A stretch of DNA of 33,503 bases from a virus. The notes under the pieces were generated by a model, which made no database searches, was not told where the DNA came from, and worked only from the letters and a program-made list of their open reading frames with translations. Positions 1-33,503 of this stretch are shown here, piece by piece (the first letter of the stretch is position 1; each line of letters begins with the position of its first letter). The DNA lies in the IMG/VR virus record IMGVR_UViG_3300030103_000972, positions 1 through 33,503 of that record, one strand, 5' to 3'. The position numbers and the translations under genes are program-made.

Positions 1-53
1 GCAATCTTGGAAGTTTTATTTAGTCTATTCCAAAGTTCTTTGATCTTATTCAT
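1..53 (-). CDS. Small membrane protein, N-terminal part only (left copy)
   Basis: The first 17 codons of the 32-residue protein that is complete at 33343-33441, cut by the window start. It begins MNKIKELWNRL and lies 3 nt downstream of the holin stop codon. The identical sequence at the right end suggests both are the same gene seen twice across a circular junction. Confidence 0.6.
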   Translation of the reverse strand, partial: MNKIKELWNRLNKTSKI

Positions 54-83
54 AGCCTATCCCTTCTTTTTAGTTAATAAACC
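1..83. repeat. Terminal direct repeat, left copy
   Basis: Positions 1-83 match 33389-33471 with a single mismatch (position 77 against 33465); the first 76 bases are identical, and the two copies diverge completely from position 84. The repeat covers the start of a small membrane-protein gene and the last codons of the holin gene. This is expected if a circular or circularly permuted genome was linearised here, but the divergence after the repeat means the two ends carry different holin alleles. Confidence 0.9.
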
Positions 84-458
84 AGCAGCACCTTTGACTG
101 TCTTAATACCAAAAGATGCAGATATTATTAAAATTAAGCATGTAGAAAACCACGATGGTGTGCTTTGTTCTAAAAATACAAAACCTTTTTCAACATAAGG
201 TTGAGTCCAGGGTAGGAAGCAACCCAATAAAATTGCACCAAAAACTAGAGTCCAGAATTCGTCTTTCCAGCTATTCTCCATCTGACTTACCGCTGTCTGC
301 TCCCATTGAACCTTGCCAGCAATCATATCTTCTTTAAGTTTCTGTTTTGCTTTAACTTCAGTAACAGCAAGTTCTGCTTTTGCTTTCTTAGTATCAATGT
401 AGCCTTTGACAGCTGTACCAGCCACATCCATCAGCGGCTTTATTAAAAAATTAATCAT
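57..458 (-). CDS. Holin, GTA-type 3TM holin family
   Basis: A 133-residue protein resembling the 'holin of 3TMs, for gene-transfer release' family. It would make the inner-membrane lesion that lets the lysozyme reach the wall. The N-terminal half is a charged amphipathic/coiled-coil region (about residues 15-55); then comes the family-like stretch NSWKDEFWTLVFG (about 62-74), a hydrophobic segment at about 69-85, a second at about 103-118, and a lysine-rich tail ending TKKKG. Its start overlaps the end of the lysozyme gene by 4 nt, giving a compact lysis cassette. A second version of its C-terminus appears at the right end of the window. Confidence 0.8.
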   Translation of the reverse strand: MINFLIKPLMDVAGTAVKGYIDTKKAKAELAVTEVKAKQKLKEDMIAGKVQWEQTAVSQMENSWKDEFWTLVFGAILLGCFLPWTQPYVEKGFVFLEQSTPSWFSTCLILIISASFGIKTVKGAAGLLTKKKG

Positions 459-895
459 GCTGCGTGTGCTACCATTTCTGCCAAAGGAGCATAGCGGCTC
501 GTAAGTTGACGGTAGAGCTTTGAGTCGACAATCTGATCCGCAGCTTCAATATAATCCTGGTCATAGATAGCCTGGCGGAGCTTGGCAAACTTCATCAAGC
601 GATTAATTCCTATGTTAAATGCCATCTCAACAATCACAGACCTTACGATATCTGGTGTTTCGGTATCACCAATAAAAGCATTTGCATCTTTTACTGCCAC
701 TGCAAAGTCTTGTTCAAAAACATTCTCAGCATCTTCTTGTGAGTATGTTATGCCTGGCTCCCAGGGATCTGTAGCCGTGCAAAGATGACCATAAAATATA
801 CTGGGTGCAGCATCACCAAGTAGAGGATCAGCGTAAATAGATAGAACACAACCTTCATGGTGTTTAATGCGTTCTTTAGTTTCTGTATAATCCAT
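455..895 (-). CDS. Endolysin, GH24 (T4-type) lysozyme
   Basis: A 146-residue muramidase that would cut the peptidoglycan glycan strand at lysis. The catalytic pattern matches T4 lysozyme: Glu14 in HHEG, Asp23 in YADP (same nine-residue spacing as Glu11/Asp20 of T4), and a GH pair at 36-37 following. The position equivalent to T4 Thr26 is Ser32 after a two-residue insertion. There is no signal peptide or SAR anchor, so export should depend on the adjacent holin. A strong GGAGG lies 6 nt before the ATG. It is followed, with a 4-nt overlap, by the holin gene. Confidence 0.85.
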   Translation of the reverse strand: MDYTETKERIKHHEGCVLSIYADPLLGDAAPSIFYGHLCTATDPWEPGITYSQEDAENVFEQDFAVAVKDANAFIGDTETPDIVRSVIVEMAFNIGINRLMKFAKLRQAIYDQDYIEAADQIVDSKLYRQLTSRYAPLAEMVAHAA

Positions 896-904
896 ACATA
901 CCTC

Positions 905-1105
905 CTAAAATATTAAATCTCTTAGTAAAATTATTAGGTTAGCAAACACTGCAAAACCTACTGACCAAAGCACACGGTCTATTCTGTTAATCTTAGACTC
1001 CAGGTGCTTTAAGTGATTGTCACGCAGCACTGTTATGTCTTTTTTCACTAGTGCAATTTCTTTATCTAATTTGATAATCAGATCTTTTTCTTTTTGTGTA
1101 GCCAT
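905..1105 (-). CDS. Small coiled-coil membrane protein, XhlA-like
   Basis: A 66-residue protein with an N-terminal charged coiled coil (about residues 5-44) and one C-terminal transmembrane helix (about 46-65, WSVGFAVFANLIILL). This resembles haemolysin XhlA-type phage proteins, which accompany holin and endolysin. It sits immediately upstream of the lysozyme in the same transcript, and its ATG overlaps the preceding stop (TAATG), indicating translational coupling. A lysis accessory role is inferred from context and topology only. Confidence 0.65.
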   Translation of the reverse strand: MATQKEKDLIIKLDKEIALVKKDITVLRDNHLKHLESKINRIDRVLWSVGFAVFANLIILLRDLIF

Positions 1106-1614
1106 TATTTAATTACCGCCATGTTATTTAGTGGGTTCTCCAATGCTTTCTTTATCTGTAAATCTAGTTCTTCTTTCATAAGTTTAAGTTCTTCAAATAT
1201 TTCCCTGGTGTCTGCTTTTTGTTTATCTTCAACTGAGTCAACAATGCCTGTGATATGTCTGACATCTTGCTGAATATCACGGATTGAAGTTTTAAGATCT
1301 GTCTTTTGATCCTGTACAACAGAAGCAATCAAAGCAACTTCTTGTAAAATTAATTCTACTTCACCTTTGATTGACTCGACTTGTTTTGAAAGTATTTCGT
1401 TTTGAGCTTCCATCTCAGCTTTTGTCAGATCTATTCGTTTGTCAAACCCTGAGAGGTCAGGAGCTACATAGGCAGAAACTACCTCCTTAAAATCTGTGTA
1501 GTCCTTGTACGCAACAAAAGCTCCATATAATCCACCAATCAATGTTGATAGTGCAACAAGTAATCCAAAGATCTTACCGCCTTTAAATTTTACGCCTCCA
1601 AATTCAGCTTCCAT
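1105..1614 (-). CDS. Membrane-anchored coiled-coil protein, possible lysis accessory (i-spanin-like topology)
   Basis: A 169-residue protein. Near the N-terminus is one hydrophobic helix (about residues 14-36, GKIFGLLVALSTLIGG), followed by a long charged coiled coil to the C-terminus. I recognise the type as a conserved hypothetical of marine phages, with the typical start xGGxKxKGGK and an end like ALENPL. An N-terminal anchor plus periplasmic coiled coil is also the topology of an inner-membrane spanin, and the gene lies in the lysis cluster, but no outer-membrane partner is adjacent. Function not known. Confidence 0.6.
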   Translation of the reverse strand: MEAEFGGVKFKGGKIFGLLVALSTLIGGLYGAFVAYKDYTDFKEVVSAYVAPDLSGFDKRIDLTKAEMEAQNEILSKQVESIKGEVELILQEVALIASVVQDQKTDLKTSIRDIQQDVRHITGIVDSVEDKQKADTREIFEELKLMKEELDLQIKKALENPLNNMAVIK

Positions 1615-1615
1615 A

Positions 1616-3001
1616 TTAATATTGAGAGTTAACTAGAGTATCCATCATGCTGTTTTGTGCTGCATCAAACAGATCAGAGTAGGGATCAGGTATCATTTCC
1701 TGGAGTGGAAGTGATTGATCCTGGAATACAATAGGCTCTACAAGCTCCTGTGTTAAATATTCACTGAACCCCTGGGTGTCAGTTAAGACTATCATCAGTG
1801 CCATTGTTTGTGCCTGGCTGCTAGGATCAGATTTATTTTTATTTTCATTCATAATTTTTTTTACAATCTTTTGTTTTACTTCTTGTTTCTTTTCAACAGT
1901 CAAAGTTTCTCTTGGCTCTTCTTCTTGCTCTTGGTCTTCTTGTTCTGGCTCTGGCTCTTGTTCTTCTTCTGTAGTTTCTCCTGGTTCTGAAGTTTCAACA
2001 TCATCAGTAGAGGGTTCTGGCTCAGTGGGTTCATCTGTTGACTCCTGGATTGTTTCTTCAATCGCAGCTTCCATCTCTTGTTCTAGTTCCATTTCAATCT
2101 CCATCTCGATTTCCATTTCAATATTCATTTCAGTAGGAGAAGCATCAACAACTTCAACAACCTCGATGATTTCGATTTGTTCAATGGTTTCTAATTCAAG
2201 CTCTGGCAGCTCTATGTCTGTACTTAAATCTATTTCAAGCTCAATGGGAGCTTCTACTAATTCTGGTAGATCTATTTCTATTTCAATAACATCTGGGAAA
2301 TCTTCTATGATTGCTGAGTCTACTACATCATCAATGATGTCAATTATCTCATCTATTAAAACGACAGTTGTATAGTGAACATCCAAGTAGGGATCTGATA
2401 AAATTGCTCCGTAATAATCACTTGTGAACCCAGCATCAACTCCGTAAATTGAAACTTGAGTAAGGATATCTGAGTAATCATTTTCTCCTATAGTTTGTGA
2501 ATACTCGTAATCCCTTAGACCAGAAAAATCTAATTCTATGTAGTGATTATAAGTATTGATTATCTGACCACCAGGCTCAGACAATGTAAGTGTGTAGTCA
2601 ATTATATCTTTACAATCTCCATTTGTTTGACTGCAAGTTGGTAGATTGCTATTACTAAGATGACTCTCAGCCGTAAAACCGTAGTCTATTGTAAAACCTT
2701 GATTAAGTTCCTGGATAGATAAACCACCATCATTAATCAAACTTAGTTGATCTGATGTTATTGTGCCACCACCATCAACACTTCCGCCAGTGGCTGCATG
2801 ACCAAAACAGACTTCCCCAGGTAGTAATGCACCTGAATAGGAACAAGTATCTGAACTGACTAACCCTGTTTGATCCCAGGTATCAGCTTCATCCAGTAAA
2901 TTTTCTGTGTTGAGTTCTTCTGCTTTAGAATAGGAGCAGACCAGTAGTGAGAATAAAAAGACCTTTAAATAATGCAATGTGTTGTTTATCAGAAAATTCA
3001 T
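1616..3001 (-). CDS. Secreted acidic protein of marine phages, function unknown
   Basis: A 461-residue protein with a clear signal peptide (hydrophobic KVFLFSLLVCSYSKA, about residues 13-27). Residues to about 210 form a cysteine-containing beta-rich domain. From about 215 to 365 the protein is extremely acidic, with repeats of Ile/Met-Glu and later Pro-Glu/Glu-Gln runs. The tail is less acidic and ends TLVNSQY. Similar exported proteins beside the lysis genes of marine podoviruses are usually annotated only as hypothetical structural proteins. Its 5' end overlaps the upstream gene by 77 nt, so the signal peptide is encoded inside the upstream gene's C-terminus. Confidence 0.65.
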   Translation of the reverse strand: MNFLINNTLHYLKVFLFSLLVCSYSKAEELNTENLLDEADTWDQTGLVSSDTCSYSGALLPGEVCFGHAATGGSVDGGGTITSDQLSLINDGGLSIQELNQGFTIDYGFTAESHLSNSNLPTCSQTNGDCKDIIDYTLTLSEPGGQIINTYNHYIELDFSGLRDYEYSQTIGENDYSDILTQVSIYGVDAGFTSDYYGAILSDPYLDVHYTTVVLIDEIIDIIDDVVDSAIIEDFPDVIEIEIDLPELVEAPIELEIDLSTDIELPELELETIEQIEIIEVVEVVDASPTEMNIEMEIEMEIEMELEQEMEAAIEETIQESTDEPTEPEPSTDDVETSEPGETTEEEQEPEPEQEDQEQEEEPRETLTVEKKQEVKQKIVKKIMNENKNKSDPSSQAQTMALMIVLTDTQGFSEYLTQELVEPIVFQDQSLPLQEMIPDPYSDLFDAAQNSMMDTLVNSQY

Positions 3002-3503
3002 TGGTTACAGTATTTTTATTTTTTTGTTTCCATGTTGCGTAATCAGGTCGTTCTTCTGGGTTTGCATCCCAGTAGTCTTGTGCTTCTTGACCAATCAATC
3101 CATTGCCAGCTGGGCATGGCGAACCTGATCTTTCCATACTTTTAAACACGATTGGATCAGTGCAAAGTACGTTCACCGCTGCAATTTTCATACCAAACTG
3201 ATAAAGCAACTTTGCATATTTTCTTTTGGAACAATCAACATCCTCAAAGGTTTTTGCTGTGGCTATACCCAACACCTGGCTTTGTATACCTATGCTCGCT
3301 GGTATTGCACATGAGTCGCTCTGCATCACACTAAATGGTGGAGCAGACGCAGTAGGCGGTGTCTTGTCTACTGTTGTAACAGTTCCGCTAACCGTATTAC
3401 TAGTAACTGTATTTGTATTTGAGTGAGCTTCTGTGCAAAGCATCATTGTAAATAAAAATACAACTGCCAGGGATGTAAAAAAAGTAAGGTGGTCTTTAGC
3501 CAT
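2925..3503 (-). CDS. Secreted, cysteine-containing marine-phage protein, function unknown
   Basis: A 192-residue protein with an N-terminal signal peptide (about residues 9-26, TSLAVVFLFTMMLCTEA), a Thr/Ser/Pro linker, a conserved middle with several cysteines (DSCAIP, DVDCSKRKYAKLLYQFGMKIAAVNVLC, GSPCPAG), and a hydrophobic C-terminus (about 174-192) that could anchor it in a membrane. I recognise the pattern from hypothetical proteins of cyanophages and pelagiphages. It is paired with the acidic secreted protein downstream, which starts within its last 77 nt. Confidence 0.65.
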   Translation of the reverse strand: MAKDHLTFFTSLAVVFLFTMMLCTEAHSNTNTVTSNTVSGTVTTVDKTPPTASAPPFSVMQSDSCAIPASIGIQSQVLGIATAKTFEDVDCSKRKYAKLLYQFGMKIAAVNVLCTDPIVFKSMERSGSPCPAGNGLIGQEAQDYWDANPEERPDYATWKQKNKNTVTNEFSDKQHIALFKGLFILTTGLLLF

Positions 3504-3540
3504 TACCTACAAACACATTCACCGTTACAAAATTCACACA

Positions 3541-3909
3541 TTATGGTTTCTCTGGAAATACCACATCATCTGGATTAGATGTAGATGTAGGTAAATCTCT
3601 TAGTTGTTGTCTATAGTCACTCATCTCAGTTGTCATAGTTACATCTGATAGAGCATAAAAATCTGTTTCTGCTAAGAGTTCATTTCTTTGGATTCTAATA
3701 TCTTGCCATTTATCTTCATTAGTCCTATCATCTGCAATTACAGGAACATCATACGAAGAACCGTTCCAAGTATCATCAATATTTCCTGTGTGGTCAGTAG
3801 CAATTACTTGACCTTCTTGAGCTACAAAACTTGGAATATTATTAATGTCATCTACTTCGACAACATTCTCTACGACATTAGTTATTGAATTTAAAATACA
3901 TACTCTCAT
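3541..3909 (-). CDS. Tail assembly chaperone (PF16778-like), second copy
   Basis: A 122-residue protein whose C-terminal half has the chaperone pattern: RNELLAETDFYALSD, then YRQQLRDLP and the ending VVFPEKP. Such proteins help fold and attach tail fibre tips. The start is taken at 3909 (MRVCIL), with GGAG 10 nt upstream and one base after the adhesin stop; an ATG at 3918 would have too short a spacing. It is a paralogue of the gene at 4868-5191, and each follows a fibre/adhesin gene. Confidence 0.75.
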   Translation of the reverse strand: MRVCILNSITNVVENVVEVDDINNIPSFVAQEGQVIATDHTGNIDDTWNGSSYDVPVIADDRTNEDKWQDIRIQRNELLAETDFYALSDVTMTTEMSDYRQQLRDLPTSTSNPDDVVFPEKP

Positions 3910-3910
3910 T

Positions 3911-4864
3911 TTAAGCATACTCCATAATTATTACGACACCAGAACCACCAGAACCACCAGTACATGTTGCTGAACTAGTATAACTCATACAACCACCAGC
4001 TCCACCGCCAGTGTTAGCCACAGCCGAAGTACCATTTGTTCGACCACTAGAATTTCTCAAAGTATAATTTCCACCAAAACCAACAGCAGAATTTCCACCA
4101 GCACCACCAAATCTATAATTAGCACTAGATGAAGAACGATAGGCATTACTAGTGGTAATTTGTCCATATTGACCAAATTCTCCAGGAATAACATAATCTC
4201 CATTTTGAAAAATTGTACTTGGGTGATTGTGTTGTGGTAAACCTGTACCATTCTGACCAGTTGAAAATCTATAACTTCCTCTACCACCTTTTCCTGTAAT
4301 AGTAGCTCCAGTTCCAGCTGGGTTAAAAGTAGTATCACCACCAGTTCCACCATTAGAGCTAACACTACCAGCACTACCACCACTTCCAATACTAACACTT
4401 GCAGTTGCACCCATTTCGGTTGCTGTATAAGTTTTCACAACGGTAGTGCCAGCATTTCCACCAGAACTAGCTTGATATTTACCATTAGTAGCTGGTACAC
4501 CACCAGAGCCACCACCTCCTCCACAGGCATAAACTGTAAAAAACTTTGTGCCAGAAGTTGGGGTGTAAGTTCCACTAGAGGTTACTCTAACTGTATTAAC
4601 ATTAGAAACACCACCTGGTACATTGGTTAATGCAGAGCCGTCTAATGAGGGTAAAGCTCCTGTAAGCTGTGAAGAAGCAATAGTCTTGTTTGTTAAAGTT
4701 TGTGTTCCGTCATTAGTAGTTATGTTTGATGATAGTCTGGCATCTGGCAAAGTTCCTGTCGTTAATGCAGAGGCATCATTACTAGCTGGTACATTATCTA
4801 ACGCAGTAGATTTAACATCACCATTGGCATCTAATAAATCGGATATGTTTCTTGTTTTACTCAT
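3911..4864 (-). CDS. Glycine-rich receptor-binding tail adhesin
   Basis: A 317-residue protein. Residues 1-90 resemble the connector of tail fibre tips (NASALTTGTLPDARL-like segment, then DGTQTLTNKTI). From about 95 it is a glycine-rich domain with runs of four to six Gly (ACGGGGGSGG, GSGGSAGSVSSNGG) alternating with variable loops, ending GGSGGSGVVIIMEYA. This is the architecture of polyglycine adhesins that form fibre tips and contact the host surface. It lies between two tail assembly chaperone genes downstream of the main fibre. The receptor is unknown. Confidence 0.75.
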   Translation of the reverse strand: MSKTRNISDLLDANGDVKSTALDNVPASNDASALTTGTLPDARLSSNITTNDGTQTLTNKTIASSQLTGALPSLDGSALTNVPGGVSNVNTVRVTSSGTYTPTSGTKFFTVYACGGGGGSGGVPATNGKYQASSGGNAGTTVVKTYTATEMGATASVSIGSGGSAGSVSSNGGTGGDTTFNPAGTGATITGKGGRGSYRFSTGQNGTGLPQHNHPSTIFQNGDYVIPGEFGQYGQITTSNAYRSSSSANYRFGGAGGNSAVGFGGNYTLRNSSGRTNGTSAVANTGGGAGGCMSYTSSATCTGGSGGSGVVIIMEYA

Positions 4865-4867
4865 TAT

Positions 4868-5191
4868 TTACTCCGTTGGTTTCTCTGGATATTCAATATC
4901 TCTTGCTTGTTCATAAGTTGTAATGCCATTGGTCAAATCTCTTAATGACTGTCTATAAGTTTGCCATTGAGTTTTTTGTTCTTCTGATAAAGAAGTGTCT
5001 GGCATCTGAGTCCAATCACTCTCTGATAAAAGTTTGTTTCTTTTCCTTCTTAAAACATTCATTTCAGTAGGATATAAGTTATTTTCAAACTCTAATTTTT
5101 GTGCATCTATAAATGCTTGTTCTGTAGCTGTGGCTTCTCTTGTTTCATTAACAGCGTTTGCTACATCAATATAAGTAATAGTATCTGTCAT
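4868..5191 (-). CDS. Tail assembly chaperone (PF16778-like), first copy
   Basis: A 107-residue protein with the family hallmarks in order: LRRKRNKLLSESDWTQMPD (about 46-64), LSEEQKTQWQTYRQSLRDL (about 67-86) and the terminal IEYPEKP motif. It probably assists tail fibre trimerisation or attachment. Its ATG overlaps the stop of the tail fibre gene (position 5191) and it ends 3 nt before the adhesin, so fibre, chaperone and adhesin should be made in order from one transcript. Confidence 0.8.
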   Translation of the reverse strand: MTDTITYIDVANAVNETREATATEQAFIDAQKLEFENNLYPTEMNVLRRKRNKLLSESDWTQMPDTSLSEEQKTQWQTYRQSLRDLTNGITTYEQARDIEYPEKPTE

Positions 5192-7812
5192 TATGATGTT
5201 TTCACTCCGTAAACAACTCCAGCTAAAGTATTCCAGTTACTGCCAAAAAAGTGCAGACCTGTAACTGTTTGGTTTGTTTTGTATTGAAAAGCAAAATTAT
5301 TTACAAAGTTATTTGCTCCTGTGTCATCACGAGCATACAACGCACCCATTGCTCTTGGTCGTAAATTGCTTTCATGTGTATTAGTTAAAATCATATAACC
5401 TCCACCACCTTCTTCTCTAACTCTATTATTATCTCCATATAATTGTCCTCTATTTGAATTGTTATATGAGCCACCATCTATTCTTCTTCCTGTGTAAATA
5501 CTTGAAGATAAAGAAGAACTGCCATTTCTAAAAAGCACATTAAGTTCAGCACCACTAGATGAGTTTCCGTCAAACTTAGTAAAAATTATTTGGTAAATAT
5601 CGTAAGTAGATGAAAAGACATTATCTATTGTAATTCCCGAAGAACCGCCACTAAAGGAAGTTAAAGGTACAAAAGTTCCACCAACAGCAGAACCATTAAC
5701 AGTTAAAGCACCAGTAACATCTACACCACCAGAAGTAGTTTCTATTTTTTTAGAGTTGTCATGGTATAGTTCTACTGAACCATTTTTAGTAAATTTAGCA
5801 TAAGTTTCACCACCACCAACTTGTTGAAGAAATACATTGTTATTTGCTTGTAAATATAAATCACCAGTTCCATTTTCAACTATATAACTATTAGATGCGT
5901 CATGGTAAATCTCTAAGTCTTGTGAAGCACCTAGTCTAATCTTCTTATCATCACCCATATCAAGATTAGTTCCATCAAAAGTAATATTGGCTTCACCTTC
6001 TAAGGTGTTAGCAGTGCCACTTCCTGTAATTAATCTATTGTCAGCATTGTTATTGATTGTGGTAGAGGTAACAGTAGCAAAGGTATTATCACCTCTTAAA
6101 AATGTGGTTGCATCTTTTGTTCCAGAAGTTCCTAGTCTTGCTATTGGTACAATACCATCATTAAGATTGTTGGCGTTTAGTTCTGCGACTGTAAATGATT
6201 TAAAAGCATGAACAGTTAATAAATCTCCTGTAGCTGCACCACTACCTAATACAATAGATGTACCTGAGGTAGCAGTGTAATCGTCTGGATCTAAAACCAC
6301 ACCATTAAGAGTTACAAATAAATTATCAACACTATATGAAAGTGTAGCTGAGTTATCATCACTACCACTAAAAGTAGTTTGGTTAGAGGTTGCTGTATAT
6401 TCATAAATTATTAAAGATGCAGTACCAGCAGATGATGCAGCAATCCAGTTTGCTCCATCATAGACACGCATCTCATTTGCCGTGGAATTAAAGTATAAAG
6501 CACCAGATACTAAAGCATTACCATCATTATCTGTAGTAGGATTGGAAGTTTTACTTCCTAAGTATTTATCATCAAAATCATCAAATGAGTTTGCAGCTGC
6601 GGCAGCTGAATTTGCGGCTGCGGTAGCTGAATTACCAGCATTAGTAGCAGATGTCGAAGCTGATGTTGCAGATGTGGCTGCATTTGTAGCTGATGTAGCG
6701 GCTTCTGATGCCTTAGTTGTAGCTGTACTTGCCTGTGTAGTTGCTGTCGTAGCTGATGTAGCAGCCTCAGTAGCTTTGGTTGTAGCAGTTGTAGCTTGAG
6801 TCGTAGCTGTACTTGCAGAAGTAGCAGCATTACTTGCAGAGGTTGATGCCTCACTTGCTTTTGTCGTTGCGGTAGAAGCGGAGCTAGCAGCATTTGTTGC
6901 AGAGGTGCTGGCTTCTGATGCCTTGGTTGTTGCAGTTGAAGCAGAGCCACTTGCACTTGTTGCAGAAGATGCTGCATTAGTTGCCTGGGTACTGGCTGTA
7001 GTAGCCGAATTGCCAGCATTTGTTTCTGATGTAGCAGCAGCGGTTGCTGAGTTTGCAGCTTCTGTCGCTTTTGTGGTTGCTGTCGTAGCAGAAGAGGCAG
7101 CAGCCGTAGCTGATGATGCCGCATTAGTAGCTGATGTGGTTGCGGAGGCGGCATCGACTATAAGAGTATATTTAGCTGAGTTAGCATTTGTCGTTAACGG
7201 CTGGCTGCCTGAACTAGTATGAGCTTCTGTGACTATAAAGATGTTATTTGTAGAAGTATCTTTAATTATATCTCTAATTACATAGGCTGTACTAGCTGCC
7301 CAATTCCCACGAAATGTTCCAAGTTCCTGAGTAACAGAAATTTCACCAGAGCTATCAAACGCTAAAACTTTACTAGCTCTATCCGTTGATCCCACAGTAA
7401 ACTCTGTGGATGTCATGGTGTTTGTACGACTGAGCTTTATAGATCTGTCAACTTCTTCTTGTACCTCTTGTAATTGTAAAGTTAATTTATCTAAAGCACT
7501 CTCGTGACTCTCTGCTGGAAACGGATCATTTTCAACGTAATCCGTTGTTTGCGTGAGATTGGTATTTCTTAATAATACAACTGTTTCTCCATTTACTGGT
7601 ATGTTACCAGATGTAAAAGTTACAGTACCGCCAGAGCCTGTATCACTGACAGTATAATGTGTCGTAATCGTTTTTGTGGTTTCGGTTCCTGTGCTGCTTC
7701 TTATTATAACTGTTAATTCATTAATTGTGTTAATCTTAAAAGAGTAGGTGAAAGCAGATGTGCTTCCATTACCTGAATAAGATTGTTTTACTGTTGTGCT
7801 GCTTACGGTCAT
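5191..7812 (-). CDS. Tail fibre protein, T7-type N-terminus with Ala/Ser/Thr repeat shaft
   Basis: An 873-residue fibre. Residues 1-150 resemble the T7 gp17 N-terminal adaptor domain that plugs into the tail (SYSGNGSTSAFTYSF, then ESALDKLTLQLQEVQEEVDRS). Residues about 165-185 (GNWAASTAYVIRDIIKD) look like a small carbohydrate-binding-module fold. Residues about 220-417 are a low-complexity shaft of imperfect repeats built on SATxAxxSATxATTKAxEA, expected to form a trimeric helical stalk. The C-terminal part has fibre repeats (LEIYHDASNSYI, VELYHDNSKKIETT) and a beta-rich head. It starts within the stop region of the preceding gene (4-nt overlap). Confidence 0.85.
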   Translation of the reverse strand: MTVSSTTVKQSYSGNGSTSAFTYSFKINTINELTVIIRSSTGTETTKTITTHYTVSDTGSGGTVTFTSGNIPVNGETVVLLRNTNLTQTTDYVENDPFPAESHESALDKLTLQLQEVQEEVDRSIKLSRTNTMTSTEFTVGSTDRASKVLAFDSSGEISVTQELGTFRGNWAASTAYVIRDIIKDTSTNNIFIVTEAHTSSGSQPLTTNANSAKYTLIVDAASATTSATNAASSATAAASSATTATTKATEAANSATAAATSETNAGNSATTASTQATNAASSATSASGSASTATTKASEASTSATNAASSASTATTKASEASTSASNAATSASTATTQATTATTKATEAATSATTATTQASTATTKASEAATSATNAATSATSASTSATNAGNSATAAANSAAAAANSFDDFDDKYLGSKTSNPTTDNDGNALVSGALYFNSTANEMRVYDGANWIAASSAGTASLIIYEYTATSNQTTFSGSDDNSATLSYSVDNLFVTLNGVVLDPDDYTATSGTSIVLGSGAATGDLLTVHAFKSFTVAELNANNLNDGIVPIARLGTSGTKDATTFLRGDNTFATVTSTTINNNADNRLITGSGTANTLEGEANITFDGTNLDMGDDKKIRLGASQDLEIYHDASNSYIVENGTGDLYLQANNNVFLQQVGGGETYAKFTKNGSVELYHDNSKKIETTSGGVDVTGALTVNGSAVGGTFVPLTSFSGGSSGITIDNVFSSTYDIYQIIFTKFDGNSSSGAELNVLFRNGSSSLSSSIYTGRRIDGGSYNNSNRGQLYGDNNRVREEGGGGYMILTNTHESNLRPRAMGALYARDDTGANNFVNNFAFQYKTNQTVTGLHFFGSNWNTLAGVVYGVKTS

Positions 7813-10727
7813 TGTAGTAGATTTACTCCTGGTTTTTGTAGAACGTCTAATTCTAGTAAATTTTGTCTTTTTTCAATTGCTTCCCCAATTTCTGGGTAAG
7901 CTGCAATTAATAATTCTTGGCCGTTTTCCATTGCTTTAATTTTAAGATTTTGTACTTCTTGTGCCTTTTCGTTATTAGTTAAATTTTTGTATAAATCAGA
8001 TCCCATGTATAATTCCATATATTTTGCAAAACTGTATCCTTCAAAGTCCTCGTCAGGTGTTTGTAAAGAAAATTGCACATAGTCGTAATATTCTTGTGGT
8101 CTTAGAGCTATGCCTTTTATTTGTTTTGGAAGATATGTTATTACTCCACCCAGTCTTTCATTTTCGTGATAGTGCAAACCTTTGTCTTTTACTTTTTTAA
8201 TTCCAAAAACACCAAAGTAAGTATTATAAATATCAGACATTAACCCCATTTCTGAAGATCTATCTATAGGATATCCAAAAATATCGGTAGCTGGAGGTAA
8301 ATCATTACCAGTTTTGCTTTTGCCAAAAACCTGATTTCCAATACTTCCAACAAAATCATCGTAAGGCATTTGATATAAATATTGATTATATGTATCTATT
8401 AATGGATTTTTAAAAGCACTATCTAGGGGTTGACCAAAATTTAAATTAGCTGTTCCATCATCTAAATACGGTCTTAAATCTCTCTCAAAATCTCTATCTA
8501 AATTTCTTTTGTATATATTAAACTCACCTTCTTCATTTGTTTCACCCCCTAATAAATAGCCAGCACCTTTGACTGGAGCTAGGGGTAGAGTGGGTGCAGT
8601 AATCCAAGCTGATAAAGCATCTTTTGCTACATCATTTAAATTAAAAGAACTCATAGCTGTAAAAATATCACTTAATCCCTGGATCATTGGCATCTCATTC
8701 ATGTACTGCAACATTGCAAGTGGCAAAGCCATACCTAAATCATCTCTTACTTTTGGATCGTTGCTTCTGTGCATTAATTCCATAGCGTGTGCGGTTACAC
8801 CAAAAACAGCACTTATAGGTTCAAGTCCGTTATAACTTATGTAAATATGATCTCCAGTTGGTAAGCCATCTTCATCGTACAATGGTGTTCCTTCAGGTAA
8901 ATCATCTGCTGCAAAAACCAAACTATATGGCCGCCAATTTTTGGCATCTAATGCAGCTTTCATTTTTGGATCTATCCTACCGTTGCTTAGAGTAGGGTAG
9001 CCACCAGTAATTCTACCCTGGCTATAAAGCTGTGCTGTATACATGACAGCACCAGAAGCCATTGTAAGTTTTGCAAGTGTTCTATTTCTATATATAGGAT
9101 CGTTTTTCATCCGTGAAACATCAAGAACACCTAATCCTGAAATGTCACCAAATCGTCTTACAACATTTACTGGGGTTTTTGCAAACGGTAATATTATAGT
9201 TCCAATATAAGGTGTATCTTGTATTGCTTTTGTAAATTTTTCCAAATTACCAGGTAGTTGATCTTGAAATGTATAATACCTAGCAGCTTCATCTAATTGC
9301 TTTGTAAATTCTTCTGGTCTACTTGCAACATCATTAACAGCATCTGTCATTGCTTCTTTAAAAGATTTGCCTGTTGTATTGGCAATACGAGTTGCCTCGG
9401 TCATAATTAAAGTGTGCATCTCCATAGACCTTGCAATTTCTTTAAAAAACTCATCACCATAAGTCAAACCAAGATAAGGTAATCTATAAAGTTTACCCAT
9501 CATATCGACAGCAGATCCAAAACTTGAGTCCTCTAATCCTAAATTTTTAGCAGTTATATATTCTTGATTTGCACCTTCATACTTAGTTGCTCCATCTGAT
9601 GCTTGACCAGTTCTTACAGATTTATTTGCAACTTTAAAAGCATCACCAAATCCATTTATTAATCCATATAATCTAGCAACACCTAACTCCCATGTAAGAC
9701 CAGATTGACCATCACCCCAGTGTCTGCCTCTTACTAAATTAGTAATTCCTATTCGAGTGTTATCTAAAGTTCCATAAATACCAGCTAGTGTGTACTCAGG
9801 TATTGTATATGCAAGATATGCACCATTACCTAAAATATTTCTTAATTGTGTTTTTGGTGAAAATAGCAAACCACCACGATAGGCTTCACTCCAAGCTCTA
9901 CCTGATTTCTTCATCCAGTTATCACCAACAAATTTATTTAATGAAGCAATATCTCCGTTTGCATCAACTAACTTTTTTGTTTTTTGTGCTATATCAACAA
10001 TATTTGCTGATCCACCTTGTTCTGCAATTATTGCATCAAGTGCATTGGCTTTATTTTTAGGATCAGCCATTGTTGGTATTCTAAAGGCCGCCAATGCCTG
10101 ACCGACATTTGCTCTACCTTTTTTAAATTGTGTGACATACAAACCGTGAGTCACAAGATGTTTTTTAAATTTTAATAATGTTTCTGAATTTGTTGGGTTT
10201 TCAATAACTTCGTCAGCTAAATTTAAAAGATAAGTTCCACTATCTTTTATAAATTGACGAGCTGCATAAACTTCTTTAGCACTTTTAAATCCGCTACCCT
10301 GTAAAAGAATTGGTTTGATTTGTAAATCTGTAGCCAGTCCTTGAAATTCTGTGTCAAATTTTATTTTATCAGGATCAGGAGTAGCAGCTGTGTATTCATC
10401 AATAACTCTTGAAAAGTCATTAATATTGTTAATTTTATTGAAATCTACATTTATCTGTGCATCAAAAAATTCTTCTCCAGCTTCATTAATTTTTGTTTCA
10501 CCTTGTACAGATGTAACAATTTCTTCTTGAACCTCATCTGTTTTTAAAGCACTTTTGATATTACTTTTTGTTTTTGGTATGCTTAATAATCTATTAAATA
10601 ATCCAGCTACATAAATTTCATCTTCTTTGCCTGGCTCTGAAGATGCCATTTCTGTAACACCAAGTGTTTGACCTTGTTGTATACCAGATAATAACGAGTC
10701 ATCGTTTGTTGGAACTGTTTTAACCAT
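7809..10727 (-). CDS. Large internal virion (ejection) protein, T7 gp16 position
   Basis: About 972 residues. Its position between the other large internal protein and the tail fibre matches the DNA-ejection core proteins of T7-like phages. Most of the protein is helical without a motif I can name. The middle contains hydrophobic patches (for example AKLTMASGAVMYTAQLY) compatible with membrane insertion during genome ejection. Start taken at 10727 (MVKTVPTND); a GTG at 10751 is also in frame but lies inside a hairpin. It is preceded by a 75-nt gap containing a terminator-like hairpin. Confidence 0.65.
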   Translation of the reverse strand: MVKTVPTNDDSLLSGIQQGQTLGVTEMASSEPGKEDEIYVAGLFNRLLSIPKTKSNIKSALKTDEVQEEIVTSVQGETKINEAGEEFFDAQINVDFNKINNINDFSRVIDEYTAATPDPDKIKFDTEFQGLATDLQIKPILLQGSGFKSAKEVYAARQFIKDSGTYLLNLADEVIENPTNSETLLKFKKHLVTHGLYVTQFKKGRANVGQALAAFRIPTMADPKNKANALDAIIAEQGGSANIVDIAQKTKKLVDANGDIASLNKFVGDNWMKKSGRAWSEAYRGGLLFSPKTQLRNILGNGAYLAYTIPEYTLAGIYGTLDNTRIGITNLVRGRHWGDGQSGLTWELGVARLYGLINGFGDAFKVANKSVRTGQASDGATKYEGANQEYITAKNLGLEDSSFGSAVDMMGKLYRLPYLGLTYGDEFFKEIARSMEMHTLIMTEATRIANTTGKSFKEAMTDAVNDVASRPEEFTKQLDEAARYYTFQDQLPGNLEKFTKAIQDTPYIGTIILPFAKTPVNVVRRFGDISGLGVLDVSRMKNDPIYRNRTLAKLTMASGAVMYTAQLYSQGRITGGYPTLSNGRIDPKMKAALDAKNWRPYSLVFAADDLPEGTPLYDEDGLPTGDHIYISYNGLEPISAVFGVTAHAMELMHRSNDPKVRDDLGMALPLAMLQYMNEMPMIQGLSDIFTAMSSFNLNDVAKDALSAWITAPTLPLAPVKGAGYLLGGETNEEGEFNIYKRNLDRDFERDLRPYLDDGTANLNFGQPLDSAFKNPLIDTYNQYLYQMPYDDFVGSIGNQVFGKSKTGNDLPPATDIFGYPIDRSSEMGLMSDIYNTYFGVFGIKKVKDKGLHYHENERLGGVITYLPKQIKGIALRPQEYYDYVQFSLQTPDEDFEGYSFAKYMELYMGSDLYKNLTNNEKAQEVQNLKIKAMENGQELLIAAYPEIGEAIEKRQNLLELDVLQKPGVNLLQ

Positions 10728-10745
10728 AATTGTATATTGAAAAAC

Positions 10746-10763
10746 TCGCACATATTTGTGCGA
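10746..10763 (-). terminator. Terminator-like hairpin inside the late operon
   Basis: A perfect 7-bp stem (TCGCACA / TGTGCGA) with a 4-nt loop; on the minus strand it is followed by GTTTTT. It lies in the 75-nt gap between the two largest internal virion genes, one of the few real gaps in the block. It could be a partial terminator that reduces expression of the distal genes, or an RNA processing/stability element. Confidence 0.5.
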
Positions 10764-10802
10764 TATTATCTTACCTTATCTTAAATTTTGTCGTTTGTGT
10801 AG

Positions 10803-13649
10803 TTATACAACAGCAGTTGTTTGCTGTTTGTTTTCTTTTTCTTCTACCTGGGCGATGGGTACGCCTTCAGTTAAAATTTCTTTTTTCATGTCTGGAGTAA
10901 AAAACATTATTGGAACTTGATTTGCACCTTTGTTGTTAAGTATTTGTGGTACGTCAAATCCTTCAAGTTCGTCAAGCATAATAGCTTTTGCATCTCTTGA
11001 CTCATATGTTTGATGAATTACATTTGACTTACCATTTTTAGTTTGAATAAGTTTTATTTTTTGTGATGGTGGTGCTTCTAAATCTTGAATTATTTTATAG
11101 GATGCAAAAATTTCTCCACTTGTTCCTACCGCATCATATACATCATTATATTTCAAATTTTTCAAATCTTTCATATTGTAAATTTTTGTGTTCTTTATTG
11201 GTAAATTTGTTTGTTCTAAATTAGCACCATATTTTTTTCCAAACTTATTTAAATATGATGGAAGCATATTATCATAAAAACCTTTCATTCCATCACCACC
11301 AAATTCTAAATCTAAACCAGTATAAGTTCTGCCATCTGTATATGTAGGTGCATCTTCAATAATTTTTGTTGTTAAATCTTTACCGACAAATCTTTCTAAT
11401 TCGTTTTCTGGAACAACTCTGGATATTTGTTCACCATATATTGGAGTTACAGTTAATTCATATTGACCGTCTTTAGTTCCGCCAATAATTTTTTCTGCTC
11501 TTAAAGCAGTTATTTTTTTTGATAAATTGTATCTATCATTTTGCATTTTTCCTGTGGTAAATGCTATTCCTTCAAAGTCGTTATCAATAGCATATTTAAT
11601 CAATCTTTTTGTTGTCAATTCGTGCCAGTTCTTTTTAAATGGTGCATCTGGCACTTTTCCAAATTCATTTAAGTCTTCTATTTTATTTTCAATATCATTT
11701 ATTTGAACTCTTAAATTGCCTAATTTTTTATTAACTCCATCTATTCTATTCATATCATCAGCTTCAGCAGCAGCTTTACCAACTATATTTGCTTGTTCAG
11801 TTTGATTACCAGTGAGTTCATAGCTTTTAAATACTTTACCATTACTGCCATCAATAATATCAACCTTTGTAGCTGCACCGTATGTTGGAGCATCAGTTCG
11901 AGTATAAAAACTTTTCTCTTTTACTACTTTCATTTCATTTCTTAGATCTTCAACTTCTTTGTTCAAAGCATTTAATTGATTTTCAACCTTAGATCTATCT
12001 GCTGATACATAACCTTTTTTTCTACCAGCTTGGTGTAAATCAGATTGTATTTCTTCTACAAATAATATTTTCTTCCCATCAATTATTCTTTCGTTGAATC
12101 TTGCGTGAGCTATTAAATTTTCACCAGCTGGAACACTTCCTTTGTAATGATGATCGGTAAATACTTGCGGTGTTCCTGGAGCTGTAATTAACATTTCTTT
12201 GTAATTATCTCCTCCTGGGGTTACAAGGTCATCTTGACCAAATCTTGTACTATTAGGATCGTTCCGTCTTTCAAAAGCAGCAACTGGATCATCTTCTAAA
12301 ATTGTATCTTTTACTCTTGTGGTTAAAGATTTATTAGCAATAAAATCATCTAGTTGTTCTTTAGTTACATTTGGATTATCTTTTAAAAATGTATCTAAAC
12401 CTAAATCTTGTATCTCTGATTGTTTTATACCAGCAGTATTATTTAGTGTAGCCAGGATCTGATTACCTGGTTGTTCCTTAAATGTAAGATTAGATATAGC
12501 GTTTTCTACGTTTGAATAAAAAGGTTTTTCTGATATTGAACGAATACGAGCATTTTCTTCGTCAATATTTTTAAGTTTTTCAATTTTAGAATTTATAAAA
12601 TTTTCTGTTTCTTCTTGTGTTTGAAAAGATTTATGATGATCTTCTGCATTTTCAAGAAATAGTTTAAATGGTCGTTCTGAACCCTCATCATATTTTACTC
12701 CATCATACCCAGCATAAGATAAATTATCATCAGATATATTTAATTTTACAAAACCAGTATCACCTTGAGTTACCACTGGTGTAGTAGGTGCTTCTTTAGG
12801 AGTAGCAGCAGCTCCAACTGATTTAATTTCTTGTATTGCTTCTTCGTTTTTGAAAAGAGATTTATAAATTTTAAAAATACCTTCTAAACCAAAAGCAATG
12901 GGAGAGTCAGCAGCTATGTTTTTTAATCTTCCAATAACTTCGCTATCGTCTTCATCTGCAATTAATCCATTAATTATGATATTTGCAGCTTCATTGTTTC
13001 TTGTAAAGTCAGGAAACATATCTTTAAAAAGATTTGCCATGTTACCTTCGTCTTTTGATGAAAAGGCACCCACTAATAAAGGCTCTGATAACAACACAGA
13101 ACCACGCAATAGTTTTAATAATCCCATACCTGGCACAACATATTGACCAATAATAGATCCAGTCACTCCACCAGCACCTTCAGGTTGTTTGTATTCAATT
13201 TTTTTACCCAAAGTGTTAGGAAAATTTTCTGTAAAATAATTATCTAATTTTGTTACAGATCCACCAGTAAGACTATCGACTAATTGAAAAGCATTGACAA
13301 CACCCTGGTTCATTCCTTTTGCTATATTTTTAGGATTTAACATGTCAGCTAAAAATCCTGGTGTTGCTTGTAGTATATCTAGTGATTTATCACCAGCAGC
13401 TTCAAGTGTATCTAAATTTTGACCGAAGATTTCAGGCTTTTTTTTTTCGCCCAGGATTACACTCACGCCATCTACAGTGCCAATTTCATAAATTACACCA
13501 TCATCTTCATGGTCAATTACTTCATCAAAAACAGATCTGTCTGAGTTTTTTAATGAATTAATGTAAGTTTCATTTGTATTCTCATCATACCAATCCAGTA
13601 TGTCATCTGCTGAATAAGTACCAGCTTCAAATTTTGCTTTATCACTCAT
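10803..13649 (-). CDS. Large internal virion protein with polyvalent-protein-type C-terminal domain
   Basis: A 948-residue protein. The N-terminal third is helical with hydrophobic stretches (about residues 165-190). From about residue 470 it resembles a domain common in phage 'large polyvalent proteins' and in internal proteins of marine podoviruses: an EEIQSDLHQAGRKKGY motif near 533-550, WHELTTKRLIKYA, a FTTGKMQNDRYNLSKK motif near 700, GMKGFYDNMLPSYLNKFGKK, and the usual end FTPDMKKEIL. Its biochemical role is not established; delivery into the host with the DNA is likely. It starts 8 nt inside the end of the preceding gene. Confidence 0.65.
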   Translation of the reverse strand: MSDKAKFEAGTYSADDILDWYDENTNETYINSLKNSDRSVFDEVIDHEDDGVIYEIGTVDGVSVILGEKKKPEIFGQNLDTLEAAGDKSLDILQATPGFLADMLNPKNIAKGMNQGVVNAFQLVDSLTGGSVTKLDNYFTENFPNTLGKKIEYKQPEGAGGVTGSIIGQYVVPGMGLLKLLRGSVLLSEPLLVGAFSSKDEGNMANLFKDMFPDFTRNNEAANIIINGLIADEDDSEVIGRLKNIAADSPIAFGLEGIFKIYKSLFKNEEAIQEIKSVGAAATPKEAPTTPVVTQGDTGFVKLNISDDNLSYAGYDGVKYDEGSERPFKLFLENAEDHHKSFQTQEETENFINSKIEKLKNIDEENARIRSISEKPFYSNVENAISNLTFKEQPGNQILATLNNTAGIKQSEIQDLGLDTFLKDNPNVTKEQLDDFIANKSLTTRVKDTILEDDPVAAFERRNDPNSTRFGQDDLVTPGGDNYKEMLITAPGTPQVFTDHHYKGSVPAGENLIAHARFNERIIDGKKILFVEEIQSDLHQAGRKKGYVSADRSKVENQLNALNKEVEDLRNEMKVVKEKSFYTRTDAPTYGAATKVDIIDGSNGKVFKSYELTGNQTEQANIVGKAAAEADDMNRIDGVNKKLGNLRVQINDIENKIEDLNEFGKVPDAPFKKNWHELTTKRLIKYAIDNDFEGIAFTTGKMQNDRYNLSKKITALRAEKIIGGTKDGQYELTVTPIYGEQISRVVPENELERFVGKDLTTKIIEDAPTYTDGRTYTGLDLEFGGDGMKGFYDNMLPSYLNKFGKKYGANLEQTNLPIKNTKIYNMKDLKNLKYNDVYDAVGTSGEIFASYKIIQDLEAPPSQKIKLIQTKNGKSNVIHQTYESRDAKAIMLDELEGFDVPQILNNKGANQVPIMFFTPDMKKEILTEGVPIAQVEEKENKQQTTAVV

Positions 13650-15321
13650 TACTAATTATTCCCATTGATACACCAAGTTTATACAAATTTTTAAAATCAA
13701 TATTTCTATGTCTGTTTAACGCTAAATTATCCATTTTTTTGGTATTTGGCTCAAAGTCACTTGCTGTTATGGCGGCAGCTAATTCATCAAATTTTTTATT
13801 TAAATTTTTTTCGTTTACTTGAGCAAAATCAATTTTATATTTTTCAAATAAAGTTTTAAGTTTTTCACTTGCTGTATTTATTTGAGTTATAGCTTCTGAT
13901 TGATAATTTTCTTCTACTTGTTTTAGAATTTTAGGTGCTTCTATAAGAAAGTTAAGTTTGCCCTGACTATTAAAATTTTTTTCTTCAAATATTCGCAACG
14001 CTTCATTAGTCATTCCATGAATTAATTGTTCATGCTCATTTAAAGATTCACCTATAATTAAATCTTCAGGTGGTAATCCAAAATTCGTTCTTATATATTT
14101 TTTTGCATTATTATAATTAAATGTATTTTCAGCTTTGGATAAACTATTTATACTTTGTTGTTGTTCTTTATTTAATTGTCCATATTGTTTTGTTGCGTCA
14201 GCGTATGTCATGTTACCTTGAGCAATTTGTACTTCTATTAAATCTGCCAGAGCTTGATCTCCTTGAGGATTAAAAGGCACTTTACCGTCATTATCCTCAA
14301 CTAATTTATGAAATTGTTGTAAATTATTTTTTTCGCTGGGTGAGAATACATCATTAGGTAAATTCATTAATTTATCAAAAAGTATATTTCTTTGATCGAG
14401 TTTTGTTTCTTGATTGTAATAATCATTTAAATTTTGTTCTTTTACAAAAATTAAATCATCAATGGCGTTTTGTTCAATTATTTCATTTGTTTTATATCTA
14501 CTTGTTTCTTCTTTTCTAAAATCCTTAAAAACATCTTGTATAGTATCATTATCCATCTTTGACATGAGTTCTATGATATTAGGGTTTGTTACTTTATTAG
14601 GAGATACTGTTAAATTTTTTTCAGGTTTGTTTGATGAGTATTCTTCTTGTAGACCAACACTCAAAGCATTTGCCATCATCTCTTGATAAAATTCTACTGG
14701 TTTTGAACCACCGCCAGCTTGATATTGATTTATAACTAATTCTAAATCTCTTAACTCTGCCGAAAAATCAGGAGTATCTATTCCTACATTTGCACCTAAA
14801 GCATCTGCAAGTTGATTTGCACTATCTTCAAAAACCATCAGATTTTGTTTTTTTGTTTCTTTTAAATATTCATCAAAAATTTTACCTCTGTACACGAGGT
14901 TATTTATATTAGCCTGGTTTATTACAGAACCTTTTACAAAATCATATTTGTATTTGTTGTTTTGTATTTCACTAATAATCGAAGCTCTTCCTTGTACTAT
15001 TTGCCCATCAGCTGTAGTAAAACCATTTTCGTAAGCATCCATCCAAAGCTCTGGTTGCGTTGATAAATTACCCTGGATAATTTTTTGAAGATTATCAAGT
15101 TTAGTTTTATACTTCAGGTTTTCTTGAGCTATAATTCTGTCACTTTCATTTTTGACAACAACACTTGCAAATTTCGCAACACTATCCAATCCTTTAGTTA
15201 TAGAGTCTGTTTGTGATGCAATAGCTCCAGATGTTGCTGCTTGTGATATTTGTGGCACGGATGTTGAACCAGCTTGACCAGAAATTGTACCAGTTAAATT
15301 ATATATGGGTATTCTTGGCAA
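13642..15321 (-). CDS. Internal virion protein, TTG start
   Basis: A 559-residue, largely helical, Asn/Lys/Glu-rich protein placed where T7-like phages encode ejection core proteins (gp15-like position). No enzymatic motif seen. It begins with TTG (MPRIPIYNL) because no ATG is available, and a strong GGAGG lies 8 nt upstream; that Shine-Dalgarno is also the coding sequence for the LLGG end of the upstream protein. Length and order, not sequence similarity, support the assignment. Confidence 0.65.
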   Translation of the reverse strand: MPRIPIYNLTGTISGQAGSTSVPQISQAATSGAIASQTDSITKGLDSVAKFASVVVKNESDRIIAQENLKYKTKLDNLQKIIQGNLSTQPELWMDAYENGFTTADGQIVQGRASIISEIQNNKYKYDFVKGSVINQANINNLVYRGKIFDEYLKETKKQNLMVFEDSANQLADALGANVGIDTPDFSAELRDLELVINQYQAGGGSKPVEFYQEMMANALSVGLQEEYSSNKPEKNLTVSPNKVTNPNIIELMSKMDNDTIQDVFKDFRKEETSRYKTNEIIEQNAIDDLIFVKEQNLNDYYNQETKLDQRNILFDKLMNLPNDVFSPSEKNNLQQFHKLVEDNDGKVPFNPQGDQALADLIEVQIAQGNMTYADATKQYGQLNKEQQQSINSLSKAENTFNYNNAKKYIRTNFGLPPEDLIIGESLNEHEQLIHGMTNEALRIFEEKNFNSQGKLNFLIEAPKILKQVEENYQSEAITQINTASEKLKTLFEKYKIDFAQVNEKNLNKKFDELAAAITASDFEPNTKKMDNLALNRHRNIDFKNLYKLGVSMGIISNE

Positions 15322-15322
15322 T

Positions 15323-15844
15323 TTAATTTCCTCCTAATAATGTTGGATAGTATGTAGTAGTCATTTGAGAAACTCCAGCAACACCACCTATAATTGATCC
15401 TACAGCTTTCATTCTGTATGAGTTTGCAAGCATTTGGCCTTCAGCAGATTTTATTTCACCACTGTAACGAAGTTGTGCTGCATCATCGTCTAATTTCTTC
15501 TTCTGAACTGCTGTGTTGTAATCTAAAATTTTTCTCTCATAGTTTGCTAAATAAGCATTATTGGCTAATACATCTTCTGGCGTACCTTCTAAAGTTACAC
15601 CACTTTTTAAATAGGCTGCTGTTGATTGAGCCTGGTTAATTTTAAATGCTCTATTAAATTTAAATAACTCATTAGCGGCTGAAGCATCAACTATCTCTTT
15701 TTGTTGCTCAACTACTTTAGCTGCTCTTTCAAAACCTACTTTATTTGCTTCTCCTGTTGCTTTAGCAGCGGCAGCAGCTTGAGCTGCTCCAGCTGCACCT
15801 ATAACTGCTGATGCAGCTGTTGCTGCTATTGCTACTGGTGCCAT
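15323..15844 (-). CDS. Internal virion protein, T7 gp14-like
   Basis: A 173-residue protein with an Ala/Gly-rich hydrophobic N-terminus (about residues 3-30, IAATAASAVIGAAGAAQAAAAA), a long helical middle with charged residues, and a Gly-rich segment near the end (GSIIGGVAGV). This is the usual architecture of the small membrane-active internal core protein of T7-like phages, which is ejected to form part of the channel in the outer membrane. It ends PTLLGGN, a C-terminal motif shared with two proteins near the portal gene. Confidence 0.65.
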   Translation of the reverse strand: MAPVAIAATAASAVIGAAGAAQAAAAAKATGEANKVGFERAAKVVEQQKEIVDASAANELFKFNRAFKINQAQSTAAYLKSGVTLEGTPEDVLANNAYLANYERKILDYNTAVQKKKLDDDAAQLRYSGEIKSAEGQMLANSYRMKAVGSIIGGVAGVSQMTTTYYPTLLGGN

Positions 15845-16275
15845 TATTTAACCCTCGCATATCTCATGTAATCTTTTTTTAAGTAATCGTATTTTTTCAT
15901 TATACCCTCTTGTTTCATGCCTAAAAATCTTGCAAAGCGATAACCTTCTATAAAATCTTTTTGCACTGCTGTTTGTAAACGGTGCATTTTATTTTTGACA
16001 AAAAGGTTGTCAGTATATCTTCTTATTGTTTTACAAATATCAAATGAATAGATTTGAATACTTCTTGAAGCAATTACCCACCCCTCATAACATCCATCCC
16101 ATAATTTTATGACACCACCACAAACAACTGGTCTGCCATTAATTACTCCAGTAAAGCAATCATCTATCTCTAAGTTATCAATAAAAGATAAATCAGTTTG
16201 ATGACCTATCAATGAACTATTGATGTCTTTGTAAATTATATATCCGTGTTCTTTAATAAATGGAAAAATATCCAT
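15844..16275 (-). CDS. T7 gp13-like / DUF2833 GNAT-fold protein
   Basis: A 143-residue protein resembling the phage gp13/DUF2833 family: a GNAT-type core with the NGRPVVCGGVIKLWDGCYEGWVIAS segment (about 46-71), a helix RRYTDNLFVKNKMHRLQTAVQ and RFARFLGMKQEGIMKKYDY near the end. In T7, gp13 is needed for making infective virions and is placed beside the internal core genes, as here. Acetyltransferase activity is not shown by the sequence. Stop and start codons overlap with both neighbours. Confidence 0.65.
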   Translation of the reverse strand: MDIFPFIKEHGYIIYKDINSSLIGHQTDLSFIDNLEIDDCFTGVINGRPVVCGGVIKLWDGCYEGWVIASRSIQIYSFDICKTIRRYTDNLFVKNKMHRLQTAVQKDFIEGYRFARFLGMKQEGIMKKYDYLKKDYMRYARVK

Positions 16276-18050
16276 TAACCGTCATAAGTGTTCAGCTGTG
16301 GGAATAAAGCTGTAACTGTCATGGGTAGAGGCTGAGTTTGTTGTATGTAGACAAAATTATCTGTTTGATAATCAGATGCAAACTCAATTGATTTATCACC
16401 AGTGAACAAACTTACTGGTTGATCCATGGCCATTGAACTATCACGAAATGGAATAAGATCTACTTGTGATGAGCTGCTTCCTATCTCTGCTCCTACAGTT
16501 TCAAAAAATCTCGCAACGATTTCATGTATTCTTTTTACTTTGCCCTGAGCTATACCTTCAGCACTTCCACTTTCTATTCTCATGGTCTGTAGTTTAGAAG
16601 TGTATTTTAAACCAACTATTGCTTTGGTTGCGGATCTATCTAAGGTTACAGCACCACTTGAAACAACTTTATCTGCATGAGTAGCACCATTAGCTAAGAT
16701 TGAAACTGTTTGACCTTCTAAATGATCTAGTCCTGAAAGTGATGTTGTAGCACTTCCAGAATAAACTAATCCACTATCTAAAAACCAGGCATCTTCAATA
16801 TTAGAACCAAAATCAAATGGTTGTAAATATTCAATATATCTTTTTGTTCCACCGTTAATTGTTCTTTTTACAATCATGTACAAAGTATCTTCACCTCTTG
16901 AAGATGCTGTTGAGTTTGAAATGGCTGCAACGCTTTCTACTACAGCATCACCACCACTAAAAGCTCCACCTAAAATATGTCGATGCCAGGCCACTACGTT
17001 CTCACCTCTTTGATATGTCATACCAGTAAGAACCCCATCAGATCGTACAACCCAAACAATAGAGTCTGGCTCTTGCTGATAAGTCCAATTTGTAAAGCCA
17101 GTTCCCACACCTGAACCACCAATATGTTCAGCCAGGATAGTTAAATCTGGTGCAATATATCCGTCAGTGTCAAAATCAAAAACTAATTCTCTTACTTTTT
17201 TGCCAGCTCGTTGTACAAATAAAATTCTATTACCAGCTAAAAGTGCATCAACTTCAGATGTACCGTAACCAGCTTGTCGTTTTATTTGTATATTTGTAGG
17301 AGTAATAGGTTCAGCAGAAGATGAAGCAGTAGCAACAAACTCACCACCAGTGGTACCAATAAGTAGAGTACGCAATCCCTTTATATATTTTATGGCGTTT
17401 ACTTGGTCAGAACCAATAGTAAATGTCATGCCATCGGTAGCATTTGTGCCAGTGGTCATATCTTCAAAGTCACCAGATTTTGAAAAAAATATTTTTTGTG
17501 GAGCGGCATTTGTGCCAGCAAAAACTAATCGTTCTTCAAAAAATGTAATTGTGCTTGGAAAATTATTAGTAGAGGTAAAAGGATTATTTGTTGGTGCATA
17601 TAAACTTAGACTCCAGGATGTGTGAGATGTTCTGGATAATTTTCTGGGTTGATGTGAGGGATGTACAATAAATAATACATCAGCGGATTGTGCAAATTTT
17701 AGTTCGTTTGCTTCAGCAGCAGAATAGGGGGTAGATATTTCAACTGGAGTACCACTGTTAAGAACCTGGCCTCCATCTTTATACACTCTCATGTATGTAT
17801 TCCCAAACTCCAGAACATAGGTCTGAGTTGTAGAAAATTCAAAAGGAACTAATCTTGCCTCTCCATTGCTTTTTGTTTCAGCAATAAATCTTGTACCTGG
17901 TCTTCTTGTAGCTCCGCCGTGAGGGTGTACAATCATATTCTCCAAAGTTTTACATCCAGAATAATATTTAGGTAAATCTATTCTACCGTCTAATCTGGGT
18001 GACAACTCACCTGATGTAAAATTACTGAACGCAAATGTGGATCTTGGCAT
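16275..18050 (-). CDS. Tail tubular protein B / tail nozzle-like protein
   Basis: A 591-residue beta-rich protein. The N-terminus (FSNFTSGELSPRLDGRIDLPKYYSGCKTLENMIVHPHGGATRRPGTRFI, about residues 7-56) is a well-known start of a structural protein of podoviruses and prophages placed next to tail tubular protein A. It contains FFEERLVFAGT and FSKSGDFEDMT in the middle. By position and size it should form the nozzle at the distal end of the tail tube. It starts with a TAATG overlap after a lysine-rich microprotein. Confidence 0.75.
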   Translation of the reverse strand: MPRSTFAFSNFTSGELSPRLDGRIDLPKYYSGCKTLENMIVHPHGGATRRPGTRFIAETKSNGEARLVPFEFSTTQTYVLEFGNTYMRVYKDGGQVLNSGTPVEISTPYSAAEANELKFAQSADVLFIVHPSHQPRKLSRTSHTSWSLSLYAPTNNPFTSTNNFPSTITFFEERLVFAGTNAAPQKIFFSKSGDFEDMTTGTNATDGMTFTIGSDQVNAIKYIKGLRTLLIGTTGGEFVATASSSAEPITPTNIQIKRQAGYGTSEVDALLAGNRILFVQRAGKKVRELVFDFDTDGYIAPDLTILAEHIGGSGVGTGFTNWTYQQEPDSIVWVVRSDGVLTGMTYQRGENVVAWHRHILGGAFSGGDAVVESVAAISNSTASSRGEDTLYMIVKRTINGGTKRYIEYLQPFDFGSNIEDAWFLDSGLVYSGSATTSLSGLDHLEGQTVSILANGATHADKVVSSGAVTLDRSATKAIVGLKYTSKLQTMRIESGSAEGIAQGKVKRIHEIVARFFETVGAEIGSSSSQVDLIPFRDSSMAMDQPVSLFTGDKSIEFASDYQTDNFVYIQQTQPLPMTVTALFPQLNTYDG

Positions 18051-18139
18051 TATTTTTTCTTTTTAGGTTTTTTTGTTTTTTTTACTTTAACTTTTTTTTT
18101 ATAACTATTTGTGTGAGCAGTAGATATTTGCCTACTCAT
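18050..18139 (-). CDS. Lysine-rich microprotein (29 aa)
   Basis: A 29-residue ORF, start MSRQISTAHTN, then almost only Lys, Val, Thr and Pro to the end. Both ends are fused to neighbours by TAATG overlaps (18139 and 18050), so it fits exactly in the gap between two larger genes. Strongly basic, so it may bind nucleic acid or be a packaged peptide. No family recognised. Confidence 0.55.
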   Translation of the reverse strand: MSRQISTAHTNSYKKKVKVKKTKKPKKKK

Positions 18140-18261
18140 TATTTCTTTTTCTTCTTTTTCATTTTTCGGAGCTTTGCAAAATCAGCACCGTCAATCTTAT
18201 TTCGATTACCACCCATAGCAGCAATCTTTTTTTGTTTCATAGACATTTTTTTACCTGGCAT
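18139..18261 (-). CDS. Basic microprotein (40 aa)
   Basis: A 40-residue ORF: MPGKKMSMKQKKIAAMGG then KIDGADFAKLRKM and a terminal Lys run. The MPGKKM..MKQKKIAAMGG pattern resembles tiny conserved proteins between tail genes of marine podoviruses, and its start resembles the basic protein at 32967-33074 (MPGKMM). Its ATG overlaps the stop of tail tubular protein A and its stop overlaps the next start. Function unknown. Confidence 0.6.
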   Translation of the reverse strand: MPGKKMSMKQKKIAAMGGNRNKIDGADFAKLRKMKKKKKK

Positions 18262-18839
18262 TATAACCTCGCATTTATAAAGTCATCAGCCTGGATACGA
18301 GTTTCATCATCAACAGTTCCTTCAGTTGCATCTGCAAATCGTGCATCTTTAAGTTTCTGTTGATATAAACCAAACATTCGATCCATTAAAGTTGATGATT
18401 GTGTTATTGGATAGGCCAGCTCTGCTGCAAGCCTAGCTGACAGTGTTTCTATTAATGAAGCATCATACTGCGTTGTGTCAGTAATAGACGCTACATATAA
18501 AATTTTCATTGTACTTTCGTCAGTAAGAAGTTTTCTACCTTCAATTCTAAATCTTTCATTATTAGAAAAGTTAGAGTTTTCTGACCGTAAGACTCGTAAA
18601 CAATCAGCTGGAAGTGTAAATGCACTAGCAAACTCAAACGCTGGAGCGTCAGTATCTTTTGCTAGCTCTACTCGTTTTTGTAAGCAGTTCCAGGGATGCT
18701 CACGAAAAACGGCATCTCTCACCAATTCATATCTTTGATTACACAAGCGTGCATTTTTCGATGTTTCAGTGAGGCTGATAATCGTATTACCGCCTAACAT
18801 ATTTAGTGCTGAATTACATATATCAACTACAGATGCCAT
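18261..18839 (-). CDS. Tail tubular protein A (T7 gp11-like)
   Basis: A 192-residue protein, close to the usual family length. The N-terminal signature is clear: DICNSALNMLGGNTIISL (about 6-23), RYELVRDAVFREHPWNCLQKRVEL (about 37-60), then FASAFTLPADCLRVLR and ETLSARLAAELAYPIT. It forms the adaptor ring between portal and tail nozzle in podoviruses. It sits directly upstream of the nozzle-like gene, separated by two microprotein genes. Confidence 0.85.
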   Translation of the reverse strand: MASVVDICNSALNMLGGNTIISLTETSKNARLCNQRYELVRDAVFREHPWNCLQKRVELAKDTDAPAFEFASAFTLPADCLRVLRSENSNFSNNERFRIEGRKLLTDESTMKILYVASITDTTQYDASLIETLSARLAAELAYPITQSSTLMDRMFGLYQQKLKDARFADATEGTVDDETRIQADDFINARL

Positions 18840-18853
18840 TTTTTCTCCTTAGT

Positions 18854-19300
18854 TTATTGTGTGTATAGAACTACACAGTTTATTGTACCAGAGGCAGTTG
18901 CACCGCCAGTGGTCAAAATTACATCAGTAGAAGCAGATGTTCTGTGACCAACACCAGTCATAGCTGCTATAGCAGCTCCAGTGGATGAACCACCTAACAT
19001 TGACTGAGTTTGACCAGCTACATTCCATGTGCTAGTTGCAGCAAAGAATAAATCGTCATCGTCTGCTGTTCCAGCTTTCAATGTTACAGATGAACCAAGT
19101 GCATCGCACTTTACGATTACATCGTGTATCACTGCATTTGCTGGTATTCTTGCAATGGATATATCAGAACCAGATGCTAGAGAAGATGCTTCAAATGTTC
19201 CGTGGAACACTTTTAGATTTCCTCCAGCTAACTCGCTGTCTACTTTTACGACTGGAGTTGAATCCATGTTTGTTAGTTCTACGCCTTTAACAGATGCCAT
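18854..19300 (-). CDS. Putative capsid-associated/decoration protein
   Basis: A 148-residue protein rich in Ala, Thr, Ser, Gly and Val with beta-strand pattern, no charged enzyme motif and no signal peptide. It contains FHGTFEASSLASGSDISIARIPANAVI (about 32-58), typical of small head proteins located directly downstream of the major capsid gene (11-nt gap). Head decoration or capsid-tail joining is inferred from position and composition only. Confidence 0.6.
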   Translation of the reverse strand: MASVKGVELTNMDSTPVVKVDSELAGGNLKVFHGTFEASSLASGSDISIARIPANAVIHDVIVKCDALGSSVTLKAGTADDDDLFFAATSTWNVAGQTQSMLGGSSTGAAIAAMTGVGHRTSASTDVILTTGGATASGTINCVVLYTQ

Positions 19301-19311
19301 GATTTACCTCC

Positions 19312-20175
19312 TTACGCCTCGTGTGCCTGAATAGAAACAACTTTTTCTTCTTCCATTCTTGTGGCTCCGATTGACATGCAGTAATAGATTTGAGTTGCAT
19401 AACCGACATCGGCACGCTCATCAATTCTTGACATGACATCTTTACCCAATGCTAGCTTTAAGCCGTCTTGTGCATAAGCAAAGCAAAGTCTTTTAGAAGA
19501 AGCAATACTTAGTCTGTTAGATACGATGAATTGGAAACCCATAAATGTGTTTACTTCACCAGTAACTAAAGCTCTGACTGTATTAAAGTCAGCACTTGTG
19601 ACTGAAGTTGTGCCTAAAAGGTCATCTATTTGTCGTGGTGACACGACTATGTATCTAGGAATTGACGCATCAACAGAATTAAGATCCATAATTCTTTTTG
19701 CGTTTCTTAACTTTGCGATAGTCAATCCGTCTGTTCCGCTCTCTGTGATAGCTTGGGTGCCAGGAAGTGCTGTAGATGTACCTCCACTAACTCCTGTAAA
19801 AGATGTACCAGTTGCGGCAGAAATAATGACATCATCCATAGCTCTTCCCATTGCAAAAGCTGCTGCTTGTGCATAAGAAGATGTAGGATCAATCAATGTT
19901 CTGACTTTATCCTGGTCATCAATAAGATCAGCGAACTCATAATCCGCCAGAGATACTCTACGCCTTGCGTGAGGAGTATCTAGCTGGGGGGTAGGAGCGT
20001 GCCTACTTGATCTTACTTGTGCTGTTACACTACCAATCTGTTCAAAGAAAGCGTTCTTGCCTTGTACAGTTTCACTGTCGACTTTATCTCTAAGGAGTGA
20101 TCCTTTTTGTTGAGATAACATCTGTACGTTATTGCTGTACTGTTCCACAAAAGCTGTGGTGATTTGTGAAGACAT
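19312..20175 (-). CDS. Major capsid protein
   Basis: A 287-residue protein following the scaffold gene. Features common to phage capsid proteins of this type: N-terminal FVEQYSNNVQMLSQQKGSLLRDKV (about 9-32), RRRVSLADYEFADLIDDQDKVRTLIDPTSSYAQAAAFAMGRAMDDVII (about 71-118), IPRYIVVSPRQIDDLL (about 172-187), and FIVSNRL with a late CFAYAQDGLKLALGKDV. It should adopt the HK97 fold and build the icosahedral shell. A GAGAGGA Shine-Dalgarno lies about 9 nt before the start, in a 74-136 nt region free of other genes, as suits a highly expressed gene. Confidence 0.85.
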   Translation of the reverse strand: MSSQITTAFVEQYSNNVQMLSQQKGSLLRDKVDSETVQGKNAFFEQIGSVTAQVRSSRHAPTPQLDTPHARRRVSLADYEFADLIDDQDKVRTLIDPTSSYAQAAAFAMGRAMDDVIISAATGTSFTGVSGGTSTALPGTQAITESGTDGLTIAKLRNAKRIMDLNSVDASIPRYIVVSPRQIDDLLGTTSVTSADFNTVRALVTGEVNTFMGFQFIVSNRLSIASSKRLCFAYAQDGLKLALGKDVMSRIDERADVGYATQIYYCMSIGATRMEEEKVVSIQAHEA

Positions 20176-20249
20176 GTTGTCTTTTCCTCTCTTTTTAGAT
20201 GTTGTTAATTAAACAGAGTAGCTACCGTTAATACGACTTCTCTTGGATT

Positions 20250-20459
20250 TTAAGACTTTTGGTCTGCTTTCTTTCCAGCTGTCTTCGAGGAACTCTTTGA
20301 GTCTACCCTCGTAATCCAGGCAAATAATTCATCTGCCGTAGAATTCCATTCTTTCTTTTGATACTCGGTACCAGTTTCAAAAACCATCCTGGCACATTCC
20401 ATTCTAATTTCTATAACTGTGGGATCAGGATTACAGTTACAATCTTTTTTAGTTGCCAT
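20250..20459 (-). CDS. Small conserved phage protein between scaffold and capsid
   Basis: A 69-residue protein starting MATKKDCNCNPDPTVIEIRMECARMV, with a CxC pair near the N-terminus, a helical middle and a basic Lys/Ser tail. Start taken at 20459 (MATKKD); an ATG two codons earlier is in frame. Similar short proteins (cysteines, then DPTVxExRxxCA) are found in this place in podoviruses without known function. It overlaps the end of the scaffold gene by 11 nt. Confidence 0.6.
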   Translation of the reverse strand: MATKKDCNCNPDPTVIEIRMECARMVFETGTEYQKKEWNSTADELFAWITRVDSKSSSKTAGKKADQKS

Positions 20460-21249
20460 GTGCAATCTCTCTTAACTGCATGACATCTTCAACTGCTTTG
20501 GCATGGTTAGGATGAGATTTATTCCAATACGGAGATCCATCAGCCATCATACTTTCCATTTTTGATCTGGCCTCATCTGGAGTCATCACATTATTCTGAG
20601 GATTATTTATCGGTCTATCTTCACTAATCATATCAGATATTTTCATCATAGCTTTGATAAACATGGGATTGTCACCCATGCGAGTACCATCAGAAAATCT
20701 TGTCTTATCGAGTTCATCTTTAGAAAAAACATTTTGAGCGACACGCAATGCAGATTTTATTTTTGTATCATAAGCTCTACCGTATTCTTTTCGTAGTGTA
20801 GCCTCTGTTTCTGCTTGTGCTTGTTGCATGTCAACTTGTGCTGCTTCAGTAGCCACGGTTTGTTTTTCATTATAAAAATTAACAAGTTTTTCTACTTGTT
20901 GATTATTTAATCCTAACTCGTGAGCTAGTGGTTTGAAGTCAGCAATAATTTCTGTTGCTTCACCTTCAACTTTATAGTCATCAGGTGTTGCTGGTCTGCC
21001 TAACTTGCTATACACAGCATCCCAATCTTCTTTTGATGCGTGTTCTGTAGGCACTGGTATCTTGTCAGCACCGACCATTTTTTGTGCATGTATAAAACTT
21101 TTTGCAAGTCCTGATACATCTTGAATAGATTTTAAAGATGGATCATCTCTTAAATCATCAGGTAAACTATCTCTCCAGTTTACTTCTTGTTGGGTAGGCT
21201 CAGACGGATTATCTGTTTGTTGATCCGCTACCTGGTTTTCTTCTACCAT
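20449..21249 (-). CDS. Capsid scaffolding protein
   Basis: A 266-residue acidic, helical protein located between portal and capsid genes. Landmarks: NWRDSLPDDLRDDPSLKSIQDVSGLAKSFIHAQKMVG (about 24-60, a known start of this family), PVPTEHASKEDWDAVYSKLGRPATPDDYKVE (about 65-95), and a coiled-coil region around 120-155. It directs procapsid assembly and is normally lost before DNA packaging. Its start overlaps the upstream small gene by 41 nt. Confidence 0.85.
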   Translation of the reverse strand: MVEENQVADQQTDNPSEPTQQEVNWRDSLPDDLRDDPSLKSIQDVSGLAKSFIHAQKMVGADKIPVPTEHASKEDWDAVYSKLGRPATPDDYKVEGEATEIIADFKPLAHELGLNNQQVEKLVNFYNEKQTVATEAAQVDMQQAQAETEATLRKEYGRAYDTKIKSALRVAQNVFSKDELDKTRFSDGTRMGDNPMFIKAMMKISDMISEDRPINNPQNNVMTPDEARSKMESMMADGSPYWNKSHPNHAKAVEDVMQLREIAHGN

Positions 21250-21448
21250 TCTTTTCTCCTTTTAGCATATTCTTGATAAATAAAACCACACTTCGCTGAC
21301 CTTCTAAAAATGCCAGGTTGTTTGAGTCATTATCCATCGTTGTGTTGTGTATGTGAAAACGAAGCTCTAAATCTTCGAGCAACTCTTCACCAGTACCCTG
21401 GGTAAAAACTTGTTGATACTTTTCTCGTAGCTTTTTTATTTCATCCAT
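21209..21448 (-). CDS. Bbp19-like small phage protein
   Basis: A 79-residue protein with the pattern LEDLELRFHIHNTTMDNDSNNLAFLEGQRSVVLFIKNML (about 25-63), resembling the Bbp19-like family found next to portal genes of podoviruses. The role is unknown; it may be a minor head protein. It starts directly after the portal stop and overlaps the scaffold start by 41 nt. Confidence 0.65.
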   Translation of the reverse strand: MDEIKKLREKYQQVFTQGTGEELLEDLELRFHIHNTTMDNDSNNLAFLEGQRSVVLFIKNMLKGEKNGRRKPGSGSTNR

Positions 21449-23026
21449 TTATTTCAAAGCCTTGACCATTGGTGCTGTTTTGTTTGCAACTTCTGCTTCT
21501 TGCATTTGTTGCATTGCTTCAGCTTGAGCTTGTTGTGCAGCTGCTCTTTGTTGACGGATGATAGCCACCTCCTGGTCACTCTTTAAAATTTTTGCTGGCA
21601 CACCCAAAACATCTGTAATGTGTTTCACAAATTTATCTGGATCAATGTAATCAAACACTGGTGCTAGCTGTGATAGAGGAGATAGTATTTCCAAAGCACG
21701 AACCGCAGCTGTGATATCACCACCTCGTTGTGACCGTGCAAGCGGAGAGGTGTACTCAATATCAATGTCTTTGCCTTGTAAACTTTCTGGTGGAATAGGG
21801 AACATATTCATACGCAGCATAATATTGAAGCATCTGTTGATAAGAGGCTGCAACATTTCACTTTGTAATCTTCCTAACACTGGAGCTAACATTCTCATTT
21901 TCTCTTCGTTACGCTGCAAAACTTCTGTTGCAGTCATGTTAACTCTTTGTGCTAATAGTAATTGATCTACATAAAATGCTTTTCTAATAGCATCTCTTCG
22001 TTGATCTTCATACTGAACTCCCAATCCAATATTAGGATTTGTATTTAATGGTTCAATACGATCCCTAGAACCTGAACGATAAAAATTAAGACCACCAGGT
22101 ACAGTTCGTATTGGTAGCATGAAACCATCATCAGGTACTAGTAAAGGAGGATCTATAGTTTTCTGTGCTGCTTTGATAATGGTTTCTGACATCTTGTTAA
22201 TCATTTTGATGTCTGCTAGTGCTACCATGGCTGGTGATCTTCCATAGGTTTCTACAGAAGATTTTAAAAATCTTGGAACCACATAAGGAAACTCATCATA
22301 TCCACCTTCACCTAACAGCTCTGTTGTTTCAGGATCACAATAAATTGATGCAAAAGGTTTGTTGATGCTATCAATTTTTGTTGGATCAAAGTCTTCCCTG
22401 GGTAGTACGATGTGGAGTAACTCAATTTCATCGTATGGATTTTTTTCATTAAGTTTATTTATTTTTGAGGAGATATCTCCAAACATATTAAATGCAGCTC
22501 TCGCAGACATTTTAAATTTTCGATAAACGGTATCGACTCTTCCAAATTCATTTTCCTGAATATAGATTTCTGAAATATGCCTGGTTGAAAAACGCAAACC
22601 CATTTCTTCGTCTTTCTCAATCATCATGCTGCCAGTACCAAATGTGATTAGATCAGCATATAACTCGTGAACTTCTTGCTGGAAGTTAGATCTATTTAAT
22701 ACAATATACATTTGATTAGTTGCTTCTTCTAACCACTCCATTGCTGCATCGTCTGTATTAAACGGAGTTTCTTTGTATCTCATCATAAACCAGGGTGAAG
22801 CTGCGTTGGTTAACATACCGTGTAGTGATGATGCTAATAACTCTGCTGCATTGATTGCAGTTGAGTCAAAAATTTTTTCAGTTCTTTTATCACCCCTGGA
22901 ACGCTTCGTTGTTACATCAGCTCTTCTAGGTAACACATAATCAGCAATTTCTTGCCAGTGACTTTCCCAGGTACCTCTCGTATTTTTTAATTGTGAAAAT
23001 CTTCTAATTATTTCTTTTATATCCAT
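21449..23026 (-). CDS. Portal protein, T7 gp8-type head-tail connector
   Basis: A 525-residue protein, the usual size for this family. Landmarks: N-terminal WESHWQEIADYVLPRR (about 20-35), DSTAINAAELLASSLHGMLTNAASPWFMM (about 54-82), GSMMIEKDE, SPAMVALADIKMINKMSETIIKAAQKTIDPPLLVPDDG (about 268-305), and MTATEVLQRNEEKMRMLAPVLGRLQSEML. It forms the 12-subunit ring at one capsid vertex through which DNA enters and leaves and to which the tail attaches. The C-terminal 40 residues are Gln/Ala-rich coiled coil. Confidence 0.9.
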   Translation of the reverse strand: MDIKEIIRRFSQLKNTRGTWESHWQEIADYVLPRRADVTTKRSRGDKRTEKIFDSTAINAAELLASSLHGMLTNAASPWFMMRYKETPFNTDDAAMEWLEEATNQMYIVLNRSNFQQEVHELYADLITFGTGSMMIEKDEEMGLRFSTRHISEIYIQENEFGRVDTVYRKFKMSARAAFNMFGDISSKINKLNEKNPYDEIELLHIVLPREDFDPTKIDSINKPFASIYCDPETTELLGEGGYDEFPYVVPRFLKSSVETYGRSPAMVALADIKMINKMSETIIKAAQKTIDPPLLVPDDGFMLPIRTVPGGLNFYRSGSRDRIEPLNTNPNIGLGVQYEDQRRDAIRKAFYVDQLLLAQRVNMTATEVLQRNEEKMRMLAPVLGRLQSEMLQPLINRCFNIMLRMNMFPIPPESLQGKDIDIEYTSPLARSQRGGDITAAVRALEILSPLSQLAPVFDYIDPDKFVKHITDVLGVPAKILKSDQEVAIIRQQRAAAQQAQAEAMQQMQEAEVANKTAPMVKALK

Positions 23027-23632
23027 TTAATCACCTAACTTCGGATTTTTGCCACCTAATTGAAATCTATTAAAATCTGCAAAGTTTGAAACGCCTTCAT
23101 TATAGATCTGACTAATTGTTGGTGGTTTTTTATCTCTTTTCTTACCAGTCAAAATAGAAGATGTTATGGCACCAGCGATACCGCCTTTTTCCATAATTGA
23201 CGGTATAATTCCTTTTGACTCTTTTGGTTCTGGCATAAATTTAGCGAAGTTTGTTGGAGTTTTATCTCCTGGTCTGTTTGTTAATTTTTGATTTCTAATA
23301 GCAGAGTCATCAGCTTTACCACCAAATAAAGCTCTACCAGCATCTTGTATAAGTTCACCGCCTGTTGGTGCTGATGAAATAATTCTTCCAGTGTAATCTG
23401 CTGCTGTAGCTCCAGTTCTAAAAACTGGCTTACCATCTTTTTGTGTAAGGTTTCCTACTTTGGGCGAACCCTCTACAAACTGAATACCACGACCACGGTT
23501 AGCAGCTTCTTGTAATTCTTTTTCTCTCTTCTTTGAGATCTCTCCACCAGTCATAATATTTTCCATTAACTGTGAAGACACAGCTGCTCTGTTAGCATCT
23601 CTTTTTTGTTTTGATGCTGTTTGATCTCCCAT
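23027..23632 (-). CDS. Conserved hypothetical protein upstream of portal
   Basis: A 201-residue basic, Gly/Lys/Asn-rich protein with no motif I recognise. N-terminal residues 1-50 are helical and charged; a hydrophobic Gly-rich patch lies near 150-165 (GGIAGAITSSILTG). It starts by a TAATG overlap with the preceding small gene and ends one base before the portal start, so it belongs to the head block. Function unknown. Confidence 0.55.
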   Translation of the reverse strand: MGDQTASKQKRDANRAAVSSQLMENIMTGGEISKKREKELQEAANRGRGIQFVEGSPKVGNLTQKDGKPVFRTGATAADYTGRIISSAPTGGELIQDAGRALFGGKADDSAIRNQKLTNRPGDKTPTNFAKFMPEPKESKGIIPSIMEKGGIAGAITSSILTGKKRDKKPPTISQIYNEGVSNFADFNRFQLGGKNPKLGD

Positions 23633-23886
23633 TAGTAACTACCGCCCAATAGGGTTGGTTGAGCTAGCTCTGGTGAACCAGATACACCAGTGACAGAAGT
23701 AAGAATAGTTCCACCTTTTCCAATACCCTTTTTCTTTTTAGATTTTTTACCTTCATCCATTGGCTGTGTTGTATCTCCTACAAGTGTTTCCGTTATAGCA
23801 TCTACCTTTTTTTCCATAGGTATCTTTTCTTGAACAAGTTGTGACATTGGGTTTGGTTCTTTTCTATTTCCTCTCATAAATCCCAT
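23632..23886 (-). CDS. Small head-block protein with TILTS...PTLLGG tail (copy 2)
   Basis: An 84-residue protein: N-terminal MGFMRGNRKEPNP, acidic middle, a Lys run (KKSKKKKG), then GGTILTSVTGVSGSPELAQPTLLGGSY. The C-terminal TILTS-x-GxxxxxEL-x-PTLLGG motif is shared with the next gene upstream (23888-24109), and a shorter PTLLGG with the gp14-like protein. Small proteins with this ending are common between terminase and portal genes of podoviruses. Its Shine-Dalgarno is the GGAGGA that encodes the final Gly-Gly of the upstream protein. Confidence 0.65.
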   Translation of the reverse strand: MGFMRGNRKEPNPMSQLVQEKIPMEKKVDAITETLVGDTTQPMDEGKKSKKKKGIGKGGTILTSVTGVSGSPELAQPTLLGGSY

Positions 23887-23887
23887 T

Positions 23888-24109
23888 TTATCCTCCTAAC
23901 AATGTTGGTTTATTTAATTCTGCTTGTGACGTATCTCCTAACATAGAAGTCAAGATTGTGGCTTTACGACCTTTTTTATTTTTTAATCTTTTTCTTTCTT
24001 CTTCAGCTGCATCTAAATTAGCCTGGTCATCTGCTTCAGGTGCCTCTGGTAATGGCTCTGGATCAGGTGGTGGCGGTGGCATTACAACTTTTGGTTTTAA
24101 AAATCCCAT
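23888..24109 (-). CDS. Small head-block protein with TILTS...PTLLGG tail (copy 1)
   Basis: A 73-residue protein: MGFLKPKVVMPPPPPDPEPLPEAPEA (proline-rich start), an acidic and charged helix, a basic patch (RLKNKKGRK), and the end ATILTSMLGDTSQAELNKPTLLGG. It lies directly after TerL. The family is common in phages near the portal, with unknown role; a minor head or portal-associated protein is plausible. The last codons (TTG TTA GGA GGA) also provide the ribosome binding site for the downstream gene. Confidence 0.65.
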   Translation of the reverse strand: MGFLKPKVVMPPPPPDPEPLPEAPEADDQANLDAAEEERKRLKNKKGRKATILTSMLGDTSQAELNKPTLLGG

Positions 24110-24110
24110 T

Positions 24111-25400
24111 TTAACTTACTCCAAATACTTGATATTCGTTTTGTGCCATTTGTTGTGGCGGTTTTTTACCAGCAGAATTTTCTGTTAAAGAAACTGCTGC
24201 TACTCTGACGGCATCACAAAAGTGTGAACTCCAGTCATGTTGTGGCTTCGAAAAAAATTTATTATTCACAGACCACTTCCGATGATAATGACGAAGTGCA
24301 TCAATCAATGTTTCACACTTCTCCTGGTCAAAGTAACTCCTGGCTAACATCATTGAAGTAATGTGTATTCCTTCTTCGACTGCGAGCTTCGGTGCTACCT
24401 GAAATCGTATACCTAGTTGGTAGGCTACTTCTCTTCTGGATAAACCATTAGAGAAATCTCTAACTTCAATATCATGTGGTGCAAAATGCCTACCGTAGAC
24501 GTAATCTCTATTTTTTATTTCTTTAGCAAACCAGGGTAAACCCTCTCCAGATTTAGCCAGGCTATCTATAAAATATATCTGTCTTCCTATTTCTTGAAAA
24601 AAAACAACGATACCTTCATCAGCAATACCTAGATCCCAGGCCGTGTGTACTGGGTATCCGACATCATAACTAATTTTTGTAATTCTATTTTCAGCATCTA
24701 ACTTATCAATAATCTTTCCATAAATAGATCCATTGATAGCAGCAGAGAAGTCACATTCTAATTCTTGACGGTACTCTTCATCCGTCATGTTCTGCTTGAG
24801 CTGCTCTAGTTCAAACTTATCAATTAAATTCGTTTCACTTGCTTTATAAATTTTACAAAACCAGGAAGCATCAGACTTTGCTTTTTTATATAATTCATAC
24901 AAATAGTTTCTGGTCGATCTTGGAGTACCAATCATCAAACATTTCCCTTTGCGGTCTGCTAGTGCTGGCAATATAACGGTAGGAAAAACTTCTTCTGATA
25001 TTAACTGAACTTCATCCATCACAACAAAGTCATAATAGTTTCCACGCAGTGCATCAGGGTTAGCATCAACTCCATAAAGAGTTAACCTGGCACCGTTTGG
25101 GAAATCGCATCGCAGTTCGGTTTCGTTATACTTAATGCCAGGTATCTCTTTGGTAAACTGTTTTACATAATCCCAGGCAATAGATTTAGTTTGTTTAAAC
25201 TGGGGTGAAATATAGGCCATTCTTACGTTTGGAAGCGTATGGGTAAAGGCAAACTTAATTAAATGATTAATCGCACACAAACTTTTTCCAAGACGTCTGT
25301 GAGCTATTATAACGGCATATCTGTACTGGTCTAAAACATCGTGTATCTCACGCTGTGGTAGACGAGGTGTGTAAGGTATCGTTATGCTTTGTTGTTTCAT
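24111..25400 (-). CDS. terL: Terminase large subunit
   Basis: A 429-residue packaging motor. The ATPase has Walker A AHRRLGKS (residues 33-40) and Walker B VVMDE (126-130), then the coupling motif MIGTPRSTRN. The C-terminal nuclease domain has acidic residues in TAWDLGIADEG, HDIEVRD and CDAVRVAA. It translocates DNA into the procapsid through the portal and cuts the concatemer. The start is taken at 25400 (MKQQSITIPYTPRLPQREI); the frame stays open to 25511 but the extension is low-complexity and overlaps a better ORF. It lies downstream of TerS and a small lipoprotein ORF. Confidence 0.92.
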   Translation of the reverse strand: MKQQSITIPYTPRLPQREIHDVLDQYRYAVIIAHRRLGKSLCAINHLIKFAFTHTLPNVRMAYISPQFKQTKSIAWDYVKQFTKEIPGIKYNETELRCDFPNGARLTLYGVDANPDALRGNYYDFVVMDEVQLISEEVFPTVILPALADRKGKCLMIGTPRSTRNYLYELYKKAKSDASWFCKIYKASETNLIDKFELEQLKQNMTDEEYRQELECDFSAAINGSIYGKIIDKLDAENRITKISYDVGYPVHTAWDLGIADEGIVVFFQEIGRQIYFIDSLAKSGEGLPWFAKEIKNRDYVYGRHFAPHDIEVRDFSNGLSRREVAYQLGIRFQVAPKLAVEEGIHITSMMLARSYFDQEKCETLIDALRHYHRKWSVNNKFFSKPQHDWSSHFCDAVRVAAVSLTENSAGKKPPQQMAQNEYQVFGVS

Positions 25401-25447
25401 TGGCTGGCCGTGTGGATGTTTAAGTTGGGATATATATATACTATACG

Positions 25448-25627
25448 CTAGCCAGAGGTTTTTGGGGGGTGGGGGGGTGCGTTGTCTACAAAAAACAAGC
25501 AATACCGCCACGACAAAAACTTTTTTTTACCAGGTAACGATAGTATGCGGTCTACACAACCGCTAAGAAATCCAGATAACAAAAGAAAAAAAAGAATTTG
25601 TGACATGGTATGTGACACAGCTGTCAT
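25448..25627 (-). CDS. Candidate small lipoprotein between TerS and TerL
   Basis: A 59-residue ORF that fills the gap between the terminase genes: it starts 6 nt after the TerS stop and ends 47 nt before the TerL start. The N-terminus has a hydrophobic stretch (MSQILFFLLLSGFLSGC) with an ideal lipobox LSGC at residues 21-24; the mature part is basic and ends in a proline-rich stretch (NAPPHPPKTSG) encoded by a G-run on the plus strand. A GAGG lies 4 nt before the ATG. Small proline-rich lipoproteins include outer-membrane spanins, but this gene is far from the lysis cluster. Coding status is a hypothesis. Confidence 0.45.
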   Translation of the reverse strand: MTAVSHTMSQILFFLLLSGFLSGCVDRILSLPGKKKFLSWRYCLFFVDNAPPHPPKTSG

Positions 25628-25633
25628 CGAACC

Positions 25634-26140
25634 TCATGTCGTGTGCGTGGAAATCTTTTTCTTCTGTGTTAATATTGGATCATTCTCCCATCCAATCTTA
25701 TACTGAACATCTCCCTTATGTTCGTTAATAACTTTATCATTGTAGTTTGGTATGAGCTTTGATGCTTCCCACCTAGCATGAGTTACCAGGTTGTTTACCA
25801 AAGTTACTTCTTGATGTGTGATGTTAGGTTTCGTTCTAAGTTCCAACATCATGTCAGTAGCAATGTCTAACTTAGTTTGTGAACCATTAGTTCTGGCTGT
25901 GCTTATCTTCAAGTTAAGCTCTTCATCTTTAGCCATCAACTTGTACAACGTACTCAGTGATGGAAAGCCTGGTTGACTACAGATCTTTGTCAGTGTCATA
26001 CCCATCATCAAGTTAACTAAAATATCTTCTTTGACAGTATCGTCTAAGTTCTTCATCGCTCCAGCTTTTGTACTGCCTGAGATTTTTGAGAGCTTTGACT
26101 TTACCTTCGATTGTTTTTTGTCCTGTACTAAGTCCACCAT
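25634..26140 (-). CDS. terS: Terminase small subunit (Sf6-type-like)
   Basis: A 168-residue protein with the usual small-terminase layout: an N-terminal HTH-like DNA-binding segment (VKEDILVNLMMGMTLTKICSQPGFPSLSTLYKLMAKDEELNLKISTAR, about 36-83), then a helical oligomerisation region with VTHARWEASKLIPNYNDKV (about 120-138), and a variable tail. It recognises the packaging site and loads TerL. Start 26140 makes a 128-nt overlap with the upstream gene; an in-frame ATG at 26056 (MKNLDDTV) would reduce this to 44 nt and may be the true start. Confidence 0.8.
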   Translation of the reverse strand: MVDLVQDKKQSKVKSKLSKISGSTKAGAMKNLDDTVKEDILVNLMMGMTLTKICSQPGFPSLSTLYKLMAKDEELNLKISTARTNGSQTKLDIATDMMLELRTKPNITHQEVTLVNNLVTHARWEASKLIPNYNDKVINEHKGDVQYKIGWENDPILTQKKKISTHTT

Positions 26141-26243
26141 GTAAATAACATCTTCCGTTAGCTAGTGCTTTTGCTTGACATGGTTTACCATCATACTTGC
26201 GTGCAGCTCCACAAGGTATCTTCCTTGATGGTCTTCCTACCAT
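26013..26243 (-). CDS. HGGxSTG-motif protein with Cys/His zinc-binding pattern
   Basis: A 76-residue protein: CGAARKYDGKPCQAKALANGRCYLHGG (about 11-37) gives a Cys-Cys-Cys-His set likely to bind zinc, followed by the HGGLSTG motif and a basic helix. HGGxSTG proteins are common near terminase genes of phages and in mobile elements, with unknown function; nucleic acid binding is plausible. It overlaps the annotated TerS start. Confidence 0.7.
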   Translation of the reverse strand: MVGRPSRKIPCGAARKYDGKPCQAKALANGRCYLHGGLSTGQKTIEGKVKALKNLRQYKSWSDEELRRYCQRRYFS

Positions 26244-26292
26244 GTTTTGATTGTTTTGAATTCAGAGCGAAGATATTCGATCTTAATTAAAT

Positions 26293-26733
26293 TTATATAC
26301 AAAATTGTAGTTTCTGTCTAATCTTTTTATCAGTGTTCAACACCAAGGTCATTCGGTACAAATCATCTCTCAGATACTTAGCCAGGGTAGAGCGATGTTT
26401 ACCAAACATATACTCCAGCTTCTTCCAAGGATACTTCCTGGCTCTCATCCAGACCAGCTTTCTTCTATCCTCTTCATCGACTACAGCCAACAAAGCCATG
26501 ACTAAATCTAACCTGGATAGCTGCTTACCAGACGGAGGAGGTAGTTTTATTATGGCTTTTTCCCAGCCGTAAGAGTGCCAATCAGTAGGTATATCAGGCC
26601 ATGCAGCTTTATATTTCTTAGGTTTGACTGGTGGTAAACGCCTGGCAGTTCTAATACTTTCTTCAAACCAATTCCACAAATCCCTAGTTCCAACTTCAAT
26701 AACAGTTCTTTGTAGGTTCTTTACTTGCCGCAT
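26293..26733 (-). CDS. DUF6362-like HTH protein
   Basis: A 146-residue protein matching what I know of DUF6362: an N-terminal helix ending in ARRLPPVKPKKYKAAWPDI (about 30-48), then LDLVMALLAVVDEEDRRKLVWMRARKYPWKKLEYMFGKHRSTLAKYLRDDL (about 76-126), which is a sigma-like helix-turn-helix. A regulatory or packaging-related DNA-binding role is possible. It overlaps the replication-initiator-like gene by 13 nt and precedes the terminase region by 49 nt. Confidence 0.65.
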   Translation of the reverse strand: MRQVKNLQRTVIEVGTRDLWNWFEESIRTARRLPPVKPKKYKAAWPDIPTDWHSYGWEKAIIKLPPPSGKQLSRLDLVMALLAVVDEEDRRKLVWMRARKYPWKKLEYMFGKHRSTLAKYLRDDLYRMTLVLNTDKKIRQKLQFCI

Positions 26734-27326
26734 AACAACCTGGCATAATCAATAGCCTTATCTCTGGTTTCACTATTCTCTAAAGTCTTTAACCATTCCG
26801 AATAATTATCAGCTGATAGTCTAGTGACCATCATCTTACGATACTTCCTATCCATGTTTTGCTGGTAGGTGTAACCACTGTCAACAACATTTCTATAAGC
26901 TAAACTTTTTTGCTTAGCTAAGTTTTTAACAAGCCCATCTATGTTTATATTACTAGTTAAAGAAGTAGGTTTAGATGGAGGTGACAACTGTGTCGTACTA
27001 CCCATGTCAGGCTTGTCATCCCTGGGTGACGGCTGTGTCGTAGTTTTACCTATGTCTTCGAGCTTCCAGGTCACATTAGGCTTGTAAAAGTTTTTACCTT
27101 TGTTTGACATCTTTTCTATTACCCCATACTCGTGAAACTTTTTTGTTGAACGCTGAACTTGTCTATACGACAGCCCTGTCATAGCTACAACTCTTCTGTT
27201 TGTTGGAAATACTTTTTTTATTTTTGCGTTGTAATGATCCAGGAGTGCAAACGCAACCATCTTATCACCCTCTGTAAACTGGCTGCAAAAAACTATTTCT
27301 TTGTAAAGTTTCCATTTATCAAGCAC
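26721..27326 (-). CDS. Replication-initiator-like winged-helix protein
   Basis: A 201-residue protein. The N-terminal domain (about 1-75) reads as an HTH_36/RepA/lambda-O-type winged helix: GDKMVAFALLDHYNAKIKKVFPTNRRVVAMTGLSYRQVQRSTKKFHEYGVIEKM. A Ser/Thr/Pro linker (about 92-125) joins a basic C-terminal helical domain. Such proteins bind the phage origin and recruit host helicase loading. The adjacent divergent region has origin-like features, which supports this. No primase or helicase gene was seen, so replication should use host enzymes. Confidence 0.6.
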   Translation of the reverse strand: MLDKWKLYKEIVFCSQFTEGDKMVAFALLDHYNAKIKKVFPTNRRVVAMTGLSYRQVQRSTKKFHEYGVIEKMSNKGKNFYKPNVTWKLEDIGKTTTQPSPRDDKPDMGSTTQLSPPSKPTSLTSNINIDGLVKNLAKQKSLAYRNVVDSGYTYQQNMDRKYRKMMVTRLSADNYSEWLKTLENSETRDKAIDYARLLCGK

Positions 27327-27484
27327 TCTTTTTTAACTGCCTCCACAACATCATTTTCATAGCCTTCCCAGACCATTTTATTTTCTTCTACTATTCGTTG
27401 ATAAACCGCAGCTAAGTCTTTGTAGACTGGTAGGTAAAATATATCTTTATCTTTGGAGTCAAACGTACCCATGAGCTGCTCCAA
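27293..27484 (-). CDS. Hypothetical protein, first gene of the leftward block
   Basis: A 63-residue acidic protein (MEQLMGTFDSKDKDIFYLPVYKDL...), no family recognised. GGAG lies 8 nt before the ATG and the gene overlaps the initiator-like gene by 34 nt, so it is likely co-translated with it. As the promoter-proximal gene of the leftward transcript it could be an early protein. Confidence 0.55.
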   Translation of the reverse strand: MEQLMGTFDSKDKDIFYLPVYKDLAAVYQRIVEENKMVWEGYENDVVEAVKKECLINGNFTKK

Positions 27485-27617
27485 AAAAATTTATGCAGCA
27501 TCTATCAGGAGGTATGTGTTTGTTACATTTCTGAATATCCGCTGCGATCAGATAATTCATAAATTAATTTTTAACGGATTTACTTTTCTTGTATAGAGCG
27601 AACAAATAGAAAAACTT

Positions 27618-27636
27618 CTGGTATAATTAATACCAG
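27618..27636 (+). promoter_or_regulatory. Extended -10 promoter within a perfect palindrome (operator)
   Basis: CTGGTATAATTAATACCAG is a perfect inverted repeat (7-nt arms, 5-nt centre). On the plus strand it contains TGGTATAAT, an extended -10 element (TGnTATAAT) that can work without a good -35, directed towards the recombination operon. A palindrome exactly over the -10 suggests repression by a dimeric regulator, perhaps the LexA-type protein at 29987-30235. Binding is inferred. Confidence 0.6.
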
Positions 27637-27645
27637 TGGAAAAAA

Positions 27646-27665
27646 TGTGGAAATAAATATCCACA
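27646..27665. promoter_or_regulatory. Inverted DnaA-box-like pair, candidate origin element
   Basis: ATATCCACA (27657-27665) differs from the DnaA box TTATCCACA at one base, and TGTGGAAAT (27646-27654) is a weaker copy in inverse orientation; together they form an inverted repeat with TGTGGA/TCCACA arms. The flanking DNA to about 27730 is very AT-rich. Located beside the initiator-like gene, this is the best origin candidate in the window. Confidence 0.4.
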
Positions 27666-27680
27666 AAAACTTTTATATAT

Positions 27681-27695
27681 GTTCTCTTATCGTTT
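27681..27695 (+). promoter_or_regulatory. Alphaproteobacterial SOS-box-like sequence
   Basis: GTTCTCTTATCGTTT fits the LexA target of alphaproteobacteria (GTTC-N7-GTTC) except the last base. It lies about 50 nt downstream of the presumed start of the rightward transcript. A LexA-type winged helix is encoded in the same operon. Could be chance. Confidence 0.3.
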
Positions 27696-27969
27696 TAAAA
27701 AAATGTTGTGTTTAGATTCTTTTTTGTGTTTCATACAATAACCGTTTGGTAAATTGACAATGTGTATCGCAGCTACAACAAAACTCCATTTCACAGCAAC
27801 GTATGTTGTGCAGCCTTCTTTTTTCAGCTGCCGTTTTCGACAATCCAAACACAGAATACAAAAAAATGTAATTCACTACTACGATCACTTCTCAATGACA
27901 AAATTAGTTTGGGGTATGAGAAAGTATTGGAGGTTTTACGGTCATTGGATAGAACCGCCTTCGCATAAC

Positions 27970-28785
27970 ATGATAAATATAATTCCTGAATATTTTCTTA
28001 CCAGAGGATTAAATCATTTCTCTCCCTCACAAGCATCACAGCCTCTGGATCAATGGGTTTTTAAATACTTATACTGCAATCAAAAAGATAGAAGTAAATT
28101 TAAAACAAATGCAAAAATGTTTGCTGGTACTCAAGCTGGTATTGCAGCTCAAAACATTTTAGAACGCAGCAACCAGGAACAAATACTTAAACCATTTATT
28201 ACATCTGATGAAAAAGAAAGAGATCAGCATGAACAAAACCTACAAAGTTTTAGTGAAACTTTAGTAAACATTACAAAAGCATTTAAAGAAATTGGCATAG
28301 TCGATGATGTCGACAAACAATACGAAAGCTATGTGTCTGGTGAGTTCAACGGCATAGTTTTACCAGTTATTGGCAGAACTGATGTCGAGTCAAAAAGATT
28401 TTTAATTGAACTGAAAACTAAATGGCGTACCAGGGGTGGACTTAAAAAAGATGGCACCAGGTCATACACAAAGTCTAAGGCTCCAGACAAACCAGACGAA
28501 AATCATCTCAAGCAGCTCGCTTTTTATCATACGTTTAAACCAAAAGTAAAATCTCTCCTGGTCTATGTATGTGAAAGAGAAGATCACGGATATAAAATTT
28601 TTGATATTGAAGACTACGATCACAAAACTTTAATGCAAGAATTTAGAGATGATCTTGAAGTCAAACAAAATATTGCACAGTTAGATGATCCCAGGATGTA
28701 TGTAAAAAAAGATTTTAAGCATTGGGGTTGGGATATAGGAGAAGAAAATTTTTTAGAAGCAAAGAGGTATTATGGATATCAATAG
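27970..28785 (+). CDS. RecB/Cas4-like PD-(D/E)XK nuclease (putative recombination exonuclease)
   Basis: A 271-residue protein with the PD-(D/E)XK core: GRTD with Asp138, the IELK motif with Glu147 and Lys149, and the downstream QxxxY motif Gln182/Tyr186 (KQLAFYH) typical of RecB-family exonucleases. It would resect double-stranded DNA ends to give single strands for the annealing protein encoded next, as in lambda Red-like pairs. Start 27970 (MINIIPEYFLTRGL) is chosen because the upstream part of the open frame does not look coding; ATG at 27916 (GGGG just upstream) is an alternative. Overlaps the next gene by 14 nt. Confidence 0.75.
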   Translation: MINIIPEYFLTRGLNHFSPSQASQPLDQWVFKYLYCNQKDRSKFKTNAKMFAGTQAGIAAQNILERSNQEQILKPFITSDEKERDQHEQNLQSFSETLVNITKAFKEIGIVDDVDKQYESYVSGEFNGIVLPVIGRTDVESKRFLIELKTKWRTRGGLKKDGTRSYTKSKAPDKPDENHLKQLAFYHTFKPKVKSLLVYVCEREDHGYKIFDIEDYDHKTLMQEFRDDLEVKQNIAQLDDPRMYVKKDFKHWGWDIGEENFLEAKRYYGYQ

Positions 28786-29455
28786 TTTATTAGATGCAGC
28801 TATAGCTGACGTAGAAAATTTTAAAGATGAAGAGAAAGTAAATATCAAAGGTAAATTGTACACCCAGGTCAAAGATAGAAACCGCATATTTAGAAAGCAT
28901 TTTAGAACTAAATTGGAGGTTATTACGGATTACGAGTTTACCGATCAAAATACGGTGGTATGCAAAACCACTTGTAAAGATAAAGAAAAAATTCTGGCCG
29001 TTGGAATAGCGGAGTCAGTACGAAATTCGAACTCAGACAAAGTGATGGAAAAAACACAAACAGTATCCCTGGGTAGGATGCTCGCATGTCTAGGTTTGGA
29101 TGGGGGAGAGTTTGCGTCAGGTGACGAAATCGCAGCTTTCGTTCACCCTATGAACCCTCCCCAAACAAAATCTACAGCTAATGTAGAAAAAATAAATAAA
29201 GAAGATGATGTTTTTTTAAAAAAAACTGAAAATAATGTGAATAATGTTCAAGAAGTAAGCAAAAATGATAGTAATACTATTACAAATTATAGTTACGATC
29301 ATATAAATACTATTAGAAATAAACTTACCCAGGCTAAACACTTAGGTCAGTTAAAACAAATATTTTCAGAACATAAAGACGAAATCGAAAGTAACCCACA
29401 GCTGCAAAACTTTTTTAACAATAGGAGAAACGGAATAAACAATGACTTCGGATAG
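28772..29455 (+). CDS. Putative single-strand annealing protein (Erf/Rad52-like)
   Basis: A 227-residue protein. Residues about 20-120 have the pattern of phage ssDNA-annealing/recombination proteins: an early KGKLYTQVKDRNRIFRKHF strand-helix, then TKLEVITDYEFTDQNTVVCKTTCKD, ILAVGIAESVRN, and the signature TQTVSLGRMLACLGLDGGEFASGDEIAAF (about 95-123). A low-complexity Asn/Lys linker leads to a small helical C-terminal domain (about 172-215). Placement directly after a RecB-like exonuclease, with overlapping genes, supports a two-part homologous recombination system. Exact family not certain. Confidence 0.6.
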   Translation: MDINSLLDAAIADVENFKDEEKVNIKGKLYTQVKDRNRIFRKHFRTKLEVITDYEFTDQNTVVCKTTCKDKEKILAVGIAESVRNSNSDKVMEKTQTVSLGRMLACLGLDGGEFASGDEIAAFVHPMNPPQTKSTANVEKINKEDDVFLKKTENNVNNVQEVSKNDSNTITNYSYDHINTIRNKLTQAKHLGQLKQIFSEHKDEIESNPQLQNFFNNRRNGINNDFG

Positions 29456-29663
29456 TAAGTATGAAGAGAAACCAGGTTATGGCAGCTTATTCGTTGAAGA
29501 AAACGAAAATTTAAAGCATGACTTTAGCGGTTATCTTGTAGCTAAAACCACAATAGCAAAGGGTGAAAAAATTAAACTCTATGGTTACAAGAAAGTTGCC
29601 TCGTCTGGTAAAAATTATTTAAATATAATGCAACTAGACAAGGTGAAAGATGGCGGATACTAG
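29442..29663 (+). CDS. Small DUF736-like phage protein
   Basis: A 73-residue protein with the layout PGYGSLFVEENENLKHDFSGYLVAKTTI, then KLYGYKKVASSGKNYLNIMQLDK. This GSLF...HxDFxG...GKxYLxI pattern is that of small phage and mobile-element proteins near ssDNA metabolism genes (DUF736-like). A nucleic-acid-associated role is likely but unproven. It overlaps both neighbours (14 nt each side). Confidence 0.55.
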   Translation: MTSDSKYEEKPGYGSLFVEENENLKHDFSGYLVAKTTIAKGEKIKLYGYKKVASSGKNYLNIMQLDKVKDGGY

Positions 29664-30006
29664 AGTTATACTTTCACGATCAGTAGAGCAGAACGAAAGA
29701 TACTCAAAGATAGAAAGTTTTTTTAATGATCTATCTATGTCTTTGTCTGCGAGTAAACACGATGAGCATGGTGACTTTAAAAAGACACATGAAAAAATTG
29801 CTGAGATATGGAACTTAGTTTTAAAAGATAAGTTGTCAGAGCCTTTGAAAGCATCTGACGTTTCCACATTAATGATAGCTTTAAAATTAGCCAGGATGAT
29901 TATGCCTGGCACTAATGATGATAATTATTTTGACATTGCTGGATACGCAGCTATTACAAAAATTTTAAAAAGAGAGGAGCAGAGTGATGACACCACAACA
30001 AAGTAA
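29650..30006 (+). CDS. DUF6378 protein
   Basis: A 118-residue helical protein with the DUF6378 pattern: EHGDFKKTHEKIAEIW (about 39-54), a helix with STLMIALKLARM (about 72-83) and the end DNYFDIAGYAAITKIL (about 91-106). Known only as a conserved phage family; its all-helical His/Glu/Asp-containing core recalls MazG-like nucleotide hydrolases, which is speculative. It is translationally coupled to the regulator gene downstream by an overlap. Confidence 0.7.
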   Translation: MADTRVILSRSVEQNERYSKIESFFNDLSMSLSASKHDEHGDFKKTHEKIAEIWNLVLKDKLSEPLKASDVSTLMIALKLARMIMPGTNDDNYFDIAGYAAITKILKREEQSDDTTTK

Positions 30007-30235
30007 AGTCTTATTAAACATCAGTGAGTATTGGGATCAGAACGGCTACGCTCCAACCTATCGTGATCTGATGGGTTTGTTGAATTATAAATCTACTATG
30101 GTTGTAAATAGACATGTTGTGGCCTTGGCTGAAAGAGGGTTTATCAACCATATACCCAGGAAACAACGGTCTGTAGAAATCTCACCAAAAGGTAAGATTT
30201 ACATAGAAAAATACTCAAAAATAAAGAAAGATTAA
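29987..30235 (+). CDS. LexA N-terminal-type winged-helix regulator (no protease domain)
   Basis: An 82-residue protein equivalent to the DNA-binding domain of LexA alone: MTPQQSKVLLNISEYWDQNGYAPTYRDLMGLLNYKSTMVVNRHVVALAERGFINHIPRKQRSVEI. The recognition helix lies near 36-50. The S24 peptidase domain with the cleavage site and Ser/Lys dyad is absent, so it cannot self-cleave in response to RecA. It may repress or compete at SOS-type operators. Start at the ATG 29987 with GAGGAG about 7 nt upstream; a GTG one codon earlier is possible. Confidence 0.75.
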   Translation: MTPQQSKVLLNISEYWDQNGYAPTYRDLMGLLNYKSTMVVNRHVVALAERGFINHIPRKQRSVEISPKGKIYIEKYSKIKKD

Positions 30236-30573
30236 TGCCAGCTATTACTTCTGATAATCCAATGAAGCCAATCCTGGTTGAATATTATCGTCAAAAATAT
30301 AACGCTAAAGTTAGAATTAACGGCCTTAAATATAATAAAAAAGAAAATTATTATTCAGCAGATATACTTCTTTATGTAGGTGGTGGTAGGTATGAAGATG
30401 TAAAAAGAGATGACAGAATAGATTTTAATAAGTTTAATGATAACTTACTAACCTATCAATCCAGCATGTCAGAAGCATGGAGATTATGGGGTGTTGGTTA
30501 CTATAGCAAAAAAACTGGTGGAGATGGATCAAATGAAAAACCACCTTTGTTACCTGATAAATATTGGAAGTAA
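30235..30573 (+). CDS. Hypothetical early protein
   Basis: A 112-residue basic protein with many Tyr and Lys (YYRQKYNAKVRINGLKYNKKENYYSADILLYVGGGRYEDV). No family recognised. Its ATG overlaps the regulator stop (TAATG), and its stop overlaps the next ATG, so it belongs to the early operon. A DNA- or RNA-binding role would be a guess. Confidence 0.55.
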   Translation: MPAITSDNPMKPILVEYYRQKYNAKVRINGLKYNKKENYYSADILLYVGGGRYEDVKRDDRIDFNKFNDNLLTYQSSMSEAWRLWGVGYYSKKTGGDGSNEKPPLLPDKYWK

Positions 30574-30782
30574 TGACTAAAGTAATTCCTTTAGAAATCG
30601 TTTTAAATAAAAAAAATTTAAATGATCTAAGAAAAAGTTTAGATCAGATAAATGATCTTTGGAATAAGCATAATGATAAAATGTCTGAAGAAGATAAAAG
30701 AAAATTATTTAAAATTGTAAAAGATGGCTATGAAAATATAAAAAAATCTTCAATAAAGCTAAAAAAAAACCCAATTACTTGA
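30573..30782 (+). CDS. Small coiled-coil protein, last gene of early operon
   Basis: A 69-residue, charged, helical protein (LNDLRKSLDQINDLWNKHNDKMSEEDKRKLFKIVKDGY). Start is taken at 30573, where ATG overlaps the preceding stop, rather than the TTG at 30564. It ends 16 nt before a strong terminator. Function unknown. Confidence 0.55.
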   Translation: MTKVIPLEIVLNKKNLNDLRKSLDQINDLWNKHNDKMSEEDKRKLFKIVKDGYENIKKSSIKLKKNPIT

Positions 30783-30798
30783 CCGTACAGAGTGTTTT

Positions 30799-30836
30799 CC
30801 AGGGTGCCTAGTATGATTGCACCCTGGTAAATTTTT
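30799..30836 (+). terminator. Intrinsic terminator between convergent operons
   Basis: A perfect 9-bp stem CCAGGGTGC / GCACCCTGG with an 11-nt loop, followed by TAAATTTTT on the plus strand. It lies between the stop of the early operon (30782) and the stop of the integrase gene (30839), so it should end rightward transcription; on the minus strand the following run is weaker (AAAACACT), so termination there is less certain. Confidence 0.8.
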
Positions 30837-30838
30837 AA

Positions 30839-31981
30839 TTAATTAAGAGTTTTTAATAAATCGTCAGCAAACTGAGTAGGTACATCGTAGGTGATGTAAT
30901 CATCCTGGGTGTCAGCATCTTTGTGACCAAGCAATGCCTGGGTATCTTTAGTATCTGCACCTAGCTTACGATAATTTGTAGAAACAAACTTTCTAAAAGA
31001 TTTAGTATTGAAGTGATCCAGACCAAACTCTTTTTTAATTCTAACCTGGATTTCAGCACAATAACTATATGAAACAGAAAACAATGCGTGCTTTTTAGTA
31101 TTCACATAATCTCTAAATAAAGGCTCTAAACCTTTTGGAAATGGAACGTATCTTTCACCATCTTCACCATGACTCATGCGGAGCTGGGAAGATTTAGTGT
31201 TAGAGATCAGACCAGTCTTAGAAGACTTTGTTTTATTTATTCTGATATAATTATTATCAAAGTCAAAATCAGCTACAGTCAAAGCAGCAGCTTCACCCCA
31301 TCTCACAGCTGTAAAGCACTCAATAATAAATACCAATGCAGCCTCCGCCTCTAAAGACATACCTTTGTTATGCAGCTCCGCCAGGTACTTAAATACTTTT
31401 TTCATAGTAGCAGCATCAAGAGCTTTTACTTTGGCAGCTTTATAATCAGGTAGGTGTTTTTTAAATGCCTTACAAGGATTAAAGTCCATGTAATCTGACA
31501 TAACAGCACTATCAATAATCTGGCTAAAGTATCTCCAGATCCTAGTTTTTTTACTGTCAGAAAAACCACTCTTGTGAATATCGTTTAGTAATCTTCTAAT
31601 ATAAAGTTTGTCAATCTGATTAAGTTTGATTGATGGATTTACAAATCTAAACACAGCAGCAATCCACTGTTTGTTTCTTGATACGGTGTCTGGGTTCAAA
31701 CCTTTGTTTGGATTTTCTAAGCGTAATTGTTCAGCAGTATGCCAATCTTCAATAAGTTCATTAGCGGCATCTTGCAAAGTTTTAGTATTAGTAGTTTGAG
31801 GTTTTGGTTTTATAACAAGAGAAGCAATTAATTTTTTTGCATTTTCTTTTGCTTCAGTTGCGGTAGCACCATAAACCGCTTTGTAAATAGAATAACCTTT
31901 GGAGTTTTTCTCACCAGTATTTACTCTGACTCTCCAATTTTTATTTCTACTTTTGTCGTCTGCGATCCGACTTGCTTTCAT
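30839..31981 (-). CDS. int: Tyrosine integrase
   Basis: A 380-residue phage integrase. An N-terminal arm-binding-type domain (WRVRVNTGEKNSKGYSIYKAVYGATATEAKENA) is followed by a SAM-like core-binding domain (about 75-175) and the catalytic domain with Arg in FTAVRWGE, a second Arg in KSFRK, His in LLGHKDADTQDDY and the nucleophile Tyr nine residues after that His. The first His of the usual HxxR box is Lys here. Start is taken at 31981 (MKASRIADD), with GGAG 8 nt upstream; the frame extends to 32047 but crosses the promoter. It would insert the phage into the host chromosome, probably at tRNA-Ser. Confidence 0.9.
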   Translation of the reverse strand: MKASRIADDKSRNKNWRVRVNTGEKNSKGYSIYKAVYGATATEAKENAKKLIASLVIKPKPQTTNTKTLQDAANELIEDWHTAEQLRLENPNKGLNPDTVSRNKQWIAAVFRFVNPSIKLNQIDKLYIRRLLNDIHKSGFSDSKKTRIWRYFSQIIDSAVMSDYMDFNPCKAFKKHLPDYKAAKVKALDAATMKKVFKYLAELHNKGMSLEAEAALVFIIECFTAVRWGEAAALTVADFDFDNNYIRINKTKSSKTGLISNTKSSQLRMSHGEDGERYVPFPKGLEPLFRDYVNTKKHALFSVSYSYCAEIQVRIKKEFGLDHFNTKSFRKFVSTNYRKLGADTKDTQALLGHKDADTQDDYITYDVPTQFADDLLKTLN

Positions 31982-32003
31982 AGTTTTATCTCCGTTTTTT
32001 ACT

Positions 32004-32020
32004 ATGGTTCTGAGAACCAT
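32004..32020 (-). promoter_or_regulatory. Perfect palindrome in the integrase leader (operator)
   Basis: ATGGTTCTGAGAACCAT is a perfect inverted repeat with 8-nt arms. It lies immediately downstream of the integrase -10 box, covering the expected +1 to +20, and upstream of the Shine-Dalgarno. Position and symmetry indicate a repressor site controlling integrase expression. Confidence 0.6.
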
Positions 32021-32029
32021 TTTTGTGAC

Positions 32030-32057
32030 ATTATAGGTATAAAACACAAAGTTGCAA
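32030..32057 (-). promoter_or_regulatory. Integrase promoter (sigma70-type)
   Basis: On the minus strand: -35 TTGCAA (32057-32052), 16-nt spacer, -10 TATAAT (32035-32030), about 48 nt before the chosen integrase start. Matches the consensus well and is followed directly by the palindrome. Confidence 0.65.
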
Positions 32058-32205
32058 GGTGTGAACGTATATAAAAACTATTGATTTTGTTAATTTTTTT
32101 GTTGATATACTTAAACTTAATACGGATTTCAAGACCGCTAAGGTGTCAATAATATCAAGGTTTTTTAGGTGTTGTGACAAACGAGAACCAGACTACAAAA
32201 AATTC

Positions 32206-32295
32206 TGGCGGAGAGGGTGGGATTTGAACCCACGAACCGCTTGCACGATTGCCAGTTTTCAAGACTGGTGTATTCAACCACTCTACCACCTCTCC
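32206..32295 (-). tRNA. tRNA-Ser(UGA), CCA encoded
   Basis: A complete 90-nt serine tRNA: acceptor GGAGAGG pairs with CCTCTCC, discriminator G, encoded CCA (32208-32206). The anticodon arm is CCAGT-CTTGAAA-ACTGG with anticodon TGA; a long variable arm follows, then the T arm GTGGG-TTCAAAT-CCCAC. D-arm GTAGAGTGGTTGAA is typical of bacterial tRNA-Ser. It lies upstream of the integrase in the same orientation. It may be a phage tRNA or the attP copy of the host integration target. Confidence 0.93.
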
Positions 32296-32324
32296 GTAGC
32301 AGAGAATATATACACTATTTTTTA

Positions 32325-32573
32325 TTAAGCAAACCTTCTAAACTTAGCAGTCTTCTTAGCAATTCTTTTAGGTTGTTTGGAAACTTGTTTACCAGATTTT
32401 TTTGCTTTTCTCTTTGCTCTGGTTGTAGCTGCATACTCAGCAGCTGATAATGATTTGATTGCAGCAGAGGGTAGGTATCTCTCTCCAGTCACACTGGATT
32501 TTTTACCAGATTTAGTACGCCATTTTTGCTTACTCCAGGCTTTTAAACTTCTCTGACTTTTTTTAAGAGCCAT
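32325..32573 (-). CDS. Small basic protein of marine phages (DUF5872-like)
   Basis: An 82-residue very basic protein: MALKKSQRSLKAWSKQKWRTKSGKKSSVTGERYLPSAAIKSL, then AEYAATTRAKRKAKKSGKQ and a basic tail. I recognise this pattern from many cyanophage and marine podovirus genomes; the DUF5872 label is from memory. A nucleic-acid-binding or packaged protein is likely. It is the last gene of the microprotein cluster, coupled to the preceding one by TAATG, and ends 30 nt before the tRNA. Confidence 0.75.
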   Translation of the reverse strand: MALKKSQRSLKAWSKQKWRTKSGKKSSVTGERYLPSAAIKSLSAAEYAATTRAKRKAKKSGKQVSKQPKRIAKKTAKFRRFA

Positions 32574-32734
32574 TATTTACCTACTTTTTTTTGTGCTTTT
32601 TTGTGTGCTGCCGTAAAAGATTTACCAGCTTTCATCTCTTTACGCATCATAGCCATGTGTTTTTTACTATGATGTTTGGAGTGTTTCTTCATGGTTTCTT
32701 TTTGACGCTTTGTTAATTCTTTTCTTTTAGCCAT
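32573..32734 (-). CDS. Lys/His-rich microprotein (53 aa)
   Basis: A 53-residue protein: MAKRKELTKRQKETMKKHSKHHSKKHM, then MMRKEMKAGKSFTAAHKKAQKKVGK. The pattern LTKRQ..MKKHxxHHxKKHMxxMRKxMKAGxxFTxAHKxAxKKVGK is conserved in marine phages, to my knowledge without known function. Strongly positive, histidine-rich. Its stop overlaps the next start (TAATG). Confidence 0.75.
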   Translation of the reverse strand: MAKRKELTKRQKETMKKHSKHHSKKHMAMMRKEMKAGKSFTAAHKKAQKKVGK

Positions 32735-32746
32735 TGTTTTTACTAC

Positions 32747-32806
32747 CTATTTATATCCGCCACCTTTTTTCTTATAAAGTCTGGCGAGTGCTTGTGCTTT
32801 TCTTGC
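32747..32806 (-). pseudogene. Detached C-terminal part of interrupted gene
   Basis: Codes in one frame for ARKAQALARLYKKKGGGYK followed by TAG. This is exactly the C-terminal part that homologous phage proteins carry after the motif GKWSA (or GQWSA), the last residues before the stop of the ORF at 32839-32967. It has no start codon in its frame after the in-frame TGA within the hairpin. It is therefore either dead or reached by bypassing, frameshifting or RNA-level excision. Confidence 0.7.
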
Positions 32807-32841
32807 AAATCCCCCCCAACTCGAAAGTCAGGGGGTAATCA
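32804..32841 (-). other. 38-nt insertion: stop codon plus UUCG-capped hairpin
   Basis: On the minus strand the segment begins with TGA directly after an Ala codon GCT, then TTA, a 10-bp hairpin (5' arm CCCCCTGACT at 32835-32826, loop TTCG, 3' arm AGTTGGGGGG at 32821-32812), an unpaired G (32811), ATTT and a GCA Ala codon directly before the resumed reading frame. Length 38 is not a multiple of three. Ends show CTTG/CAAG as outer inverse repeats and TGC on both sides. Confidence 0.75.
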
Positions 32842-32967
32842 AGCAGACCATTTACCAGCAGCAGTTCCGTAACTTGCTGATGATTTGATCTGTTGAAATA
32901 ACTTCTTTCTCATCCCTGGCTTGGTATAATTACCAGCTTTATTTACTGTTGATTTTTTCTTAGCCAT
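32839..32967 (-). CDS. Conserved basic phage protein, interrupted after GKWSA
   Basis: A 42-residue ORF: MAKKKSTVNKAGNYTKPGMRKKLFQQIKSSASYGTAAGKWSA, stop TGA. The VNKAGNYTKPxMRKxLFxxIK...GxWSA pattern is that of a conserved small protein of marine phages which normally continues ARKAQ..LA..YK..GGGYK. That continuation is present 38 nt downstream in another frame (32747-32806); the joined protein would be about 60 residues. Its ATG overlaps the upstream stop (TAATG), so translation is coupled as in its intact neighbours. Confidence 0.75.
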   Translation of the reverse strand: MAKKKSTVNKAGNYTKPGMRKKLFQQIKSSASYGTAAGKWSA

Positions 32968-33074
32968 TAATACTTCATCTTCTTAGGTTTCTTACCAGCC
33001 TTCTTCATAGACATGGCTGTTGCTGCCTGTTTCTTAGCTTTCTTAGTCTTCTTTTTCATCATTTTACCTGGCAT
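32967..33074 (-). CDS. Lysine-rich microprotein (35 aa)
   Basis: A 35-residue protein starting MPGKMMKKKTKKAKKQAATAM, ending KKPKKMKY. About half of the residues are Lys. GGAGATAATT precedes the ATG. Its start resembles the microprotein at 18139-18261. No known function; nucleic-acid neutralisation or binding is plausible. Confidence 0.6.
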   Translation of the reverse strand: MPGKMMKKKTKKAKKQAATAMSMKKAGKKPKKMKY

Positions 33075-33084
33075 AATTATCTCC

Positions 33085-33342
33085 TTATTTTTTCTTTTTA
33101 TGTCGTTGTGCAAACTTTCTTGCACTTTCCTGGTTCCTAAAACCCCATTTTTTTAAGGCTAGAGCCAGTCTTGTTGGTCTTCCTTTGCTATCCTTCATCT
33201 TTCCTTTGATGCCAGAAAAACGAGCTGCAAATGAAACTCTTCTTGGGTTAGTGCCTGATCTTACTGGTGCTTTTACACCGAACTTTTTCCGACCAGCGGC
33301 ATTGAGGCCGCCAGTCTTAGATTGAAACTTCTTTGCTACCAT
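33085..33342 (-). CDS. Basic conserved phage protein (DUF6321-like)
   Basis: An 85-residue protein: GGLNAAGRKKFGVKAPVRSG (about 11-30), RRVSFAARFSGIKGKMKDSKGRPTRLALALKKWGF (about 34-68) and a basic tail. The SLNAxGRxxF...SFxARFxGxKG...RxxxALKKWGF layout matches small proteins of marine and other phages (DUF6321-like, from memory). Function unknown. It directly follows the small membrane protein gene. Confidence 0.7.
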   Translation of the reverse strand: MVAKKFQSKTGGLNAAGRKKFGVKAPVRSGTNPRRVSFAARFSGIKGKMKDSKGRPTRLALALKKWGFRNQESARKFAQRHKKKK

Positions 33343-33441
33343 CTATGCAACCAGATAGTAAATGACTGCAACTGCTACTATAACAACAGCAATCTTGGAA
33401 GTTTTATTTAGTCTATTCCAAAGTTCTTTGATCTTATTCAT
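33343..33441 (-). CDS. Small single-helix membrane protein (32 aa)
   Basis: A 32-residue protein: MNKIKELWNRLNKTSK (charged) followed by one hydrophobic helix, IAVVIVAVAVIYYLVA. It starts 3 nt after the stop of the holin-like gene and ends at the start of the basic protein downstream. Position right after the holin suggests a lysis accessory or antiholin-type role, which is inference. The first 17 codons are repeated at the left end of the window. Confidence 0.65.
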   Translation of the reverse strand: MNKIKELWNRLNKTSKIAVVIVAVAVIYYLVA

Positions 33442-33471
33442 AGCCTATCCCTTCTTTTTAGTTATTAAACC
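33389..33471. repeat. Terminal direct repeat, right copy
   Basis: The match of positions 1-83 (one mismatch at 33465). Beyond 33471 the sequence diverges from the left copy but keeps coding a similar holin tail, so the two copies are the same locus or a tandem gene duplication. Confidence 0.9.
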
Positions 33472-33503
33472 TTTTACTCCTGGAGCTGCTCTGACACCTA
33501 GCG
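33445..33503 (-). CDS. Holin C-terminus, divergent allele (partial)
   Basis: The last 18 codons of an ORF running off the window: LGVRAAPGVKGLITKKKG. Aligned without gaps to the holin at 57-458 (FGIKTVKGAAGLLTKKKG), 8 of 18 residues are identical and several others similar. So this is either a second holin gene or another strain's allele of the same gene joined at the contig end. Confidence 0.65.
   Translation of the reverse strand, partial: LGVRAAPGVKGLITKKKG

Follow-up and report, generated by a model that had tools for sequence, protein, structure and literature searches.

The stretch of DNA analysed in this study (the window) spans 33,503 bases and represents a virus record from a metagenome, in the form of a single contig. 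Bases 1-83 recur at 33389-33471 with one mismatch, and the overlap of the two ends diverges beyond this repeat; judged from these ends, the record probably covers almost the whole of a genome that is circular or circularly permuted, with a tip that is strain-variant or misjoined. The head-tail connector encoded in the window shows 60-61% identity to pelagiphage versions, e.g., those of HTVC034P, HTVC035P, and Lederberg EXVC029P. A tyrosine integrase gene (30839-32047), with a complete tRNA-Ser(UGA) gene beside it (32206-32295), adjoins a row of small basic genes located on the minus strand. The row (32325-33342) encodes short, very basic proteins (PHROG 14910, 31838, 17747, and DUF6321), which have homologs in pelagiphages and no assigned functions. 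One of these genes, belonging to the PHROG 17747 family, is split.

The 5' half of the split gene (32842..32967, on the minus strand, as are all its elements described below) starts with ATG at 32967 and comprises 42 codons (MAKKKSTVNKAGNYTKPGMRKKLFQQIKSSASYGTAAGKWSA), the last five encoding GKWSA. Its final codon, GCT (Ala; 32842..32844), which we regard as the putative take-off codon, is followed immediately by a TGA stop codon (32839..32841), the first triplet of a 38-nt non-coding gap (32804..32841). The gap contains a 10-bp hairpin (32812..32835; stem 32835-32826/32821-32812) with a TTCG loop (32825-32822) and ends with GCA (Ala; 32804..32806), the inferred landing codon. The 3' half (32747..32803), which runs from AGA to AAA and ends with a TAG stop, encodes RKAQALARLYKKKGGGYK and has no start codon of its own. 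The insert, composed of TGA, hairpin, and GCA, thus parts GKWSA from RKAQALARLYKKKGGGYK, and the continuation frame is shifted by 38 nt and closed by a TGA within the hairpin. The split, the stop codon, the UUCG-capped hairpin, and the closed downstream frame had been noted in a first-pass annotation made from the window alone, and were confirmed. Two other roles of the insert were considered and rejected: a transcription terminator, since no T run follows the hairpin, and phase variation by slippage between direct repeats, since the border repeats are only 2-3 bp long and are not conserved.

The full product of the split gene is a 60-residue basic protein. In a DNA alignment, the insert occupies exactly 38 columns, and 12 of 12 homologs from isolate phages show no gap at this site; homologs from phages of Pelagibacter, Roseobacter, Puniceispirillum, and Methylophilales are uninterrupted. 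Relatives of the protein were found in at least 590 IMG/VR stretches, of which the 80 kept for comparison are all intact, and the insert was absent from 86 of 86 intact relatives examined. The peptide preceding the take-off codon is normal protein sequence, present also in the intact genes. One of the intact relatives was modelled with AlphaFold2 (mean pLDDT 78); the model comprises two helices, at residues 17-28 and 42-54, and the gap is located at the start of the second one. The model therefore predicts that a product terminated at the TGA would lack both this helix and the invariant RKAQ motif; the C-terminal helix, which corresponds to the 3' half, holds some of the most conserved residues of the protein.

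To find split relatives, 2.9 million viral contigs (IMG/VR) were pattern-scanned for GGNAARTGGTCNGCNTGA. Among the 100 stretches returned, five other contigs (L105, L106, L120, L134, and L193) carry the same split in this gene. Three further stretches, L210-L212, were not accepted as members because their matches are not in this gene, and a single exact match to half of the hairpin (L194) appears chance-like. Pattern scans of the viral contigs with other stop codons, without the C run, or with the hairpin alone recovered no further split members; none were found in bacterial species genomes with the pattern used, or in isolate phages. L105, L120, and L134 belong to a single phage population, with 98.4-99.7% identity across their overlaps, and are referred to as the L105 group. 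Four distinct element types can thus be distinguished (window, L106, L105 group, and L193), carried by at least four phages. L106 and the window share the order of integrase, tRNA-Ser(UGA) (L106:1681-1770), and small genes, with 66-83% DNA identity; in both phages, the tRNA gene lies beside the tyrosine integrase gene and is possibly an attachment site or a phage-carried tRNA. An integrase is also encoded on L134.

All types share GGN-AAA-TGG-TCT-GCY-TGA-TTA-CCCC, followed by the 10-bp hairpin, a G run, 6 to 14 nt, and AGA-AAR-GCN-CAR. The take-off codon is GCT or GCC, the TGA is invariant among all split members, and stop codon, hairpin, and continuation are kept across divergent phages. The first-pass annotation had also expected a landing codon synonymous with the take-off codon; this holds for three of the four types, which carry GCA, and fails for the L105 group, in which GTA occupies this position, and in no type are the two codons identical. 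Taken alone, the fold of the gap in the window is only moderately unusual (z = -1.96), and it is the conservation of the same split in the five other contigs that removes chance as its origin.

The gap hairpin is 100% paired in all five distinct sequence rows, and 5 of its 10 pairs are changed on both sides. Its covariation reaches 0.53 compared with 0.29 in shuffled alignments (0 of 500 as high) and does not exceed 0.20 when the pairing is slid along the alignment, from which we infer that the hairpin is selected as a structure. The loop is UUCG in the window, L106, and L193 (closed by C-G in the latter) and CUAG in the L105 group. A lower stem is also predicted in each type, linking the take-off and stop codons with sequence that precedes or overlaps the landing site; its pairs differ between the types. 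Downstream of the landing site, at the start of the second ORF, where T4 gene 60 has a 3' stem-loop, only weak folds were predicted, and these also differ between types.

A second structure, not described in the first-pass annotation, precedes the take-off codon. In each of the four types, the 54 nt before this codon fold more stably than controls with synonymous codons, which is rarely the case in intact relatives. With the codon usage of the window, the P values of the four types were 0.007, 0.012, 0.003, and 0.004, and none of 11 intact relatives showed the effect (0.06-0.98); with the codon usage of each locus, the four types gave P values of 0.007-0.023 and z scores of -2.5 to -3.7. Across the 86 intact relatives, the mean z was -0.13 (sd 1.0), which differs from the split types (Mann-Whitney 1e-5). 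Three intact relatives (L019, L040, and L042) also fold well in this region (P < 0.02) and two others (L020 and L066) weakly. Related sequences are not independent, and we treat these P values as guides only. In the window, the candidate stem-loop (32845..32891), identified by its minimum free energy against the synonymous-codon null, has AGATCA/TGGTCT as its outer stem. The corresponding stem, in which UGGUCU next to the take-off codon pairs with AGAUCA or GGAUCA, is found in the window, L106, and the L105 group, whereas L193 shows a different fold that ends at the same place.

Both halves of the gene are under coding selection, in keeping with the coding quality noted for both in the first-pass annotation. 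In the 3' half, 13 of 54 nucleotides differ between the window and L106, resulting in 11 synonymous codons and no replacements, against a null mean of 8.5 replacements (P = 5e-5, the lowest value that the simulation could give); each of the ten sequence pairs gave P ≤ 6e-4. By this codon-level measure, the 3' half is under protein selection, even though it lacks a start codon, and ribosomes coming from the first half therefore have to reach it. The selection signal could partly reflect recombination with intact genes, given a divergent patch between L120 and L134 that is confined to the 3' half.

The gaps measure 38, 37, 38, and 45 nt in the window, L106, L105/L120/L134, and L193, respectively, i.e., 2, 1, 2, and 0 modulo 3. 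Programmed -1 or +1 frameshifting does not meet these three frame relations, nor the closure of the window's continuation frame inside the gap; since every residue modulo 3 is represented among the gap lengths, one frameshift or readthrough event cannot account for the whole set, in agreement with the argument made for the window alone. Reassignment of UGA as a sense codon was also rejected, because TGA, like TAA, terminates large ORFs in the window and the frames would differ anyway.

We consider it likely that the insert directs programmed translational bypassing. From the DNA it can be read that the gene is split and the split conserved, that the hairpin covaries, that the 3' half is under selection, that the gaps fall into three length classes, and that a structure lies upstream, whereas the bypass itself, its landing codon, and its efficiency are inferred in the absence of protein, ribosome-profiling, or RNA data, and the case rests on four distinct element types only. 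According to this model, the ribosome would synthesize MAKKK...GKWSA and halt when UGA occupies the A site, its peptidyl-tRNA-Ala being paired with GCU. The downstream hairpin, together with the stem-loop directly upstream, may help the ribosome to release the message and slide across the gap, after which peptidyl-tRNA-Ala would re-pair at GCA, or at GUA via a G.U pair in one relative. Decoding would restart at AGA, yielding the 60-residue protein ending in ...GKWSARKAQALARLYKKKGGGYK, and termination at UGA would give the 42-residue form without the second helix. From base pairing alone, we infer that a tRNA-Ala(UGC) could bind GCU through wobble and GCA with full pairing; GUA would require a G.U pair at the second codon position, which counts against the model.

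The main rival, to which we assign a low probability, is excision of the 37-45 nt from the RNA by an unknown mini-intron-like process. A cut at GC^YTGA...^AAGA would produce GCA AGA in every type, so that one rule would cover all three gap lengths as well as the GTA-bearing type, and the hairpin could be a processing signal. However, the insert is far below the size of group I or group II introns, no Rfam family except a tRNA matches in the window, and no catalytic RNA core is recognizable. Excision also offers no explanation for the stop codon at the border or for the stem-loop in the coding sequence just upstream, neither of which it would require.

Could the two halves instead be separate peptides, the first terminated at UGA and the second initiated anew on the 3' half? 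They lie close together, and the G run could serve as a Shine-Dalgarno sequence; however, no ATG, GTG, or TTG occurs in the continuation frame of the window between the hairpin-internal TGA and AGA, and no conserved start codon precedes the 3' half in its frame, the codon two before AGA being TTT, ATA, ATT, or AAA in the four types. The 3' half alone would also encode just 18 residues forming one helix, and we find this explanation hard to credit. Equally little weight can be given to the proposal that the insert is regulatory or parasitic, that only the 42-residue protein is made, and that the 3' half is either a relic or kept fresh through recombination. This proposal would fit the occurrence of the insert in scattered lineages of the gene and a recombinant-looking patch over the 3' half: over 2,860 nt, L120 and L134 (99.4% identical) show 17 differences, 9 of which fall in the 40 nt (L120:2294-2333) that encode the 3' half, directly downstream of the gap, as would be expected of a short recombination tract with one end near the gap. 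Against it, the 3' halves show no stop or frame break in any split member, the divergence between the window and L106 is all synonymous, and the helix that would be lost carries some of the best-conserved residues of the protein. Gene decay is practically excluded.

Readthrough of UGA with subsequent slippage on the G run, whether ribosomal or transcriptional, is very improbable. A -1 slip on the G7 run of the window, as suggested in the first-pass annotation, would reach the continuation frame, and L193 is in frame after UGA alone, yet the full set would need slips of -1 in the window, +1 in L106, -1 in L105, and 0 in L193, and 12-15 non-homologous residues would be inserted into the invariant WSARKAQ motif. 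The 45-nt gap of L193 (L193:1384-1428) is open in frame except for the UGA, and plain readthrough would add 15 residues there. An assembly fault or sequencing artefact, which might be suspected from a single metagenomic contig with an imperfect end overlap, is practically refuted by the five other contigs bearing homologous, diverged, and covarying inserts at the same place.

To our knowledge, bypassing has so far been well proven in one phage gene only, T4 gene 60. The bypassing element proposed here resembles it in producing one conserved protein from two ORFs disjoined by a non-coding gap, in its short first ORF (42 codons in the window, 46 in T4), in the stop codon directly after the take-off codon (GCY TGA in all members of the set), in a tetraloop hairpin within the gap, in a stem-loop upstream of the take-off codon, in a landing codon for the same amino acid (three of four types), in a gap length independent of frame, and in the absence of the insert from relatives (for T4 gene 60, with its take-off and 5' stem-loops and its 50-nt gap, see PMC11194080, PMC5009743, PMC3014915). 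The likeness to T4 gene 60 proposed in the first-pass annotation is thereby supported and extended by the candidate 5' stem-loop, for which the evidence is statistical, bypassing itself remaining an inference. In contrast, T4 uses GGA followed by UAG and an identical landing codon, whereas GCY (Ala) followed by UGA and non-identical GCA or GTA are found here; the gap is 50 nt in T4 and 37-45 nt here; and the T4 product is a topoisomerase, compared with a small basic protein of unknown function. T4 gene 60 also has a stimulatory nascent peptide; the peptide encoded here before the take-off codon is the ordinary sequence shared with intact genes. In T4 gene 60, processivity stays close to 0.99 per nucleotide over distances of up to 56 nt (PMC11194080, PMC5009743). 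While several phages carry the element described here, none of the other T4-related phages examined has the gene 60 gap (PMC3014915), and for this reason the rules of bypassing have so far not been read from natural variation. The four diverged natural versions, with different hairpins, gap lengths, take-off codons, and landing codons, allow a comparative dissection of what bypassing needs.

The byp elements of Magnusiomyces capitatus mitochondria, known from 81 sites, are likewise short inserts in conserved genes, with take-off and landing codons that are not always perfectly matched (PMC5009743). They differ from the phage element in their number (one site per genome here), in their mitochondrial rather than bacterial phage setting, and in seeming to be independent of mRNA context, whereas the flanking structure appears selected in our set. 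Bypassing has also been proposed to be needed in other phage genes, namely the terminase gene of Streptomyces phage Hau3 (PMC5009743) and the tape measure gene of mycobacteriophage Corndog (PMC4351075). These proposals rest on a UUA codon or a missing start codon, in contrast to the conserved stop, covarying hairpin, and conserved continuation found here, and, in the parts of the sources available to us, neither has comparable comparative support (PMC5009743, PMC4351075). Our literature search, conducted largely without subscription papers, found no published report of bypassing in the phages analysed here.

When a tree is built from the 50 residues that can be aligned, the split genes stand apart from one another (window with L106, the L105 group, and L193 beside the intact L066), and the supported branches force at least four changes between the split and intact states, within the limits of only 50 columns. 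The insert has either moved between phages or often been lost. A covariance search found one copy of the element per locus, the next best hit reaching 16.5 bits (E 0.25); with this single occurrence and no other site in the loci searched, the insert is not a dispersed repeat. Horizontal spread of the insert with flanking sequence is plausible but unproven. Only tentatively, and with more doubt than conviction, we suggest that a same-site bypassing element moves horizontally among temperate marine phages with co-transferred flanks, which would make it the first bacterial counterpart of the mobile byp elements, perhaps setting the ratio of the 42- and 60-residue forms. The recurrence of the element suggests that bypassing elements can persist and spread. 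The split element also supplies an exact signature for metagenome searches, and in such genomes the true protein is missed by gene callers.

Elsewhere in the window, 11 degenerate repeat copies with 21/63-nt spacing are present at 6652-7146, within an ORF of 873 residues (5191-7812) that perhaps encodes a coiled-coil tail fibre, and the GC skew is locally reversed in this region.
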